A DNA stretch of 64,000 nt from Frigoribacterium sp. PvP032 (GTDB taxonomy: Bacteria > Actinomycetota > Actinomycetes > Actinomycetales > Microbacteriaceae). The translations under genes were made by a program, and so were the position numbers. Location of the stretch: assembly GCF_017833035.1 (NCBI RefSeq), contig NZ_JAFIBM010000001.1:1736001-1800000 (forward strand), written 5' to 3'. How positions within the stretch are numbered: position 1 is the stretch's first letter; each line of letters begins with the position of its first letter. Below are positions 1-64,000 of this stretch, piece by piece. Below the pieces are notes generated by a model, which saw only the letters and a list, made by a program, of their open reading frames with translations, made no database searches and was not told the DNA's origin.

Positions 1-43
1 GTCGCTCGAGCAGACGAAGGAGCTCGTGGAGCAGAACGGCTGA
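1..43 (+). CDS. metQ: C-terminal end of a methionine ABC transporter substrate-binding lipoprotein (partial)
   Basis: Only the last 13 codons and a TGA are inside the window; the frame starts at base 2 and ends with the residues SLEQTKELVEQNG. The tail alone cannot identify a family. The assignment rests on position: a metN-type ATPase and a metI-type permease follow directly, and a NlpA/MetQ lipoprotein gene usually completes such a unit. An 81-base gap separates it from metN. Confidence 0.55.
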   Translation, partial: SLEQTKELVEQNG

Positions 44-124
44 CGCCGCCTGCCCCCGCCCGGGCCCGCCCCGCCCGCCACGACGGCGCGCGGGTCGGGC
101 CCTTCCGACCGTGACGAGGAGACC

Positions 125-1216
125 ATGCCCGCCATCACCCTGACCGACGTCGTCAAGACCTATCCGCCCCGCGAGAAGGGCGCCGCCCCGCTGACGGCCG
201 TCGACGGCGTCAGCCTCGAGATCGCCGACGGCGAGATCTTCGGGATCATCGGCTACTCCGGCGCCGGCAAGAGCACGCTGGTCCGACTGATCAACGCCCT
301 CGAGCCGACCACGAGCGGCCGGATCGAGATCGACGGCCGACCCGTGACCGGGCTGCGCGAACGCGAGCTGCGGGGCGTGCGGGCCGGCATCGGCATGATC
401 TTCCAGCAGTTCAACCTGTTCTCGTCGAAGACGGTCTGGGGCAACGTCGAGTTCCCGCTCAAGGCCGCCGGCGTGCCGAAGGCCGACCACCAGCGGCGGA
501 TCAGCGAGCTGCTGCACTTCGTCGGGCTGGCCGACAAGGCGCACGCCCGCCCCGACCAGCTGTCGGGCGGCCAGAAGCAGCGCGTCGGCATCGCCCGCGC
601 CCTCGCGACGTCCCCGGGCGTGCTGCTCGCCGACGAGGCGACGAGCGCGCTCGATCCCGAGACCACGCAGGAGGTGCTGGCCCTGCTCCGGCGGGTCAAC
701 GCCGAGCTGGGCATCACCATCGTCGTCATCACGCACGAGATGGACGTCATCAAGTCGATCGCCGACCGCGTGGCCGTGATGGACCGGGGACGGGTCGTCG
801 AGATCGGGCGCACCTTCGAGGTGTTCTCGGCCCCGCGCGAAGCGTCGACACGGCGCTTCGTCTCCACCGTCGTCGCCGGCTCGCCGGCTGGCGACGACCT
901 CGCCGCGCTCCGTCGACGCCACGAGGGCCGTCTCGTGACGGTCCGCGTGTCCGAGGGCGGCGTCGACCAGCAACAGGTCTTCGGCGTGCTCGCCCGCCAC
1001 GGAGTCCGCTTCGAGATCGTCTTCGGCGGCATCGACGAGATCGGCGGCCGCACCTTCGGGACCCTGACGCTCGCCCTCACGGGCGCCGACGGCGACGTCT
1101 CCGCCGCCGTCGCCGAGCTCGGGGCCGCCGCGACCGAGCTCCCGGCCTCGCTCGCGACCGAGGCCACGACCGAGGCCGCGCCCGACCGGCCGACCCACGA
1201 CGAGGAGGCACGCTGA
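125..1216 (+). CDS. metN: Methionine import ABC transporter ATP-binding protein with NIL domain
   Basis: The 363-residue protein powers uptake of methionine (probably D- and L-) together with MetI and MetQ on the cytoplasmic face of the membrane. Walker A GYSGAGKS lies near residues 43-50, the Q-loop at QQFNLF, the signature LSGGQ near 146-150, and Walker B VLLADE with the following SALDPE near 167-178. A C-terminal extension from about residue 265 has the length and character of the methionine-binding NIL domain, which separates MetN from amino-acid ABC ATPases. ATG 125 is chosen for the GAGGAG ribosome site 7-8 bases upstream. metI follows after two bases, so the pair is translationally linked. 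Confidence 0.9.
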   Translation: MPAITLTDVVKTYPPREKGAAPLTAVDGVSLEIADGEIFGIIGYSGAGKSTLVRLINALEPTTSGRIEIDGRPVTGLRERELRGVRAGIGMIFQQFNLFSSKTVWGNVEFPLKAAGVPKADHQRRISELLHFVGLADKAHARPDQLSGGQKQRVGIARALATSPGVLLADEATSALDPETTQEVLALLRRVNAELGITIVVITHEMDVIKSIADRVAVMDRGRVVEIGRTFEVFSAPREASTRRFVSTVVAGSPAGDDLAALRRRHEGRLVTVRVSEGGVDQQQVFGVLARHGVRFEIVFGGIDEIGGRTFGTLTLALTGADGDVSAAVAELGAAATELPASLATEATTEAAPDRPTHDEEAR

Positions 1217-1218
1217 CC

Positions 1219-1878
1219 ATGGACTCCCTGATCGACCTGCAGCCCCAGCTCTGGAAGGCGGCCTACGAGACCGTCTACATCGTCGCGCTGACCTTGCTCT
1301 TCGGCGGGCTCGGCGGACTCCTCCTCGGGCTGGCGCTCTACCTCACCCGCGAGGGCGCGCTCTTCGCGAACCGCGTCGTCTTCGGCGTGCTCAACGTGGT
1401 CGTCAACGTGTTCCGGCCGATCCCGTTCATCATCTTCCTCGCGGCGGCGCAGCCCCTGGCCCGGGCGGTCGTGGGCACCGGGGTCGGCAACACCGCGATC
1501 ATCTTCACGCTCTCCCTGGCGGCCTCGTTCGCGATCTCGCGCATCGTCGAGCAGAACCTGCTCACCGTCCAGCCGGGAGTCGTCGAGGCGGCCAGGGCGG
1601 CGGGGGCAGGGCCGTTCCGGATCATCGGCAGCATCGTGCTGCCCGAGGCGCTCGGACCGCTGATCCTCGGCTACACGTTCATCTTCGTGGCGCTCGTGGA
1701 CATGTCGGCGGTCGCCGGCTACGTCGGCGGCGGGGGACTCGGCGCGTTCGCCCTGCTCTACGGCTACCGGCAGTTCGACCCCGTGGTCACGTGGGGCGCG
1801 GTGCTGCTCATCATCGTGCTGGTGCAGCTGGTCCAGTTCCTGGGCAACCACCTCGCGAGGAGGGCGCTCCGGCGGTGA
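1219..1878 (+). CDS. metI: Methionine ABC transporter permease
   Basis: The 219-residue integral membrane protein forms the transport channel for MetN and has the usual MetI length. Several hydrophobic helices are visible, and the EAA-type coupling loop reads VVEAARAAGAGPFRIIGS before the last helices. It starts two bases after metN and uses a GAGGAGG site inside the metN end. Its TGA at 1876-1878 lies 30 bases before the moxR-type gene, whose promoter is placed inside and just after the metI end. No hairpin terminator was seen between them. Confidence 0.9.
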   Translation: MDSLIDLQPQLWKAAYETVYIVALTLLFGGLGGLLLGLALYLTREGALFANRVVFGVLNVVVNVFRPIPFIIFLAAAQPLARAVVGTGVGNTAIIFTLSLAASFAISRIVEQNLLTVQPGVVEAARAAGAGPFRIIGSIVLPEALGPLILGYTFIFVALVDMSAVAGYVGGGGLGAFALLYGYRQFDPVVTWGAVLLIIVLVQLVQFLGNHLARRALRR

Positions 1879-1894
1879 CGTCGGAGGCCTCGGT

Positions 1895-1900
1895 TACAGT
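1895..1900 (+). promoter_or_regulatory. Leaderless promoter -10 box TACAGT of the moxR operon
   Basis: TACAGT is followed by 7 bases and then GTG 1908. No ribosome-binding site precedes that GTG, so the transcript probably begins at the start codon. This decides the moxR start against the upstream in-frame GTG 1875. Confidence 0.65.
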
Positions 1901-1907
1901 GGGCCGG

Positions 1908-2942
1908 GTGACCGACACCTCGACGACGCCCCCGCCTCCCGCCGCGGTCGGCACCCCCATCAGCCCTGCGGACCTCGAGCGCGCGGCCCGTGTCGTCGGT
2001 GCCGTGTCCCACGCGTTCTCCCGCAAGGTGGTGGGCCAGACGGGCCTGCGCGACACCCTGCTGATCGCGCTCATCACCGGCGGGCACGTGCTGCTCGAGA
2101 GCGTCCCCGGGCTGGCCAAGACGACCGCGGCGGCGACGCTCGCGCAGTCCGTCGAGGCGAGCTTCACCCGCATCCAGTGCACCCCCGACCTGCTGCCGAG
2201 CGACATCACGGGCACGCAGATCTACGACGCCCAGAAGTCGACCTTCGTGACACAGCTCGGTCCCGTGCACTCGAACTTCGTTCTGCTCGACGAGATCAAC
2301 CGCTCGAGCGCGAAGACCCAGAGCGCCATGCTCGAGGCGATGCAGGAGCGGCAGACGAGCATCGGCGGCACTGTGTACCCGCTGCCCCGGCCGTTCCTCG
2401 TGCTGGCCACGCAGAACCCCATCGAGCAGGAGGGCACCTACCAGCTGCCCGAGGCGCAGCTCGACAGGTTCCTCCTCAAAGAGGTGCTCGACTACCCGTC
2501 GCCCGCAGAAGAGGCCGAGGTCATCCGGCGCATCGAGGCCGGCGTCTACGACGAGCAGCAGGTCGACGCGCCGACCGGCGTCTCGCTCGAGGACGTCGTG
2601 TGGCTGCAAGACCTGGCCAAGCGCGTCTACGTCGACGCGTCGATCGTCAACTACATCGTGCAGCTGATCTACGTGACGCGGCACCCGCAGCAGTACATCC
2701 CCGGCAGCCTCGCCGACTACGTCCAGTTCGGCGCGAGCCCGCGCGCGAGCATCGCCTTCATGCAGGCCGCTCGCGCCCTGGCTCTGCTGCACGGCCGCGA
2801 CTACGTCATCCCCGAAGACGTGAAGCACCTGCGGCACGGCGTCCTGCGGCACCGCGTCATCCTCGGCTACGAGGCCACGGCCGACGACGTGGCGCCCGAG
2901 ACGATCATCGACGCTGTCTTCGCCTCCGTGCAGACGCCCTGA
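1908..2942 (+). CDS. MoxR-family AAA+ ATPase
   Basis: The 344-residue MoxR ATPase is a chaperone-like enzyme that typically acts on von Willebrand A (vWA) partner proteins; several partners follow in this operon. The P-loop ESVPGLAKT is near residues 64-72, and Walker B with its extension, VLLDEINRS, is near 125-133. The block ATQNPIEQEGTYQLPEAQLDR, the MoxR sensor-1/arginine-finger region, is present. A Pro/Thr-rich stretch precedes the domain. GTG 1908 is preferred because a TACAGT box sits 7 bases upstream. The next gene starts 6 bases after the stop. The physiological substrate is unknown. Confidence 0.9.
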   Translation: MTDTSTTPPPPAAVGTPISPADLERAARVVGAVSHAFSRKVVGQTGLRDTLLIALITGGHVLLESVPGLAKTTAAATLAQSVEASFTRIQCTPDLLPSDITGTQIYDAQKSTFVTQLGPVHSNFVLLDEINRSSAKTQSAMLEAMQERQTSIGGTVYPLPRPFLVLATQNPIEQEGTYQLPEAQLDRFLLKEVLDYPSPAEEAEVIRRIEAGVYDEQQVDAPTGVSLEDVVWLQDLAKRVYVDASIVNYIVQLIYVTRHPQQYIPGSLADYVQFGASPRASIAFMQAARALALLHGRDYVIPEDVKHLRHGVLRHRVILGYEATADDVAPETIIDAVFASVQTP

Positions 2943-2947
2943 CGACC

Positions 2948-3829
2948 GTGGCGAGCCTCCTCCTCCGGGTGCGCACGAAGATGTCCCTGTTCGCGCACCG
3001 TCGCACCCTCGACCTGCTCGAGGGCGGCTGGGCGTCGGTCCACCACGGCCGCAGCCACGACTTCGACGACCTCAGGGCCTACGTGCCGGGCGACGAGGTG
3101 AAGGACATCGACTGGAAGGCCACCGCGCGTCACGGTGAGCCGCTGGTCAAGCGCTACGTCGCCAGCAGGAGGCGCTCGCTGGTCCTCGTCGTCGACACCG
3201 GTCGCAACATGGCCGCGACCGCCGCCAGCGGCGAGACGAAGAAGGAGATCGCGATCATGGCGGCCGGCGCCCTGGGCTACATCGCGTCACGGCACGGCGA
3301 CGTCGTCTCGCTGGTCGCCGGCGACGAGGGCGGCACCGTCGCCCTGCCTGCCGGTGCGACCGAGGCCCATCTCGAGCGCCTCCTCCGCCAGGTCGACGGC
3401 CGTGTGTCGCTGGACGCGCCCAGGAGCGACCTCCGGGGCGTGCTCGACTGGGTCGCCAGGGGCGTCCGCCGCCGATCGATCCTCGTGGTGGTGACCGACG
3501 ACGTCGTCGTCGACGCTGAGCTGGTGCGGCTCCTCAGACGGCTGCGCGCGCAGCACGAGATCGTCTGGGTCACGGTCGGCGACGCCGACCTGATGACGCG
3601 GTCGGGCCACGCGAGAGACGTCTACGACGTGCAGGAGGTGACGGCCCTGCCGGCCTACCTGCGCGAGAACGCCGCGCTGCGGCAGGCCTTCGACGAGTCG
3701 TCGGAGCGCCGTGCCGACGACGCGGGCCGGCAGCTGCAGGCCCTGGGCATCAGCAGCCAGAGGCTGTCGAGCCAGGCGGCGGTCGTGCCGGGGCTCTTCA
3801 CCCTGATGGAGAAGCACCGCCGTGCTTGA
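2948..3829 (+). CDS. DUF58 domain protein of the MoxR operon
   Basis: The 293-residue soluble protein carries the DUF58 signature YVPGDEVKDIDWKATARHGEPLVK near its N-terminus, followed by a vWA-like fold beginning at VLVVDTGRNM. The metal-site motif is degenerate (DTGRN instead of DxSxS), as is frequent in DUF58. The family nearly always sits beside MoxR ATPases and membrane vWA proteins, and its biochemical role is unsettled. GTG 2948 lies 5 bases past the moxR stop and probably depends on translational coupling. The 3' end overlaps the next gene by 8 bases. Confidence 0.8.
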   Translation: MASLLLRVRTKMSLFAHRRTLDLLEGGWASVHHGRSHDFDDLRAYVPGDEVKDIDWKATARHGEPLVKRYVASRRRSLVLVVDTGRNMAATAASGETKKEIAIMAAGALGYIASRHGDVVSLVAGDEGGTVALPAGATEAHLERLLRQVDGRVSLDAPRSDLRGVLDWVARGVRRRSILVVVTDDVVVDAELVRLLRRLRAQHEIVWVTVGDADLMTRSGHARDVYDVQEVTALPAYLRENAALRQAFDESSERRADDAGRQLQALGISSQRLSSQAAVVPGLFTLMEKHRRA

Positions 3830-4301
3830 CGACAAGGGCTTCTTCGGCCCGTACCAGTACCAGCACTGGGTGCTGTGGCTGGTGCTCGGGCTGCTCCTCC
3901 TCGCCCTCGTCGCGGCGTGGATCGTCTTCGTCCTGCGCTTCTCCGCCCGGCGCTTGCCGCCGTCCGAGCGTCGTGCCGCCGAGGCGGCCGTCGTCGACCT
4001 GCCGTCCGTCCGGCTCCGCTACCTGGGCCTGATCGACGAGGTGCAGGCGGCCTCGCGCGACGGCCGCCTCGGCGAGCGGGCCGTGCACAGCCGGCTCAGC
4101 CTCCTCCTCCGTTTCTTCGTCCACGAGACCGCGGGTGCCGACACGCACGTGATGACCCTGGCCGACCTGCGCGAGGCCGACCTGCCCCGCGTGGCCGACG
4201 CGGTCGAGCAGTGGTACCCGCCGGCCTTCGCCCAGCAGCACCCCGGCGACCCGGAGCAGGCCGCCGAGACTGCTCGCGAGGTGGTGCGCTCGTGGTCCTG
4301 A
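3822..4301 (+). CDS. Single-pass membrane protein of the MoxR operon, unknown function
   Basis: The 159-residue protein has a short aromatic N-terminus (GPYQYQHW), one clear transmembrane segment at about residues 17-40, then a basic stop-transfer stretch and a soluble helical domain. Its place between DUF58 and vWA genes matches small membrane proteins (DUF4381-like) found in other MoxR operons, but I see no defining motif. GTG 3822 overlaps the DUF58 gene by 8 bases, and its own end overlaps the vWA gene by 10. It is presumably made in fixed ratio to its neighbours. Confidence 0.65.
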   Translation: MLDDKGFFGPYQYQHWVLWLVLGLLLLALVAAWIVFVLRFSARRLPPSERRAAEAAVVDLPSVRLRYLGLIDEVQAASRDGRLGERAVHSRLSLLLRFFVHETAGADTHVMTLADLREADLPRVADAVEQWYPPAFAQQHPGDPEQAAETAREVVRSWS

Positions 4302-5293
4302 TCTGGTGGTGGGCGCTCCTGGCCGCACTCGTCGTGGTCGGCCTCGGCGCGTGGCTCTGGCTCGTGCTGCGCCGCCGTGAGCGCGCCCGGCTGCGACGGG
4401 CCGGCACGCCCGTCGCCCACAGCGAGCGCCTGACCGAGCTGCCCGTGTACCGCCGGCTCGTCGCGCGCTACCGCACGGCGCTCGTGGGCGCGCTCGTCCT
4501 CGTGATCGCCCTGGCCGGGCTCGGGGCCCTGCTGATCGCGCGGCCGGGCACGGTCCAGGTCGTCGAGCCGCCCTCCTACAAGCGCGACATCGTGCTGTGC
4601 CTCGACGTCTCGGGGTCGATGACCGAGGTCGACTCCCAGATCGTCGCGACCTTCGCCGAGCTCGCCTCCGGCCTCGACGGCGAGCGGATCGGGCTGACCC
4701 TGTTCGACAGCTCGTCCGTCCAGGCGTTCCCCCTGACCGACGACTACGACTTCGTGGCCGAGCAGCTGAGCCAGTACCGGGACTCGTTCGACAGCGCGGG
4801 AGAAGACGGCAGGCGCTACTGGACGGGCACGGACCTCGGACAGGGCGCCTCCCTGATCGGGGACGGCCTGGCCTCCTGCGCCCTCAGCTTCGACGGGGGC
4901 AGCGAGAGCACGCGGCCGAAGTCGATCGTGCTCGCCACCGACAACTACGTCAACGGCGCGGCCCTGCTGACGCTCGACGAGGCGGGGCAGCTGGCGACCG
5001 ACCGCGGCATCAGGGTCTACGCGCTGAACCCCGCGGACTACTCGGACGACGCGGTCGCGGACCAGGTGGCCGGCGAGCTGCGCACCGTCGCCGAGTCGAC
5101 CGGTGGCGCCTACTACGCGCTCGACGGCGCGACGACCGTGGGCGAGATCATCCAGCGGATCGACGACCAGGAGGCGGGCCTCTTCACCGGGACGCGCCGC
5201 CTCGTCACGACGGACGCACCGCAGGCCGCCGTGATCGTCGCGCTCCTGCTGGCCGCGGCCTCGTTCGTCCTGCTCTGGCGGGTGCGGCTGTGA
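4292..5293 (+). CDS. Membrane-anchored vWA protein (BatA-like)
   Basis: The 333-residue protein has an N-terminal membrane segment (about 5-26), a second at about 62-83, a vWA domain and a C-terminal membrane segment ending at the last residues, the BatA-type layout. The metal-ion-dependent adhesion site is intact: DVSGS at residues 95-99, with a later acidic Thr site in the GTDLGQG region and ATDN. Such proteins are thought to be MoxR clients acting at the membrane. The start at GTG 4292 gives VVLIWWW; the stop shares GTGA with the next start. Confidence 0.8.
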   Translation: MVLIWWWALLAALVVVGLGAWLWLVLRRRERARLRRAGTPVAHSERLTELPVYRRLVARYRTALVGALVLVIALAGLGALLIARPGTVQVVEPPSYKRDIVLCLDVSGSMTEVDSQIVATFAELASGLDGERIGLTLFDSSSVQAFPLTDDYDFVAEQLSQYRDSFDSAGEDGRRYWTGTDLGQGASLIGDGLASCALSFDGGSESTRPKSIVLATDNYVNGAALLTLDEAGQLATDRGIRVYALNPADYSDDAVADQVAGELRTVAESTGGAYYALDGATTVGEIIQRIDDQEAGLFTGTRRLVTTDAPQAAVIVALLLAAASFVLLWRVRL

Positions 5294-6354
5294 CGGCCGC
5301 CACGGCGCCGCTGCCCGCCGCGATCGTGCTGCAGCCCGTGCTCCCGTGGTGGCTGCTCGCCGTCGTCGGCGTCGCCCTGCTCGGCTTCGTCGGGTGGCGG
5401 GTCGTCGCCGAGCGGGGCGACCGCCGCCTCCTCCGCAGCTGGGCACGCCGGCTCGTGATCGTGGTGCTGCTGCTCGTCGTGGCCGTGCGTCCGGGCGTGC
5501 CGGGCGGCAGCGCGCAGGCGTCCACGGCGGCGCTCAACGTGTTCTTCGTCGTCGACACCACTTCCAGCATCGCGGCGGAGGACTGGGACGGCGACCGCCC
5601 GCGGCTCGAGGGCGTCCGGGCCGACGTCGACGCGATCGCGAGCGAGCTGGCGGGCGCACGCTTCTCGCTCATCTCGTTCGACAGCACCGCAGTGCTCCGC
5701 ACGCCGCTCACGGACGACGCCGCGGCCGTCGTGACGGCCGCCTCCGTCATGAACCAGGAGATCACCTACTACTCGAGCGGCAGCAGCATCAGCGAGGCCT
5801 CGGACCTGTTGGCCGAACGGCTGCAGGAGGCGCGTGACGCGGACCCCGAGAGGGCGAACGTCGTCTACTACCTCGGCGACGGAGAACAGACGGCCGACGA
5901 GCCGCCTGGCTCGTTCGCGGCCGCCGCGGGCGACGTCGACGGGGGAGCGGTGCTCGGCTACGGCACCGCTGCGGGCGGGCGCATGAAGGTCTTCGACGGC
6001 TACGGCGACGCCTACAGCAGCACCGAGTACATCAAGGACCGCAGCCAGCCGGGCGAGCCGGACGCGCTGTCCGTCGTCGACGAGGACGCGCTCCGCGCGA
6101 TCGCCTCGCAGCTGGGGGTCGACTACGTGCACCGGGACGCCGGCACCGGGGTCGACGCGGTCGTGGCCGATGCGCGCGACGGCGCTGTCGCCTCCGACGA
6201 GGGACGCGCCGAGGCCGTCGTCGACCTCTACTGGATCGCGGCCGTGCCGTTGTTCCTGCTCGCCCTCGTCGAGGTGTCCGTCGTCGCGCGGGCCCTCGCC
6301 GAGATCCGCGTGCGGCCACGGCCCGACCGGTCGTCAGGAAGGACGTCGTCGTGA
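5290..6354 (+). CDS. Second membrane-anchored vWA protein
   Basis: The 354-residue protein has membrane segments near residues 20-39 and 53-67, a vWA domain, and a terminal membrane segment near 315-335, followed by a basic tail. The adhesion-site motif reads DTTSS (residues 89-93), so the usual first serine of DxSxS is threonine; metal binding may be altered. A GDGEQT segment is typical of the domain. It starts at GTG 5290 inside the preceding stop (GTGA) and its end overlaps the next gene the same way. Two tandem vWA membrane proteins suggest a heteromeric complex. Confidence 0.78.
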   Translation: MTAATAPLPAAIVLQPVLPWWLLAVVGVALLGFVGWRVVAERGDRRLLRSWARRLVIVVLLLVVAVRPGVPGGSAQASTAALNVFFVVDTTSSIAAEDWDGDRPRLEGVRADVDAIASELAGARFSLISFDSTAVLRTPLTDDAAAVVTAASVMNQEITYYSSGSSISEASDLLAERLQEARDADPERANVVYYLGDGEQTADEPPGSFAAAAGDVDGGAVLGYGTAAGGRMKVFDGYGDAYSSTEYIKDRSQPGEPDALSVVDEDALRAIASQLGVDYVHRDAGTGVDAVVADARDGAVASDEGRAEAVVDLYWIAAVPLFLLALVEVSVVARALAEIRVRPRPDRSSGRTSS

Positions 6355-7193
6355 CCGACACCCTCGCCCCCGCACCCGTCGACCCGCCGCCCGTCGACGG
6401 TCGTGCCCGAGACGCGGCCCCCGCCGAGCTGACCGTCGACCAGTACCGCCGGCGCCTCCGCCGCCGCCTGTTCCTCTGGTCGGCACCGGTCGTGCTCGTC
6501 GTGCTCGTCGTGGCGCTGAAGCTGCTCAGCCTCCCGCTCTTCGCGGCCCTCGCCCAGCAGGCCTACGACGGTCGTGCCTTCGAGCGCGCCGCCTCCCTGA
6601 CCGCCCCCCTCGGCGTCGCGAACGTCGTCGAGCCGTGGGTGCACCACTTCGACCGGGGCACCGCCTGGGCGCAGGTCGGCGTGCTCGACGTCGCGCGCGA
6701 CGAGTTCGTCACCGCGCTCGACCTCGCTCCCGAGGGCGACGAGACCGTCTCGTGCGTCATCCGCACCGACCTCGTGCTCGTCATCGAGGCGCAGGGCGAC
6801 GCGGCGCTGCTCGAGCTCCGGTACGCCGACGCCGAGCAGCTGTACGAGCTCGGGCAGTCGACGATCGCCGAGGCGCCGGAGGGCTGCTTCCAGCCCCCGG
6901 AGGACCCGCAGCAGCCCGACACGTCGCAGCCGCTCGACGACGCCCAGGGGAGACTCGGCGACAAGCAGCAGCAGGCCGAGGGCGGCGACCAGGGCGACCC
7001 CTCGGGAGGCGACGGCTCGGATCCCGGGCAGGGCGGCGGCCAGGACGAGGGCGAGTCCGGCCAGGGCGGATCCGACCCGCTCGACCAGCTGCAGCAGCAG
7101 GGCGACCGGAGCCAGCAGGAACGCCAGCAGGACACCGACCGCGAGCGGTACTACGAGCAGGCCCCTGGGGAGTACGACGGCAAGCCCTGGTGA
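6351..7193 (+). CDS. Membrane protein with long Gln/Gly/Asp-rich tail, last gene of the MoxR operon
   Basis: The 280-residue protein of unknown function has a cytoplasmic basic stretch, one transmembrane helix near residues 40-60, and a helical TPR-like region (alanine/leucine-rich, with [11 protein letters not shown]) to about residue 180. The final 100 residues are low-complexity Gln, Gly, Asp, Ser and Glu and are probably disordered. TPR proteins often close MoxR/Bat operons, which fits the middle part. Translation is coupled to the preceding gene by a GTGA overlap. The charged tail is unlike the rest of the operon and could be a flexible tether or interaction surface. Confidence 0.7.
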
Positions 7194-7248
7194 CCGTGAC
7201 CGACGGGGTCCTCCGGCCCCGGGGCCTCGGCCCGTCCGGGCACGCCCC

Positions 7249-7254
7249 TATGCT
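7249..7254 (+). promoter_or_regulatory. Leaderless promoter -10 box TATGCT of proS
   Basis: TATGCT, 6 bases, then GTG 7261, with no ribosome-binding site in between. It is placed just after a GC-rich palindromic stretch (near 7214-7233) that may end the preceding operon. Confidence 0.7.
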
Positions 7255-7260
7255 GGGCGG

Positions 7261-9024
7261 GTGTCCACGCGCCTCTCCCAGCTCTTCGTCCGCACCCTCC
7301 GTGAAGATCCCTCCGACGCGGAGGTGACCAGCCACCGCCTCCTCGTGCGGGCCGGCTACATCCGTCGCCAGGCACCGGGCGTGTTCGCCTGGCTGCCCCT
7401 CGGCCTGCGGGTCAAGGCCAAGATCGAGGCCGTCGTCCGCGAGGAGATGACCGCCGCGGGCGCCCAGGAGGTGCACTTCCCGGCCCTGCTGCCGCGTGAG
7501 CCCTACGAGGCGACCGGCCGCTGGACCGAGTACGGCGAGGGCATGTTCCGCCTGAAGGACCGCAAGGACGCCGACTACCTGCTCGCGCCCACGCACGAGG
7601 AGGCCTTCACCCTCCTGGTGAAGGACCTGTACTCGTCCTACAAGGACCTGCCGCTGACGCTGTTCCAGATCCAGGACAAGTACCGCGACGAGGCACGGCC
7701 CCGCGCGGGCCTGCTGCGCGGCCGCGAGTTCACCATGAAGGACGCCTACTCGTTCGACGCCACCGACGCCGGCCTCGAGGCGAGCTACCAGCTGCAGCGC
7801 GACGCCTACGAGCGCATCTTCACGCGCCTGGGCCTCGAGTACGTCATCGTCCAGGCCGACGCCGGCGCCATGGGCGGCTCGCGCTCCGAGGAGTTCCTGC
7901 ACCCCACCGAGGTGGGCGAGGACACCTTCGTCCGCACGGCCGGCGGCTACGCCGCGAACGTCGAGGCCTTCACGACGATCGTGCCCGAGTCGATCCCGCT
8001 CGAGGGCCTCGCCGACGCCGTCGCCCTCGAGCCCGCGGACACCCCGACGATCGCCACGCTCGTCGACCAGCTCAACGAGTCGCACCCGCGGGCCGACGGT
8101 CGTCCGTGGACCGCCGCCGACACGCTCAAGAACGTCGTCGTCGCGCTCACCCACCTCGACGGCACCCGCGAGGTCGTCGTCGTGGGGCTGCCCGGCGACC
8201 GCGACGTCGACATGAAGCGCCTCGAGGTCGCCTTCGCGCCGGCCGAGGTCGAGGCCGCGGGCGACGCCGACTTCGCGGGGCACCCCGCGCTCGTCAAGGG
8301 GTACCTCGGGCCGCAGGTGCTCGGCAGCGAGTCGGACTCGGGCATCCGGTACGTCGTCGACCCGCGGGTCGTCGAGGGCTCGGCGTGGGTCACCGGCGCG
8401 AACGCGCCCCGCCTGCACGTGTCGGGCCTCGTCGCCGGCCGCGACTTCACCGCCGACGCCGTCATCGAGGCGGCCCAGGTCCGCGAGGGCGACCCGGCCC
8501 CCGACGGCTCCGGCCCGATCGAGACCGCCCGCGGCATGGAGATCGGCCACGTGTTCCAGCTCGGCCGCAAGTACGCCGAGGCCCTGGGCCTCAAGGTCCT
8601 CGACGAGAACGGCAAGCAGGTCACCGTCACGATGGGCTCGTACGGCATCGGCGTGACCCGCATCCTCGCCGTGATCGCCGAGGCGAACAACGACGCCAAG
8701 GGCCTCGTCTGGCCTGCGGACGTCGCGCCGTTCGACGTGCACGTCGTCGCGACGGGCAAGGACCCCGTCGTCTTCGAGGTCGCCGAGGCGCTGACGGCCG
8801 AGCTCGAGGCGCACCGCCTCGACGTGCTCTACGACGACCGCCCGAAGGTCTCTCCCGGGGTCAAGTTCGGCGATGCCGAGCTGCTCGGCGTCCCGCAGAT
8901 CGTCGTCGTCGGGCGCTCCGCCGGCGAGGGGATCGTCGAGCTGTGGGACCGCCGCACGGGCGTGCGCACGCCCGTCCCGGTCGCCGAGGCCGTCGCGGCC
9001 CTGTCGGCTCCGCGCGCCTCCTGA
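7261..9024 (+). CDS. proS: Proline--tRNA ligase (bacterial type with editing insert)
   Basis: The 587-residue class II synthetase charges tRNA-Pro. Motif 2 appears as the [23 protein letters not shown] region and motif 3 as [10 protein letters not shown]. The roughly 180-residue insertion between motifs 2 and 3 is the YbaK-like editing domain that removes Ala-tRNA-Pro, so this is the bacterial long form. A C-terminal anticodon-binding domain is present ([21 protein letters not shown] region). The length is normal. GTG 7261 is supported by a TATGCT box 6 bases upstream; leaderless translation is likely. A strong hairpin follows the stop. Confidence 0.95.
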
Positions 9025-9030
9025 CGTCGT

Positions 9031-9077
9031 CGGCCCGCGCCTCCTCGTGTCCCCACGGACGCAGGAGGCGCGGGCCG
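9031..9077 (+). terminator. Hairpin terminator after proS
   Basis: A perfect 15-base-pair stem, CGGCCCGCGCCTCCT (9031-9045) with AGGAGGCGCGGGCCG (9063-9077), and a 17-base loop. No T run follows, as is usual for such GC-rich genomes. Confidence 0.7.
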
Positions 9078-9176
9078 CGTCCGGTGCTCCGCCCCCGCCG
9101 CACTCGGGTACCGTAGGGGGATGCTGTGCGCGCCACCGTGTGCGCAGCCTGAAGATCTGAACAGTGGAGGCCCTCA

Positions 9177-10166
9177 GTGGACATCGACCTGAGCGTGCTG
9201 CGTCTCATGGAACGCGAGCGCGAGATCCCCTTCGAGGAACTCGTGGGCATCATCGAGCAGGCCATCCTCACGGCCTACCTCAAGCACACCGACCAGCCAG
9301 AGAGCCGCGTGCCGACGGCACGGGTCGAGCTCGACCGCAAGACCGGGCACGTGTCCGTGTTCGCCATCGAACGCGACGAAGAAGGCGAGGTCGTCGGCGA
9401 GTCCGTCGACAGCCCCAGCGACTTCGGCCGCATCGCCGCCTTCGCGGCGAAGCAGGTGATCAACCAGCGCCTGCGCGACATCGGCGACGACAAGGTGCTC
9501 GGCCAGTTCAAGGGCCGCGAGGGCGACATCGTCGCCGGCGTCATCCAGCAAGGGCCGAACCCCCGCATGGTGCACGTCGATCTGGGCACGATCGAGGCCA
9601 TCCTGCCTCCCGAAGAACAGGTGCCCGGCGAGAAGTACGACCACGGCACGCGCATCCGCGTCTACGTGACCGGCGTCAGCAAGGGCACGAAGGGGCCGCA
9701 GATCACCGTCTCGCGGACGCACCCCTCGCTCGTCCGCAAGCTCTTCGCGCTCGAGGTCCCCGAGATCGCCAGCGGCGTCGTCGAGATCGTCTCCCTGGCC
9801 CGCGAGGCCGGGCACCGCACCAAGATCGCGGTGCGCGCGACCGAGCCCGGCGTCAACGCCAAGGGCGCGTGCATCGGCGAGATGGGCGCGCGCGTCCGCG
9901 CCGTCCAGACCGAGCTGGGCGACGAGAAGATCGACATCGTCGACTACTCGAGCGACCTGCCCGTATTCGTGGCCAGTGCGCTGTCGCCGGCCAAGGTGTC
10001 GTCGGCCTTCGTCATCGACCAGGCGACCAAGGCCGTCCGTGCCCTGGTGCCCGACTACCAGCTGTCGCTCGCGATCGGCAAGGAGGGGCAGAACGCCCGT
10101 CTCGCCGCCAAGCTCACGGGCGCGCGCATCGACATCCAGCCGGACTCGATCCTCGAGGACGACTGA
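9177..10166 (+). CDS. nusA: Transcription termination/antitermination factor NusA
   Basis: The 329-residue RNA-polymerase-binding factor modulates pausing, termination and antitermination. The order is an N-terminal polymerase-binding domain (to about 105), an S1 RNA-binding domain ([11 protein letters not shown] onward), then two KH domains with [12 protein letters not shown] near the end. The short form without acidic repeats is normal in actinobacteria. GTG 9177 has a GGAGG ribosome site about 8 bases upstream. Usually rimP precedes nusA; here proS and its terminator are directly upstream instead. It heads the nusA-ylxR-infB-rbfA run. Confidence 0.95.
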
Positions 10167-10174
10167 CCGACCCC

Positions 10175-10219
10175 GACGCCGGGGACAGGCGGCGCACCAC
10201 GCCGTTCGCCCCCGGCGTC
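10175..10219 (+). terminator. Hairpin between nusA and ylxR (possible attenuator)
   Basis: A 10-base-pair perfect stem, GACGCCGGGG (10175-10184) with CCCCGGCGTC (10210-10219), encloses 25 bases that can themselves pair weakly. Within an operon it may cause partial termination or mark RNA processing rather than full termination. Confidence 0.45.
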
Positions 10220-10246
10220 TCCCGTCCGCCGACCCGAGGGGGTAGA

Positions 10247-10552
10247 GTGGTCCCCGTAAGAACGTGCATCGGTACTCGAGCGCGCGCTCCGCGGTCCTCA
10301 CTCGTGAGGGTCGTCGCCCGTGACGGACGCCTGGTGGTCGACGAGACCGCCACGCTGCCCGGGCGAGGCGCGTGGTTGACGCCTTCGATGGACGCGTTCG
10401 AGTCGGCAGTGAAACGCAGGGCATTCCGCCGTGCGCTCCGCCTCGACTCCGAGCCCGACCCCGAGCAGCTCCGCGACCACCTGATGCGGCTGCAGACCGA
10501 TGTGCACACCCCGAGTCCCACCACGACCACTGGCCACGACAGAACAGGCTGA
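10247..10552 (+). CDS. ylxR: YlxR family RNA-binding protein (DUF448)
   Basis: The 101-residue protein belongs to the YlxR family usually encoded between nusA and infB; some members bind RNase P RNA or act as regulators. The family start motif appears as [22 protein letters not shown]; the common second cysteine (CxGC) is threonine here. The core GRGAWLTP and the C-terminal AFRRAL helix also match. GTG 10247 is chosen because AGGGGG lies just upstream and it begins directly before the motif. The last residues (after about 78) are a Thr-rich tail. No adjacent L7Ae-like gene exists here. Confidence 0.85.
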
Positions 10553-10559
10553 CAGGCAC

Positions 10560-10605
10560 ATGGACAACTAATGAGCGGCTCGAAATGAGACCCGTCCAGA
10601 ACTGA
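10560..10605 (+). other. Chain of three overlapping mini-ORFs in the infB leader
   Basis: Three tiny ORFs follow each other with overlapping stops and starts: MDN (10560-10571), MSGSK (10571-10588) and MRPVQN (10585-10605). The first junction is TAATG and the second is ATGA. They end 42 bases before infB. A small hairpin around GGCTC/GAGACC lies within. Whether they are translated is unknown; they could be a translational-coupling or stalling leader, or part of a structured RNA. Confidence 0.45.
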
Positions 10606-10647
10606 CGGCTCCCTCCTGACCGGGAAGGGGCCCGAGACAGGAGAACT

Positions 10648-13458
10648 GTGGCTAAACCACGCGTACACGAGATCGCCAGCGAGCTGGGGATCGACAGCAA
10701 GACAGCACTAGAGAAGCTCAAGGAGATGGGCGAGTTCGTCAAGGGACCGTCCTCCAGCGTCGAGCCCCCCGTGGCCCGCAAGCTGCGCCAGGCGTTCGCC
10801 GGCGCTGCAGCGGCTGCTCCCAAGGCAGGCACCGCACCTGCCGCGAGCCCGAAGGCGTCGCCTCCCGCCGCCTCCTCGGCCCCCAAGCCCGGCGGACCCC
10901 GTCCTGCCGCGCCCAAGCCCCCCGTCGCCGAGCAGCCCGCTGCTCCCGTCGAGGCCCCGGCCGCCGCTGACGACACGGAGGCGGCACCCGCTCCCGTGGC
11001 GCCGCTGACGGTCGCCGAGCGCCAGGCCAAGGCCGAGGCCGAGCGCGCCGCTGCCGCGGCCGCCAAGGAGTCGGGCACGGCACCCGCCGAGTCCGACGCT
11101 CCCGCCGAGGCCGGCGCCTCCGCGCCGAAGCCCGGCGGCCCCCGTCCCGGTGCCCCGCGCCCCGGCAACAACCCCTTCGCCAGCAACCAGGGCATGGGTC
11201 GCCCGAGCGCGCCCCGTCCCGGCGGCTCCGGCGCCGCGACCAGCATGCCCCGCCCCGGCGGAGCGGCAGGACCGCGCCCGATGGCTCCGCGTCCCGGTGC
11301 TCCTCGTCCGGGCGCTCCGCGTCCCGGCGTCGGCGCCAGCCCCCGCCCCAACGGCTTCGGCCAGCGCCCCGCGGGTGCCGGCGGTCGTCCCGGCGGTGCC
11401 GGCGGCGGCTTCCAGCGTCCCGGCGGCGGCGCTCCCGGCGCGGCCGGCGGCTTCCGTCCCGGCTTCGGCGCTCCTCGTCCTGCGGGCGGCGGCGGCGGTG
11501 GCCGTGGTCGTGGCCCCGGCGGCGGCACGGCCGGCGCGTTCGGTCGCGGCGGCGGCAAGAGCAAGGCACGCAAGTCGAAGCGGACCAAGAGGGCCGAGTT
11601 CGAGATGCGCTCCGCCCCGTCGCTGGGCGGCGTCAGCGTCCCCCGCGGCGACGGCAGCACGATCGTCCGTCTGCGTCGCGGCGCGTCCATCAGCGACTTC
11701 GCCGACAAGATCGACGCCAGCCCCGGCAACCTGGTGACCGTCCTCTTCCACCTGGGAGAGATGGCGACCGCCACGGAGTCGCTCGACGACGCCACGTTCC
11801 AGGTGCTCGGCGAAGAGCTCGGCTACCGCATCCTCGTCGTCTCTCCCGAGGACGAGGACAAGGAGCTCCTCGAGGGCTTCGACATCGACCTCGAACAGGA
11901 GCTCGAGGACGAGGACGAGGACGTGCTGCAGGTCCGCCCGCCCGTCGTCACGGTCATGGGCCACGTCGACCACGGAAAGACCCGTCTGCTCGACGCGATC
12001 CGCAACGCCAACGTCGTCGCCGGCGAGGCAGGCGGCATCACGCAGCACATCGGTGCCTACCAGGTCTGGGCGCCTCACGAGGGCGTCGAGCGTGCCATCA
12101 CCTTCATCGACACCCCTGGCCACGAGGCGTTCACCGCCATGCGTGCCCGTGGTGCGCAGGTGACCGACATCGCGATCCTCGTGGTCGCGGCGGACGACGG
12201 CATCATGCCGCAGACCGTCGAGGCGCTGAACCACGCCCAGGCGGCCAACGTGCCGATCGTGGTCGCGGTCAACAAGATCGACAAGGAGGGTGCGAACCCG
12301 GCCAAGGTGCGTCAGCAGCTGACCGAGTACGGCCTCGTCGCCGAGGAGTACGGCGGAGACGTGATGTTCGTAGACGTGTCCGCACGCGACAACAAGAACA
12401 TCGACGCGCTGCTCGAGGCGGTCCTGCTCACCGCGGACGCCGGTCTCGACCTGCGGGCGAACCCCGACAAGGACGCTCGTGGTGTCGCCATCGAGGCACG
12501 CCTCGACAAGGGCCGCGGCGCCGTCGCGACCGTGCTCATCCAGTCGGGCACCCTGCGGGTGGGCGACGCGATCGTGGCGGGAACGGCCTACGGCCGGGTC
12601 CGCGCGATGATGGACGAGAACGGCGACACCGTCGACGAGGCCTTCCCGAGCCGTCCCGTGCTCGTGCAGGGTCTCTCGAGCGTGCCCCGTGCCGGCGACA
12701 CCTTCCTCGTCACCGAGGAGGACCGCACGGCTCGTCAGATCGCCGAGAAGCGCGAGGCCGTCGAGCGCAACGCGTCGCTGGCCAAGGCCCGCAAGCGCAT
12801 CTCGCTCGAGGACTTCACCCGTGCTCTCGAAGAGGGCAAGGTCGAGGCGCTCAACATCATCATCAAGGGCGACGTGTCGGGTGCCGTCGAGGCGCTCGAG
12901 GAATCGCTGCTCAAGATCGAGGTGGACGACAGCGTGCAGCTGCGCATCATCCACCGCGGCGTGGGCGCCGTCACCGAGAGCGACGTCAACCTCGCCACGG
13001 TCGACAACGCTGTCATCATCGGGTTCAACGTCCGACCGGACACGAAGGCACGCGAACGTGCTGCCCGAGAGGGCGTCGACGTGCGCTTCTACTCGGTCAT
13101 CTACGCCGCCCTCGAGGACATCGAGAACTCGCTCACGGGCATGCTCAAGCCCGAGTTCGAGGAGAAGCAGTCCGGTGTCGCCGAGATCCGCGAGATCTTC
13201 CGCTCGTCGAAGGTCGGCAACATCGCCGGTGTCATCGTGCGATCGGGAACGATCACGCGGAACGCCCGTGCCCGTGTCATCCGCGAAGGCGTGGTGGTCG
13301 GCGACAACCTCGCCATCGACTCGCTGCGTCGCTTCAAGGACGACGTCACCGAGGTCCGTACGGACTTCGAGGCCGGCATCGGCCTCGGCAAGTTCAACGA
13401 CATCCAGATCGGCGACGAGATCGAGACCATCGAGATGGTCGAGAAGCCGCGGGGCTGA
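10648..13458 (+). CDS. infB: Translation initiation factor IF-2
   Basis: The 936-residue GTPase delivers initiator tRNA to the 30S subunit and promotes subunit joining. An N-terminal IF2N helix domain ([19 protein letters not shown]) is followed by a long Pro/Gly/Ala/Arg-rich linker (about 50-310), a second IF2N-like region near 335-370, and the GTPase domain with G1 GHVDHGKT at 438-445, DTPGHE and NKID. Domains for 50S and fMet-tRNA contact follow. GTG 10648 has an ACAGGAG ribosome site about 4 bases upstream. The linker has many PRPG and GGG repeats, typical of actinobacterial IF-2. A hairpin precedes rbfA. Confidence 0.97.
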
Positions 13459-13478
13459 CGCCCGGCGACGCATCGTCA

Positions 13479-13514
13479 GAGGCCCCGCCACGACTACGGT
13501 CGGGGCGGGGCCTC
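13479..13514 (+). terminator. Hairpin with UACG tetraloop between infB and rbfA
   Basis: An 11-base-pair stem GAGGCCCCGCC / GGCGGGGCCTC, a one-base mismatch, then 4 more pairs (CGAC/GTCG) closing on TACG, a UNCG-type tetraloop closed by C-G. It may be a partial terminator or an mRNA-stability element, because rbfA follows on the same strand only 40 bases later. Confidence 0.6.
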
Positions 13515-13554
13515 ACCCCTCTCGCCCCCGGGCGAACAGCAGAAGGAGCAACGA

Positions 13555-14118
13555 ATGGTCGACGCACAGCGCGCCCGCAAGATGGCCGACCGCATCCACG
13601 AGATCGTGGCGCGGCGACTGGAGCGCGGCATCAAGGACCCGCGCCTCGGGTTCGTCACCATCACCGACGTCAAGGTGACCGGCGACCTGCAGCACGCGTC
13701 CGTGTTCTACACGGTCTACGGCACCGACGAGGAGCGCGCCGACACCGGCGCCGCCCTCAAGTCCGCCACGGGCATGCTGCGGAGCGAGGTCGGCAAGAAC
13801 ATCACGGCACGGCTGACCCCGAGCCTCGAGTTCATCCTCGACGCCCTGCCCGAGAACGCGGCGTCCATCGACCGCCTCCTGCAGGAGGCGCGTCAGCGCG
13901 ACCAGGACAGCCAGACCGTCGCTGCCACGGCCGAGTACGCAGGCGACGCCGATCCCTACGTCAAGCCGCGCGACGAGGACGACTACGACGACGACGATCT
14001 CGGTGAGGACGAGGACGACGACGCGTCGGACGAGGTCGTGCCCGTGGTCGACGAGGCCGACGTCGAGTCGGGCGCCGTCGACGACGGCATGGTGGAGCCG
14101 GACGGCTCCACGCGCTGA
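13555..14118 (+). CDS. rbfA: 30S ribosome-binding factor A with acidic tail
   Basis: The 187-residue protein acts in late 30S assembly and 16S rRNA 5'-end maturation. The KH-type RbfA fold covers about residues 1-125 (IHEIVARRLERGIKDPRLGFVTITDVKVTGDL, then ATGMLRSEVGKN and LTPSLEFILD). The last 60 residues are strongly acidic (runs of Asp and Glu such as DDYDDDD) and add to the usual 120-130 length. ATG 13555 follows AAGGAGCAACGA, a good ribosome site. Only 22 bases separate its stop from that of the convergent mutY. Confidence 0.93.
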   Translation: MVDAQRARKMADRIHEIVARRLERGIKDPRLGFVTITDVKVTGDLQHASVFYTVYGTDEERADTGAALKSATGMLRSEVGKNITARLTPSLEFILDALPENAASIDRLLQEARQRDQDSQTVAATAEYAGDADPYVKPRDEDDYDDDDLGEDEDDDASDEVVPVVDEADVESGAVDDGMVEPDGSTR

Positions 14119-14140
14119 CCCAGCTCGGCTGCCCGGGCGC

Positions 14141-15010
14141 CTAGCTCGGCAGCGACCAGCCCTCGTCGGCCGATCCCGTGACCAGCCCGTCACGGAGGAG
14201 GCCGGCGAGGGCTCTGTCGCGCTGCTCGGCGTCGGGCCACACGCGGGCGACCTCGTCGCTCGTGACGGGCACGTCACTGGCCCGCAGCTCGGCCATGACC
14301 AGGCCGCGCACCTGACGGTCCGAGCCGGCGAAGGCGGCCTGACGACGCAGGGGAGGCCCCGCGTGCTCGGGGCGCCCGGCCAGCACCCACGCGCACTGCG
14401 CGACCAGCGGGCACTCGTCGCAGCGTGGCGACCGCGCCGTGCAGACGAGCGCGCCGAGCTCCATCACCGCGGCGCTGGCCACCCTGGCGTCGTCGACGTC
14501 GGCCGGGAGCTGCGACTCCATCGCCGGCAGGTCGCGGCGCGCCTTCGGCGCCCAGGGCTCGGCCAGGCCCTCGACCGCTCGAGCGAGCACCCGGCGCACG
14601 TTCGTGTCGACGACCGGGTGCCGGTGCCCGTAGGCGAAGACCGCGACCGCCCGTGCCGTGTAGTCGCCGACACCCGGCAGGGCCAGCAGCTCCGGGACGG
14701 TCTCGGGCACGACGCCGCCGTGCCGCTCGGTGATGACGACGGAGGCGGCGTGCAGGGCGAGCGCCCGGCGTGGGTACCCGAGGCGGTCCCACGCGCGCAC
14801 CGCCTCCGAGGCCGGCGACGCGGCGAGGTCGGAGGGCGTCGGCCAGCGCTCGAGCCACTGCTCGAGCCGTGGCACGACGCGCACGACCGGCGTCTGCTGC
14901 AGCATCACCTCGCTGACGAGGGTGCCCCAGGCGGTGAAGCCGGGGCGGCGCCACGGCAGGTCTCGCCCGTGCTCGCGGAACCACGACGAGACGGCGGGGG
15001 CGATGGTCAC
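14141..15010 (-). CDS. mutY: A/G-specific adenine DNA glycosylase MutY
   Basis: The 289-residue repair enzyme removes adenine mispaired with 8-oxoguanine. Visible parts are SEVMLQQTPV with catalytic Glu34, the helix-hairpin-helix LPGVGDYTARA, catalytic Asp135 in VVDTNVRR, and an iron-sulfur cluster loop with the C-x6-C-x2-C-x5-C spacing. The C-terminal 8-oxoG-recognition domain is short, as in many actinobacterial MutY proteins. GTG 15010 is the start because TAGGAT lies 6 bases upstream on the minus strand, indicating a leaderless message. It is divergent from the P-loop gene at 15067. Confidence 0.93.
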   Translation of the reverse strand: MTIAPAVSSWFREHGRDLPWRRPGFTAWGTLVSEVMLQQTPVVRVVPRLEQWLERWPTPSDLAASPASEAVRAWDRLGYPRRALALHAASVVITERHGGVVPETVPELLALPGVGDYTARAVAVFAYGHRHPVVDTNVRRVLARAVEGLAEPWAPKARRDLPAMESQLPADVDDARVASAAVMELGALVCTARSPRCDECPLVAQCAWVLAGRPEHAGPPLRRQAAFAGSDRQVRGLVMAELRASDVPVTSDEVARVWPDAEQRDRALAGLLRDGLVTGSADEGWSLPS

Positions 15011-15016
15011 CGGACC

Positions 15017-15022
15017 ATCCTA
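15017..15022 (-). promoter_or_regulatory. Leaderless promoter -10 box TAGGAT of mutY
   Basis: On the minus strand TAGGAT is followed by 6 bases and GTG 15010. It is divergent to the box at 15055-15060, so two leaderless promoters lie within 57 bases. Confidence 0.7.
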
Positions 15023-15054
15023 CGGGCGCTCGGACCGCTGTCGGCGGCCCGGCC

Positions 15055-15060
15055 TAGGGT
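15055..15060 (+). promoter_or_regulatory. Leaderless promoter -10 box TAGGGT of the P-loop gene
   Basis: TAGGGT, 6 bases, then ATG 15067, with no ribosome site. Confidence 0.7.
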
Positions 15061-15066
15061 GACCGC

Positions 15067-15630
15067 ATGACCACTCGTTGGGCCCCCGCCAAGAAAGACA
15101 CGCTGCGCGCTCTCGCGACCGAGATCCTGCACAACTACTCGAGGGGCCGGGCGTTCGTCGCCGTCGACGGCCCGTCCGGCGCCGGGCAGTCGGCCTTCGC
15201 CGACGACCTCGCGGCTGCCCTCGTCGAGGCCGGCCACGCGGCCTTCCGCGCCTCGGTCTCCGACTTCGGCAGGCCCCGCGGCGAAGGAGGCGCGGGGGCG
15301 GACGGCGAGCCTGCCCCGGTCGACGGGGCCGTCCTGCGCCGCGTCCTCGTCGAGCCGTTCAGGCTCGGCGGCAGCACCGCGTGGGTGCCGGCCGCGTTCG
15401 ACGCCGCCTCGCAGCGCGAGGTCGAGCCGCGGTGGGTCACCGGCCCCGACGACGCCCTGCTCGTGGTCGACGGCGAGGCGCTCGGCCGCCCCGAGCTCGT
15501 CGGCCTCTGGAACTACACGGTCTGGGTCACGCCGGGCGGCGGTCGCGGCGGCCTGCGCGCGGTCGCGACGGCGGTCGTCGACGTCTCCGACCCCGAGCAC
15601 CCGCGTCGGGTCTTCGACGACGCGTGCTGA
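15067..15630 (+). CDS. Uridine-kinase-like P-loop protein with altered Walker A lysine
   Basis: The 187-residue protein resembles small nucleoside/uridine-kinase-like ATPases: a basic N-terminal helix (RALATEILHNYSRGRAFVAVDG) leads to a P-loop. The loop reads GPSGAGQS at residues 35-42, so the lysine that holds the phosphates is glutamine. A DFGRPR segment follows where such kinases have DDFY-type acceptor residues, and a Walker-B-like LLVVDGEAL comes near 138-146. It probably lacks normal kinase activity and may be a nucleotide-sensing or regulatory remnant. The leaderless ATG has TAGGGT 6 bases upstream. Function unknown. Confidence 0.65.
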   Translation: MTTRWAPAKKDTLRALATEILHNYSRGRAFVAVDGPSGAGQSAFADDLAAALVEAGHAAFRASVSDFGRPRGEGGAGADGEPAPVDGAVLRRVLVEPFRLGGSTAWVPAAFDAASQREVEPRWVTGPDDALLVVDGEALGRPELVGLWNYTVWVTPGGGRGGLRAVATAVVDVSDPEHPRRVFDDAC

Positions 15631-15653
15631 GCGTCCGTCCCGGCACGGTGCGG

Positions 15654-15659
15654 TAGCGT
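15654..15659 (+). promoter_or_regulatory. Leaderless promoter -10 box TAGCGT of truB
   Basis: TAGCGT, 6 bases, then GTG 15666. Confidence 0.65.
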
Positions 15660-15665
15660 CGTCTC

Positions 15666-16568
15666 GTGAACAGCGGCATCCTCCTCGTCGACAAGCCGCA
15701 GGGCATCACCAGCCACGACGTCGTCGCACGTGTCCGCAAGGCGGCGGGCACCCGCAAGGTCGGCCACGCCGGCACCCTCGACCCGCTCGCGACGGGGCTC
15801 CTCGTGCTGGGGCTCAACTCCTCGACCCGGCTGCTGACGTTCCTGGTGGGGCTGGACAAGACGTACGAGGCGACCATCCGGCTGGGCGTCTCGACCACCT
15901 CCGACGACTCCGAGGGCGAGGTCACGGCCACCGCCGACGCGTCGGGCGTGGCCGATGCCGCGGTCGACTCGGGCATCGCCGACCTGACCGGGCCGATCAG
16001 CCAGGTGCCGACCACGGTCAGCGCCATCAAGGTCGGCGGTCGTCGTGCCTACGACCTCGCGCGCGAGGGCGTCGAAGTCGAGCTCAAGGCCCGCGACGTC
16101 GTCGTCTCCGAGTTCGTCGTCCTCGATCGACGTGAGGCCGTCAGCGACGACGGCGTCGCCGTCCGCGACCTCGACGTGCGGGTCAGCTGCTCGTCGGGCA
16201 CCTACGTCCGGGCGCTCGCCCGCGACCTCGGCGCGGCACTGGGCGTCGGCGGCCACCTCACGGCGCTGCGGCGCACGCGGGTCGGCTCGTTCGACGTGGC
16301 CGACGCCGCGGTGCTCGAGGGCATCGAGGTCGAGCCGGCCCTCCTGGCGCCCGCAGCCGTCGCCTCCTCGTTGTTCCCCGTCTGGTCGATGACGTCCGAC
16401 GAGGCGACCGACCTCGGCCACGGCAAGCGACCCGCGGTCGGCCTGGCCGACACCGAGGGCCCCGTGGCGGCCGTGACCGCATCGGGCGACCTCGCCGGGC
16501 TGGTCTCCGTGCGTGGCGGCCGTGCGGTGCCGATCGTCAACTTCCCGACCGACGAGGTGCGCGCGTGA
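15666..16568 (+). CDS. truB: tRNA pseudouridine(55) synthase TruB
   Basis: The 300-residue enzyme converts U55 of the tRNA T-loop to pseudouridine. The N-terminal LLVDKPQGITSHDVV and GHAGTLDPLATGLL blocks are diagnostic, with catalytic Asp39; PTTVSAIKVGGRRAYDLAREG and CSSGTYVRALARDLG are the other conserved stretches. An actinobacterial C-terminal domain follows from about residue 230. GTG 15666 has a TAGCGT box 6 bases upstream and no ribosome site. Its stop overlaps the next start by 4 bases. Confidence 0.95.
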   Translation: MNSGILLVDKPQGITSHDVVARVRKAAGTRKVGHAGTLDPLATGLLVLGLNSSTRLLTFLVGLDKTYEATIRLGVSTTSDDSEGEVTATADASGVADAAVDSGIADLTGPISQVPTTVSAIKVGGRRAYDLAREGVEVELKARDVVVSEFVVLDRREAVSDDGVAVRDLDVRVSCSSGTYVRALARDLGAALGVGGHLTALRRTRVGSFDVADAAVLEGIEVEPALLAPAAVASSLFPVWSMTSDEATDLGHGKRPAVGLADTEGPVAAVTASGDLAGLVSVRGGRAVPIVNFPTDEVRA

Positions 16569-16933
16569 TCGAGTGGTTCACCTGGGCCCAGGTGATCGTG
16601 GCCTGCGTGGCGGGCCTCGTCTGCCTGGTGGCCGGCTTCTCGGGCAAGCTGCCGAACGACATCACGGTCGGCGCCACGGCGCTCGTGCTGCTGCTGCTGC
16701 TGGTGCAGCTGGTGGTCGCCATCATCGCCCCGTTCGCGGGCAACCCGCCGACGGGCAACGTCGTCGAGTTCTACATCTACCTCGTCTCGGCGATCCTGCT
16801 GCCGCCGCTCGCCGTCGTCTGGGCTCTCGTCGACCGCACCCGGTGGAGCAACCTCGTGCTCGCGGCGGCCGTCTTCGCGGTCGCGGTCATGGTCTACCGC
16901 ATGCTGCAGATCTGGACGGTCCAGGTCGCGTGA
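16565..16933 (+). CDS. Small four-helix membrane protein downstream of truB, unknown function
   Basis: A 122-residue integral membrane protein; hydrophobic stretches lie near residues 7-22, 34-55, 68-87 and 93-114. GTG 16565 overlaps the truB stop (GTGA), so translation is coupled. No catalytic motif is visible. Similar small membrane proteins are often inserted between truB and ribF in Microbacteriaceae (from memory). There is no obvious link to RNA modification. Confidence 0.7.
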   Translation: MIEWFTWAQVIVACVAGLVCLVAGFSGKLPNDITVGATALVLLLLLVQLVVAIIAPFAGNPPTGNVVEFYIYLVSAILLPPLAVVWALVDRTRWSNLVLAAAVFAVAVMVYRMLQIWTVQVA

Positions 16934-16977
16934 CGAGCGCCTCCTCGGCCCTGGCGCCGGTGCACAGCCACGCGCCA

Positions 16978-16983
16978 TATCCT
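16978..16983 (+). promoter_or_regulatory. -10 box TATCCT, probably for a leaderless gene
   Basis: TATCCT lies 5 bases before GTG 16989 and 8 bases before ATG 16992; either could be the leaderless start of the following gene. Confidence 0.55.
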
Positions 16984-16991
16984 TGTCGGTG

Positions 16992-17429
16992 ATGGTCACT
17001 CAGAAGTCTTCTCGTGCGGTCGGCGTCGGCCGGGTCCTCATCGCGGTCTACGCGGTGCTCGCCCTGGCGGCGACCGGCCGATCCGTGTTCCAGATCCTCG
17101 AGCAGTTCGACGAGGCGCCGCTCGCGTACACGCTGAGCGCCCTCGCGGCCGTGGTCTACATCGTCGCCACGGTGTCGCTGATCCGTCGCGGCCGCACCTC
17201 GTACGCCGTCGCCTGGGCGACCATCTCGTTCGAGCTCGCCGGCGTGCTGATCGTCGGGCTGGTCACCGTGCTCGATCCCGAGCTGTTCCCCGACGACACC
17301 GTCTGGTCGTGGTTCGGCCGTGGCTACGGCTTCGTCCCGCTCGTGCTGCCCGTCCTGGGCATCCTGTGGCTGCTCCGTTCCCGGCCCGCCGTCGCCGCGG
17401 AGGCGCACGCCGCCGACCGGACGGAGTAG
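16992..17429 (+). CDS. Small membrane protein upstream of ribF, unknown function
   Basis: A protein of about 145 residues with four predicted membrane segments (VLIAVYAVLALAA, LAAVVYIVATVSL, AWATISFELAGVLIVGLV and VPLVLPVLGILWLL) and a short polar C-terminus. The sequence type (ALSALAAVVYIVATVSL) resembles small uncharacterised actinobacterial membrane proteins. Start choice is between GTG 16989 and ATG 16992; a TATCCT box just upstream favours a leaderless message from one of them. The stop is 5 bases before ribF, so they are probably cotranscribed. A role in flavin handling is possible from position only. Confidence 0.65.
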   Translation: MVTQKSSRAVGVGRVLIAVYAVLALAATGRSVFQILEQFDEAPLAYTLSALAAVVYIVATVSLIRRGRTSYAVAWATISFELAGVLIVGLVTVLDPELFPDDTVWSWFGRGYGFVPLVLPVLGILWLLRSRPAVAAEAHAADRTE

Positions 17430-17434
17430 CTCCC

Positions 17435-18370
17435 GTGCAGTTCTGGGACGCCCTCGCCGACGTGCCCGCCGACGTCGGCCCGACCGCGGTGACCATCGGC
17501 AAGTTCGACGGCGTGCACGTCGGGCACCGCGCCGTCATCGACCTGCTCGAGGAGGTCGCGGCCGAGCGCGGCCTGACCTCCGCCGTCGTCACCTTCGACC
17601 GACACCCCCTCGCCGTTCTGCGGCCCGGCTCGGTGCCGCGCTCGCTCGTGAGCAACCGACAGAAGCGCGAGCTGCTGGAGGCGGCCGGGGTCGCGGCGAC
17701 CCTCATGCTCACCTTCGACGACGAGCTGCGCAACCTCGCGCCCGCCGAGTTCGTCGACCGCATCCTCGTCGGCGCGCTGCACGCCCGTGTCGTGTTCGTC
17801 GGCGACGACTTCCGCTTCGGGGTCAGGGGCAGCGGCACGGTCGACACGCTGCGCGCGCTCGGTGCCGAGCGCGGGCTCGAGGTCGTGTCGATCGACGACG
17901 TCCGTCTCGGGGGCGGGCGCCGCGCCTCCTCGACCTGGATCCGGGAGCTTCTCGAGGCCGGCGACGTCCGACGGGCCGGAGAGCTGCTCGGCCGGGAGCC
18001 GGCCGTCCGCGGCGTCGTCGTGCACGGCGAGCAGCGCGGTCGCGAGCTCGGCTTCCCGACGGCCAACCTCGCGCCCGACAGCGAGGGGTACGTCCCGGCC
18101 GACGGCGTCTACGCGGCCTGGGTGACGGTCGGCGGCACGACCTACCCCGCCGCCGTGTCCGTGGGGCACAACCCGACCTTCGAGGGCGTGCCCGAGAAGC
18201 AGGTGGAGGCGCACCTGCTCGACGTGTCGATCGACCTCTACGGCCAGGAGCTGACGGTGATGTTCGTCGACTGGGTCCGCGGCAACGTCGCCTTCGAGGG
18301 GATCGACGCGCTGATCGAGCACATCCGGGCCGACGTCGTCCGCACGCGCGAGGTCCTCGGCCTGTCGTGA
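17435..18370 (+). CDS. ribF: Bifunctional riboflavin kinase / FAD synthetase
   Basis: The 311-residue enzyme phosphorylates riboflavin to FMN and adenylates FMN to FAD. The N-terminal nucleotidyltransferase shows TIGKFDGVHVGHRAVID (HxGH), VFVGDDFRFG and SSTWIRELL. The C-terminal kinase shows VVHGEQRGRELGFPTANL (PTAN metal/nucleotide site), GVYAAWV and SVGHNPTF with the catalytic Glu region VEAHLLD. GTG 17435 is favoured by the GGAG site just before it and by alignment of the first motif. The FMN product is the ligand of the riboswitch at 46879-47007. Confidence 0.95.
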   Translation: MQFWDALADVPADVGPTAVTIGKFDGVHVGHRAVIDLLEEVAAERGLTSAVVTFDRHPLAVLRPGSVPRSLVSNRQKRELLEAAGVAATLMLTFDDELRNLAPAEFVDRILVGALHARVVFVGDDFRFGVRGSGTVDTLRALGAERGLEVVSIDDVRLGGGRRASSTWIRELLEAGDVRRAGELLGREPAVRGVVVHGEQRGRELGFPTANLAPDSEGYVPADGVYAAWVTVGGTTYPAAVSVGHNPTFEGVPEKQVEAHLLDVSIDLYGQELTVMFVDWVRGNVAFEGIDALIEHIRADVVRTREVLGLS

Positions 18371-18381
18371 GACCGGCGGCG

Positions 18382-18387
18382 TACCGT
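18382..18387 (+). promoter_or_regulatory. Leaderless promoter -10 box TACCGT
   Basis: TACCGT, 7 bases, then ATG 18395. It favours this ATG over the in-frame GTG six bases earlier. Confidence 0.6.
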
Positions 18388-18394
18388 CGTGCTC

Positions 18395-20077
18395 ATGCCT
18401 CCTGAGAACGACCCGACGACGACCACGCCGCCCGAGACGTCGGCGGAGACCGACGTCACGCGCGACACCGACCCGGCCGTGACCCGCCGGCGCATCCTCG
18501 TCACCGGGGCCACCGGCTACATCGGCGGCCGCCTCACCCCGCGCCTCGTCGAGGCGGGAGCAGACGTCCGCGTGCTCGTGCGGTCGCCCGAGAAGCTCGT
18601 CGAGGTGCCGTGGGCCGGCGACGTCGAGGTCGTGCAGGGCGACCTGACCGATCCCGAGTCCGTTCGTCTCGCCCTCGACGGCGTCGAGGTGGCCTACTAC
18701 CTCGCCCACGCCATGGGCAGCAAGGGCGACTTCGAGCGGGCCGAGGCAGAGGCCGCGCACGTCTTCGCCGACGCCGCCCGCGACGCGGGGGTGAGCCGCA
18801 TCGTCTACCTCGGGGGGCTGCACCCCGACGGAGAACTGTCGAAGCACCTCCGGAGCCGTCGCGACGTCGGCGACGTGCTGCTGGCGAGCGGCGTGCCCAC
18901 CGTGGCGCTGCAGGCCGGGGTCGTCATCGGGTCCGGCTCGGCGTCGTTCGAGATGATCCGCCACCTCACCGACGTGCTGCCGTACATGCCCGCGCCGAAG
19001 TGGGTCCGCAACCACATCCAGCCGATCGCCGTGCGCGACGTGCTGCACTACCTGATCGGCTCGGCCGACGTGCCCGCCGACGTGAACCGCACCTTCGACA
19101 TCGGCGGCCCTGACGTGCTCCGCTACGGCCAGATGATGAACGGCTACGCGCTGGAGGCGGGCCTCGCGCAGCGCCCGATCGCCTCCCTGCCCGTCTTCAC
19201 GCCCTGGCTCGCGTCGCAGTGGGTGAACCTGGTCACGCCGATCCCGCGCGCCCTCGCGATCCCGATCATCGCCTCCCTGCAGTACGACTGCGTGGTGAGC
19301 GAGAACGACATCGACGACGTCGTCCCGCCGCCCGCCGAGGGGCTGCTGCGCTACCGGGCGGCCGTCCGGCTGGCCCTGCAGCGCGAGAAGGACGGGGAGG
19401 TCGAGACCAGCTGGCAGGACTCGTCCGTCGCCGGTGCGCCGAGCGACCTGTTGCCGAGCGACCCCGACTGGTCGGGGCACACCGTCTACACCGACGACCG
19501 CGAGACGGACTCGAGCGCGTCGCCGGAGGCGCTCTGGCGTGTCGTCGAGGGCATCGGCGGCGAGAACGGCTGGTACTCGTTCCCGCTCGCCTGGGCCGCG
19601 CGCGGCTGGATGGACCGGCTCGTCGGGGGAGTGGGACTCCGCCGCGGACGCCGCAGCGCGACGTCCCTCAGGGTGGGCGACGCGCTCGACTGGTGGCGCG
19701 TCGAGACCCTGGAGCGCGGCAGGCTGCTGCGGCTGCGCGCCGAGATGAAGGCCCCGGGTGGCGCATGGCTCGAGATGCGCGTCACCCCGCGTGAGGGCGG
19801 CGGCTCGCACTACCGCCAGCGCGCCGTGTTCTTCCCGCACGGGCTCGGCGGCCGGCTGTACTGGTTCGCGATCCTCCCGTTCCACGGCGTGATCTTCAGC
19901 GGCATGCTGCGCAGGATCACGGCGACGGCGGCGCGGGACGCGTCGGGCGCTGGTGCTGGTGCTGGTGCTGGTGCTGGTGCTGGTGCTGGTGCTGGTGCTG
20001 GTGCTGCCGGTCCCGACGCTGGTTCTGCCGGTGCCGGTGCCGGTGAACTCGCCTCGACCGGCGCTTCTGGGTCGTGA
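18395..20077 (+). CDS. NAD(P)-binding epimerase-like protein with DUF2867 C-terminal domain
   Basis: The 560-residue fusion has an N-terminal atypical short-chain dehydrogenase fold (RILVTGATGYIGGRL, dinucleotide motif near residues 38-45; YYLAHAMGS; IVYLGGLHP) and a C-terminal SRPBCC-like DUF2867 domain from about 350 (WRVVEGIGGENGWYSF...ALDWWRVE). Some actinobacterial members are annotated as complex-I-type NAD(P)H-binding proteins; the substrate is unknown. The last 45 residues are a disordered Ala-Gly tail encoded by nine perfect GCTGGT units. ATG 18395 is chosen for its TACCGT box. The stop overlaps the next small gene (GTGA). Confidence 0.82.
   Translation: MPPENDPTTTTPPETSAETDVTRDTDPAVTRRRILVTGATGYIGGRLTPRLVEAGADVRVLVRSPEKLVEVPWAGDVEVVQGDLTDPESVRLALDGVEVAYYLAHAMGSKGDFERAEAEAAHVFADAARDAGVSRIVYLGGLHPDGELSKHLRSRRDVGDVLLASGVPTVALQAGVVIGSGSASFEMIRHLTDVLPYMPAPKWVRNHIQPIAVRDVLHYLIGSADVPADVNRTFDIGGPDVLRYGQMMNGYALEAGLAQRPIASLPVFTPWLASQWVNLVTPIPRALAIPIIASLQYDCVVSENDIDDVVPPPAEGLLRYRAAVRLALQREKDGEVETSWQDSSVAGAPSDLLPSDPDWSGHTVYTDDRETDSSASPEALWRVVEGIGGENGWYSFPLAWAARGWMDRLVGGVGLRRGRRSATSLRVGDALDWWRVETLERGRLLRLRAEMKAPGGAWLEMRVTPREGGGSHYRQRAVFFPHGLGGRLYWFAILPFHGVIFSGMLRRITATAARDASGAGAGAGAGAGAGAGAGAGAAGPDAGSAGAGAGELASTGASGS
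19949..20002 (+). repeat. Hexanucleotide tandem repeat (GCTGGT)9 inside a coding region
   Basis: Nine exact copies of GCTGGT encode alternating Ala-Gly in the tail of the DUF2867 protein, followed by related degenerate GCTGCC/GGTGCC units. Slippage in units of six would change tail length without shifting frame. Confidence 0.9.
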
Positions 20078-20283
20078 CCCTCGGGGCCGTCCTGGCCGTC
20101 CTGGCCGTGACGCCGACGCCGCTCTACCCGGTGGAGGCGGGCGCAGGTTCGCCCGTGCCGCTGTGGCTCGGCGTCGCGTTCGGCGTGCTCGTCGTCGTGG
20201 TGTCGTTCGTCGTGCTGCTGCCGAGCGTGCGGCACGCGCTCGACCGCGTGGCCGCGAAGCGCCCCCGCCGCTTCCGCCGCTGA
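20074..20283 (+). CDS. Small two-helix membrane protein
   Basis: A 69-residue protein with two hydrophobic segments (LGAVLAVLAV near 3-12 and LWLGVAFGVLVVVVSFVVLL near 30-50) and a strongly basic end (RVAAKRPRRFRR). GTG 20074 overlaps the stop of the preceding gene (GTGA), which supports real, coupled translation. No family is recognised. The C-terminal basic tail would lie in the cytoplasm. Confidence 0.55.
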   Translation: MTLGAVLAVLAVTPTPLYPVEAGAGSPVPLWLGVAFGVLVVVVSFVVLLPSVRHALDRVAAKRPRRFRR

Positions 20284-20434
20284 CCCGCCGCTCGTGCCGC
20301 TGACCCGCCTTTCGTGCCGCCGACCCGCTGCGCCTCCTGCACCACCGCCTCCTGCGCCCTCTGAGTTCGTGCGAGGCGGCTCCCTGTGGGAGTCGGCGGG
20401 TTCCCGTACCCCTCGGCGGGTTCCCGAGTCCCGC

Positions 20435-20608
20435 GGCGGGTGGGCGCTGACCCGCCGGGGGCGACGCGAACCCGCCGTACGGTGAACGTGCCCGCTACGG
20501 GAGGCGCGAACCCGCCGCACCCGCCCGGGACCACCTGAGCAGGCTCAGTCCATGTCGGCGGGTTCCTGCATCCCTGGGCGGGTGGGCGCTGACCCGCCGG
20601 GGGCGACG
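20435..20608. repeat. Two copies of a 32-base extragenic element 142 bases apart
   Basis: Bases 20435-20466 and 20577-20608 are identical over 32 bases, with the core GGCGGGT, eight bases, ACCCGCC, which can form a 7-pair hairpin. Both copies are preceded by GGCGGGTTCC-type sequences (20415, 20557) and followed by AACCCGCCG, so each module is roughly palindromic. Confidence 0.75.
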
Positions 20609-20760
20609 GGAACCCGCCGCAGCCTGCACCTGCCCGCCGGGGGAGGCGGGAACCCGCCGCAGGCCGCACCTGCCCGCCGGGGGCGACGGGAACCCGCCGC
20701 AGGCCGCACCTGCCCGCCGGGGGCGACGGGAACCCGCCGCAGGCCGCACCTGCCCGCCGC
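20601..20760. repeat. 40-base tandem repeat array, four copies
   Basis: Four units of exactly 40 bases (20601, 20641, 20681, 20721) plus a partial fifth at 20761. Units 3 and 4 differ from each other only at the last base; units 1 and 2 have a few changes each. Each contains GGGAACCCGCCGCAGG and CACCTGCCCGCCGG. A diverged relative of the unit occurs at 20459-20498 with the same 40-base step to 20499. Confidence 0.85.
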
Positions 20761-20810
20761 GGGCGACGGGTGAACGCGGGCCGCCCGGGTCGTGCGCAGC
20801 CGGGCAGCGG

Positions 20811-20816
20811 TACGCT
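20811..20816 (+). promoter_or_regulatory. Probable -10 box TACGCT of the SGNH hydrolase gene
   Basis: TACGCT lies 66 bases before ATG 20882, giving a leader of about 59 bases with a GGAGG ribosome site. It directly follows the tandem repeat array, so the array would flank its -35 region. Confidence 0.45.
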
Positions 20817-20881
20817 TCCCCGAGACGACACGCCGGGGGCCGTCCGGCCCCTCGGCACATCGACACCACCCGGAGGTACGC

Positions 20882-21466
20882 ATGGCGCACGGCGAGAAAC
20901 TGGTCTTCGTCGGAGACAGCACGACGGCAGGCGGCGACTGGTCGGCCTGGTTCCCGGACGACGACGTCGTCGCGCTGGGCCGTGACGGCGACACCACCGC
21001 GAGCCTCACGGAACGCCTCGACGAGGTCGTCGCGGCACGACCCGACTCCGTGGTGCTCCTCATCGGCAACGAGGACTTCACCGCACGCCGCACCGTCGAG
21101 CAGGTCGTCCGCGGCGTCGAGTCGCTGATGGTCACGATGCGTCGCGAGCTCCCCGGCACCCGACTGCTGCTGCAGTCGATCCTGCCGCGCACCGCCGACC
21201 AGGCACCCCGCATCCAGGACGCCAACCGACACCTCCGTCAGTTCTCGTCGACGGTCAGGGCACAGTGGCTCGACCTGTGGCCGGCCCTGGCCGACGAGTC
21301 TGGCGAGGCCCTCCGGCCCGAGTTCAGCACCGACGGGGTGCACCTGAGCGACGAGGGCTACCGGGCCTGGGTCGCCGAGCTCGTGCCCGGCCTCGAACGA
21401 CTCCGCGGCGAGCCGCCGATGAGCCGTCCGCTCACGGTGCTGCACGTTCCCTACGACATCGACTGA
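20882..21466 (+). CDS. SGNH/GDSL-type hydrolase
   Basis: The 194-residue esterase/lipase-like protein has block I VFVGDSTTAG with nucleophile Ser13 and block V STDGVHLSDEGY with the Asp-x-x-His pair; the IGNEDF stretch fills the block III position. No signal peptide is visible, so it is probably cytoplasmic. ATG 20882 is preceded by CGGAGG at good spacing, and longer in-frame extensions upstream would run into the repeat array. The substrate cannot be inferred. The final 20 residues (MSRPLTVLHVPYDID) extend past the fold. Confidence 0.8.
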   Translation: MAHGEKLVFVGDSTTAGGDWSAWFPDDDVVALGRDGDTTASLTERLDEVVAARPDSVVLLIGNEDFTARRTVEQVVRGVESLMVTMRRELPGTRLLLQSILPRTADQAPRIQDANRHLRQFSSTVRAQWLDLWPALADESGEALRPEFSTDGVHLSDEGYRAWVAELVPGLERLRGEPPMSRPLTVLHVPYDID

Positions 21467-21518
21467 GGCTGCCCCGCGCGCCTGCCGGGCGTCCAGCAGG
21501 CGCCCCGTCGCTCGTCGC

Positions 21519-21524
21519 TAGGCT
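21519..21524 (+). promoter_or_regulatory. Probable -10 box TAGGCT
   Basis: TAGGCT lies 43 bases before GTG 21568, with GAGAGG as ribosome site just before the start; a short leadered message is likely. Confidence 0.45.
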
Positions 21525-21567
21525 CTCCGGGGCACGAACGTGCCCGACGACGACGAGAGGCGGCCCC

Positions 21568-21948
21568 GTGCCCACGCCCCAGGCCCCCGATTTCCTCCGC
21601 CCGGCCCTCGCGCCCGGCCTGCTCGGCGCCGTCGTGCTCACGGTGGGGGCGTTCCTGCTCGACTCCGGCACCTTCACGGTCGTGCGCTACGTGGTCGCCA
21701 TCCTCGCCCTCATCATGGCGGTCTTCGCCTGGCGCGGCCGGGCCTGGTGGGCGGTCACGCTGCTCGGTGCGATCGCGGTCCTCTGGAACCCGGTCGTCGT
21801 CGTGCCCCTCAGCGGTCAGCCCTGGGCCGCGATGCAGTTCGCGGCCGCGGTCGTGTTCATCGTCGCGGGCGTCCGCACCAAGGTGCCGAACGCCGAGGCA
21901 GGCCGAGGCGCAGGAGGCGGTCGTCCCGCCCCTGGACGCCGCCGCTGA
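21568..21948 (+). CDS. Small membrane protein, unknown function
   Basis: A 126-residue protein with four hydrophobic segments (LAPGLLGAVVLTVGAFLL, VVRYVVAILALIMAVFAW, WWAVTLLGAIAVLW and MQFAAAVVFIVAGV) and a basic Gly/Arg-rich tail. The RYVVAILALI-x-FAW pattern with a WNP motif recalls small DUF6804-like actinobacterial proteins, but I cannot confirm the family. GTG 21568 has GAGAGG upstream and a TAGGCT box further up. It stands alone between the SGNH and Stealth genes. Confidence 0.65.
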   Translation: MPTPQAPDFLRPALAPGLLGAVVLTVGAFLLDSGTFTVVRYVVAILALIMAVFAWRGRAWWAVTLLGAIAVLWNPVVVVPLSGQPWAAMQFAAAVVFIVAGVRTKVPNAEAGRGAGGGRPAPGRRR

Positions 21949-21964
21949 CCGCCTGACGCACGGG

Positions 21965-22022
21965 CTGCACGGGCCCGCTCCGCGGACCGCCAGTGCCTCT
22001 GCACGGGCCCGCTCCGCGGACC
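21965..22022 (+). repeat. 24-base direct repeat before the Stealth gene promoter
   Basis: Two exact 24-base copies (21965-21988 and 21999-22022, 34 bases apart, CTGCACGGGCCCGCTCCGCG...) end 3 bases before a TAAATT box at 22026-22031. The second copy covers the expected -35 position, so it could be an operator. Each copy contains the palindromes GGGCCC and CCGCGG. Confidence 0.6.
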
Positions 22023-22025
22023 CGC

Positions 22026-22031
22026 TAAATT
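22026..22031 (+). promoter_or_regulatory. Probable -10 box TAAATT of the Stealth gene
   Basis: TAAATT stands out as AT-rich in this region and lies 53 bases before ATG 22084. Confidence 0.5.
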
Positions 22032-22083
22032 GGACTCGACGTGCACGAGCCTGCCCGAGGCGAGCACAGGGAGTTGAGCCTAG

Positions 22084-23715
22084 ATGGTCACCGAGATCAC
22101 CGGAACGACGGAGAGTCCGCTCCTGACGCCCCGTCCGCGAGCCGGTGGTCTGGACCGCGACGACGTCGTGGTCCGCAAGGGCCAGTTCACGCTCCTCAAC
22201 GGCCACCTCACGCCCCAGCAGTCGATGATCGAGGATCTCCTGTTCATCCGGCGGGTGCTCGACGAGGCCGAGGTGCCCTTCCTCCTGGTGCGCGGCAACG
22301 ACGTCCGACCGGTGATCGCCGTCGACACCGTCCACCGCGACGCGTTCGCGGAGGCCATGGCCGCCGCGGCCGCGACCGAGCCGTTCTACGCCAAGCCCCC
22401 CAAGGGCCAGGCGGTCCTCGTCTCCGAGGGCGGGCTGCTCGACGACGACGAGCGCATCTTCCGTCTCTACCGCCCGCGCGTCGAGCCCATCGGGCGGCTC
22501 CGCTACGGCGCCGGCACCGCGGTGCAGGTCGAGTTCTGGATCCTCACCGACGACCAGGTGCTCGTCCCCGTCGAGAACGCGTTGATGCGCACCGACCTCC
22601 CTCGTTCCGAGGCCGTCGAGGAGACCGTCGAGCGCTACGGCATGCAGTGGCCGACCCTGGCCCACATGTTCGACGACCACGCCACGGACATCACCTTCGA
22701 CGTCGACATCGTCTTCTCCTGGGTCGACGGCAACTCCGTCGAGTACCAGCGTGCCCGCGCGGCGCGTGCCAACGGCCACGTGGTCGGCGAGGGCGACGAC
22801 GCCCCCGCGCGGTTCCGCCAGATCGACGAGCTCAAGTACGCGCTGCGCTCGGTCTACATGTTCGCGCCGTGGGTGCGGAACATCTACATCGCGACCGACT
22901 CGCCCGTCCCCGAGTGGCTGGGCGACCACCCTCGTGTCCGCGTCGTCCGCAGCGAGGAGTTCTTCTCGGACCTCTCGTGGCTGCCGACGCACAACTCGCA
23001 GGCCGTCGAGTCGCAGCTGCACCACATCGAGGGCCTCAGCGAGCACTTCCTCTACTCGAACGACGACATGTTCTTCGGCCGTCCCGTCGCGCCGTCGATG
23101 TTCTTCTCGCCTGGTTCGGTGTCGAAGTTCATCGAGGCCGACACCCGCATCGGCCTCGGGCTGAACAACCCGGAGCGCAGCGGCTTCGAGAACGCCGCCC
23201 GGGTCAACCGTCGCCTCCTGCAGCAGCGCTTCGGACGGGTGACGACCCGTCACCTCGAGCACACGGCCGCGCCGCTCCGTCGCAGCGTCCTGTTCGAGAT
23301 GGAGCACGAGTTCGCCGACGACTTCGCCGCCACGGGCGCCAGCCCGTTCCGTGCGAAGGAGAACATCTCGGTCACGAACTCGCTGTACCACTACTACACG
23401 CTGATGACCGGTCGCGCGATCGTGCAGGAGAACGCGAAGGTGAGCTACGTCGACACCACGATGGTGTCGGGCCTCGCGTCGCTGTCCGAGGTGCTCAAGA
23501 AGCGCTCGTTCGACTTCTTCTGCCTGAACGACGGCAGCTTCCCCGAGGTCAGCGACGAGGAGCGCACCGACACGGTGACCGACTTCCTCGAGCGCTACTT
23601 CCCGTTCGCCGCCCCGTGGGAACAGGCCGAGATGGACCGGGTCGCTCGCGAGGCCGCCGAGCAGGAGCGCCGCACCCTCCGTGCCGGCGGCTCGCAGGGC
23701 AGCATCGAGTCCTAG
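22084..23715 (+). CDS. Stealth-family sugar-phosphate transferase
   Basis: The 543-residue protein has the four conserved Stealth regions. CR1 is near 22-45 (DDVVVRKGQFTLLNGHLTP), CR2 begins at VDIVFSWVDGNSVEYQ and continues through RFRQIDELKYALRSVYMFAPWVRNIY, CR3 is seen near EHTAAPLRRSV, and CR4 lies toward the end. The family transfers hexose-1-phosphates in capsule or wall phosphoglycan synthesis (SacB, GNPT relatives). No other capsule genes are adjacent. ATG 22084 has GGAG about 10 bases upstream. The stop codon overlaps the stop of the convergent Nudix gene within CTAG. Confidence 0.88.
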   Translation: MVTEITGTTESPLLTPRPRAGGLDRDDVVVRKGQFTLLNGHLTPQQSMIEDLLFIRRVLDEAEVPFLLVRGNDVRPVIAVDTVHRDAFAEAMAAAAATEPFYAKPPKGQAVLVSEGGLLDDDERIFRLYRPRVEPIGRLRYGAGTAVQVEFWILTDDQVLVPVENALMRTDLPRSEAVEETVERYGMQWPTLAHMFDDHATDITFDVDIVFSWVDGNSVEYQRARAARANGHVVGEGDDAPARFRQIDELKYALRSVYMFAPWVRNIYIATDSPVPEWLGDHPRVRVVRSEEFFSDLSWLPTHNSQAVESQLHHIEGLSEHFLYSNDDMFFGRPVAPSMFFSPGSVSKFIEADTRIGLGLNNPERSGFENAARVNRRLLQQRFGRVTTRHLEHTAAPLRRSVLFEMEHEFADDFAATGASPFRAKENISVTNSLYHYYTLMTGRAIVQENAKVSYVDTTMVSGLASLSEVLKKRSFDFFCLNDGSFPEVSDEERTDTVTDFLERYFPFAAPWEQAEMDRVAREAAEQERRTLRAGGSQGSIES

Positions 23716-24257
23716 GAGGCGGTCGTCCCGTCGGCGGGACCGTCGCCGACGGCGGCGTCCCCGCGACGATCCCCGCCCCTGAGCTCGCCCGCGGCGGTGA
23801 ACCGTGCGCCTGGCTCGTCCGCGAGGCCGGCGTCGATCCTGCCGCGCATCTCGTCGCTGATCGGCGGCAGGGCGTCCCGGGGGAACCACCGCGCCTCCGT
23901 GTTCTCGCCGTCGGCCGGGGCCGGCTCGCCCGAGACCCAGCGCAGGGCGAAGGTGTGGTCGAGGTAGCTCGCCTGGTCGCCGTTCGGGTAGGTGACGACC
24001 CCGGTGACCCCGACGGCCGCGAGACGGACGGGCTCGGCCGTCACGTCCGCCTCCTCGAGGACCTCGCGGGCGGCCGCGTCGGCAGGGTGCTCGCCCGGGT
24101 CGACGATCCCGGTGACCGGCGTCCAGGCACCGGTGTCCGAGCGGCGGACCATGAGGACGTCGTCGCCCTTGGTCACGACGGCGGTGACGCCGGACAGCCA
24201 GAGCGGGGCGGTGCCGACGGCCTCGCGGAGGGACAGGACGAAGTCGGGGGTGGCCAT
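23712..24257 (-). CDS. NUDIX hydrolase
   Basis: The 181-residue nucleoside-diphosphate-linked hydrolase has the Nudix box GIVDPGEHPADAAAREVLEEADV, with the metal-binding REVLEE core intact; the usual glycine before the last hydrophobic residue is Asp. The segment VTYPNGDQASYLDHTF suggests the ADP-ribose/NADH-pyrophosphatase-like actinobacterial subgroup, but the substrate is open. ATG 24257 is leaderless with TAGGCT 6 bases upstream. The 3' end overlaps the Stealth gene by 4 bases. Confidence 0.88.
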   Translation of the reverse strand: MATPDFVLSLREAVGTAPLWLSGVTAVVTKGDDVLMVRRSDTGAWTPVTGIVDPGEHPADAAAREVLEEADVTAEPVRLAAVGVTGVVTYPNGDQASYLDHTFALRWVSGEPAPADGENTEARWFPRDALPPISDEMRGRIDAGLADEPGARFTAAGELRGGDRRGDAAVGDGPADGTTAS

Positions 24258-24263
24258 GCCGCG

Positions 24264-24269
24264 AGCCTA
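24264..24269 (-). promoter_or_regulatory. Leaderless promoter -10 box TAGGCT of the Nudix gene
   Basis: On the minus strand TAGGCT is 6 bases before ATG 24257. The palindrome at 24307-24378 starts about 37 bases further upstream. Confidence 0.7.
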
Positions 24270-24306
24270 CCGAGGCGCCCGGCGCCCTCCCCGGGCGACC
24301 TGCTCC

Positions 24307-24378
24307 TCGAGGGCGGGTCGCCTGTGCCGAGGGCGGGTCCGCCCCGACCCGCCCTCGAGGCAGGCGACCCGCCCTCGA
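24307..24378. repeat. 72-base nested palindrome between divergent genes
   Basis: The outer arms are an exact 18-base inverted repeat (TCGAGGGCGGGTCGCCTG, 24307-24324, and its complement 24361-24378). Inside, CGAGGGCGGGTC (24328-24339) pairs with 24346-24357, leaving a 6-base loop. The same CGAGGGCGGGT core is thus present four times, twice on each strand. It sits between the -10 boxes of two divergent leaderless genes and could be an operator or a structural extragenic element. Confidence 0.8.
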
Positions 24379-24401
24379 CAGGTTCGAACGGGAGGCCGTC
24401 C

Positions 24402-24407
24402 TAGGCT
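24402..24407 (+). promoter_or_regulatory. Leaderless promoter -10 box TAGGCT of the MpaB-like gene
   Basis: TAGGCT, 6 bases, then GTG 24414; the same hexamer and spacing as the divergent Nudix promoter. Confidence 0.7.
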
Positions 24408-24413
24408 GGCCCG

Positions 24414-25220
24414 GTGCACGAGGACCAGGTGAGGCGGGGCCGCGACGTCCGCGGCATCCGCGACATGGCGGGGGAGGCCCTGCTGCTCGGCGCGGGCGGA
24501 CGCGCCATCCTGCTCCAGCTGGCGTGCCAGGGCGTCGGACACGGCGTCGCCGAGCACAGCGACTTCGTCGACCGGCCCCTGCAGCGCCTGCACGGCACCA
24601 TGACCTACCTCTACGCGATCGTCTACGGCACCGCCGAGGAGTCGGCCGCCGTGCGCCGTCTCGTCGACAGGGCGCACGCGCCGGTCCGGAGCGACGCCTC
24701 CTCGCCGGTCGGCTACGACGCGCACGACCCGCAGCTGCAGCTCTGGGTGGCCGCGACGCTCTACGACTCCGCCGTCGACCTGTACGAACGCGTCTACGGC
24801 CCGATCGGCGCCTCCGAGGCCGTCTACCGCGACTACGAGCTCGTCGGGACCGCCCTGCAGCTGCCACCGGGTGCCTGGCCCGCCGACCGGACGACCTTCC
24901 GTGCCTGGTGGGACGCGCGGCTCGACGAGCTCGTCGTCGACGACGTGACCCGCGACGTGGCCCACCAGCTGCTGCACCCGCGGGCCGTGCCCGTGGCCCT
25001 GCGACTCGCCATGCCGCTCGCCCGGCTCATGACGACGGGGCTGCTGCCGCCGAGCCTGCGCGAGGCGTTCCGGCTCCCGTGGGGGCCTGTCAGGGCTCGC
25101 GCGTTCGACGCCGTGCTCCTGTTCTGCCGTGTCGTCGTGCCGCGGCTGCCGGCTCGCCTGCGGCACGTGCTCCGCGACCACTACCTGCGGCGGCTGCGCG
25201 CGTACCTCGCCCGCGGCTGA
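24414..25220 (+). CDS. MpaB/rubber-oxygenase-like protein (DUF2236)
   Basis: The 268-residue protein matches the DUF2236 family (relatives of fungal MpaB and latex-clearing oxygenase): RDMAGEALLLGAGGRAILLQLACQGVGHGVAEHSDF at the N-terminus, MTYLYAIVYGT and the YDAHDPQLQLWVAATLYDS block, whose His is a candidate heme or metal ligand. Most bacterial members have no known substrate. GTG 24414 is leaderless by its TAGGCT box. It is divergent from the Nudix gene across a large palindrome. Confidence 0.82.
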   Translation: MHEDQVRRGRDVRGIRDMAGEALLLGAGGRAILLQLACQGVGHGVAEHSDFVDRPLQRLHGTMTYLYAIVYGTAEESAAVRRLVDRAHAPVRSDASSPVGYDAHDPQLQLWVAATLYDSAVDLYERVYGPIGASEAVYRDYELVGTALQLPPGAWPADRTTFRAWWDARLDELVVDDVTRDVAHQLLHPRAVPVALRLAMPLARLMTTGLLPPSLREAFRLPWGPVRARAFDAVLLFCRVVVPRLPARLRHVLRDHYLRRLRAYLARG

Positions 25221-25239
25221 GCAGGCGTCGGGGTCGACC

Positions 25240-25271
25240 ACGTACCCCGACGAGTCTCGTCCGGGGTACGT
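25240..25271 (+). terminator. Hairpin after the MpaB-like gene
   Basis: ACGTACCCCG (25240-25249) pairs with CGGGGTACGT (25262-25271); an inner ACGA/TCGT pairing extends the stem. The rest of the 192-base gap before the GH92 gene shows only its ribosome site. Confidence 0.6.
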
Positions 25272-25412
25272 CTCGTGGTAGACAAGTCACGCCCCCCGCT
25301 GTCGGCCCCGAGCCGTGCCGCCCCGTGACGTCGTCGTCAGGTCGGGTGCACGCCGACGTGCACCCGGGCGAGCAGGAGGCGCGGATCGTTCGTCGAGGAG
25401 GACAACGCCCCC

Positions 25413-28400
25413 ATGCCCCACCTGATCACACGCGCCCAGGAGCGACGTCAGGGTCGCTCCCCGTCGCCTTCCCGTTCCCGCCCGCACGGCCGCCGCGTGG
25501 CCGCGGCCCTCACCGCCCTCGCGGTCGCCGTCGGCGGGGGCGCCCTCACGGGCCTGGCCGCCGTGCCGGCCCAGGCCGCTCCCGCGCCCACCGCGGGCGT
25601 GGGCGTCTCGGCCCCCGACACCGGCCTCTCGGCGCTCGTCAACCCCTTCGTCGGCACGGAGAGCGAGGGCAACGCGTTCCCGGGCGCGACGGCGCCGTTC
25701 GGCATGGTGCAGCTGAGCCCCGACAACACGAACTCGTACGCCTCGACGTCGTACAGCAAGGACGCCGGCGAGGTCTGGGGCTTCAGCCACCAGCACGTCA
25801 ACAGCGCCGGCTGCCCGGCTGCGGGGGAGGTGCTCGTCACCCCGAGGGCGGGCGACGCGCCCGTCACCGAGCGGACGGCGATCGCCCTGAAGGACCAGTC
25901 GACCACCGAACAGGCGTCCGCCGGTTACTACGCTGCGCAGCTCGCGGACGACGTCGAGGTCGAGCTGACCGCGTCGACGCGCGTGGGCGAGCACCGCTAC
26001 ACGTTCCCCGAGGGCGCCACGGGCTCCGTCTCGGTCAACGTGGGCCAGACCCTCCGCGACGCCGGAGCCAGCAGCGTCACGTGGGTCGACGACCGCACCG
26101 TCGAGGGCTGGGTCGACAACGGCGGCTTCTGCGGTGGCACCGACGACTCCGTGCGGTACTTCTTCAGCGCCGAGTTCGACCGTCCCGCGGCGTCGACCGG
26201 CACGTGGGGGACGGACGGCACCTTCGTGCCCGCGTCCGACGCGAGCGCCGTCGACGTGGGCCTGAACGGCGCAGCCGCGACGTTCGACACGACGACCGAC
26301 CGGACGGTCGAGCTGAGCGTGGGCGTCTCCTTCGTCGACCTCGACGGGGCGCGGGGCAACCGCGTCGCCGAGACCACCGCCGACGGCGAGCGTCTCGGCT
26401 TCGACGCCGTGCGCGCCTCGACGGCGGCGGAGTGGGACGACGCGCTCGGCCGCTTCGACGTCACGACCCAGACCGAGGAGCAGCTGCGGATCTTCTACAC
26501 GCAGCTCTACAAGAGCCTCCTGTCGCCGACGATCGGCAGCGACGTCGACGGCCGCTACCTCGGCATGGACCTGCAGCAGCACGTGGCCGACGGGTGGACG
26601 TACTACCAGCGCTTCTCGCTCTGGGACACCTACCGCACGCAGGCCACGCTGCACGCCCTGTTCGAGCACGACCGGGCCGAGGACGTGGTGCGGTCGATGC
26701 ACCGCGCGAGGATCGAGGGCGGCTGGCTGCCCCGGTGGTCGCTCGGCGCGCTCGAGACGAACATCATGGCCGGCGACCCGGTGTCGCCCTGGCTGGCGGA
26801 GAACTTCGCCCTGGGCACGGTGCCGGACGACATCCACGACGAGCTCTGGGGCTTCCTGACGGAGAACGCGACCACCGCGCCCCCGGCGGGCGTCGCCTCC
26901 GTGGGTCGCCAGAGCGCCGAGTACTACCTCGAGAACGGGCACGTGCCCTGGTACGCCGAGAACGGCGGCGGTCTCGGCGGGCAGTTCGAGGAGTACCGCC
27001 ACGGCGGCTCGGCGACGATGGAGTTCGCCCTCGCGGACGCCGCGATCGGCGCGGCGGCCCAGCGTCTCGGCAAGGACGACGAGGCGGCGCCGTTCCTCGA
27101 GCGGGGCCGCAACTGGCGCACCCTGTGGAACCCCGACGTCGAGCTGACGGGCGGCTTCACGGGCATCGTCAACGCCGTCGGCCCCGACGGCTCGTTCAAC
27201 TCCGCCCCTGAGCTGGCTGAGGTGCAGGAGTCCGGCTTCCACGAGGGCACGCCCTGGCACTACCAGTGGATGGCGCCGCAGGACGTCCCCGGCCTCGTCG
27301 ACGCCATGGGCGGTCGCGAGTCGTTCCTCGAGCGTCTCGACCAGTACGTCGACCTGCCGGCCCTGCGTGCCGCGCCCGGCGTCTCGCCGGCGAGCTGGGC
27401 CGAGGGCGGCAGCGACTACTACTCGAGCATCGGCTACAACCCCGGAAACGAGCCCATGCTGATCGACCCGTGGCTCTACGACTTCGTCGGCGAGCCCGCG
27501 AAGGTCAACGACGTGCTCGCGGCGAACCTCAACCGGTTCCCGGACACCCCGGGGGGAGGCGTCGGCAACGACGACCTCGGCACCCTCTCGTCCTGGTACG
27601 TGCTGGCCTCGCTCGGCATGATGCCGGTCGAGCCCGGCTCGGGCATCATGGCCGTCAACGCCCCGCGGGTGCTGTCGGCGACGATCACGCTGGACGACGG
27701 CGCGCAGGTCTCCGTGTCCGCACCCGCCGCCTCCGGCGACTCGCCTCGCTACGTCCGCGGCCTGAGCGTCGACGGCGTGCCGCAGACACGCACCTGGTTC
27801 GACGCGACCGACCTGCAGGGCGGCGCCGAGCTGGTCTTCGACCTCGCCTCGTCGCCAGAGGGCCTCACCTGGGGCACCGGGCCGGACGACGCCGTCCCGA
27901 GCGTGTCGGCCCCCGACCAGGCTGAGCTCGCCCTCGCTCCGGTCGGCGCGCAGCCCGTGCCGGCCGAGGTCGGGACCGCGGTCGAGCTGCGGCTCGCCCG
28001 CGCGTCGCTGACGCCGGTCACGCCGCCGTTCCCCGAGTCCTCGGGAGTCACGCCCACGCCGACCGTGCTCTCGGCGGAGTCGACCGTGACGGAGGCGCGG
28101 GTCGAGTGGGACGACGGCGTCGTCGCCCCGGCCACGGTCGTGCCCGACGGCGACACCTGGCTCGTGACGACGACAAGGGCCTTCGACGCGGTCGGCGTCC
28201 GCACCGCGACGGTGAGGGTGTCGAGCTCGGCGGATCTGCCGGCCTTCGCGCCCGTGCCCTTCGCCCCGGCCTCGCTCGCGGTGCCCGTGTCGGTCGCGGC
28301 CGCCCCTGTGCTGCCGGGCGACCCGCCGAGCGGCGGGGGAGACGGCGCCGGCCAGGGCACGGGTGCCGCGCCTGGCATGTCAGACGGCGGCACCGGTGCC

Positions 28401-28556
28401 GACGGCTCGTCCTCGAGCGCTGCCGACCGCGGAGGCCTCGCCTTCACGGGAGCCGGCCCCCTCGGGGCGCTCGTGGCGGCGGCGCTGACGGCGCTCCTCC
28501 TCGGCGCTCTGCTCGTGCGCCGGTCCTGGCGTGCCCGGCGGCTGGCGACGCGCTGA
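25413..28556 (+). CDS. Secreted, sortase-anchored GH92 family alpha-mannosidase
   Basis: The 1047-residue exported glycosidase is of the calcium-dependent GH92 type, which releases mannose from alpha-mannans or N-glycans. An Arg-rich, twin-arginine-like N-terminus (HGRRVAAALTAL) with a hydrophobic core ends near AQA, about residue 53. The GH92 start motif VNPFVGTESEGNAFPGATAPFGMVQLSPD is clear, and the conserved GNDDLGTLSSWYVLASLGMMPV block carries candidate catalytic aspartates. The last 150 residues are a linker, an LAFTG sorting signal, a membrane helix and an RRSWRARR tail, so a class E-type sortase probably attaches it to the wall. ATG 25413 follows a GAGGAGGAC site. A terminator follows. 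Confidence 0.9.
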   Translation: MPHLITRAQERRQGRSPSPSRSRPHGRRVAAALTALAVAVGGGALTGLAAVPAQAAPAPTAGVGVSAPDTGLSALVNPFVGTESEGNAFPGATAPFGMVQLSPDNTNSYASTSYSKDAGEVWGFSHQHVNSAGCPAAGEVLVTPRAGDAPVTERTAIALKDQSTTEQASAGYYAAQLADDVEVELTASTRVGEHRYTFPEGATGSVSVNVGQTLRDAGASSVTWVDDRTVEGWVDNGGFCGGTDDSVRYFFSAEFDRPAASTGTWGTDGTFVPASDASAVDVGLNGAAATFDTTTDRTVELSVGVSFVDLDGARGNRVAETTADGERLGFDAVRASTAAEWDDALGRFDVTTQTEEQLRIFYTQLYKSLLSPTIGSDVDGRYLGMDLQQHVADGWTYYQRFSLWDTYRTQATLHALFEHDRAEDVVRSMHRARIEGGWLPRWSLGALETNIMAGDPVSPWLAENFALGTVPDDIHDELWGFLTENATTAPPAGVASVGRQSAEYYLENGHVPWYAENGGGLGGQFEEYRHGGSATMEFALADAAIGAAAQRLGKDDEAAPFLERGRNWRTLWNPDVELTGGFTGIVNAVGPDGSFNSAPELAEVQESGFHEGTPWHYQWMAPQDVPGLVDAMGGRESFLERLDQYVDLPALRAAPGVSPASWAEGGSDYYSSIGYNPGNEPMLIDPWLYDFVGEPAKVNDVLAANLNRFPDTPGGGVGNDDLGTLSSWYVLASLGMMPVEPGSGIMAVNAPRVLSATITLDDGAQVSVSAPAASGDSPRYVRGLSVDGVPQTRTWFDATDLQGGAELVFDLASSPEGLTWGTGPDDAVPSVSAPDQAELALAPVGAQPVPAEVGTAVELRLARASLTPVTPPFPESSGVTPTPTVLSAESTVTEARVEWDDGVVAPATVVPDGDTWLVTTTRAFDAVGVRTATVRVSSSADLPAFAPVPFAPASLAVPVSVAAAPVLPGDPPSGGGDGAGQGTGAAPGMSDGGTGADGSSSSAADRGGLAFTGAGPLGALVAAALTALLLGALLVRRSWRARRLATR

Positions 28557-28578
28557 TCGGCCCTGTCGGCTGACGCTG

Positions 28579-28620
28579 ACGACGACGCCGCCCCCGGGAG
28601 ACCGGGGGCGGCGTCGTCGT
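28579..28620. terminator. Strong bidirectional terminator with GAGA loop
   Basis: A perfect 19-base-pair stem (ACGACGACGCCGCCCCCGG and its complement) closes on GAGA, a GNRA tetraloop. It lies between the converging GH92 (+) and phosphodiesterase (-) genes and can serve both. Confidence 0.85.
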
Positions 28621-28646
28621 TCTGCGGGCGGGGGAGCCGCGCGGCG

Positions 28647-29624
28647 TCAGAGGGTGTCGATCGGCCCCGTCAGCGCGAGGTCGCGGACGACGGGAACGGG
28701 TGCCGTGTCGGTGCGGCGGCGCCGGGGCGCGGCAGGCTCGATGCGCACACCGGCGACGGCGAGGCGGTCAGCCGTCGACTCGGCGGAGACGGGCTCGCCG
28801 ACCGTGTCGTAGGTGCCCATCGGGACCACCGAGTGCACGACGGTGTCGCGGTACACGTGCACCAGGTTGAACGACTGGGCGCCGTCGCGGCCTCTGGTGC
28901 CGCCGAGGCGTGAGTTCAGGTCCTGTGTGTAGCAGGTGGCCGAGGCGACGCTGACGGGGACGCCCGCGAACATGGCCGTGGTCGAGTAGTGCAGGTGCCC
29001 GGCGATGATGGTGCGGACGTCGCTGCCTTCGATCACCTCGGCGAGCGAGGCCTGGTCGCGCAGCTCGACGAGTACGCTGAGGTCCTGCACGCTGGGCACC
29101 GGCGGGTGGTGCATGGCGATGATCGTGCCGTCGGGGGCCGGCGTGCTGAGTTCTTCGGCCAGCCAGTCGAGCTGGGCGCCGCTGAGCTCGCCGTGGTGGT
29201 GCCCGGGCACGCTCGTGTCGAGCGTGATGACGCGCAGTCCGTTGACGTCGTAGACGAGGTCGACGGGCCGGTCGGAGGGGAGCTGCCCGAAGAGCTGCTC
29301 GCGGAACGCCCCGCGCTCGTCGTGGTTGCCCATCGCCCAGATGACCTGGGCGCCGAGGCGCTCGGCGGCCGGCTCGAGCAGTGCTCGGAGCTTGCGGTAC
29401 GCCTCCGGCTCGCCCTTGTCGGTGAGGTCGCCCGTGAGCACGATGGCCTCGGGACGGACGCCCGACGCCTCGATCTCGCGGATGATCTGGCCGAGCCGGG
29501 CCTCGCTGTCGACGGCGCCGTAGAGGGGCCCGTCGCCTCCGACGAGGTGCGTGTCGCTCAGGTGCAGGACGAAGTGCTCTGGCCGGGGGTGCTCGGCCGT
29601 CCGGAGATCCATGAGTGCTCTCAT
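28647..29624 (-). CDS. cpdA: Metallophosphoesterase, cyclic-nucleotide phosphodiesterase type
   Basis: The 325-residue calcineurin-like phosphoesterase is of the CpdA/Icc type, which hydrolyses 3',5'-cAMP in some bacteria. All metal-ligand blocks are present: HLSDTHL, GDLTDKG, GNHDERG, HHPP and GHLHYS. The C-terminal 50 residues are an actinobacterial extension. ATG 29624 is the longest start; ATG 29612 (MDLRT) is possible. The substrate is not proven: phosphodiesters of other kinds are also used by this fold. It stands alone. Confidence 0.82.
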
Positions 29625-29882
29625 TCGATGTCACCGACGGGGGCCTCGGGATCGGGACCCTCGTTGTGTGTTCGACACCAGTCCATCATCCGGTGGCTCC
29701 GTGTGGGGTGAACGGACCTGCGTGTTCCGGTGAACTGTGGACGAACTCAGGGCCGGTCCCGAGGGGGCAACGCGCAGGAGGCGCGGCTGCCGGCCCCGGG
29801 ACCGGCCCGGTGAGCAGGTGGTGCAGATGGTGCAGATGGTGCAGGTGCAGGTGCAGGTGCAGGTGCAGGTGGTGCTGCCCGG
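29625..29882. other. 258-base intergenic region with short tandem repeats
   Basis: It contains no credible gene. Bases 29821-29868 are two GTGCAGATG units followed by five GTGCAG units. They end 14 bases before the stop codon of the minus-strand dehydrogenase, that is, in its 3' region. GCCCCGGGACCGGC near 29793 is GC-rich and weakly palindromic. Confidence 0.7.
29821..29868. repeat. Short tandem repeat (GTGCAGATG)2(GTGCAG)5
   Basis: Exact 9-base and 6-base units in direct succession just downstream of the dehydrogenase stop. Readthrough of that stop would encode a His-Leu-rich tail. Confidence 0.9.
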
Positions 29883-31058
29883 TCAGGGCTTGAGGACGAC
29901 CTTGATGCAGCCGTCCTCCTTCTTCTTGAAGAGCTCGTACATCTCCGGCGCACGGTCGAGGGGCACCGGGTGCGTCGTGAGGTCCTCCGTGCCGAGCGGG
30001 TCGGCCGGGTCCTCGACGAGGGGCATCAGGGTGTCCATCCACTGGTGCACGTTGCACTGGCCCATGCGGATGGTGATCTGCTTGTCGAACAGCGTGAGGA
30101 ACGGCGTCGGGTCGGCGGTGCCGCCGTAGACGCCGCTGAGCGAGACGGTGCCGCCGCGGCGGACGACCTCGAAGGCCAGGTGCATGGCGCTGAGGCTGTC
30201 GACGCCCGCCTTCTGCATCAGGGCCTGGCCGACCTTGTCGGGCAGCGCCGCGGCGAACTTCTGCACCATGCTCACGCCGCCGTGGTCGTGGGCCTCCATG
30301 CCGACGGCGTCCACGACGGAGTCGGGTCCGCGGTCGTCCGTCATGCCCTTGATGACGTCCGCGACGTCCTTCGTGAGGTCGAGCACCTCGACGCCGTGGC
30401 GCTCGGCCATGGCGCGGCGCTCGGGGACGGGGTCGACGCCGATGACGCGGAAGCCCTTGTGCACGCCGATGCGCGAGGCGAACTGGCCGACGGGGCCGAG
30501 GCCGAGCACGACGAGGGTGCCGCCCTCGGGGACGTGCGCGTACTCGACGCCCTGCCACGCGGTGGGGAGGATGTCGCTGAGGAACAGGTAGCGCTCGTCG
30601 GGGAGGTCGTGGCCGACCTTCACGAGGTTGGCGTCGGCGAGCTTGATCCGCAGCTGCTCGGCCTGGCCGCCGGGCACCTGGCCGTAGAGCTTCGTGTAGC
30701 CGTAGAGGGTCGCGCCCGAGCCGTACTCGGTGACCTGGGTCGTCTCGCACTGCGAGAACAGGCCGCGCTGGCACATGAAGCACTCGCGGCAGGCGATGAC
30801 GAAGGGGACGACGACGCGGTCGCCGACCTGGATGCGCGAGACGGCGGAGCCGACGGCGGTGACCACGCCCATGGTCTCGTGGCCGAGGACGTCGCCCTTG
30901 TCGAGGTAGGGGTCGAAGACGTCGTACAGGTGCAGGTCGCTGCCGCAGATCGCGGCGGACGTGACCTTGATGACCGCGTCGGTGGGGTCGACGATCTGGG
31001 GGTCCGGCACCTCGGTGACGGCGACGTCGGCGATGGACTGGTAAGTGAGAGCCTTCAT
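29883..31058 (-). CDS. Zinc-dependent alcohol / formaldehyde dehydrogenase-like
   Basis: The 391-residue medium-chain dehydrogenase has the catalytic-zinc residues in AAICGSDLHLY and GHETMG, four cysteines of the structural zinc in CRECFMCQRGLFSQC, and the coenzyme motif VLGLGPVGQFASRIG. The layout (GYTKLYGQVPGGQAEQLRI, long loop before the coenzyme domain) matches glutathione-independent formaldehyde dehydrogenase-like enzymes, but the substrate is open. ATG 31058 begins MKALTYQSIADV, a typical family start. It is monocistronic, separated from rpmA by a terminator. Confidence 0.88.
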   Translation of the reverse strand: MKALTYQSIADVAVTEVPDPQIVDPTDAVIKVTSAAICGSDLHLYDVFDPYLDKGDVLGHETMGVVTAVGSAVSRIQVGDRVVVPFVIACRECFMCQRGLFSQCETTQVTEYGSGATLYGYTKLYGQVPGGQAEQLRIKLADANLVKVGHDLPDERYLFLSDILPTAWQGVEYAHVPEGGTLVVLGLGPVGQFASRIGVHKGFRVIGVDPVPERRAMAERHGVEVLDLTKDVADVIKGMTDDRGPDSVVDAVGMEAHDHGGVSMVQKFAAALPDKVGQALMQKAGVDSLSAMHLAFEVVRRGGTVSLSGVYGGTADPTPFLTLFDKQITIRMGQCNVHQWMDTLMPLVEDPADPLGTEDLTTHPVPLDRAPEMYELFKKKEDGCIKVVLKP

Positions 31059-31160
31059 CCGTCCCGTCTACGCCGGGGGACCGGGAGCCCCCTGGACCGA
31101 GGGGTACACGACGCCCGTCGTGTTGCCGACGACCTGCGAGGTGGGTGCCGGCACGACGAC

Positions 31161-31196
31161 GACGGCGGCCGCCCCCGTGAGGGGACGGCCGCCGTC
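31161..31196 (-). terminator. Terminator of the rplU-rpmA operon
   Basis: GACGGCGGCCG (31161-31171) pairs with CGGCCGCCGTC (31186-31196); four further C-G pairs form after a one-base bulge, with a short loop. It lies 30 bases past the rpmA stop in the minus direction. Confidence 0.75.
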
Positions 31197-31226
31197 GGAC
31201 GATGCCGCGCGTGCGCGGGACCGGTG

Positions 31227-31496
31227 CTACGCGTCGACCGCGACCTGGGTCGCGACGATGTTGACGACCTTGCGGCCGCCCTTGTTGCCGAACTCGACCG
31301 CGCCGGGGGCGAGGGCGAACAGGGTGTCGTCACCGCCACGACCGACGTTGGCGCCGGGGTGGAAGTGGGTGCCGCGCTGGCGGACGATGATCTCGCCGGC
31401 GAGGACGACCTGGCCGCCGAAGCGCTTCACGCCGAGGCGCTGTGCGTTCGAGTCGCGGCCGTTACGAGTGGACGATGCGCCCTTTTTATGTGCCAT
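31227..31496 (-). CDS. rpmA: 50S ribosomal protein L27
   Basis: The 89-residue protein sits at the peptidyl-transferase centre. [29 protein letters not shown] is the conserved family start, without the cleaved N-terminal extension found in some Firmicutes. ATG 31496 has AGGAG 10 bases upstream. It follows rplU on the minus strand with a 41-base gap and ends at a terminator. Confidence 0.97.
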
Positions 31497-31537
31497 GTGG
31501 TGTCAGCTCCTGGGATGTCTTCGGTGTCGCGGCGCTA

Positions 31538-31849
31538 CTACTTGGTGGTGATCGAGGTGATCTTGACGCGGGTCAGGTCGGCACGGAAGCCCATGCGACG
31601 CTTGTAGCCGGTCTTGTTCTTGTAGTTCTGGATGACGATCTTCGGGCCGCGGAGGTCGTTCAGGACCTCGCCCTCGACGGTGACCTTCGCGAGGTCGTCG
31701 CCGGTGAGGATCGTGTCGCCGTCGACGTGCAGGACGGGGACGAACGAGACGGTGTCGGATGCCGAGGCCTTGAGGCGGTCGACGGTCAGGATCGTCCCGA
31801 CCTCGACCTTCTCCTGACGGCCGCCGGCGCGCACGATTGCGAATGCCAT
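31538..31849 (-). CDS. rplU: 50S ribosomal protein L21
   Basis: The 103-residue 23S rRNA-binding protein begins [18 protein letters not shown] and contains the motif [25 protein letters not shown] 31849 is preferred because AGGAG precedes it and the reading frame upstream has no L21 homology. It heads the rplU-rpmA pair. The gene normally following, the GTPase obg, is not here. It is divergent from the winged-helix gene across 89 bases. Confidence 0.97.
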
Positions 31850-31925
31850 GGGAACTCCTGGGAAGTATGGGGGTGTGACGCCCGGATCGCCGGACGACGT
31901 CGCGCTGCCGCTCGGGCAACTTGGA

Positions 31926-31931
31926 TAGTCT
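31926..31931 (+). promoter_or_regulatory. Leaderless promoter -10 box TAGTCT
   Basis: TAGTCT, 7 bases, then ATG 31939; it excludes the in-frame TTG at 31921. Confidence 0.65.
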
Positions 31932-31938
31932 TTCACAG

Positions 31939-32613
31939 ATGTCACGACCGATCAAACTTCGACGCCCGCCGCAGTTCACGGCCGAGATCGTCGACGACGC
32001 GCGGGGGCGCCTCCTCGACCTGCTCGCCGACCTGCGCACCCTCACGACCGAGCACGGCGACGACATCGAGGTGTGGGGCTCGGCCGTCACGGCCGCGGGC
32101 TGGGAGATCGCGAGCCTCGGGCAGTGGCTGGCGCTCGAGGGGGAGGCGGTGCTGCTGCTGGGCGGCACCTCCTATCCGGAGATCGCGGAGCACCAGGGCA
32201 CCAGCCCGTCGGCGGTGCACGGCCGCGTGGGCCGGTCGCTGACGCTCGCCCCGTACGCGCAGGCCGCGGGACCGGACGGCGCCACGACGCGGGTGACCGC
32301 CGAGGGGCTGGCACAGGCCAGGGCGGAGTACGCGGCGGAGGCGGGCGGCGACCCGACCTCGGAGGGCGGCGACCACGGGGACGTCGGCGGCAGCTCGTCC
32401 GGCGACTCGCTCGCGGAGCGGCTGCCGGAGGTGCTGCGCGCCGGGGCGCTGCGCACCACCGAGATAGTCGAGGCGCTGCCGGGCTACCGGCGCTCGAGCG
32501 TGCTCTCGACCCTCTCGGTGCTGGCGCGGCAGGGGACCATCGTGCGGACCGGCCACGGCGTCTACGCCCTCCCGCCCGCTGACGGCGGGTCGGGAGAGGC
32601 GCAGACGCCGTAG
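31939..32613 (+). CDS. Putative winged-helix protein, unknown function
   Basis: The 224-residue protein divergent from rplU has an N-terminal helical region ([25 protein letters not shown]), an HTH-like middle part ([27 protein letters not shown]), and a C-terminal winged-helix-like segment ([41 protein letters not shown]) typical of transcription factors. A polar Gly/Ser/Asp linker separates them. ATG 31939 is leaderless. No family is recognised with certainty; a DNA-binding role is inferred from the two HTH-like segments. Confidence 0.65.
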
Positions 32614-32624
32614 AGCTGCTGCGG

Positions 32625-33076
32625 TCAGTCGCCGGGAACCAGCCCCAGCGCCGCCTGCTCGGCGTCGTCGAGCATCCGCGACCGGATGAGGAACCGACGC
32701 CCCTCCGGCGACTCGACCGAGAAGCCCGCACCCCGGCCAGGGACGACGTCGATGGTGAGGTGCGTCCACTTCCAGTACTCGAACTGGCTGCGGGACATGT
32801 ACACCTCGATCGGGTCGAGCCCGTCGACGTGCAGGTCGCCCAGGTGGACGTCGACCGCGCCGACCCTGAAGAAGCCCACCGGGTAGCACATCGGCGACGA
32901 GCCGTCGCAGCAGCCGCCCGACTGGTGGAACATCAGCGGGCCGTGCTTCGCGGTGAGGTCGACGAGGAACGCCGCGGCCTCCGCCGAGACGTCGACGCGC
33001 GAGGGCGGGGCGACCGCCTCGGGAGCCGGGGCGGGGCCGGGCCGGCCGACCCCCGCCTCCTTCGCTGCGGTGCTCA

Positions 33077-33077
<1 letters not shown>
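32625..33077 (-). CDS. DUF779 protein associated with aldehyde dehydrogenase
   Basis: The 150-residue protein has a Pro/Ala-rich N-terminus, then the DUF779 core: HGPLMFHQSGGCCDGSSPMCYP, with three cysteines suited to metal or thiol chemistry, and the DVVPGRGAGFSVESPEGRRFLIRSR block. DUF779 genes regularly accompany acetaldehyde dehydrogenases of the ExaC/AcoD type. Its start is coupled to the dehydrogenase stop (TGATG). Its role in the pathway is unknown; an accessory or redox function is a guess. Confidence 0.85.
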
Positions 33078-34618
<1,541 letters not shown>

Positions 34619-34674
34619 GGCTGTCCCTTTCGACGACGGTGTCGGAGGGCCGGGGATCGCTCGGCCCGTGGGCG

Positions 34675-35958
34675 TCAGGGTAGGTCGGCGGAGGTTGCGG
34701 CGAGTTGCGCGACGAGACCGGCCCGGCGCGGCGACCGGGGCGGCAGCAGGCGGAGCAGCTCGCGACGGGCCGCGTCGTCGTCGCGGCCCTGGGCGGTCGC
34801 GATCCACTGCAGCAGGACGTCGGCCGACCCGGAGGTGCGGAGCGACTCCCCGAGGCGCCGTGCCAGGTCGTCGCGGAGGCCCTCGACCCCTGGCGCCGAC
34901 GACCCCGGCAGGAGCGTGCCGGTCGCCGCGCGCAGCGCCGCCCGGTGCGACCCGCGGTCGAGCAGCTGCACGACCTCGTCGGCGTCCGTGGGGAGGTCCC
35001 CGGTCAGCCGGTACGGCCGGGACGACGGCACCAGCTCGGGGGCTGCGGCCTCGAGGACGTGCCGGAGGCGGACCAGCTCGGGTCGCAGGGTGCCGACCGC
35101 GCCGTGCTCGCCCCAGATCGCCTCGGCCAGGGCGGCGGCCGACCAGCCCTCCGGCCGCGCGGCGAGCAGCAGGAGGATCTCCGAGTGCCGCGCGCTGAGC
35201 GTGGTCGATCTGCCACCTGCGCGGAGGACCGCCTCGTCGCGACCGAGGACGTCGAGTCTCGGCGGGGTCGGAGCCCCACGGCCGGGCGCGGCGTGCGCGC
35301 GGGGGTGCGGGTAAGGGTGTGGATTCGGGTGCGGGCGTGTTCGCGTGTTCGTGTGCGTCCTCGCGAGGGCGAGCTCCGCCTCCATCGCCGCGACCGTCGC
35401 GCGGAGCAGCGGCAGGGTCTGCTCGCCGGCGGCCCGGTCGTCGCCCGTGATGTCGACCACGCCGATGAGGCGCCCGTCGGCAGGGTCGTGCACCGGGACG
35501 GCGGTGCAGCTCCACTCCTGCACGAGGTGGGAGAAGTGCTCGGGGCCGCGGATCTGCACGCCGCGGTCGAGTGCGAGCGCCGTGCCCGGCGCGGAGGTGC
35601 CGACGCGCGACTCGGCCCAGCCGGCCCCGGCGACGAACAGCATGGACTCCGCGCGCCGCCGTGCGTCCCGGTCGCCCTCGACCCAGAGCAGGCGGCCGTG
35701 TTCGTCGCCGACGGCGACCAGCAGCCCGCTGCCCTCGACGTCGTCGAGCAGCAGGCGCCGGACGACCGGCAGCAGCAGAGCCAGCGGGTGCTCGCGACGC
35801 CACTCGGCCAGGTCGTCGTCGGGCAGCTCCAGCCGGGGGAGCGCGTCGGGGTCGACGCGCTGGTCCGCGGCCCTCTGCCACGACGCGGCGAGGAGGAGGC
35901 GGCGCTCGGCACCGCGGGACGCGCGCGCGGTCAGCGGGTCGGGTCGGGTCGCTGCCAT
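34675..35958 (-). CDS. GAF-domain transcriptional regulator with His/Pro-rich linker
   Basis: The 427-residue protein is similar to the sensory part of AcoR-type regulators: helical [13 protein letters not shown] start, a GAF domain near 60-200 ([42 protein letters not shown]), and a C-terminal DNA-binding region near 245-330 ([31 protein letters not shown]) in place of the sigma-54 ATPase module. Between them, residues about 205-225 are [19 protein letters not shown], rich in His and Pro and encoded by degenerate hexamers. It lies directly upstream of the aldehyde dehydrogenase and probably senses an aldehyde-related signal. Confidence 0.78.
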
Positions 35959-36269
35959 GTCGCCCCTCGTCCTCGAGCGGAGGCGTCGGGCAGGGCCGTC
36001 GGGCCAGGCCTCGTCGCCGTGGTCACGTCAGCGTACGTCGGGGCCGCGCGCGGCGGAAGGGCTGCCGCGGCGGCCCACGCACGGCGCTCGGCTCGCCCCG
36101 CGTCCTGCGCCTCGCCGCACGCAGTCGTGCTCGTGTCGGCAACTCCTGACGGGTGCGCCGTGGCCAGCGTCACGTCGGGCGTGTCGCGTGCGGGGCGGGG
36201 CAGAGAGCAGGAGTTGCCGACGCGGGAGGGAGAGGGCTGCAGGGGCGCAGGGCAGGGGCAGGGGAAGGG
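35959..36269. other. 311-base intergenic region with inverted repeat
   Basis: No gene is supported. The main feature is a pair of inverted 14-base arms (36135-36148 and 36208-36221). The left part is the promoter region of the GAF regulator (minus strand). Bases 36230-36265 are purine-rich (GGGAGAGGGC-type) just past the end of the DksA-like gene. Confidence 0.6.
36135..36221. repeat. 14-base inverted repeat GTCGGCAACTCCTG with 59-base spacer
   Basis: GTCGGCAACTCCTG at 36135-36148 and its exact complement at 36208-36221. The motif has the look of a dispersed extragenic element seen in related genomes, but this is from memory only. It could form a long stem downstream of the DksA-like gene. 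Confidence 0.65.
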
Positions 36270-36605
36270 TCAGCGGGCGCAGTCGATGCAGAGGCGGGCG
36301 GTGGGCCGGGCCTCGAGCCGCGCCGGGCCGATCCGCGCCGAGCAGCGTTCGCAGCGGCCGAAGGTGCCGTCGGCGAGCCGGCCGAGCGCTGCCTCCGCGT
36401 CGGCGGCGCGCTCGAGCGCCGAGCGGCGGACCGCGTCGAGCTGCGACCGTTCGTACGCGATGGTCGAGCCCTCGGGGTCGTGCTCGTCGTCGACGTTGGC
36501 TCCCTCGCGGGCCTCGGCCACCGCCTCCATGTCGGTCAGCAGCCGCTCGGCCAGGGCGACTGCCTCGTCGCGGGTTCGGCGCAGCTGCCCGGCGGGGTCG
36601 GTCAC
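36270..36605 (-). CDS. DksA/TraR-type zinc-finger protein
   Basis: The 111-residue protein begins with a helical coiled-coil-like part (AERLLTDMEAVAEAREGAN, ERSQLDAVRRSALERAADAEAALGRL) and ends with a four-cysteine zinc finger (CERCSARIGPARLEARPTARLCIDC). The family acts at the RNA polymerase secondary channel (DksA) or is uncharacterised in actinobacteria, where short forms are common. GTG 36605 overlaps the stop of the preceding reductase gene by 4 bases, so the two are cotranslated. No DxxDxA tip motif is evident, so DksA function is not assured. Confidence 0.78.
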   Translation of the reverse strand: MTDPAGQLRRTRDEAVALAERLLTDMEAVAEAREGANVDDEHDPEGSTIAYERSQLDAVRRSALERAADAEAALGRLADGTFGRCERCSARIGPARLEARPTARLCIDCAR

Positions 36606-37624
36606 GCGACGAGCGGCGGCACCCGCTCGCCCTCGGGCGGCGCCGCCGGGGGAGTACCGTCGCCGAACGGCCGCCCGCCGAGCTGCTCGCGGCCGTGCTC
36701 GGTCAGCCAGCCCGACGGGTCGGGGCCGGCCGGGATGATCCCCGTAGGGTTGATGTCGCTGTGGACCACGTAGTAGTGGGCCTTGATCTGGTCGAAGTCG
36801 ATGGTGTCGCCGAACCCGGGGGTCTGGAACAGGTCGCGGGCGTAGGCCCAGAGCACCGGCATCTCGGCGAGCTTCGAGCGGTTGCACTTGAAGTGCCCGT
36901 GGTAGACGGCGTCGAAGCGGGCGAGCGTCGTGAAGAGGCGGATGTCGGCCTCCGTGATCGTGTCGCCCACGAGGAACCGCTGGTCGGCGAGGCGCTCGGA
37001 CAGCCAGTCGAGCCGCTCGAAGAGCGTGCGGTAGGCGCGCTCGTAGCTCTTCTGCGAGCCGGCGAACCCGGCGCGGTACACGCCGTTGTTCACGTCGCGG
37101 AACACGACGGCGTTCACCTCGTCGATCTCGGCGCGGAGGTGCTCGGGATAGAGGTCGGGAGCACCCTCGCGGTGGTGCTCGGTCCACTCGGTGGCGAAGT
37201 CGAGGGTGATCTGCGGGAAGTCGTTGGTCACGACCTTGCCGGTCGGGACGTCGACGATCGCGGGCACGGTGAGGCCGCGGGGGTAGTCGGGGGTCCGGGC
37301 GAAGAACGCCTCCTGAAGTCGCTCGATGCCGAGCACGGGGTCGCGGCCGTCGGGGTCGAGGTCGAAGGTCCAGCTGCGGGCGTCGTGGGTCGGCCCTGGC
37401 AGGCCGAGCGAGATGGCGCCCTCGAGGCCGAGGAGGCGGCGCGAGATGACGGTGCGGTTGGCCCAGGGGCAGGCACGGGCGGCGACGAGCCGGTAGCGGC
37501 CAGCCTCGACGGGCCAGCCGTCGACGGCATCGCGCGTGATCCTGTCCTCGATGTAGTTCGTGTCGCGGGTGTACTCCTGGCCGGGCTCGACGTACGTGCC
37601 CTTCGCCTGCTGCTCGTCGCTCAT
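36602..37624 (-). CDS. Xi-class glutathione-transferase-like reductase
   Basis: A protein of about 340 residues of the Xi class (glutathionyl-hydroquinone reductase, ECM4/YqjG). The catalytic motif is ARACPWANRTVISRRLLGL, and the family blocks NDFPQITLDFATEW, YPEHLRAEID and VYRAGFAGSQKSYERAYRTLF all appear. Actinobacteria generally use mycothiol instead of glutathione, so the true thiol partner is uncertain. ATG 37624 is leaderless: TAGGGT is 7 bases upstream, and that box contains the dnaE2 stop codon. It is followed by the coupled DksA-like gene. Confidence 0.88.
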   Translation of the reverse strand: MSDEQQAKGTYVEPGQEYTRDTNYIEDRITRDAVDGWPVEAGRYRLVAARACPWANRTVISRRLLGLEGAISLGLPGPTHDARSWTFDLDPDGRDPVLGIERLQEAFFARTPDYPRGLTVPAIVDVPTGKVVTNDFPQITLDFATEWTEHHREGAPDLYPEHLRAEIDEVNAVVFRDVNNGVYRAGFAGSQKSYERAYRTLFERLDWLSERLADQRFLVGDTITEADIRLFTTLARFDAVYHGHFKCNRSKLAEMPVLWAYARDLFQTPGFGDTIDFDQIKAHYYVVHSDINPTGIIPAGPDPSGWLTEHGREQLGGRPFGDGTPPAAPPEGERVPPLVA

Positions 37625-37631
37625 GCCCACC

Positions 37632-37637
37632 ACCCTA
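37632..37637 (-). promoter_or_regulatory. Leaderless promoter -10 box TAGGGT overlapping the dnaE2 stop codon
   Basis: Minus-strand TAGGGT is 7 bases before ATG 37624; its first three bases are the TAG that ends dnaE2. Confidence 0.65.
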
Positions 37638-40600
37638 CGCAGACGCGTCCGAGAGGTCGGGCAGCTCGTGCCCCTCGCCTGCTCCCGCCGCGGCCCGGCT
37701 CGCCTGCCAGTCGCGCCACATCGCCTTCAAGTCCCAAGCGGCCTCGGCCTCGAGCGAGATGCCGCGCTCGCCGGTGCGCCTGGTCCGGCCCTGGATCAGC
37801 AGGAGCTTCGTGCCGAACAGGAGCGGGCCAGACCTCGCCTGCGCCTCCTCGAAGAAGGTCGCGTCGGCGCAGCCGGTGCCGTCGTCGACGCTGATGAACA
37901 CGACCCGTTTGCCGCTGCGCATCGGAGGCGTCTGGGTGGCGATGCGGATGCCCGCGACGAGGACCGTGGTGCCGTTCCAGTGGTCGCGCAGGTCGGCGGC
38001 ACGGACGACCCCGAGGTCGTCGAGCATCGGGCGGTAGCTCTCGATCACGTGCTCGCTGACCTCCATCGACAGGATGTCGAGCTCGTCGCCGACCCTGTCG
38101 CGCAGGCTCACCTCGGGGGTGCCGGTGGGAACCTCGGCCGAGTCGTCGACCGAGAAGTCGAGCTGGTTCTGCACGTCGGAGGCGCGGGGACGGGCGGTGC
38201 GCTGGGTCAGCGACCGCACACGGGCGAGCACGTCGCCCCTCGTCCGGCCTGGGCCGGCCAGCGAGTCGAGCGCGCCGACCTGCGCAAGTCGCTCCATCAG
38301 CCGCCGTGACGGCGTGGCCCGCTGCCAGAAGTCGGTGATCGACTCGTAGGGCCTGCCCACCACGATGCGGGCGAGCTCGGAGTCGCTGATGCCGTGCACG
38401 TCGGACAGCGACAGGCGGATGCCGAGGTCGCCGGGGCGGCTCGGCGCGATCGGCGTCGCCGGGGCGCGAACCCGCTCGACCCTGTAGACGTCGGTCGACG
38501 CGTTGACGTCGAGTGCCAGCACGGGCACGCCCATGCGTCGCGCCTCGGTGAGCAGCAGTCGTTTCGGGTACATGCCGGGGTCGTGGGTGAGCACCCCGGC
38601 GAGGAACTCGGCCGGGTAGTGGGTCTTCAGCCAGGCGGTCTGGTAGGTGGGCAGCGCGAAGGCGGCACCGTGCGCCTTGCAGAAGCCGAACGAGCCGAAG
38701 CCCTTGAGCACCGCCCAGATCTTGTCGACCTGCGCGTCGGTGAACCGCCTCCTGCCGTCGTCGTCGACGTTCGCGGTCGTGCGCCGCCGGAACTCGACCT
38801 CGAGGGCGTCGTCCTGGCCCTTGCCCATGTGCCGGCGGATCTCGTCGGCCTCGGCGAGGGTGACCTCCATCGTCGCCTCGAGGATGCGCAGCACGTGCTC
38901 GTGGTAGATCACCACGCCGTAGCTGTCGTCGAGGAACGGCGCGAAGCTCGGGTGCAGGTAGTCGGGCCGCTGGAACCCGTGCTTCGTGTCGAGGAACGGC
39001 GCGACCATGTTGCCCTTCATCGGGCCGGGGCGGAACAGCGAGATGTCGGCGATCAGGTCGCTGTAGCGGTCGGGCTGCATCTTGCCGATCAGCTCGCGCT
39101 GCCCCGGGCTCTCGATCTGGAACATGCCGAGGGTGTGGGTGGTGCGGATCGCCTCGAAGGTGGGCTCGTCGTCGTGCGGGATCTCGTCGAGCTCGACCCG
39201 CCCCTGCCGGTTGACGTAGGGGACGTCGACGGAGAGCCCGCCGGCCAGGGCGGCGCGGGCGCCGTTCACCCGCTCGATCTCGTCGAGCGCGTAGGCCATC
39301 GAGCTCTGCATGCGGACGCCGAGCACGTCGAGCTTCAGCAGCCCCGCGTCGTTCATGTCGTGCTTGTCGAACTGGCTCATCGGGAGCCCGATCCCGCTCG
39401 GCTGCACCGGGGTCGTGCTGAGCAGGTCGGAGTCGCCGAGGATCACCCCGCACGGGTGCATCGAGATGTGCCGGGGCAGCCGGTCGAGCCGCTCGGTCAG
39501 GTCGACCAGCAGGTCGATCTGCCCGTTCTGGCGGGCGAGGTCGGCGATGGCCCTCAGCTCGGGCTTCTCGGCCATCGCGGTGCGCAGGTCGCGGGCGTTC
39601 GAGCGCCACACGTTGTTGGCGACGAGGTCGATCTGGTCGTCGTCGAGCCCGAGGGCCTGGCCGGCGTCGCGCACCGCCCCCCGGCCCCGGTAGGTCGACT
39701 GCATCGACATGAGGGTGACCCGGTTGCTGCCGTAGCGGTCGAAGATCGCCCGGTAGATCTCGTGCCGCCTGGCCGACTCGACGTCGATGTCGATGTCGGG
39801 CAGCGTCTCGCGCTTGTTGCCGAGGAACCGCTCGAACAGCAGGTCGTGCTCGATCGGGTCGACGTTCGAGATGCGCAGCAGGTAGGTGACGAGGCTGCCG
39901 GCACCCGACCCGCGTGCGGCGTTCCGCACCCGCATGTCGCGCATCAGGGCCGACACGTCGGCCACGGTGAGGAAGTAGCTGGCGAAGCCGAAGCCCGTGA
40001 TGATCCCCAGCTCGTAGCGCATCCGCTCGTCGACCGTGCGGCGCAGCGCCTGGTCGGCGTGGCCGAAGCGCTCGGTGACGCCCGCCTCTGCCCGGCGGAA
40101 CAGCACCTGGTCGGGATCGCCGTCGACGCCGATGGCGCTCAGCTCCGGCGTCTTCGGCCGACGCCAGCGCAGGTCGGCGTCGGGGTCGAGACGGCAGCGG
40201 TCGGCGAGCCGCTCGGTCTCGGCCAGCATCTCTTCCGCAGCCCGGCGAGGGCACGAGGAGGCGTCGGCCACGAGGGTCGCCAGCGCACGCATCTCGTCGC
40301 CCTCCTTGAGCGACGCCTGGGCGTTCGGCTGCGGCGTGAACGCCCCCAGCGGCGCCAGGTGCCCCGCCGAGTCGAGCACGTCGGCCGTGACCGCGCCGTC
40401 GGGGTCGAGGTAGCGCACCGCGTTGGTCAGCACGGCAGGCACCCCGACGTGCTCGGCCAGCTCGAGCATGCGAGCCGCGTGCCGCACGCTGCGGCTCTCG
40501 CCCGGCTCGGTGAGGTGGCAGACGACCTCGACGACCACGCCGCCGGGCAGCTCGCGCGCCCACGCCGCCAGCGACGCGGCGGCTGCCGTGTGCCGCCCCT

Positions 40601-41165
40601 CGGCCACCAGCCGGCCCACGTCGGAGTCGGGCCCGAGCAGCACCGTCGCGTCGGCGCCCTCGTCGCCGCGCAGGAACGCCCGCAGCCGTGACCGCTGGAT
40701 CGTCGCCACGCTGTTCGCGCTGCCGCTCACCCGTCTCGTCGCCCTGCCGTGCGCCGCGCTGATCAGCCGGCAGAGGGCCGCCCAGCCCGCGCCCGGACGA
40801 CCCCCGCCCGCCCCGTGCGCGAGCACGACGATCCGGTCGACGGAAGAGGCGGACGAGGAGGTGCGGGCCCCGCCGACGCGACCGCTGACGGCCGACGCGC
40901 CCCCCGCCTCCTGGGCGCTGCCGCCGCCGTGGCCGCTGTCGTCGGCCGTGTCGTCGACGCAGCCGAGCTCGACGCCGACGATCGGGTCGATGCCCGCGGC
41001 CCGGCAGGCGCCGATGTGCCGGATCGCCCCGTAGAGGCCGTCTCGGTCGGTGATCGCCAGCGCGTCCGCGCCGTGGGCGGCGGCCCGCTCGACGAGCTGC
41101 GCCGGCGGCGTCGTGCCGTAGTGCGCGCTGAACGACGACGCCACGTGCAGGTGGGTGAAACGCAT
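37635..41165 (-). CDS. dnaE2: Error-prone DNA polymerase III alpha subunit DnaE2
   Basis: The 1176-residue translesion polymerase is used in damage-induced mutagenesis. An N-terminal PHP domain starts FTHLHVASSFSAHYGT and includes ALAITDRDGLYGAI. The polymerase core shows GSGAGSLVTYLLRI and the catalytic acids in PDIDIDVESARRHEIY; an HhH region and a C-terminal OB-type domain (VLVAGIRIATQTPPMRSGKRVVFISVDDG) follow. The DnaE2-specific short C-terminus fits. No imuA or imuB gene is next to it. A perfect LexA box lies 49 bases upstream of ATG 41165, so it is SOS-controlled. The FUSC-like gene is divergent. Confidence 0.94.
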   Translation of the reverse strand: MRFTHLHVASSFSAHYGTTPPAQLVERAAAHGADALAITDRDGLYGAIRHIGACRAAGIDPIVGVELGCVDDTADDSGHGGGSAQEAGGASAVSGRVGGARTSSSASSVDRIVVLAHGAGGGRPGAGWAALCRLISAAHGRATRRVSGSANSVATIQRSRLRAFLRGDEGADATVLLGPDSDVGRLVAEGRHTAAAASLAAWARELPGGVVVEVVCHLTEPGESRSVRHAARMLELAEHVGVPAVLTNAVRYLDPDGAVTADVLDSAGHLAPLGAFTPQPNAQASLKEGDEMRALATLVADASSCPRRAAEEMLAETERLADRCRLDPDADLRWRRPKTPELSAIGVDGDPDQVLFRRAEAGVTERFGHADQALRRTVDERMRYELGIITGFGFASYFLTVADVSALMRDMRVRNAARGSGAGSLVTYLLRISNVDPIEHDLLFERFLGNKRETLPDIDIDVESARRHEIYRAIFDRYGSNRVTLMSMQSTYRGRGAVRDAGQALGLDDDQIDLVANNVWRSNARDLRTAMAEKPELRAIADLARQNGQIDLLVDLTERLDRLPRHISMHPCGVILGDSDLLSTTPVQPSGIGLPMSQFDKHDMNDAGLLKLDVLGVRMQSSMAYALDEIERVNGARAALAGGLSVDVPYVNRQGRVELDEIPHDDEPTFEAIRTTHTLGMFQIESPGQRELIGKMQPDRYSDLIADISLFRPGPMKGNMVAPFLDTKHGFQRPDYLHPSFAPFLDDSYGVVIYHEHVLRILEATMEVTLAEADEIRRHMGKGQDDALEVEFRRRTTANVDDDGRRRFTDAQVDKIWAVLKGFGSFGFCKAHGAAFALPTYQTAWLKTHYPAEFLAGVLTHDPGMYPKRLLLTEARRMGVPVLALDVNASTDVYRVERVRAPATPIAPSRPGDLGIRLSLSDVHGISDSELARIVVGRPYESITDFWQRATPSRRLMERLAQVGALDSLAGPGRTRGDVLARVRSLTQRTARPRASDVQNQLDFSVDDSAEVPTGTPEVSLRDRVGDELDILSMEVSEHVIESYRPMLDDLGVVRAADLRDHWNGTTVLVAGIRIATQTPPMRSGKRVVFISVDDGTGCADATFFEEAQARSGPLLFGTKLLLIQGRTRRTGERGISLEAEAAWDLKAMWRDWQASRAAAGAGEGHELPDLSDASA

Positions 41166-41213
41166 CGTGCTGCCTCGGTGCTTCTCTCGTCCGACCTCCC
41201 GGCCGAGGGCGGT

Positions 41214-41229
41214 TCGAACGTGTGTTCGA
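41214..41229. promoter_or_regulatory. LexA (SOS) box before dnaE2
   Basis: TCGAACGTGTGTTCGA fits the actinobacterial LexA consensus TCGAAC-N4-GTTCGA without mismatch. It lies 49-64 bases upstream of dnaE2 and 83 bases upstream of the divergent FUSC-like gene. Confidence 0.88.
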
Positions 41230-41311
41230 CGAGTGTACGTCGCCAGGGCGGGGTACGACGACCCGGCCGGCGCCCCAGGCGGCGACCGCGCCCTGCTGTC
41301 ATCATCGTCAG

Positions 41312-42628
41312 ATGCCCGACCGACGAGCCGCCGCCCAGGACTCCGCCCGCACCGCCTCCCGGTGGACGCGGACGCTGCTGGCCCAGCCGCGCCTCCTGAT
41401 GGCCGTGAAGGGGGCGCTCGCCGCGGCCCTCGCCTACTGGATCGCGCCCCACGTGCCCGGCGTCGCCGCCGAGTACCCGTACTACGCCCCCCTCGGGGCC
41501 GTTCTGGCGCTCTGGCCGACCGTGAAGACGTCGCTCAAGCAGGGGCTGCAGACGATCCTCGGCCTCGTGATCGGCGTGCTGCTCGCCACGACGGTGTTCG
41601 CCCTGCAGGAGGGGCAGCCCGGCGTGCTCGCCGTGGCGCTGGTCGTCGGCCTGGGGACGCTCATCGCCGGCTTCCGCTGGCTCGGCGCTGGACGCGACTG
41701 GGTGCTGACCGCCGGTCTCTTCGTGCTGCTGCTCGGGGGAGCGAACGCCGGTGACTACTCCACCGGCTACGTCGTGCAGATCGGCGTGGGCGTCGCCGTG
41801 GGCGTGCTCGTCAACCTCCTCCTGGTGCCGCCGCTCTACACCGGCCGTGCCGAGCAGCGGCTCCGCCTGGTGCAGGCCTCGCTCGCCGACCGTGCCGACG
41901 ACGTCGCCACCGTGTTCGAGGCCGACTGGCCGATCGAGGACGACGACTGGGAGCGCCGCGTGGCCGTGCTGCCGAGCACCCTGCGGCACGTCCGCGACAG
42001 CGTCGCGTACGCCGACGAGTCGCGCCGCCTCAACCCCCGCTGGCTGCTGCGACGCCGCGACCTCGGCTCCGAGTACGCCGACCTGGTCGTCTTCGAGCGG
42101 GTGGGGTTCCATCTGCAGGACCTCGCCGAGGTCTCCGGCATCCTCGGCCGTCGCATCGGCCGTCAGGTCGGGATCGTCGACGACCTCGCCCCGGTCGTCG
42201 CGCACGCTGTCCGCAGCGTCGGCGAGGTGATCAGGAGGCGCGGCGGCGACGACCGGGACGCCTTCGTCTCCGCCCGCCGCGACGTCGAGGAGCTCTGGCG
42301 GGCCATCGACTCGCACCGTGAGCTGCCCACGGTCGCCACCAGCGGCGGCGTCTCCGTCGCCGTCTCGCTCGGGCGGATCATCGCCGCGCTCGACCCCGAC
42401 GACTCGACGGCGCCGCGACCCGACGACGAGGCCGTCGGCGACCTCGACCACGACGGGGACGTCGACGCCGACGACGGCGAGGCCGCGGTCGGCGGCACCA
42501 CCAGCACCGGCCCCGTCGACGACCCCACCGCCCCCCGCGACACCGCCCCGCGGGACAGCGAGCGACGCCAGGAGGCGCAGGGCCCTGCTGCGGACGGCAA
42601 GGCCGAGGACGCTCCCCGCGAACGCTGA
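41312..42628 (+). CDS. FUSC/aromatic-acid-exporter-like membrane protein
   Basis: The 438-residue protein has about six N-terminal membrane segments (from LLMAVKGALAAALAYWIAPHV to VQIGVGVAVGVLVNLLLVPPLY), then a long soluble helical domain (about 165-360) and an acidic disordered tail (Asp/Thr/Pro-rich, last 70 residues). The motif YYAPLGAVLALWPTVKTSLKQGLQTILG is characteristic of FUSC/ArAE-like proteins, some of which export aromatic acids. ATG 41312 is the start nearest the first membrane helix; CATCAT lies 6 bases upstream and may be a weak leaderless promoter. Substrate unknown. Confidence 0.78.
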   Translation: MPDRRAAAQDSARTASRWTRTLLAQPRLLMAVKGALAAALAYWIAPHVPGVAAEYPYYAPLGAVLALWPTVKTSLKQGLQTILGLVIGVLLATTVFALQEGQPGVLAVALVVGLGTLIAGFRWLGAGRDWVLTAGLFVLLLGGANAGDYSTGYVVQIGVGVAVGVLVNLLLVPPLYTGRAEQRLRLVQASLADRADDVATVFEADWPIEDDDWERRVAVLPSTLRHVRDSVAYADESRRLNPRWLLRRRDLGSEYADLVVFERVGFHLQDLAEVSGILGRRIGRQVGIVDDLAPVVAHAVRSVGEVIRRRGGDDRDAFVSARRDVEELWRAIDSHRELPTVATSGGVSVAVSLGRIIAALDPDDSTAPRPDDEAVGDLDHDGDVDADDGEAAVGGTTSTGPVDDPTAPRDTAPRDSERRQEAQGPAADGKAEDAPRER

Positions 42629-42651
42629 CGGCGTCCTGGGCCCGCGCGCAG

Positions 42652-42657
42652 TACGGT
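42652..42657 (+). promoter_or_regulatory. Possible -10 box TACGGT of zwf
   Basis: TACGGT lies 151 bases before the chosen zwf start, giving a leader of about 145 bases. No structured riboswitch is recognised in that leader. Confidence 0.35.
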
Positions 42658-42808
42658 GGGGGAGGCATCGTCGCCGAACGCCCCGCCGCGCCCTGCGCCG
42701 GTCTCGCGAGCGCCCCTGCGGCGTGTCACGACCCCGCCCCGGCCCGGCAGCCCGTACCCCTCACACACCGAGCGGCGACCCGTCGCCGCCCTCACGGAAG
42801 CCGTACCT

Positions 42809-44173
42809 GTGACAGACACCACCACCCTCATCATCCTCGGAGCCTCGGGAGACCTCACCGAGCGTCTCCTCCTCCCCGGCCTCGCCAGCCTCCTCAAGAG
42901 CGACCGCGGCGTCGACGTGCAGCTGATCGGCACCGGCCGCAGCGAGCGCAGCCCCGAAGAATGGGACGACGTCGTCAAGACCGCCTTCAACGGCGACGCC
43001 GGCAGCGACCTCGCGAAGAAGACGCTGGCCTCCAGCCAGTACATCCAGGGCGACCCGACCACCGTCGAGCACCTGAAGGCCCTCTTCGAGGCGTCCGAGG
43101 GCACGCCCGTCATGTACTTCGCGCTGCCCCCGGCCATCAGCACCAAGGTGATCCAGGCGCTCGCCGAGATCGACCTGCCCGACGGTCTCCGCCTCGCCCT
43201 CGAGAAGCCCTTCGGCTCCGACGAGGCGAGCGCCCGCGAGCTCAACGCCGAGCTGCTCAAGATCGTGCCGGAGGAGCGCATCCACCGCACCGACCACTTC
43301 CTCGGCCGCGCGACCGTGCTGAACATGATCGGCCTGCGCTTCGCCAACCGCCTGTTCGAGCCGGTCTGGAACAGCGAGAACATCGAGAAGGTCGAGATCT
43401 TCTACGACGAGGTCCTCGGCCTCGAGGGCCGCGCGCAGTACTACGACAAGGCCGGCGCCCTGATCGACATGATCCAGAGCCACCTGCTGCAGGTGCTCGC
43501 CGTCATCGCGATGGACGCCCCGTCGAGCATCGACTCGGTCGAGCTCCGCAGCGAGATCGCGCGCGTGCTGCGTGCCACCTGGGTCAAGGGCGGCGACCCC
43601 GTCGCGTCGAGCCGTCGCGCGCAGTACGCCGCCGGCACGATCGACGGCAAGGAGGTGCCTGCCTACGCCGACGAGGACGGCGTCGACGTCGACCGCCAGA
43701 CCGAGACGCTGGCCGAGGTCGAGTTCGAGGTGAAGACGCGCCGCTGGGCCGGCGTGCCGTTCATCCTGCGCTCGGGCAAGGGCATGACGAAGATCCGCAA
43801 GGAGGTGCTGATCACCTTCAAGCCGGTGCCTGCGCTTCCCGAGGGCCTGAACGGCGCCTCGACCCCCGACACGCTGCGGATCGAGATCAGCCCCGAGACG
43901 ATGGAGCTCGGCGTCACGACCAACGGGTCGGGCAACCCCTTCGACCTCGAGAAGTCGACGATGTCGGTCACGCTCGGCAAGCCCGAGCTGACCCCCTACG
44001 GCGAGGTCCTCAGCGGCATCTTCCACGACGACCCCACGCTGTCCATCCGCGGCGACGTCGCGGAGCGCTGCTGGGCGATCGTCGCCCCCGTGATCGACTC
44101 CTGGAAGGCCGGCGACGTGCCGCTCGACACCTACGCGGCCGGCTCGACCGGCCCGTCGGACTGGCCCGCCTGA
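42809..44173 (+). CDS. zwf: Glucose-6-phosphate dehydrogenase family protein
   Basis: The 454-residue enzyme is of the oxidative pentose phosphate pathway, making 6-phosphogluconolactone and NAD(P)H. The coenzyme motif LIILGASGDLTERLL starts at about residue 6, the catalytic region reads RTDHFLGRATVLNMIGLRFAN (usual form RIDHYLGK), and ALEKPFGSD is the substrate-binding Lys block. It is about 40-50 residues shorter than typical Zwf and belongs to a divergent actinobacterial branch, so it may be a paralogue. GTG 42809 fits the family start; ACGGAAG is the likely ribosome site. gnd and opcA are not nearby. Confidence 0.88.
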   Translation: MTDTTTLIILGASGDLTERLLLPGLASLLKSDRGVDVQLIGTGRSERSPEEWDDVVKTAFNGDAGSDLAKKTLASSQYIQGDPTTVEHLKALFEASEGTPVMYFALPPAISTKVIQALAEIDLPDGLRLALEKPFGSDEASARELNAELLKIVPEERIHRTDHFLGRATVLNMIGLRFANRLFEPVWNSENIEKVEIFYDEVLGLEGRAQYYDKAGALIDMIQSHLLQVLAVIAMDAPSSIDSVELRSEIARVLRATWVKGGDPVASSRRAQYAAGTIDGKEVPAYADEDGVDVDRQTETLAEVEFEVKTRRWAGVPFILRSGKGMTKIRKEVLITFKPVPALPEGLNGASTPDTLRIEISPETMELGVTTNGSGNPFDLEKSTMSVTLGKPELTPYGEVLSGIFHDDPTLSIRGDVAERCWAIVAPVIDSWKAGDVPLDTYAAGSTGPSDWPA

Positions 44174-44195
44174 GCCTCGACGCTCCTCCTCGTGC

Positions 44196-44232
44196 CGACG
44201 GCCGCCCTGCTCACCGAGCAGGGCGGCCGTCG
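44196..44232. terminator. Bidirectional terminator between zwf and the GH15 gene
   Basis: A perfect 17-base-pair stem (CGACGGCCGCCCTGCTC and its complement) with a 3-base loop ACC lies between converging genes. Confidence 0.85.
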
Positions 44233-44237
44233 CCGTC

Positions 44238-46049
44238 TCAGGCGGCGGCCCGAGCCACGGCCTGGGCCTCCTGCGCCTTCTGCGCCTTCGCGATGGCGTC
44301 GGCGGCGCGGACGAGGGCCAGGTGCGAGAGCGCCTGAGGGGTGTTCCCGACGTGGCGACCGGTGGCGACCTCGATCTCCTCCGACAGCATGCCGACGTCG
44401 TTGCAGTAGCCGACCAGGCGGTCCATCAGGGCCACGGCGTCGTCGACCCGGCCAGACGCGGCGTACTGCTCGGCCAGCCAGAACGAGCAGGTGAGGAACG
44501 GGTTCTCGGCCCCGCTGAGCCCGTCCACGCCGCTCTCGGTGCGGTAGCGCCGCAGCAGGCCGTCGTGCAGCAGGTCCGCCTCGATGGCCGCGACGGTGCC
44601 GAGCATGCGCGGGTCGTCAGCGGCGACGAACCCGACCTGCGCGAGCTGCAGCAGCGAGGCGTCGACCTCGGACGTGCCGTAGTACTGCGTGAAGGTGCCC
44701 CGGCCGGCGTCCCAGCCCTTCGCCTCGATCTCGGTCCGCACCTCGTCGCGGAGCGCCCGCCACCGGTCGACGGGGCCGTCGAGGGCGAACTGCTCGATGC
44801 CCTGGATCGCCCGGTCGAGGGCCGCCCAGATCATGACGCGGGAGTGCGTGAAGTGCTGCAGCTCGCCGCGGATCTCCCAGATGCCGTTGTCCGGGCGGGT
44901 CCAGTTGTCCTCGACGTACTGCATGAGGGCGCGCTGGAGCGGCCAGGAGTACTCGGTCTCCTCGACGCCGAGCAGGCGTGCCTCGTGCAGGGCGACCATG
45001 ACCTCGCCGAAGATGTCGCCCTGGTACTGCTTGTAGGCGGCGTTGCCGATGCGGACGGGGGAGGCGCCTCCGTAGCCCGGCAGCTGGCCGAGCTCGCTCT
45101 CGTGCAGGTAGCGCTCGCCGGCCAGGCCGTACATGATCTGCACGTCGGCGGGATCGCCGGCGATGGCTCGCAGCAGCCAGCCGCGCCACCGGTCGGCCTC
45201 CTCGGCGTAGCCGTGCAGGATGAGGGCCTGCAGCGTCATGGAGGCGTCGCGCAGCCACACGTAGCGGTAGTCCCAGTTGCGGGAGCCGCCGAACTGCTCT
45301 GGCAGGCTCGTCGTCGCGGCCGCCACGATGCCGCCGGTGTCCTCGTTCGTGAGCGCGCGGAGGATGAGCAGCGACCGGTGCACCTCGCGTTCGTACACCC
45401 CGGGGACCGTGCACCTGGCGGCCCACGCCTGCCACCACGCGATCGTCTCGTCGATCCGGGCCGTCACGTCGATCGCTGTGGGCGGCTCCCGGTGCGAGGG
45501 GTACCAGGTGAGGCTGAGGTCGACGGTCTCGTCGGCGGCGACCTCGAACTCCGTCTCGTGCGTGTGGTCGGTCGCGGTGAGACGGGGTCCGCGGACGACG
45601 ACGGCATCGGGTCCTGCCGTGGCGACGAGGGCGGTGCCGTCGGCCTCCGGCACCTGGCGCACCCACGGGACGGCGGTGCCGTAGCCGAAGCGGATCGCTA
45701 GGTCGACGTGCATCCTGACCGACCCGGAGACGCCGGTGACCCGACGGACCACGTCGGCCCGACGGTCGCCGTACGGCATCAGATCCGTGACCTCGACCAC
45801 CCCGGTCGGCGTCGTCCAGGTCGTGACGAGCACGAATGTGCCGTCGACGTAGCGCCGGGTCGACGTCGACCCGGCGTCGCGGGGGGCGACGAGCCAGCGT
45901 CCGGCGTCGTGGTCGCCGAGCAGGGCGCCGAAGGTGGAGGCCGAGTCGAAGCGGGGCAGGCAGAGCCAGTCGATGCTGCCGTCGGTGCCCACGAGGCAGC
46001 CGGTGTGCAGATCGCCGATGAGCGCGTAGTTCTCGATGGCCAGGGGCAT
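44238..46049 (-). CDS. Glycoside hydrolase family 15 protein (glucoamylase/trehalase-like)
   Basis: The 603-residue cytoplasmic enzyme with no signal peptide has an N-terminal beta-sandwich (MPLAIENYALIGDLHTGCLVGTDGSIDWLCLPRFDS) and an alpha/alpha barrel with FGGSRNWDYRYVWLRDAS and RPDNGIWEIRGE, which contain the conserved catalytic-site residues. NPFLTCSFWLAEQY is a further family mark. In actinobacteria such proteins are often acid trehalases rather than glucoamylases, so the substrate is uncertain. The start at ATG 46049 has CAGGAT 6 bases upstream, a weak leaderless-type box. Confidence 0.9.
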   Translation of the reverse strand: MPLAIENYALIGDLHTGCLVGTDGSIDWLCLPRFDSASTFGALLGDHDAGRWLVAPRDAGSTSTRRYVDGTFVLVTTWTTPTGVVEVTDLMPYGDRRADVVRRVTGVSGSVRMHVDLAIRFGYGTAVPWVRQVPEADGTALVATAGPDAVVVRGPRLTATDHTHETEFEVAADETVDLSLTWYPSHREPPTAIDVTARIDETIAWWQAWAARCTVPGVYEREVHRSLLILRALTNEDTGGIVAAATTSLPEQFGGSRNWDYRYVWLRDASMTLQALILHGYAEEADRWRGWLLRAIAGDPADVQIMYGLAGERYLHESELGQLPGYGGASPVRIGNAAYKQYQGDIFGEVMVALHEARLLGVEETEYSWPLQRALMQYVEDNWTRPDNGIWEIRGELQHFTHSRVMIWAALDRAIQGIEQFALDGPVDRWRALRDEVRTEIEAKGWDAGRGTFTQYYGTSEVDASLLQLAQVGFVAADDPRMLGTVAAIEADLLHDGLLRRYRTESGVDGLSGAENPFLTCSFWLAEQYAASGRVDDAVALMDRLVGYCNDVGMLSEEIEVATGRHVGNTPQALSHLALVRAADAIAKAQKAQEAQAVARAAA

Positions 46050-46097
46050 GGGCTCATCCTGCCAGCGACGCCTTCGGTCGAGCCCGGCGTCGTGTCG

Positions 46098-46134
46098 GCG
46101 CTGCAGCGTCGGGTCAGCGCTGCAGCGTCGGATC
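46098..46134. repeat. Duplicated 18-base segment at the end of the PnuC-like gene
   Basis: GCGCTGCAGCGTCGGGTC (46098-46115) and the one-mismatch copy GCGCTGCAGCGTCGGATC (46117-46134) lie in direct order with a 19-base step. One copy encodes the last codons of the transporter; the other spans its stop and 3' flank. Each contains the palindrome GCTGCAGC. Confidence 0.7.
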
Positions 46135-46800
46135 CGGCCAGAGGGTCTCGACCTGCGGCTTGTCGCGGCGCGTGCGCGCCCACACGAAGAAGCCGACCAG
46201 GGTGAAGGCGCCGTAGAAGACGTACATGAGGCCAGAGGCGTAGTAGCCGGCGCTGAAGAGCAGGGGCGTGCCGACGAGGTCGACGGCGACCCAGATCAGC
46301 CAGAACTCGACCCAGCCCTTGGCCATGCCCCAGGTGGCGAGCAGGGAGCCCGTGAAGATCCAGGCATCGGCCCACACAGGCTCGTACGAGCCCAGGGCGC
46401 TGAAGACAGGGGTGAGGACGGCGGTGCCGCCGAACAGGGCCACGACGAGCACGACACGGTTCTTGCCGCCCGCCCAGCGGGGCTCGACAGGTGAGCTCGC
46501 GCCTCCGTCGCGGGAGCGGCTCCAGCGGTACCAGCCCCAGATGGAGACCGCGATGAACATCACCTGACGCCCTGCCTGGCCGAGCAGGTTCACCGGGTTC
46601 GGGGTGTCGAAGACTGCCCCGAGGAACACAGTGAACAGCAGGGCGTTGCCCACGATGCCGACCGGCCAGGCCCACACCTTGCGGCGCATGCCGCCCAGTG
46701 CGCTCAGCAGCCCGAAGACGTTGCCGATCACCTCGCGCCACAGGATGGTCTGGTCGCCCAGCACGAGCTGAGCGTCGAACAGCCAGCGGATCAGGGTCAT
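46114..46800 (-). CDS. ribM: PnuC-family transporter, probably riboflavin importer RibM/PnuX
   Basis: The 228-residue membrane protein of the PnuC/SWEET-like family has hydrophobic segments throughout, WAWPVGIVGNALLFTVFLG and WGWYRWSRS (the W-x-x-W type motif), and VEFWLIWVAVDLVGTPLLF. PnuC itself imports nicotinamide riboside, but the FMN riboswitch upstream shows that expression responds to flavin, as for RibM/PnuX riboflavin importers of other actinobacteria. The start ATG 46800 is preceded by AGGAGG. A hairpin next to the ribosome site is probably the expression platform. Confidence 0.87.
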   Translation of the reverse strand: MTLIRWLFDAQLVLGDQTILWREVIGNVFGLLSALGGMRRKVWAWPVGIVGNALLFTVFLGAVFDTPNPVNLLGQAGRQVMFIAVSIWGWYRWSRSRDGGASSPVEPRWAGGKNRVVLVVALFGGTAVLTPVFSALGSYEPVWADAWIFTGSLLATWGMAKGWVEFWLIWVAVDLVGTPLLFSAGYYASGLMYVFYGAFTLVGFFVWARTRRDKPQVETLWPDPTLQR

Positions 46801-46818
46801 CAGGTCCTCCTCGTCGGT

Positions 46819-46837
46819 GACGACGCCAGGCGTCGTC
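46819..46837 (-). promoter_or_regulatory. Hairpin before the ribM ribosome site (riboswitch expression platform)
   Basis: GACGACG (46819-46825) pairs with CGTCGTC (46831-46837). It lies 7 bases upstream of the AGGAGG complement at 46806-46811, suggesting control of translation or termination by the FMN riboswitch. Confidence 0.5.
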
Positions 46838-46878
46838 GGATCGGGGAGGAGGCGCGACCGCAGGCGCGATCGACGCTC

Positions 46879-47007
46879 GCTTCTCTCATCCAGACTTTAC
46901 TGTCGGCTCCAGAATTGCCCTCGCAGGGCTGTCACTGGATCAGCCTCTCGGTGTCGAGAGGGTCGCGGGCTGTCACCGCCGGTACGGAATCACACCGTCC
47001 CCGAAGC
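46879..47007 (-). ncRNA. FMN riboswitch (RFN element)
   Basis: Read on the minus strand, the region shows the conserved RFN segments in order. GCTTCGGGG opens the P1 stem (complement GAAGC closes it), followed by GATTCCGTACCGGCGGT and AGCCCGCGA. After the variable arm come ATTCTGGAGCCGACAGT and AAGTCTGGATG. These match the diagnostic conserved sequences of the FMN aptamer. It precedes the PnuC-like transporter gene by about 80 bases. Confidence 0.92.
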
Positions 47008-47067
47008 ACTCGTGAGAACGAGTCTTGCACCCCGGGCATTCCCGTGAGCGCCGGGCGTCTCGCCGCG

Positions 47068-47394
47068 TCACGCGAACAGCTGCTGCTCGACGCGGTCGTC
47101 GAACACGCCGAGCAGCAGCCACGAGCCGTCAGTCGCGTCGCACGCGAGGTCGAAGGTGCCGTCGACCCGGTGCGCCCCGTCGGTCAGCGGCAGGGCGTCG
47201 ACCCTCCACACCGGCAGCTCGAGCAGCGCTTCGCCCGCACCCCGGGGCGCCCTGGCGGCCGACCGCCACCACTCACGACGCGTGACCCAGCGCTCTGGCG
47301 GGCTCACCACGCCGTAGACCACCCCTCGCCAGACGAACCGCAACGGTGCTCCGCCCTCGGTCGTCTCGACCGGCACCGCTTCGTCGACCTTCAT
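47068..47394 (-). CDS. DUF6504-like small protein, LexA-controlled
   Basis: The 108-residue protein of unknown function has compact alternating hydrophobic and charged stretches (VRFVWRGVVYGV-like core, ERWVTRREWW and LLELPVWRVDAL). The APLRFVWRG...SPPERWVTRREWW pattern matches what I recall as the DUF6504 family, often encoded beside DnaE2 and Y-family polymerase genes in actinobacteria. ATG 47394 is preferred because GGAGG is 5 bases upstream and a LexA box (47408-47423) then lies in the promoter instead of the coding region. Inferred role: DNA-damage tolerance. Confidence 0.7.
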   Translation of the reverse strand: MKVDEAVPVETTEGGAPLRFVWRGVVYGVVSPPERWVTRREWWRSAARAPRGAGEALLELPVWRVDALPLTDGAHRVDGTFDLACDATDGSWLLLGVFDDRVEQQLFA

Positions 47395-47407
47395 GCCGCC
47401 TCCTCGT

Positions 47408-47423
47408 TCGAATGTGTGTTCGA
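47408..47423. promoter_or_regulatory. LexA (SOS) box before the DUF6504-like gene
   Basis: TCGAATGTGTGTTCGA differs from TCGAAC-N4-GTTCGA at one position and shares GTGTGTTCGA with the dnaE2 box. It lies 14 bases upstream of ATG 47394 and 44 bases past the hipA stop. Confidence 0.75.
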
Positions 47424-47466
47424 TCACGAGTGTAGGTCGGGCCTCCGACATCGGCCAGGGCCCACG

Positions 47467-48747
47467 TCACCAGGGCAGCAGGCTCTCCTCGACGTGCCGC
47501 ACGACCCGGTCGGGCACCCCTGCCTCGTCGGCGAAGCCGCGCCAGCCCGCGACGGCGTCGTGCACCTCGGCGACGATGTCCGAGGCGCCGGGCACGAGGT
47601 GCCGGTCGGCGAGGCGCATCACGTCCGCCTCGGCGGGGTCCCGCCACACGCCGTCGACCCCCATCAGGTGCTGGTCCGTGAACCGGCCAGTCGGGTTGTG
47701 CGCGAACGTCACGTCGTACGCCGGGGCCAGCTCCCACGACGACGTCGCCGACCTCAGCAGGAACGACGTGTTCTTCGTGTGGTCGTCGTTGTTCGCCGCC
47801 AGCACGTTGAACACCATGCGCCGGAAAGCCTGCGGCAGCGCCTCGCGCCCGACGACGCGGGCCGTCACGTCGAAGAGCTGCCCGTAGTCGTGCACCTGCC
47901 GCTGGCGGTAGTCGAGGTGAGCCGTGCCGCAGAGGGTCACCGCGTGCGCCTTGCCCGACGCCAGCCGGTCGAAGCGCCGGGTCATGAAGTGCGCCCTGTC
48001 GCCCTCCTCGAGCAGCCGGCACTCGGTCATGTCGATGCCGGCGGCCCCCGCCATCGCCGAGTACGCCAGCTCGACCCGACCTGACGAGTCGCCCTGTCCG
48101 AGCTCGGAGTCGGCCCCCATGCCGTCGAGCTTCAGCAGCCAGTGCTCGAAGCCCTCAGGAGCCGGCAGCTGGCCCGACCTGACCTCGCCGGTCCCGCGGT
48201 CCCACGCGACCACGGCCTTGGCCCGTGCGCCTCCCGCCGACGTCCCCACCTGGATCAGGGAGCGGATCGCCGACTCGGTCTCCCTGTCGTTCGAGAACTC
48301 GGCGTCGAGCACGCTCCGCGCACCCGCGACCAGGTCGCTCAGCTCGACCGCGCTCGTCGTCCGGTGCCGCGGCCCCCTCGACGGCCTGAACTCCAGGGCG
48401 CCCATCGCGCGGTCCGCCATGTACGCGAGCCGGTCCAGCGGCGTCGCGGCCCCGCGCCCGACTCCCTGGCGGGCCAGCCACGCGTCGATCACCGCGTTCC
48501 CGAAGTCGTCGGGCAGCGCGTCCGCCAGCAACGCGGGGAGGCGGTGGAACGTCGCCTCCGGCAGCTGCGGGAACACGTGGCGGCGCCGACGCACCGGCAT
48601 GGTCAGCGGTGCGAGCTCGACGCCCCGCGCCGCCCACTCCGGGTAGTACTCGAACACGTACGCCCCGAGGGAGGGATCGAGGGCGACCGCGCCGACCCGC
48701 TCGCCCCAGGCCGTGACCTCCACCGCCTGGACCGGCACCCAGCTCAT
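47467..48747 (-). CDS. hipA: HipA-like kinase toxin
   Basis: The 426-residue serine/threonine kinase-fold toxin is of the HipA family, which in E. coli phosphorylates glutamyl-tRNA synthetase. The catalytic block MVFNVLAANNDDHTKNTSFLL (HipA signature NxDDHxKN), the metal-site segment LAPAYDVTFA, and the ATP-binding Lys in EHWLLKLDG are all present. An N-terminal HipA_N-like part precedes them. ATG 48747 overlaps the end of the hipB-type gene by 4 bases. The operon appears autoregulated by operators at 49107-49163. Confidence 0.88.
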   Translation of the reverse strand: MSWVPVQAVEVTAWGERVGAVALDPSLGAYVFEYYPEWAARGVELAPLTMPVRRRRHVFPQLPEATFHRLPALLADALPDDFGNAVIDAWLARQGVGRGAATPLDRLAYMADRAMGALEFRPSRGPRHRTTSAVELSDLVAGARSVLDAEFSNDRETESAIRSLIQVGTSAGGARAKAVVAWDRGTGEVRSGQLPAPEGFEHWLLKLDGMGADSELGQGDSSGRVELAYSAMAGAAGIDMTECRLLEEGDRAHFMTRRFDRLASGKAHAVTLCGTAHLDYRQRQVHDYGQLFDVTARVVGREALPQAFRRMVFNVLAANNDDHTKNTSFLLRSATSSWELAPAYDVTFAHNPTGRFTDQHLMGVDGVWRDPAEADVMRLADRHLVPGASDIVAEVHDAVAGWRGFADEAGVPDRVVRHVEESLLPW

Positions 48748-49091
48748 GATCCGCTGCTCCCGCGCGGCGCCCGCGGCCGGTAGACGCGACGACGAGGGGC
48801 CGGGTCGGCCGACCGGAGGACGTCGATGGGGCTCACGGCGCTCGCCGGGGCGAGGGCGTCGAGGGCGTCCTCCGCGTCGAGTGCCCGCAGCACGCGCACC
48901 AGGCTGGTGAGGGTGCTCCCTCGCCCGTTCTCGAGCGACTGGAGCGTGCTGGTCGAGACGTCGGCCCGCCGTGCCAGCGAGACCTGGTCGAGACCGGCCT
49001 CGAGCCGCAGCGCTCGCACCTGGTCGCCGACCCGCGCCTCCCACTCGTGGGTGGACCGGGCGGGCGAGTCGGAGGAAGGCTGATCGGTCAT
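48744..49091 (-). CDS. hipB: HipB-like XRE antitoxin and repressor
   Basis: The 115-residue helix-turn-helix protein (VRALRLEAGLDQVSLARRADVSTSTLQSLENGRGSTLTSLVRVLRAL) represses its own operon with HipA. A proline/arginine tail of about 25 residues follows (PAPRRRVYRPRAP). ATG 49091 has AGGAG and a transcription start around 49109; the promoter at 49116-49144 places the longer in-frame start upstream of the transcript, so it is excluded. Coupled to hipA by a 4-base overlap. Confidence 0.85.
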   Translation of the reverse strand: MTDQPSSDSPARSTHEWEARVGDQVRALRLEAGLDQVSLARRADVSTSTLQSLENGRGSTLTSLVRVLRALDAEDALDALAPASAVSPIDVLRSADPAPRRRVYRPRAPRGSSGS

Positions 49092-49106
49092 GATTCTCCT
49101 GTACGT

Positions 49107-49163
49107 GGATTTCCGATCATAAGAGCCATCTGGGGCTCTGGCAACGGGATTTCCCGTCATAGC
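49107..49163 (-). promoter_or_regulatory. hipBA promoter with two putative operators
   Basis: On the minus strand -35 TTGCCA (49144-49139) and -10 TATGAT (49121-49116) are 17 bases apart. Two similar elements, GGATTTCCGATCATA (49107-49121) and GGATTTCCCGTCATA (49147-49161), are exactly 40 bases apart on the same strand. One covers the -10 region; the other lies just beyond the -35. CGGGATTTCCCG within the second is a palindrome. Confidence 0.75.
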
Positions 49164-49187
49164 AGGACTGCAACTCGTCAGATCAGC

Positions 49188-50240
49188 TCAGGACGTCCGA
49201 GCGTCGACCACCCCGGCGTCCGTCAGCTGGTCCCAGAGACCCGCGCCGTCAGGGGCCGACACCCACGCGACGTCGGTGCCCTGGGCGTGTTCCGACCTGG
49301 ACCGTCCGCCGGCGAGCACGGCCTCGCTGGGCGACAGCTCGCGGATGGCGACCGCGGCCACGTTCTCGGGGTGGTCGCGCAGGAACCGGCCGTAGAGCTC
49401 TTCGTCGTGCTGTCCGTCGTCGCCGACGAGCAGCCAGCGCACCTGGGGGAACTCCTCGGCCAGGCGGTCGAGCGACCCCTGCTTGTGGAGACGGCCGCTG
49501 CGGAAGAACCGGTCGTGCGTCGGGCCCCAGTCCGTGAGCAGCAGGGGCCCGCTGGGGTAGAGGTTGCGGGAGAGGAACCGGGAGAGCGTGGGCGCGACGT
49601 TCCAGGCGCCCGTCGACAGGTAGACGACGGGACAGCCCTCGACCGAGGCGTGCAGCCGCTCGTAGAGCACCGCCATGCCGGGCACCGGTCGCCTCGCGTG
49701 CTCGTTGAGGACGAACGTGTTCCAGGCAGCGAGGAAGGGCCGGGGGAGCGACGTCACCATGACCGTGTCGTCGATGTCCGAGACGATGCCGAAGCGCGCG
49801 CCGGGGTCGATCACCGCCACGGGGGCCTCGACCGGGAGGGAGCCCTCGGTGGTGATCGTCACGACGTGCCAGCCCGGCGCCAGGTCCGACTCGAGGCGCA
49901 CGTCGAGGACGCCGCCGCGATCCGTGGTCACCGTCTGCGTGCGGCCGCCGATGGTCACCTCGACGACGGCGTGCTCGACGGGCACGCTGGTGAAGCTGCG
50001 CCAGCCACGGACGTTCGCCCGGTCGGCGCCGTCCAGGGTGCCGGTGCGCGTCAGCAGCACGCGGGAGAGCACGCGCACCCACCCGCTCGAGCCGTAGCCC
50101 GTGTACGGCACGATCGTCGGACGGAGGCCGCGCTTGCGGGCACGCTTCTCGCGGAACCGGTGCACGGAGTTCTCGATGCGCGCCGCCCGGTGCAGGAGGG
50201 GCTCGACAGCGGCCGGGGCCGGCTTTCGGATGTCGGGCAT
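49188..50240 (-). CDS. App1-like phosphatidate phosphatase (DUF2183)
   Basis: The 350-residue protein resembles yeast App1 and bacterial DUF2183 proteins. The HAD-type motif SDIDDTVMVT provides the DxDxT nucleophile, YLSTGAWNV is the second motif, and LLVGDDGQHDEELYGRFL gives the DD acid site. Yeast App1 hydrolyses phosphatidate; the bacterial substrate is unproven. An N-terminal basic segment (FREKRARKRGLRPTIV) and an Ig-like beta region (about 70-150) precede the phosphatase. ATG 50240 is the start; GAGGAT lies 6 bases before it and may be a leaderless -10. Confidence 0.82.
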   Translation of the reverse strand: MPDIRKPAPAAVEPLLHRAARIENSVHRFREKRARKRGLRPTIVPYTGYGSSGWVRVLSRVLLTRTGTLDGADRANVRGWRSFTSVPVEHAVVEVTIGGRTQTVTTDRGGVLDVRLESDLAPGWHVVTITTEGSLPVEAPVAVIDPGARFGIVSDIDDTVMVTSLPRPFLAAWNTFVLNEHARRPVPGMAVLYERLHASVEGCPVVYLSTGAWNVAPTLSRFLSRNLYPSGPLLLTDWGPTHDRFFRSGRLHKQGSLDRLAEEFPQVRWLLVGDDGQHDEELYGRFLRDHPENVAAVAIRELSPSEAVLAGGRSRSEHAQGTDVAWVSAPDGAGLWDQLTDAGVVDARTS

Positions 50241-50284
50241 CCAGTCATCCTCGCACGGTCGACCGAGCGTGTGCCGTCTCGGCG

Positions 50285-51007
50285 TCACACGGGCAGCAGC
50301 AGCGACGGGGAGTCGTTCGCGACCGACCCGACGTCGGGGGACACCTCGTGCACGACGAGCCGTGCCGCCGTCTCGTCCGACAGCCCCGCCACGCCCTGCA
50401 GCAGGTCGTCGTCCCCCTCGGCCTCGGGGTCGAGCCAGTCGTCCATCACGTCGGCGCCCACCAGCACCGGCATCCGGTCGTGGACGTCGGCGAGGGGCCC
50501 CGAGGAGGCGCGGGTCAGCACGGTCGTGGACAGCAGCCACCGAGACGGGGACCCCACCTCGGCAGCGGGGTCGCGCCACCACTCGTACAGGGCCGCGAAC
50601 AGGAGGACCTCGTCGTCGGGGAGCCGCACGGCGACGGCGCGCTTCCCGCCGTCGGGCAGGGCCTGCCACTCGTACCAGCCCGTCGCCGGCACCAGGGCCC
50701 GCCGCGAGACGAGGGCCTCACGGAACATCGGCTTCTCGGCCGCCGTCTCGGAGCGCGCGTTGAACACCGGGGGGCCGACGGGGCCGTCCGAGCCCGCCGG
50801 GACGAGGCCCCACCGGGCCGCGGCGAGGCGGCGCACGGGTGGCCCGCCCGCGTCGTCCCCGCGGGGCGCCGCGTCGATCAGCACCGTCACCGGGCGGGTC
50901 GGAGCGATGTTCCAGGAAGGGTCTGGGAGACTGTCGCCCGAGACGTCGACGTCGAACAAGGGCACCAGGTCGCTCGAGGCACGCGCCATCACGAATCGTC
51001 CGCACAT
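50285..51007 (-). CDS. HMCES/YedK-family DNA-protein crosslinking protein
   Basis: The 240-residue SOS-response-associated peptidase-type protein covalently caps abasic sites in single-stranded DNA. The catalytic Cys2 follows the initiator Met (MCGRF), and the active-site residues FNARSET (Asn), WYEW (Glu) and HDRMPV (His) are all present. ATG 51007 is fixed by the need for Cys2. GAGAAT is 7 bases upstream on the minus strand and could be a leaderless promoter. No LexA box is visible before it. Confidence 0.9.
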   Translation of the reverse strand: MCGRFVMARASSDLVPLFDVDVSGDSLPDPSWNIAPTRPVTVLIDAAPRGDDAGGPPVRRLAAARWGLVPAGSDGPVGPPVFNARSETAAEKPMFREALVSRRALVPATGWYEWQALPDGGKRAVAVRLPDDEVLLFAALYEWWRDPAAEVGSPSRWLLSTTVLTRASSGPLADVHDRMPVLVGADVMDDWLDPEAEGDDDLLQGVAGLSDETAARLVVHEVSPDVGSVANDSPSLLLPV

Positions 51008-51075
51008 GCGCACCATTCTCCCGGCTGCGACCGACATCGGCCGACGAGGTCCCCCTGACGCCCCCCTCGGGCCCC

Positions 51076-51089
51076 TGACCCGCCGGTCA
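51076..51089. promoter_or_regulatory. Candidate TetR operator
   Basis: TGACC-CGCC-GGTCA is a perfect 5-base inverted repeat in the gap between the divergent HMCES-like and TetR genes. Such short palindromes arise by chance in GC-rich DNA, so this is only a candidate. Confidence 0.3.
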
Positions 51090-51145
51090 CGGACCGCACC
51101 GCACGCACCACGTCGCCCCGGCGGCGCCGCACGAAGGAGAACCCC

Positions 51146-51793
51146 TTGCTCGTCACCGACCTCCACGACGCACTGCCCGGGGGTTCGTCGCTGCTCAGGA
51201 ACGAGCCGGTGCAGGCTCGCAGCTCCGCCCGGCTCACCGGCCTCCTCGACGCCGCCGCCGCGATCATCGACGAGATCGGCTACGAGCGCCTGACGACGGC
51301 CATGGTCGCCGAGCGGGCAGGCGCCTCCATCGGCACCGTCTACCGGTACTTCCCCGACCGCATCGCCGTCGTCGACGCTCTCGCCCTGCGCTGCGTGCAG
51401 CGCCTGACGAACAGGGTGGCCGAGACCCTCGACGCCGACGGGGCGGCCGACTGGCGCGGAGCCGTCGACATCGTGATCGACTCCAAGGTCGACCTCTACC
51501 GCAACGAGCCCGGCTTCCGGGCGATCCGCTTCAGCGACGCTCCCGACGCGGGCTCGCCGCAGGCCACCTCCTCGCTCAGCCCCTTCGCGGAGGCCGTGCT
51601 CGGGATGTTCGAGCAGCGCTTCGGCGTCGTCCGCGACGACGAGTCCGAGCTGGCCGTGCAGGTCGTCGTCGAGATCGGCGTCTCGCTCCTCGCCAGGGCG
51701 TTCCTCGCGGGGGGCGACGGCGACGCGCGCTTCGTGGACCAGTGCCGCCGCGTGTCGAAGTCCTACCTCGAGTCGCACCTCACCCTCGCCTGA
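51146..51793 (+). CDS. TetR-family transcriptional regulator
   Basis: The 215-residue protein has an N-terminal helix-turn-helix (LDAAAAIIDEIGYERLTTAMVAERAGASIGTVYRYFPDRIAVVDAL) typical of TetR, with Tyr-Arg-Tyr-Phe in the recognition helix. The ligand domain is the common all-helical type (RFSDAPDAGS..VEIGVSLLARAFL). TTG 51146 is the best start: AAGGAG is positioned 7-8 bases before it. It could control the opuC operon 142 bases downstream, its own gene or the divergent HMCES-like gene. Confidence 0.85.
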   Translation: MLVTDLHDALPGGSSLLRNEPVQARSSARLTGLLDAAAAIIDEIGYERLTTAMVAERAGASIGTVYRYFPDRIAVVDALALRCVQRLTNRVAETLDADGAADWRGAVDIVIDSKVDLYRNEPGFRAIRFSDAPDAGSPQATSSLSPFAEAVLGMFEQRFGVVRDDESELAVQVVVEIGVSLLARAFLAGGDGDARFVDQCRRVSKSYLESHLTLA

Positions 51794-51935
51794 CGCGTCG
51801 AGCAGCTGTCCAGGGCCCTGGTCGGTCCGTCCCGCGAGTCGGACGGATCCGAGTCGGCCCTCATCCGTCGTCGTGTGGTTCAGTGTCGGGACTGGCAAGT
51901 GTCGATTCGTGCTGCCCACGAGGAATGAGCCACCC

Positions 51936-52859
51936 ATGATCGAGTTCCGTTCTGTGACCAAGGAGTACCCCGACGGCACCCTGGCCGTCGACGACTTCAG
52001 CCTCGTCATCCCGTCCCGTCAGACGACCGTCTTCGTCGGGTCGAGCGGCTGCGGCAAGACCACCATCCTCCGGATGATCAACCGCATGGTCGACCCGACC
52101 AGCGGGTCCATCCAGATCGACGGCGACGAGATCGGCGGCCTCGAGCCCGTGGGCCTCCGTCGCAGCATCGGCTACGTGATGCAGAACTCGGGTCTGCTGC
52201 CGCACCGTCGGGTCGTCGACAACATCGCCACCGTCCCCGTCCTCAAGGGCGTCTCCAAGAAGGAGGCGCGGAGCAGGGCCCTGGACCTGATGGACACGGT
52301 GGGCCTCGACCGGTCGCTCGCCGACCGCTGGCCGAGCCAGCTCAGCGGCGGCCAGCAGCAGCGCGTCGGCGTCGCGAGGGGCCTCGCCGTCGACCCGAAC
52401 ATCCTCCTGATGGACGAGCCCTTCGGCGCCGTCGACCCGCTCGTGCGGGCGGACCTGCAGCGCGAGCTGATCCGGCTGCAGCGTGATCTCGACAAGACCG
52501 TCGTGTTCGTCACGCACGACATCGACGAGGCTTTCCTGCTCGGCGACCAGGTGGTGATCCTCGAGAAGGGCGGCAAGATCGCCCAGCAGGGCTCGCCCGC
52601 CGAGATCCTCTCCGACCCGGCCAGCGACTTCGTGGCCGACTTCGTCGGCTCGAACCGCGGCAAGCGGGCCCTGCACATCGAGCAGACAGCCACCGGCCAG
52701 GTCGTCGTCGACGACGAGGGCCGCACGACCGGCGTCCTGACGGCACCCGTCACGGTGCCGCCGTCGAGCTCGTCGAGCTCCACGGGCACGGCGACCACGA
52801 GCGAGGCCGGTGCCGTCACGGCACCGGGTGCCCCGGCGCAGGGTGGGCACGCGTCGTGA
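51936..52859 (+). CDS. opuCA: Osmolyte (glycine betaine/proline type) ABC transporter ATPase
   Basis: The 307-residue ATPase of an OpuC/Pro-type importer has Walker A FVGSSGCGKTT near residues 33-43, the signature LSGGQQQRVGVARGLA, Walker B ILLMDEPFGAVDPLVR and VTHDIDEAFLLGD. Unlike long OpuCA forms it lacks paired CBS domains; the end is a Ser/Thr/Ala-rich tail. ATG 51936 follows GAGGAAT and begins MIEFRSVTKEYPDG. The next gene overlaps by 4 bases (GTGA). The four genes form an operon for compatible-solute uptake. Confidence 0.9.
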   Translation: MIEFRSVTKEYPDGTLAVDDFSLVIPSRQTTVFVGSSGCGKTTILRMINRMVDPTSGSIQIDGDEIGGLEPVGLRRSIGYVMQNSGLLPHRRVVDNIATVPVLKGVSKKEARSRALDLMDTVGLDRSLADRWPSQLSGGQQQRVGVARGLAVDPNILLMDEPFGAVDPLVRADLQRELIRLQRDLDKTVVFVTHDIDEAFLLGDQVVILEKGGKIAQQGSPAEILSDPASDFVADFVGSNRGKRALHIEQTATGQVVVDDEGRTTGVLTAPVTVPPSSSSSSTGTATTSEAGAVTAPGAPAQGGHAS

Positions 52860-53584
52860 ACTGGATCTGGTCGAACGCCGACTACATCTGGGACAAGACG
52901 CTGGTGCACCTCGCCCTCAGCGTGCCTCCCGTCGTCCTCGCCTTCGTCATCTCGCTGCCGATCGGCTGGCTCGCGAACCGCTACCGCGTGTCGCGCGGCA
53001 TCCTCACGGTCGCCGGGCTGTTCTACGCGATCCCGTCGCTGCCCCTGTTCGTCGTGCTCCCGGCGATCGTCGGCACGTCGCTCCGCAGCCCCGTCAACAT
53101 CGTCATCGGGCTCACGCTGTACGGCGTCGCGCTGATGGTCCGCTCGGTCGCCGACGCCCTCGGCGCCGTGGAGGCGGACGTGCGGCAGTCGGCCACGGCC
53201 GTGGGCTACTCGAGCTGGCAGCGATTCTGGCGGGTCGAGTTCCCCCTGGCGGGTCCCGTGATGCTCGCGGGCCTGCGGGTCGTGGTCGTCAGCACGGTCA
53301 GCCTCGCCACCGTCGGCGGCGTGCTCGGCGTCAACGGCCTCGGCCTCCTCTTCATCGACGGCTTCCAGCGCGACATCCCGTCGGAGATCCTCGCCGGCAT
53401 CGTGATCACCATCGTCATGGCGCTCGTGCTGGACGGGCTGCTCGTCCTGCTCGGACGCGCCCTGATGCCCTGGAGCCGTCCCGGCCGACCGCCCCGCGCC
53501 TCCTCGAGACGGTCCCCGGCCCGCTCGTCCGCGACCGGCGCCTCCTCGTCCCGGACGCCCCGTCGAGAGGCGGTGGGCTCGTGA
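52856..53584 (+). CDS. opuCB: Osmolyte ABC transporter permease, first
   Basis: The 242-residue membrane permease has about five or six helices and an EAA loop (QSATAVGYSSWQRFWRVEFPLAGPVMLAGLR) that contacts the ATPase. GTG 52856 is inside the ATPase stop. The C-terminal 40 residues (Ser/Arg/Pro-rich) extend beyond the last helix. It is one of two permeases in the operon, as in OpuC systems (OpuCB and OpuCD). Confidence 0.88.
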   Translation: MNWIWSNADYIWDKTLVHLALSVPPVVLAFVISLPIGWLANRYRVSRGILTVAGLFYAIPSLPLFVVLPAIVGTSLRSPVNIVIGLTLYGVALMVRSVADALGAVEADVRQSATAVGYSSWQRFWRVEFPLAGPVMLAGLRVVVVSTVSLATVGGVLGVNGLGLLFIDGFQRDIPSEILAGIVITIVMALVLDGLLVLLGRALMPWSRPGRPPRASSRRSPARSSATGASSSRTPRREAVGS

Positions 53585-54324
53585 ACTTCTTCGCGGAGGC
53601 CTTCGCCTTCATCGGCGACGGCAGCAACTGGGCAGGGGCGAACGGAATCCCGACGCGCCTCGGCGAGCACCTCTGGTACTCGGTCGTGGCGGTCGCCCTG
53701 GCGTCGATCGTCGCCGTCCCCGTGGGCTTCGCCATCGGCCACACCGGGAGGGGCCGAGCGATCGCCGTGGCCGTCTCGGGGGGAGCGCGGGCCCTGCCCA
53801 CCTTCGGCGTCATCACCTTGATCGCGGGCCTGGTGGGCATCGGGCTGACCGCCCCGATGATCTCGTTCGTCGTCCTCGCGATCCCCTCGGTGCTCGCCGG
53901 CGCCTACGCGGGGTTCGAGGCCGTCGACCGCTCGACCGTCGACGCCGCCCGTGCCGTCGGCATGACCGAGTGGCAGATCGTCGCGCGGGTCGAGGTCCCC
54001 CTCGGGCTGCCGCTGCTGATCGGCGGGATCCGATCGGCGGTGCTGCAGGTCGTCGCGACCGCGACGCTCGCGACCATCGTCGGCTCCGGCGGCCTCGGCA
54101 GCTACATCATCATCGGGCTGCGCGCCAACGACTACGGCCGGATGCTCGCCGGCTCGATCCTCGTGATCGTCCTCGCCGTGGCCCTCGAGGCGGTCTTCTC
54201 CGTCGTCCAGCGACTGGTCGTCCCGGCCGGCGTCACCGCCGGGCGCCCCACCGACACCCGCGCGCGCGTCGCCCGACGCGCCCCGGGCACCGCAACACCC
54301 CTCCAGGAAGAAGGAACACAGTGA
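53581..54324 (+). CDS. opuCD: Osmolyte ABC transporter permease, second
   Basis: The 247-residue membrane permease has an EAA loop (DAARAVGMTEWQIVARVEVPLGLPLLIGGIRS) and the usual SGGLGSYIIIGLRANDYGRMLAGSILVI tail. GTG 53581 overlaps the previous stop (GTGA), and its own stop overlaps the next start in the same way. The substrate is probably glycine betaine, choline, carnitine or proline betaine. Confidence 0.88.
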   Translation: MNFFAEAFAFIGDGSNWAGANGIPTRLGEHLWYSVVAVALASIVAVPVGFAIGHTGRGRAIAVAVSGGARALPTFGVITLIAGLVGIGLTAPMISFVVLAIPSVLAGAYAGFEAVDRSTVDAARAVGMTEWQIVARVEVPLGLPLLIGGIRSAVLQVVATATLATIVGSGGLGSYIIIGLRANDYGRMLAGSILVIVLAVALEAVFSVVQRLVVPAGVTAGRPTDTRARVARRAPGTATPLQEEGTQ

Positions 54325-55253
54325 ACTACACAGCGAAGAAAGGCCGGCTCGCCGTTCTCGGCGCAGTCGCGATCGGGGCCGTGGTGGCCCTGGCAGGGTG
54401 CTCGTCGAGCGACCCCCTCAGCAGCGGCTCGGACGACACGGCGTCGTCCTCCGACGCGCTGGTGATCGGCTCGCAGCAGTACTACTCGAACAAGATCATC
54501 GCCGAGCTCTACGCCCAGGCGCTCGAGGACGGCGGCTACACGGTCGACCGTCAGTACGACATCGGCCAGCGCGAGGTGTACCTGCCAGAGCTCGAGAGCG
54601 GCAGCATCGACGTGTTCCCCGAGTACTCGGGCAACCTGCTGCAGTTCTACGACGCCGAGACGACGGCGAAGACGCCGGAGGAGGTGGAGTCGGCCCTCGC
54701 CGACGCGCTGCCTGACGGCCTCACCAGCCTGACCGCCGCCGAGGCGACCGACCAGGACAGCTACAACGTGACGAAGGAGTTCTCCGAGGAGAACGGGATC
54801 ACGAGCCTGGCCGACCTCAAGGACTACTCCGGCTCGATCGCCCTCGGCGCCCCGCCCGAGAACGTCGATCGCCCCTACGGCCCTCCCGGCCTGAAGAGCA
54901 TCTACGGCGTCGACGTCACCTCGACCCCGATCGACGACGGAGGCGGCCCGCTGACGGCCAAGGCGCTGTCGGACGGCAGCGTCCAGATCGCCGACCTCTA
55001 CTCGGCCAGCCCGCTGATCGTCGAGAACGACTTCGTCACCCTCGACGACCCCGAGAACATGATCCTGCCGCAGAACGTCGTGCCGATCGTGTCGGACAAG
55101 GTCGACCAGGGCGCCCAGGACATCATCGACGCGGTCGACGCGGCGCTGACGTCGGCCGACCTGCAGGAGATGAACTCGAAGAGCCAGACCGACAAGGAGT
55201 CCGAGGGCAGCATCGCCAAGGACTTCCTCGAGAGCAAGGGCCTCGTCGGCTGA
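54321..55253 (+). CDS. opuCC: Osmolyte ABC transporter substrate-binding lipoprotein
   Basis: The 310-residue lipoprotein has a basic N-terminus (KKGRLAV), a hydrophobic stretch and the lipobox VALAGC (Cys near residue 26), then an acidic Ser/Asp linker and the OpuAC-type binding domain (VIGSQQYYSNKIIAELYAQALEDGGY..EYSGNLLQFYD). The aromatic residues expected for a cation-pi box are plausible (several Tyr near the motif). GTG 54321 overlaps the permease stop. A terminator follows 16 bases after the stop. Confidence 0.9.
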   Translation: MNYTAKKGRLAVLGAVAIGAVVALAGCSSSDPLSSGSDDTASSSDALVIGSQQYYSNKIIAELYAQALEDGGYTVDRQYDIGQREVYLPELESGSIDVFPEYSGNLLQFYDAETTAKTPEEVESALADALPDGLTSLTAAEATDQDSYNVTKEFSEENGITSLADLKDYSGSIALGAPPENVDRPYGPPGLKSIYGVDVTSTPIDDGGGPLTAKALSDGSVQIADLYSASPLIVENDFVTLDDPENMILPQNVVPIVSDKVDQGAQDIIDAVDAALTSADLQEMNSKSQTDKESEGSIAKDFLESKGLVG

Positions 55254-55268
55254 CCAGCGACGAGCAGA

Positions 55269-55300
55269 GGAGGGGCCGGCACGCAGGTGCCGGCCCCTCC
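55269..55300. terminator. Bidirectional terminator after the opuC operon
   Basis: A perfect 14-base-pair stem GGAGGGGCCGGCAC / GTGCCGGCCCCTCC with a 4-base loop GCAG; it serves the opuC operon (+) and the DedA gene (-). Confidence 0.85.
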
Positions 55301-55311
55301 GTCGTCCCGGC

Positions 55312-55968
55312 TCAGGCCGCGTCGTCGTCGGGGTGGGCCATGTGCTTCTCCTCGCGCCGGTGCACGACCCGCTTGACGAGCAGCACCACCACGGCGAAGG
55401 CGACGACGATGCCGACGAAGACGTAGCCGGCGCCGTGCAGCCGGTCGGCCAGCTCTCGGTAGCTCCCGGCTGCGGCCGCGCCCACCGACACGTAGGCCGT
55501 CGCCCAGAGCAGGCAGGCCGGCGTCGTCCAGGCCAGGAACGTCCGGTAGCGCATCGGGCTCGTGCCCACGGTCAGGGGGATGAGCGAGTGCAGCACGGGC
55601 AGGAACCGCGAGACGAACACCGCGATGCCGCCGCGACGCGCGAGGTAGTTCTCGGCCCTGACCCAGTTGGCCTCGCCGAGCCGCCGACCGAGGCGGCTGC
55701 GTCGGATCGCCGGGCCGAAGTGCCGCCCGAGCGCGAAGCCGATGCTCTCGCCGATGAGGGCGCCGAGCACCAGGGCGACGACGAGTGAGGCGAACTCGAC
55801 CGGGCCGACCACCGCGGTCGCGGAGACCACGGCGACGGTGTCCCCCGGCACGAGCAGCCCGAGCAGCACGCTCGTCTCGAGCACCATCGCCAGCCCGGCG
55901 AGCAGGGTCCGGAGGAGCGGGTCGACCGACTGCACGAGGTCGAGCAGTCCTGTCAGCAGGTCGTTCAC
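55312..55968 (-). CDS. DedA-family membrane protein
   Basis: The 218-residue integral membrane protein belongs to the DedA (SNARE-associated) family, thought to flip phospholipids or undecaprenyl phosphate and to maintain membrane homeostasis. The conserved segment [40 protein letters not shown], with the essential Arg residues, is complete, as is the early E-x-G-LLVPGDT motif. GTG 55968 is chosen because TAGGAT is 7 bases upstream on the minus strand; the longer frame to 55986 lies upstream of that promoter. The tail is His- and acid-rich. Confidence 0.88.
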
Positions 55969-55975
55969 CCGGCCG

Positions 55976-55981
55976 ATCCTA
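55976..55981 (-). promoter_or_regulatory. Leaderless promoter -10 box TAGGAT of the DedA gene
   Basis: Minus-strand TAGGAT, 7 bases, then GTG 55968. It excludes the longer in-frame start. Confidence 0.65.
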
Positions 55982-56020
55982 TTCACGGCCGCCCGGGAGG
56001 GCCCTGGCTCCGGAGGTCGG

Positions 56021-56839
56021 TCAAGGTCGCGCCGGGAGGGGACGACGCAGGGCGTCGAGCCGGGCCTGCCACGCGGCGAGCCGCCCCGGCTGCTCGGCCG
56101 GGGAGGGGCCGTCGACCCAGCCGGAGACGATCCGCACGCCGTGCAGGGCGCTGAGCGACCAGATCTCGGCGCCGTCGAGCTCGGCCGGTGTCGTCCGGTC
56201 GTGCAGCACGTCGACGCCCAGCACGGCGGCGAGGGTCAGCACGGTGCGTGACGTCACCCCCGGCAGGCGGGGCAGGTCGTCGGCGGGCGTGCAGAGCGAG
56301 TCGCCGCGCCACCACACCAGGGAGCTCCAGGCCCCCTCGACGACGTGGCCCTCGGGGGAGAGGATCACCGCCTCCTCGGCTCCGTGCGCGGCGGCCTCCG
56401 AGCGCAGGTCGCCGAGGGCGGCCAGGTCCGGGCCCTTCACGAACGGCGAGGTGCGGGGGTCGCGGGTCGCGGTCGCCACCCTCACCGACCTCGTCCGGTC
56501 GGGAGCGGTCCGCAGCCGTGCGCGCAGCTCCGGCGTCGTCGTCGCGTCGGGGCGGACCAGCTCGACCCGCGGGAACCAGGCGCCGTCCCGGGGCAGGCGG
56601 CCGACGACCGCGTCCCAGAAAGAGGCAACGTCGTCGTCGGCCACGAGTCCCGTCGCCGCGACGGAGGTCGTGAAGCGGTCGCGGTGCACGTCCAGGGCGC
56701 GGACCGCGCCGTCGAGCACGAGCCACGAGTCGGCCACGAGCACGTCGGAGGGCGACGCGACAGGCGCTGCGGCCCGCGGCGTGCCCCGCGACGCCGAGAG
56801 GGCGCCGTCGCGCCACAGGAGGGTCTCGCCGGGGCTCAT
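56021..56839 (-). CDS. pabC: Aminodeoxychorismate lyase (class IV aminotransferase fold)
   Basis: The 272-residue PLP enzyme releases pyruvate from 4-amino-4-deoxychorismate to give p-aminobenzoate for folate. PLP-binding Lys is in [12 protein letters not shown], followed by [25 protein letters not shown] (the E-G-x-x-S-N-type block, with Ser-Leu) and [12 protein letters not shown], all in family order. Its gene is divergent from pabB, its pathway partner. ATG 56839 is leaderless, with TACCCT 6 bases upstream on the minus strand. Confidence 0.85.
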
Positions 56840-56851
56840 ACACTCAGGGTA
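56839..56851. promoter_or_regulatory. Interlocked divergent leaderless promoters of pabC and pabB
   Basis: The plus-strand -10 TACACT (56839-56844) is 6 bases before ATG 56851 of pabB. The minus-strand -10 TACCCT (56851-56846) is 6 bases before ATG 56839 of pabC. Each -10 contains the first base of the other gene's start codon, so the two polymerases would use the same 13 bases. Confidence 0.75.
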
Positions 56852-58299
56852 TGCGTCTCCCGGTCCACCGTCGTCCGCTCCCGTGGCGCGACCCGGAGGC
56901 CGTGGTGCTCGCCCTCGCGGGCACGGGCGACGTGGCCTGGACCGACGCGGGGCCCGGTGCCACGTCCGGTCGATCGGTCGTCGCCTGGGGCCCGGCGCTC
57001 ACGGCGACGGGCCCCCACCCCCTCGCCGCCGCGTGGACCGAGCTCCGGGCCGTCCTCGCTCATCCGCGACCCGACGCCGACCCGCTCGGGCCGACCGGGT
57101 GGCTCGGCTACGGCGTCGGGACCTGGCTGCTCGACCGGGACGCGACCGTCGGCGAGGGTCGGGGGGCGCCTCCCTCGGTCACGACCGGGCTCGTGCCCGA
57201 CCACGACGGCCCGGCCGACCTCGCGCTGCTGCTCACCGACCGGGCCCTGGTCTTCGACCACGGCCGGCGCACGGTGGAGGCGGTCGTCCTGGGCGACGAC
57301 CGGTGGCTGTCGGACGTCGCGGCGGCCTGGGTCGACGTGCCCGAGGGCGACCCCGAGCCCGACCCCGAGCCCCACCTCGGGCCCTCGCCCGGGTCGACGG
57401 CCGCGCCGCGCCGGGCCCGCCGCCAGCACGACGACGCCGCCTACCTGACGCTGGTCGAGCGCTGTCAGCAGGCCATCACCACGGGCGACGCCTACGTCCT
57501 CTGCCTCACCACGACGACCACCGTCGAGGGCGACGTGGACGACCTGGCCGTCTGGCGGAGGCTGCGCCGGTCCTCGCCGGCCCCGCACGCCTCCTTCGTG
57601 CGGATCGGCCCGACCTCGGTGCTCGGGGCGTCTCCCGAGTCGTTCCTCCTCGTCGACACGGGAGGGACGGTGTCGTCGTCCCCGATCAAGGGGACCAGGC
57701 CGCGGTCCGCGGACCCGACGCTCGACGACCGCGCCGTCGCCGAGCTCCGCGCCGACGAGAAGGAGCTCGCCGAGAACCTGATGATCGTCGACCTCGTGCG
57801 CAACGACCTCACCCGTGTGGCCGTCCCCGGCACGGTCGCCGTGACCGAGCTGTTCGCCGTGCGGTCGTACCGCCACGTGCACCAGCTGGTCAGCACCGTG
57901 ACGGCGGTCCTGGCACCGGGCCGCACGGCGCTCGACGCCGTGGAGACGACGTTCCCGGCCGGGTCGATGACCGGCGCGCCGAAGCGCAGGGCCGTGCAGC
58001 TGCTCGCGGCGTGGGAGGGGCGACCGCGCGGCGTGTACGCCGGGGCGGTGGGGCACCTCGGCCTGGACGGATCCGCCTCGCTCGCCATGGCGATCCGGTC
58101 GATCGTCGTCGAGCAGGCCACGCCGCGACGGCCCGGCCGCGCGAGCGTCGGAGCCGGGGGAGGGATCACGGCATCGTCGGTGCCGTCCGTCGAGCTCGAG
58201 GAGGTGCGACTCAAGGCGGCCGCCCTGCTGCGCGCCCTCGAGGCGGTCCCGGAGGGCGCCTCCTCGGCCCCCGCCGTGTCGACGCGGTCCGTGCCCTGA
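56851..58299 (+). CDS. pabB: Aminodeoxychorismate synthase component I
   Basis: The 482-residue chorismate-using enzyme aminates chorismate together with a glutamine amidotransferase subunit (not in the window). Conserved blocks are PLP-independent chorismate-site motifs: [33 protein letters not shown] and [16 protein letters not shown] (the last lining the active site). PIKGT and the pairing with pabC favour pabB over trpE. An N-terminal half without clear motifs fits the regulatory/dimer region. ATG 56851 is leaderless. Confidence 0.87.
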
Positions 58300-58316
58300 C
58301 GGGCGGATCGGCCCGC

Positions 58317-58322
58317 TACCCT
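58317..58322 (+). promoter_or_regulatory. Possible -10 box TACCCT of leuS
   Basis: TACCCT lies 82 bases before GTG 58404, giving a leader of about 75 bases with GAGAG near the start. Confidence 0.4.
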
Positions 58323-58403
58323 GGACGACGGACCGCCGCGCGTGCGCGCCCCTCGGGGCGCCCTCGGGCCGTCCACCTCCCCACCGCAGCGATTGAGAGT
58401 CCC

Positions 58404-61049
<2,646 letters not shown>

Positions 61050-61075
61050 CGCTCCCGCTCCTCCCCATCCGCGAC

Positions 61076-61103
61076 CGGCCGCCCTGGCTCCCCAGGGCGG
61101 CCG
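61076..61103 (+). terminator. Terminator after leuS
   Basis: A perfect 12-base-pair stem CGGCCGCCCTGG / CCAGGGCGGCCG with a 4-base loop, 27 bases after the leuS stop. Confidence 0.8.
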
Positions 61104-61134
61104 TCGTCGTCTGCGGGGGCTGCGCCGTGCCTCC

Positions 61135-61140
61135 TACCGT
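61135..61140 (+). promoter_or_regulatory. Leaderless promoter -10 box TACCGT of comEA
   Basis: TACCGT, 6 bases (CGGGGG), then ATG 61147. The GGGGG could instead be a ribosome site, but spacing is too short for that. Confidence 0.55.
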
Positions 61141-61146
61141 CGGGGG

Positions 61147-61908
61147 ATGGTCGTCGACTTCCGCTCCGCCCCCGATCCCGCGGCCCCTCGCGGGCCTCGC
61201 TGGCGGCTCGGCGTGGGGGCGGTGGTCGTCCTCGTGCTGGCCGTGCTAGCGGTCACCGTCGCGATCTCGGCCACGGCGACACGAGGAGGCTCGGGCGAGA
61301 CCGCGATCACGTCGCGGCCGACGTCGGCTGACGAGCCGGTCGGAGCGGGCGACGCGTCGGGGGCGACGGGGGCGACGGGGGCAACTGGGGTGCCGGGGGC
61401 GTCCGGCTCGGCGGTCTTCGTGCACGTGCACGGCCGGGTCGCGTCGCCCGGTCTCTACGAGCTGGCCTCGGGGGCCCGCGTCGTGGACGTCGTCGCCGCG
61501 GCGGGTGGCTTCGCCGACGATGCGGAGCAGGGCGCGGTCAACCTGGCGCGCCCCCTCGTCGACGGCGAGCAGCTGTACGTGCCGGCGGTGGGGGAGGCGA
61601 CGGCCGACGGGGCGGGCGGCGTCGGCGGCGCGGCGGGCGGAGGCGTCGCCGGCGGTGCGGCGGGCGGAGGCGGTGCCGGCGGTGCGGCGGGCGGAGGCGC
61701 GTCGGGCGCCGGCGGCGCTCTCGTCGACCTCAACTCGGCCGACGCCGCCGCGCTCGAGACCCTTCCAGGGGTCGGACCCGCGACCTCTGCGGCGATCCTC
61801 GACTGGCGCCGGGAGAACGGCGCGTTCCGGTCGGTCGACGACCTCCTGGGCGTCACCGGCATCGGGGAGAAGACGCTCGCGACGCTCACGCCCCTGGTCA
61901 CGGTGTGA
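61147..61908 (+). CDS. comEA: ComEA-like DNA-binding competence protein
   Basis: The 253-residue protein has one N-terminal membrane helix (about 22-43), a SLBB domain (VFVHVHGRVASPGLYELASGARVVDVVAAAGGF), a long Gly/Ala-rich linker near 155-190 made of near-identical 21-24-base units, and two helix-hairpin-helix motifs (LNSADAAALETLPGVGPATSAAILDWR and VDDLLGVTGIGEKTLATL) that bind DNA. Before the SLBB domain a short GATGATGATG stretch comes from 9-base repeats. It is the receptor for incoming DNA on the outer face. comEC overlaps it by 4 bases. Confidence 0.9.
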   Translation: MVVDFRSAPDPAAPRGPRWRLGVGAVVVLVLAVLAVTVAISATATRGGSGETAITSRPTSADEPVGAGDASGATGATGATGVPGASGSAVFVHVHGRVASPGLYELASGARVVDVVAAAGGFADDAEQGAVNLARPLVDGEQLYVPAVGEATADGAGGVGGAAGGGVAGGAAGGGGAGGAAGGGASGAGGALVDLNSADAAALETLPGVGPATSAAILDWRRENGAFRSVDDLLGVTGIGEKTLATLTPLVTV

Positions 61909-64000
61909 GGGCGCCGACCCAGGTCGACGTCCGCTGGGCGGCGCCGGCCGGCGCGTCGTGGGTGGTCCTCGTCGTCGTGCTGCCGCGCCCCGACCTGCAC
62001 GTCGCCGTCAGCGTCCTGCTCCTCCTCGTCGGGGCTGCGGCCCTGGCCGGGGCCGTCGTCCTCGGCAGCCGGGCACGGCGCCTGACGTCCTCGACGCTGC
62101 CTCGTTCGTCGTCGCCGTCGTCGGTGCCGCCGTCCTCGCCGTCGCCGCCGTCCTCGTCCTCGCGCTCGCGTGTCGTCCCGGCGGCGGCCCTGCTCGCTCT
62201 CGTGGCCGTCGTCGCGGGGCTGGTGCTCGCGGGTGCAGCCGTGCGACAGCACGTCCGCTACCCGGAGGCGCTGGTCGGGCTGGTGGGGCACTCGGCCGAG
62301 CTGCACGGGACGGCGCAGGGCCGCGTGGTGCCGGGCACGCGCGCCGTGCAGGTGGCGGTCCGCGAGGTCGTCGTCGCGGACGACGTCGTGTGGCGCGGCC
62401 GGGCCTCGTTCCTCCTCCTGGGGCCTCGACTCCCTGCGGGGGCGACCGTCGAGGTGGGGCAGGAGCTGTCCGTCCGGGTCTCCGTGCTCCCTGTCGAGGC
62501 TGGGGACGACGTCGCGTTCGTCGCGGCTGTGCGGGGCCAGGTCGTCCCCGGGGTGCGACCCTCGGGGGCCTCCGGGTTCGCCGACTCGGTGCGCTCCGAC
62601 TTCCGTGCCGTCACCGCCGACCTGCCGGGCGACGGCGGGAGCCTGCTGCCGGGGCTCGCCCTCGGCGACACGTCCGCCGTCGGCGACGACCTCGACGAGG
62701 CGATGAAGGCGTCCTCGCTCTCGCACCTGACCGCGGTCTCCGGGTCGAACTGCGCCGTGCTCGTGGCCCTCGTGGTGCTCGTCGGCGGGGCGCTCGGCGT
62801 GCCGCGTCTGGTGCGCCTCGTGCTCGCTGCGGCGATGCTGCTCGCGTTCCTCGGCCTCGTCACCCCCGAGCCGAGCATCGTCCGCGCCTCGGTGATGGCC
62901 CTGGTCGTGCTCGCGCACCTCGCGGCGGCCCGGCCCGTGTCGGGCCTCCCCGTCGTCGCGCTGGCGCTGACGGGCCTGCTCGTCGTCGACCCGTGGCTGG
63001 CCCGCGACCTGGGGTTCGCGCTCTCCGTGCTCGCAACGGCCGGGCTCGTCGTGCTGGCGGCGCCGCTGGCCGACGCGCTCGCCCGCGTCGTCCCACGTCC
63101 GCTGGCGGCGGTGCTGGCGGTGCCGAGCGCCGCCCAGCTCGCGTGCCAGCCGGTGCTGCTGCTGCTCGACCCGCGCGTGCCGGTGCACGGCGTCGTGGCG
63201 AACGTGCTGGCCGAGCCGGCCGCGCCCCTCGCGACCGTGGGCGGGCTCGTCGTCTGTGCGACCGCCTCCTGGGCGCCGGGTCTCGCGGAGTTCGTCGCGC
63301 GTGTCGCGTGGGTGCCGGCCACGTGGGTCGGCGCCGTGGCCCGCTCCGTCGCGTCGTGGCCGTTCGCGCGCGTCGACTGGCCAGGCGGGGCCACGGGCGT
63401 CGTCGTCCTGGCCGGGTTCTCCCTCCTCGTGGCCGGGGCGGTGCTGGCACGGTCGGAGGGGCCGTTACGGCGGGTGGCGGTCGTCCTGCTCGTCGGCGCG
63501 CTCGTGGTCGGCGGCGGCGTCGTGACGGGCGTCCGCACGGGGGAGCGGAGCGCCGTGCCCGACGACTGGACCATCGCCCAGTGCGACGTCGGGCAGGGCG
63601 ACGCGGTCCTCATCCGGAGCGCCGGCCAGGTCGCCCTCGTGGACGTGGGCGACGACGAGGAGGCGCTCGGCGGCTGCCTCCGCCGGTTCGGGGTCGACCG
63701 GGTCGACCTCCTGGTGCTCACGCACTTCGACACGGACCACGTCGGGGCCGTCGACGTGGTGACGGGTCGGGTCGGCCGGGCGGTGGTCGGGCCCGCCGAG
63801 AGCCCGGCGGACGATCGGCTCGTCGACGAGCTGGTCGCCGGGGGCGCCGACGTCGTCGAGGGCACAGCCGACGTGGGGGGAGTCCTCGGCGCGCTCGGCT
63901 GGAGCGTGCTCTGGCCGGCCGGCACGGGCGCAGCCGCAGCGGGCAACGACGCGAGCGTCGTCGTCCTGTGGCGGCCCCTGCCCGGCTGCGCGACGGGCTG
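61905..64000 (+). CDS. comEC: ComEC/Rec2 DNA uptake channel (partial, runs past the window end)
   Basis: At least 698 codons are inside the window, frame-open to base 64000. Early helices (about 1-75) lead to the OB-like region; the competence core shows SSLSHLTAVSGSNCAVLVALVVL, a polytopic membrane domain, and near residue 560 the beta-lactamase-like domain with WTIAQCDVGQGDAVLIRS and LTHFDTDHVGAVD (HxDxDH metal motif). GTG 61905 overlaps the comEA stop (GTGA). Ser/Pro-rich loop near residues 65-85 is unusual in length. Together with ComEA it could take up DNA or serve nuclease functions. Confidence 0.92.
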   Translation, partial: MRAPTQVDVRWAAPAGASWVVLVVVLPRPDLHVAVSVLLLLVGAAALAGAVVLGSRARRLTSSTLPRSSSPSSVPPSSPSPPSSSSRSRVVPAAALLALVAVVAGLVLAGAAVRQHVRYPEALVGLVGHSAELHGTAQGRVVPGTRAVQVAVREVVVADDVVWRGRASFLLLGPRLPAGATVEVGQELSVRVSVLPVEAGDDVAFVAAVRGQVVPGVRPSGASGFADSVRSDFRAVTADLPGDGGSLLPGLALGDTSAVGDDLDEAMKASSLSHLTAVSGSNCAVLVALVVLVGGALGVPRLVRLVLAAAMLLAFLGLVTPEPSIVRASVMALVVLAHLAAARPVSGLPVVALALTGLLVVDPWLARDLGFALSVLATAGLVVLAAPLADALARVVPRPLAAVLAVPSAAQLACQPVLLLLDPRVPVHGVVANVLAEPAAPLATVGGLVVCATASWAPGLAEFVARVAWVPATWVGAVARSVASWPFARVDWPGGATGVVVLAGFSLLVAGAVLARSEGPLRRVAVVLLVGALVVGGGVVTGVRTGERSAVPDDWTIAQCDVGQGDAVLIRSAGQVALVDVGDDEEALGGCLRRFGVDRVDLLVLTHFDTDHVGAVDVVTGRVGRAVVGPAESPADDRLVDELVAGGADVVEGTADVGGVLGALGWSVLWPAGTGAAAAGNDASVVVLWRPLPGCATG

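Follow-up and report, generated by a model that had tools for sequence, protein, structure and literature searches.

The window analysed here is a 64,000-nucleotide stretch of the genome of Frigoribacterium sp. PvP032, and it carries two divergent genes whose start codons almost touch. The gene on the forward strand (56851-58299, 482 amino acids) encodes a pabB-like, chorismate-binding enzyme (PF00425, E = 4.4e-79). The gene on the reverse strand (56021-56839, 272 amino acids) encodes a pabC-like, class IV PLP enzyme (PF01063, E = 9.5e-26). As a pair for PABA synthesis, both proteins passed the broader Pfam cut-offs and both stayed below the NCBIfam cut-offs. The pabB-like protein scored 290.5 bits against TIGR00553 (cut-off 328.4), PabB being its best model, and the best NCBIfam model of the pabC-like protein, aminodeoxychorismate lyase, gave 43.4 bits, far below its cut-off of 273. 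Thus the pabB-like product is likely component I of aminodeoxychorismate synthase, the pabC-like product is likely aminodeoxychorismate lyase, a name that leans partly on the neighbouring gene, and both genes probably belong to the folate pathway. The nearest named records of PabB were Frigoribacterium proteins with 82-86% identity; the contig search otherwise returned mostly far homologues. In addition, the assigned start codons fit the homology, and the three closest congeners (loci L003-L005) align from residue 1 in both genes.

The two start codons lie within a 17-bp site, CATACACTCAGGGTATG (56837-56853, both strands), which we describe as an interlocked double promoter and double start codon on the basis of its sequence, its uniqueness in the genome and its conservation. 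The ATG of pabB begins at 56851 (+) and that of pabC at 56839 (-), and 11 bp (56840-56850) separate them, just as the earlier note had placed them. On each strand a TANNNT hexamer is followed by exactly 6 bases and then by ATG (TANNNT-N6-ATG). The predicted -10 boxes, supported by the sequence and by column conservation, are TACACT for pabB (56839-56844, +) and TACCCT for pabC (56851-56846, -). From the 6-base spacing and the spacing peak described below, leaderless transcription is predicted to start at the A of each ATG, at 56851 (+) for pabB and at 56839 (-) for pabC. The first base of the pabB box is the complement of the start A of pabC (56839), and the first base of the pabC box is the complement of the start A of pabB (56851). 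The note was therefore right that each -10 box runs into the start codon of the other gene, but only this one base is shared on each side. The two hexamers do not overlap each other, and 1 bp (56845) lies between them. The first T of each -10 box is the pairing partner of the A at which the opposite gene would be initiated, so that the four intergenic positions 56840, 56844, 56846 and 56850, together with the two ATGs, hold both signals. That no room remains for a regulator was an overstatement, since either coding end could hold a binding site for one.

No Shine-Dalgarno sequence at a usable distance was found by eye in the 25 bases upstream of either start. The sole Shine-Dalgarno-like element upstream of the two starts is an AGGG one base before the pabB ATG, which is too close for a Shine-Dalgarno site. 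A sigma-70 scan of 501 bases gave 0 matches. Furthermore, no clear -35 element was seen across 27 genera: the best match to TTGACA reached 2.1 of 6 positions on the pabB side versus 2.4 in shuffles, and 2.6 of 6 on the pabC side, slightly above the 2.4 of the shuffles and with no clear enrichment.

Spacing of leaderless-type starts in the window and the genome

The pattern CATANNNTNANNNTATG occurred once in the window and in none of 100 shuffles. It also occurred once in the whole 3.33-Mb genome, where 0.054 copies would be expected from the base composition of the window and 0.005 from a first-order Markov model of the window. The shuffles, the single genomic copy and the low expectation together rule out a chance origin. 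In the same genome there was no other interlock with a gap of 12 and none of the form CAYTANNNTANNNTARTG.

We also counted TANNNT-Nk-ATG arrangements that open frames of at least 100 codons in the window, with k from 0 to 20. There were 5 at k = 6, 3 at k = 7 and 1 at k = 8, and 0 at the other 18 spacings; the pabB/pabC pair itself supplies two of the five cases at k = 6. Relative to expectation, TANNNT-N6-ATG was found 6 times versus 0.74 (the pair again being two of the six), and TANNNT-N7-ATG 3 times versus 0.64. For GTG starts there was no significant excess in the window (5 versus 2.78 expected, a count matched by 17 of 100 shuffles), and their spacings were scattered. The ATG peak at k = 6-8 thus suggests that leaderless initiation is in use in the window, at least at ATG codons. 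Both genes of the pair have TANNNT 6 bases before the start, inside the range of 6-8 bases where this arrangement exceeds chance.

Conservation and variation at pabC/pabB in Microbacteriaceae

We examined 94 Microbacteriaceae loci from 61 genera. For 54 of the 60 genomes drawn from the family, the sequences were fetched before the family pattern counts were known. The 40 further loci were hand-picked among the strongest matches listed, with the pattern hits in view; 22 of them represent genera new to the sample, and the other 18 came from genera that it already contained. A divergent pabC precedes pabB at 73 of the 94 loci (44 genera); the other 21 had no pabC in the stretch examined and stand outside the 73. 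The counts likewise exclude L136-L142, which come from other families of the order; pabC was found at two of these seven loci.

The interlock, defined by a gap of 11 or 12 and both -10 boxes, was found in 42 of the 73 divergent pairs and in 27 of the 44 genera, which are not independent samples because orthologous loci share ancestry. For this count all alignments were pooled, and both frames were checked against pabC and pabB by BLASTP. Thirty of the 42 pairs have gap 11 and 12 have gap 12, in which both -10-to-ATG spacings become 7. The earlier set and the hand-picked set gave 23 of 39 and 19 of 34 divergent pairs, respectively. When the boxes were not required, 45 pairs had gap 11 or 12. 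The pattern was present in every one of the 42 in-frame ATG/ATG pairs among them and absent from the remaining 3, which have GTG on one or both sides. Thus the conservation is not an artefact of the pattern chosen.

The columns of the gap-11 form, compared in 21 genera with one locus each, fall into two kinds. The signature columns 4, 8, 10 and 14 are invariant, and columns 5, 6, 7, 9, 12 and 13 vary (1.0-1.6 bits). Conservation in relatives had been proposed as a check in the earlier note, and it was borne out: the -10 signatures are fixed at the recurring interlocks, and most of the intervening bases vary. In addition, column 11 (position 56847 of the window) is G in 20 of the 21 genera, although the plain TANNNT model does not require it. 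Therefore the fifth base of the pabC -10 box is nearly always C (TANNCT). The pabB -10 box has no such strong preference in these 21 genera.

The in-frame interlock is absent from 31 of the 73 divergent pairs. A quick pabC tree of 73 rows implies at least nine changes to or from the interlocked state; 30 of its 70 inner branches are weakly supported, and the very long branch of L207 possibly reflects a disturbed frame. Thus the interlock is either old with several losses, or recurrent. At seven loci (L021, L129, L180, L189, L198, L201 and L210) the two boxes are replaced by one symmetrical -10 (TACGCTA, TAGGCTA or TAGACTA). The candidate in-frame starts of these loci are separated by 17-21 bp, close to the known 18-bp form of E. 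coli bidirectional promoters. Further genera have spaced promoters at pabC/pabB.

The genus of the window itself is divided. Among its 16 genomes, 8 have the in-frame interlock, 1 (L006) has separate promoters, and 7 (L011-L016 and L020) retain a gap-12 interlock with the pabC start shifted 20 nt inside (34 nt in L012). The old pabC start in these 7 genomes opens a 7-codon frame that ends in an ATGA, where the TGA stop runs into the following ATG. Locus L205, from another genus, has the same arrangement on the pabC side, with a 5-codon frame and an ATGA overlap. The ATG of the ATGA is the pabC start at 7 of these 8 loci; in L012, as read by eye, a second such frame precedes pabC. "Coupled" small ORFs on leaderless transcripts are described for mycobacteria in the accessible text of PMC4633059, and they share with the eight shifted loci a leaderless-type short frame and the ATGA overlap. 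They differ from the window's genome, where pabC itself is the predicted leaderless frame. The ATGA overlap gives modest support only, because an out-of-frame start has a roughly even chance of such an overlap, and the possible coupling can have arisen independently no more than three times (in the 7-genome subclade, in the additional frame of L012, and in L205).

The same interlock between other genes

The 17-bp pattern was present in 169 of 398 genomes of the family, compared with 26 of 398 for a reversed control. In a sample of the phylum it was present in 82 of 296 genomes, compared with 79 for the reversed control; both control counts were made by eye from tables. There is thus an excess in Microbacteriaceae and none in the phylum sample as a whole, and a spread over the phylum was rejected on this ground. 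Beside the window's own locus, 28 of 29 phylum loci were read, and none had frames of at least 40 codons on both sides.

The copies read in the family were 28 of 30 loci from the family scan and all 19 new loci, which were chosen for repeated or GC-rich cases. Several of them lie between two genes. The interlock separates uracil phosphoribosyltransferase (upp) from a deaminase gene, which we take to be tadA, at L213 by Pfam and at L214 and L221 by like sequences. It lies between a DUF255 thioredoxin-like gene and a metallo-beta-lactamase-fold gene at L215 by Pfam and at L217 and L218 by like sequences; the frames at L167 are similar in size to this pair. Furthermore, it was found between DUF255 and PPK2 (L220), between NhaA and a zf-UBP zinc finger (L216), and between an alpha/beta hydrolase and a possible DUF3052 protein whose match was below the cut-off (L219). 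At L143 it lies between an M24 peptidase and a 61-amino-acid protein with a SPOR match below the cut-off, and L144-L146 have the same frame lengths. A pathway-specific device is therefore ruled out, since functionally unrelated gene pairs carry the same interlock. The window's own genome has a leaderless-type start at upp, as read by eye, and no 17-bp interlock between upp and the deaminase gene.

Many lone copies of the pattern in the family are flanked by a long frame on just one side. The idea that such copies are generally coupled micro-ORFs was rejected, since just 3 of 26 short frames fitted it. At L147, L152 and L154, short leaderless-type frames follow the interlock copy and overlap longer frames by RTGA.

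Proposed working of the site and its alternatives

The site combines features of two known systems. The bidirectional promoters of E. coli and Salmonella described by Grainger and colleagues are, in the accessible text of PMC12825309 and PMC10268837, likewise small, symmetrical, divergent and -10-driven sites with exclusive binding, and some of them lie between divergent genes that are often functionally linked, as at pabC/pabB. Their start sites are mostly 18 bp apart, with 10 and 23 also common, and the authors allow small deviations (PMC12825309). At pabC/pabB the predicted starts are 12 apart (13 in the gap-12 form), and the hexamers abut and are unshared, whereas those promoters have a shared -10 region. 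In addition, the pabC and pabB mRNAs are predicted to start at ATG, and the available passages of both accounts are silent on leaderless mRNAs.

The other system is the leaderless gene of actinobacteria. The accessible parts of the literature predict about one fifth of actinobacterial genes to be leaderless (PMC3160421), and report for M. tuberculosis that TANNNT boxes lack a conserved -35 partner and that roughly a quarter of the genes with a primary start have leaderless transcripts (PMC3898074). A figure legend of the same paper states that closely juxtaposed divergent promoters are common in this species. For M. smegmatis, the available text of PMC6448022 reports that cofactor-biosynthesis genes are enriched among leaderless transcripts and that leaderless genes are expressed at lower levels than canonical Shine-Dalgarno genes. 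Like these genes, pabC and pabB have TANNNT about 12 bp upstream, no conserved -35, and ATG at the predicted +1 (PMC3160421, PMC3898074, PMC4633059, PMC6448022). Unlike pabC and pabB, no two genes in the accessible parts of these four papers are described as sharing promoter or start-codon bases. We see the pabC/pabB site as a compact form, conserved over deep divergence, of two known arrangements, the bidirectional promoter and the actinobacterial leaderless gene. The earlier note had known of no described case this compact. Divergent starts 10 bp apart are common according to the available text of PMC12825309, but in the accessible open-licence literature we found no description of a leaderless gene pair whose start codons are separated by 11-12 bp. 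Our literature search returned no start-site mapping or transcript data for Microbacteriaceae, which is not proof of their absence.

In our judgement the site is probably a bidirectional, -10-only promoter that yields two leaderless mRNAs and low, near-independent co-expression of both genes, and that is kept partly through its shared bases. RNA polymerase with the main sigma factor would bind the 17 bp in either orientation and melt a 14-bp stretch that is almost identical in the two cases, roughly 56840-56853 for pabB and 56837-56850 for pabC. The RNA would begin with the start-codon A of whichever gene the polymerase faces. Each gene would be transcribed at a low and roughly independent rate, so that both enzymes would be co-expressed. 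Against this reading, transcripts may also arise further upstream inside either gene. Only one orientation could be occupied at a time, because the predicted starts are 12 bp apart; at low activity this would hardly reduce the output. As an illustration with assumed figures, one initiation per minute and an occupancy of three seconds would block the site for about 5% of the time. The site could be smaller than the E. coli bidirectional promoters because both genes are predicted to be leaderless. The design would be kept, at least partly, because neither gene would escape the effect of an indel in the gap, or of a mutation at 56839 or at 56851.

The closest competitor to this reading accepts the same anatomy and differs only on why the site is retained. 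Two leaderless genes may have been packed maximally by drift, and the sharing would then be functionless and hard to escape. We give this somewhat less than an even chance. Other gene pairs arrive at the same geometry, related genera have other geometries at the same locus (the symmetrical TANNNTA with starts 17-21 bp apart, and spaced promoters), and the state changed at least nine times on the quick tree. Against drift, the interlock persists in 27 genera over deep divergence, with most of the intervening bases replaced; such deep retention shows that two promoters are under constraint, but not that their sharing is. It is unlikely that only one of the leaderless promoters is real, with the other gene served from an upstream start and the second -10 a by-product of symmetry. 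The pabC start lies off the interlock at the eight loci with shifted starts, and the lone copies with one long frame also speak for such an arrangement. However, both -10 signatures are equally invariant in the 21 genera, which indirectly favours RNA synthesis in both directions, and the eight exceptions retain the reverse -10 and an ATG at the predicted +1, where it opens the short ATGA-ended frame. A chance resemblance around canonical Shine-Dalgarno starts is very improbable: the AGGG before the pabB ATG would favour it, but its position, the conservation of the site and the genome-wide rarity of the pattern argue against it.

The earlier note had proposed mutual exclusion between two enzymes of one pathway, in which a polymerase on one promoter blocks the other and the enzymes are made alternately or inversely. 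The geometry does forbid double occupancy by polymerase, so that this part of the claim holds, whereas exclusion as regulation found no support. In the accessible text of PMC12825309, an E. coli bidirectional promoter that is strongly activated in one direction can be repressed in the other, and competition then appears. However, the basal activity of all five E. coli promoters tested was too low for polymerase competition, and loss of one direction had little effect on the other; these published steric data concern promoters of another geometry than pabC/pabB. In addition, nothing obvious would be gained by alternating two enzymes of the same pathway, and binding would last seconds, with the proteins living far longer. 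No strong -35 was found that could favour one direction, unrelated gene pairs share the architecture, and 31 of the 73 divergent pairs do without the in-frame interlock. The site is probably not a switch between the two enzymes, and we regard alternating production as improbable.

To return to the bidirectional promoter with two leaderless mRNAs, a broader reading is that CATANNNT(N1-2)ANNNTATG is a module of Microbacteriaceae, 17-18 bp long, in which two -10 boxes, two start sites and two start codons occupy the same bases and one bubble is used in both directions. Such a module would tie both genes to one short site, and in this way set their ratio and limit noise without a regulator. The pattern is widespread at pabC/pabB and also occurs at the upp/deaminase, M24 peptidase/short protein, DUF255/metallo-hydrolase, DUF255/PPK2 and nhaA/zf-UBP pairs. 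We put this reading forward only tentatively and consider it doubtful as a whole. The pabC/pabB locus provides a natural series at one place, from the 11- or 12-bp interlock to the single symmetrical -10, the spaced promoters and the possible coupled micro-ORF. This series lends itself to asking if gene ratio and noise depend on polymerase binding being exclusive. Furthermore, the site illustrates how compact a two-gene promoter can become in a GC-rich bacterium, and it offers a simple motif with which to locate divergent leaderless pairs in Microbacteriaceae and to check start codons there.

Two other sites in the window deserve mention. The stretch 9101-9123 resembles an 18-bp bidirectional promoter: a symmetrical TACCGTA has a GTG (-) on one side and an ATG (+) on the other, both at leaderless spacing. 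No listed frame of at least 60 codons starts from either codon, however. At 14980-15090 there is a divergent leaderless-type pair with separate, non-interlocked TANNNT boxes. It consists of an HhH-GPD (MutY/EndoIII-like) gene starting with GTG at 15010 (-) and an ORF without a Pfam match starting with ATG at 15067 (+).
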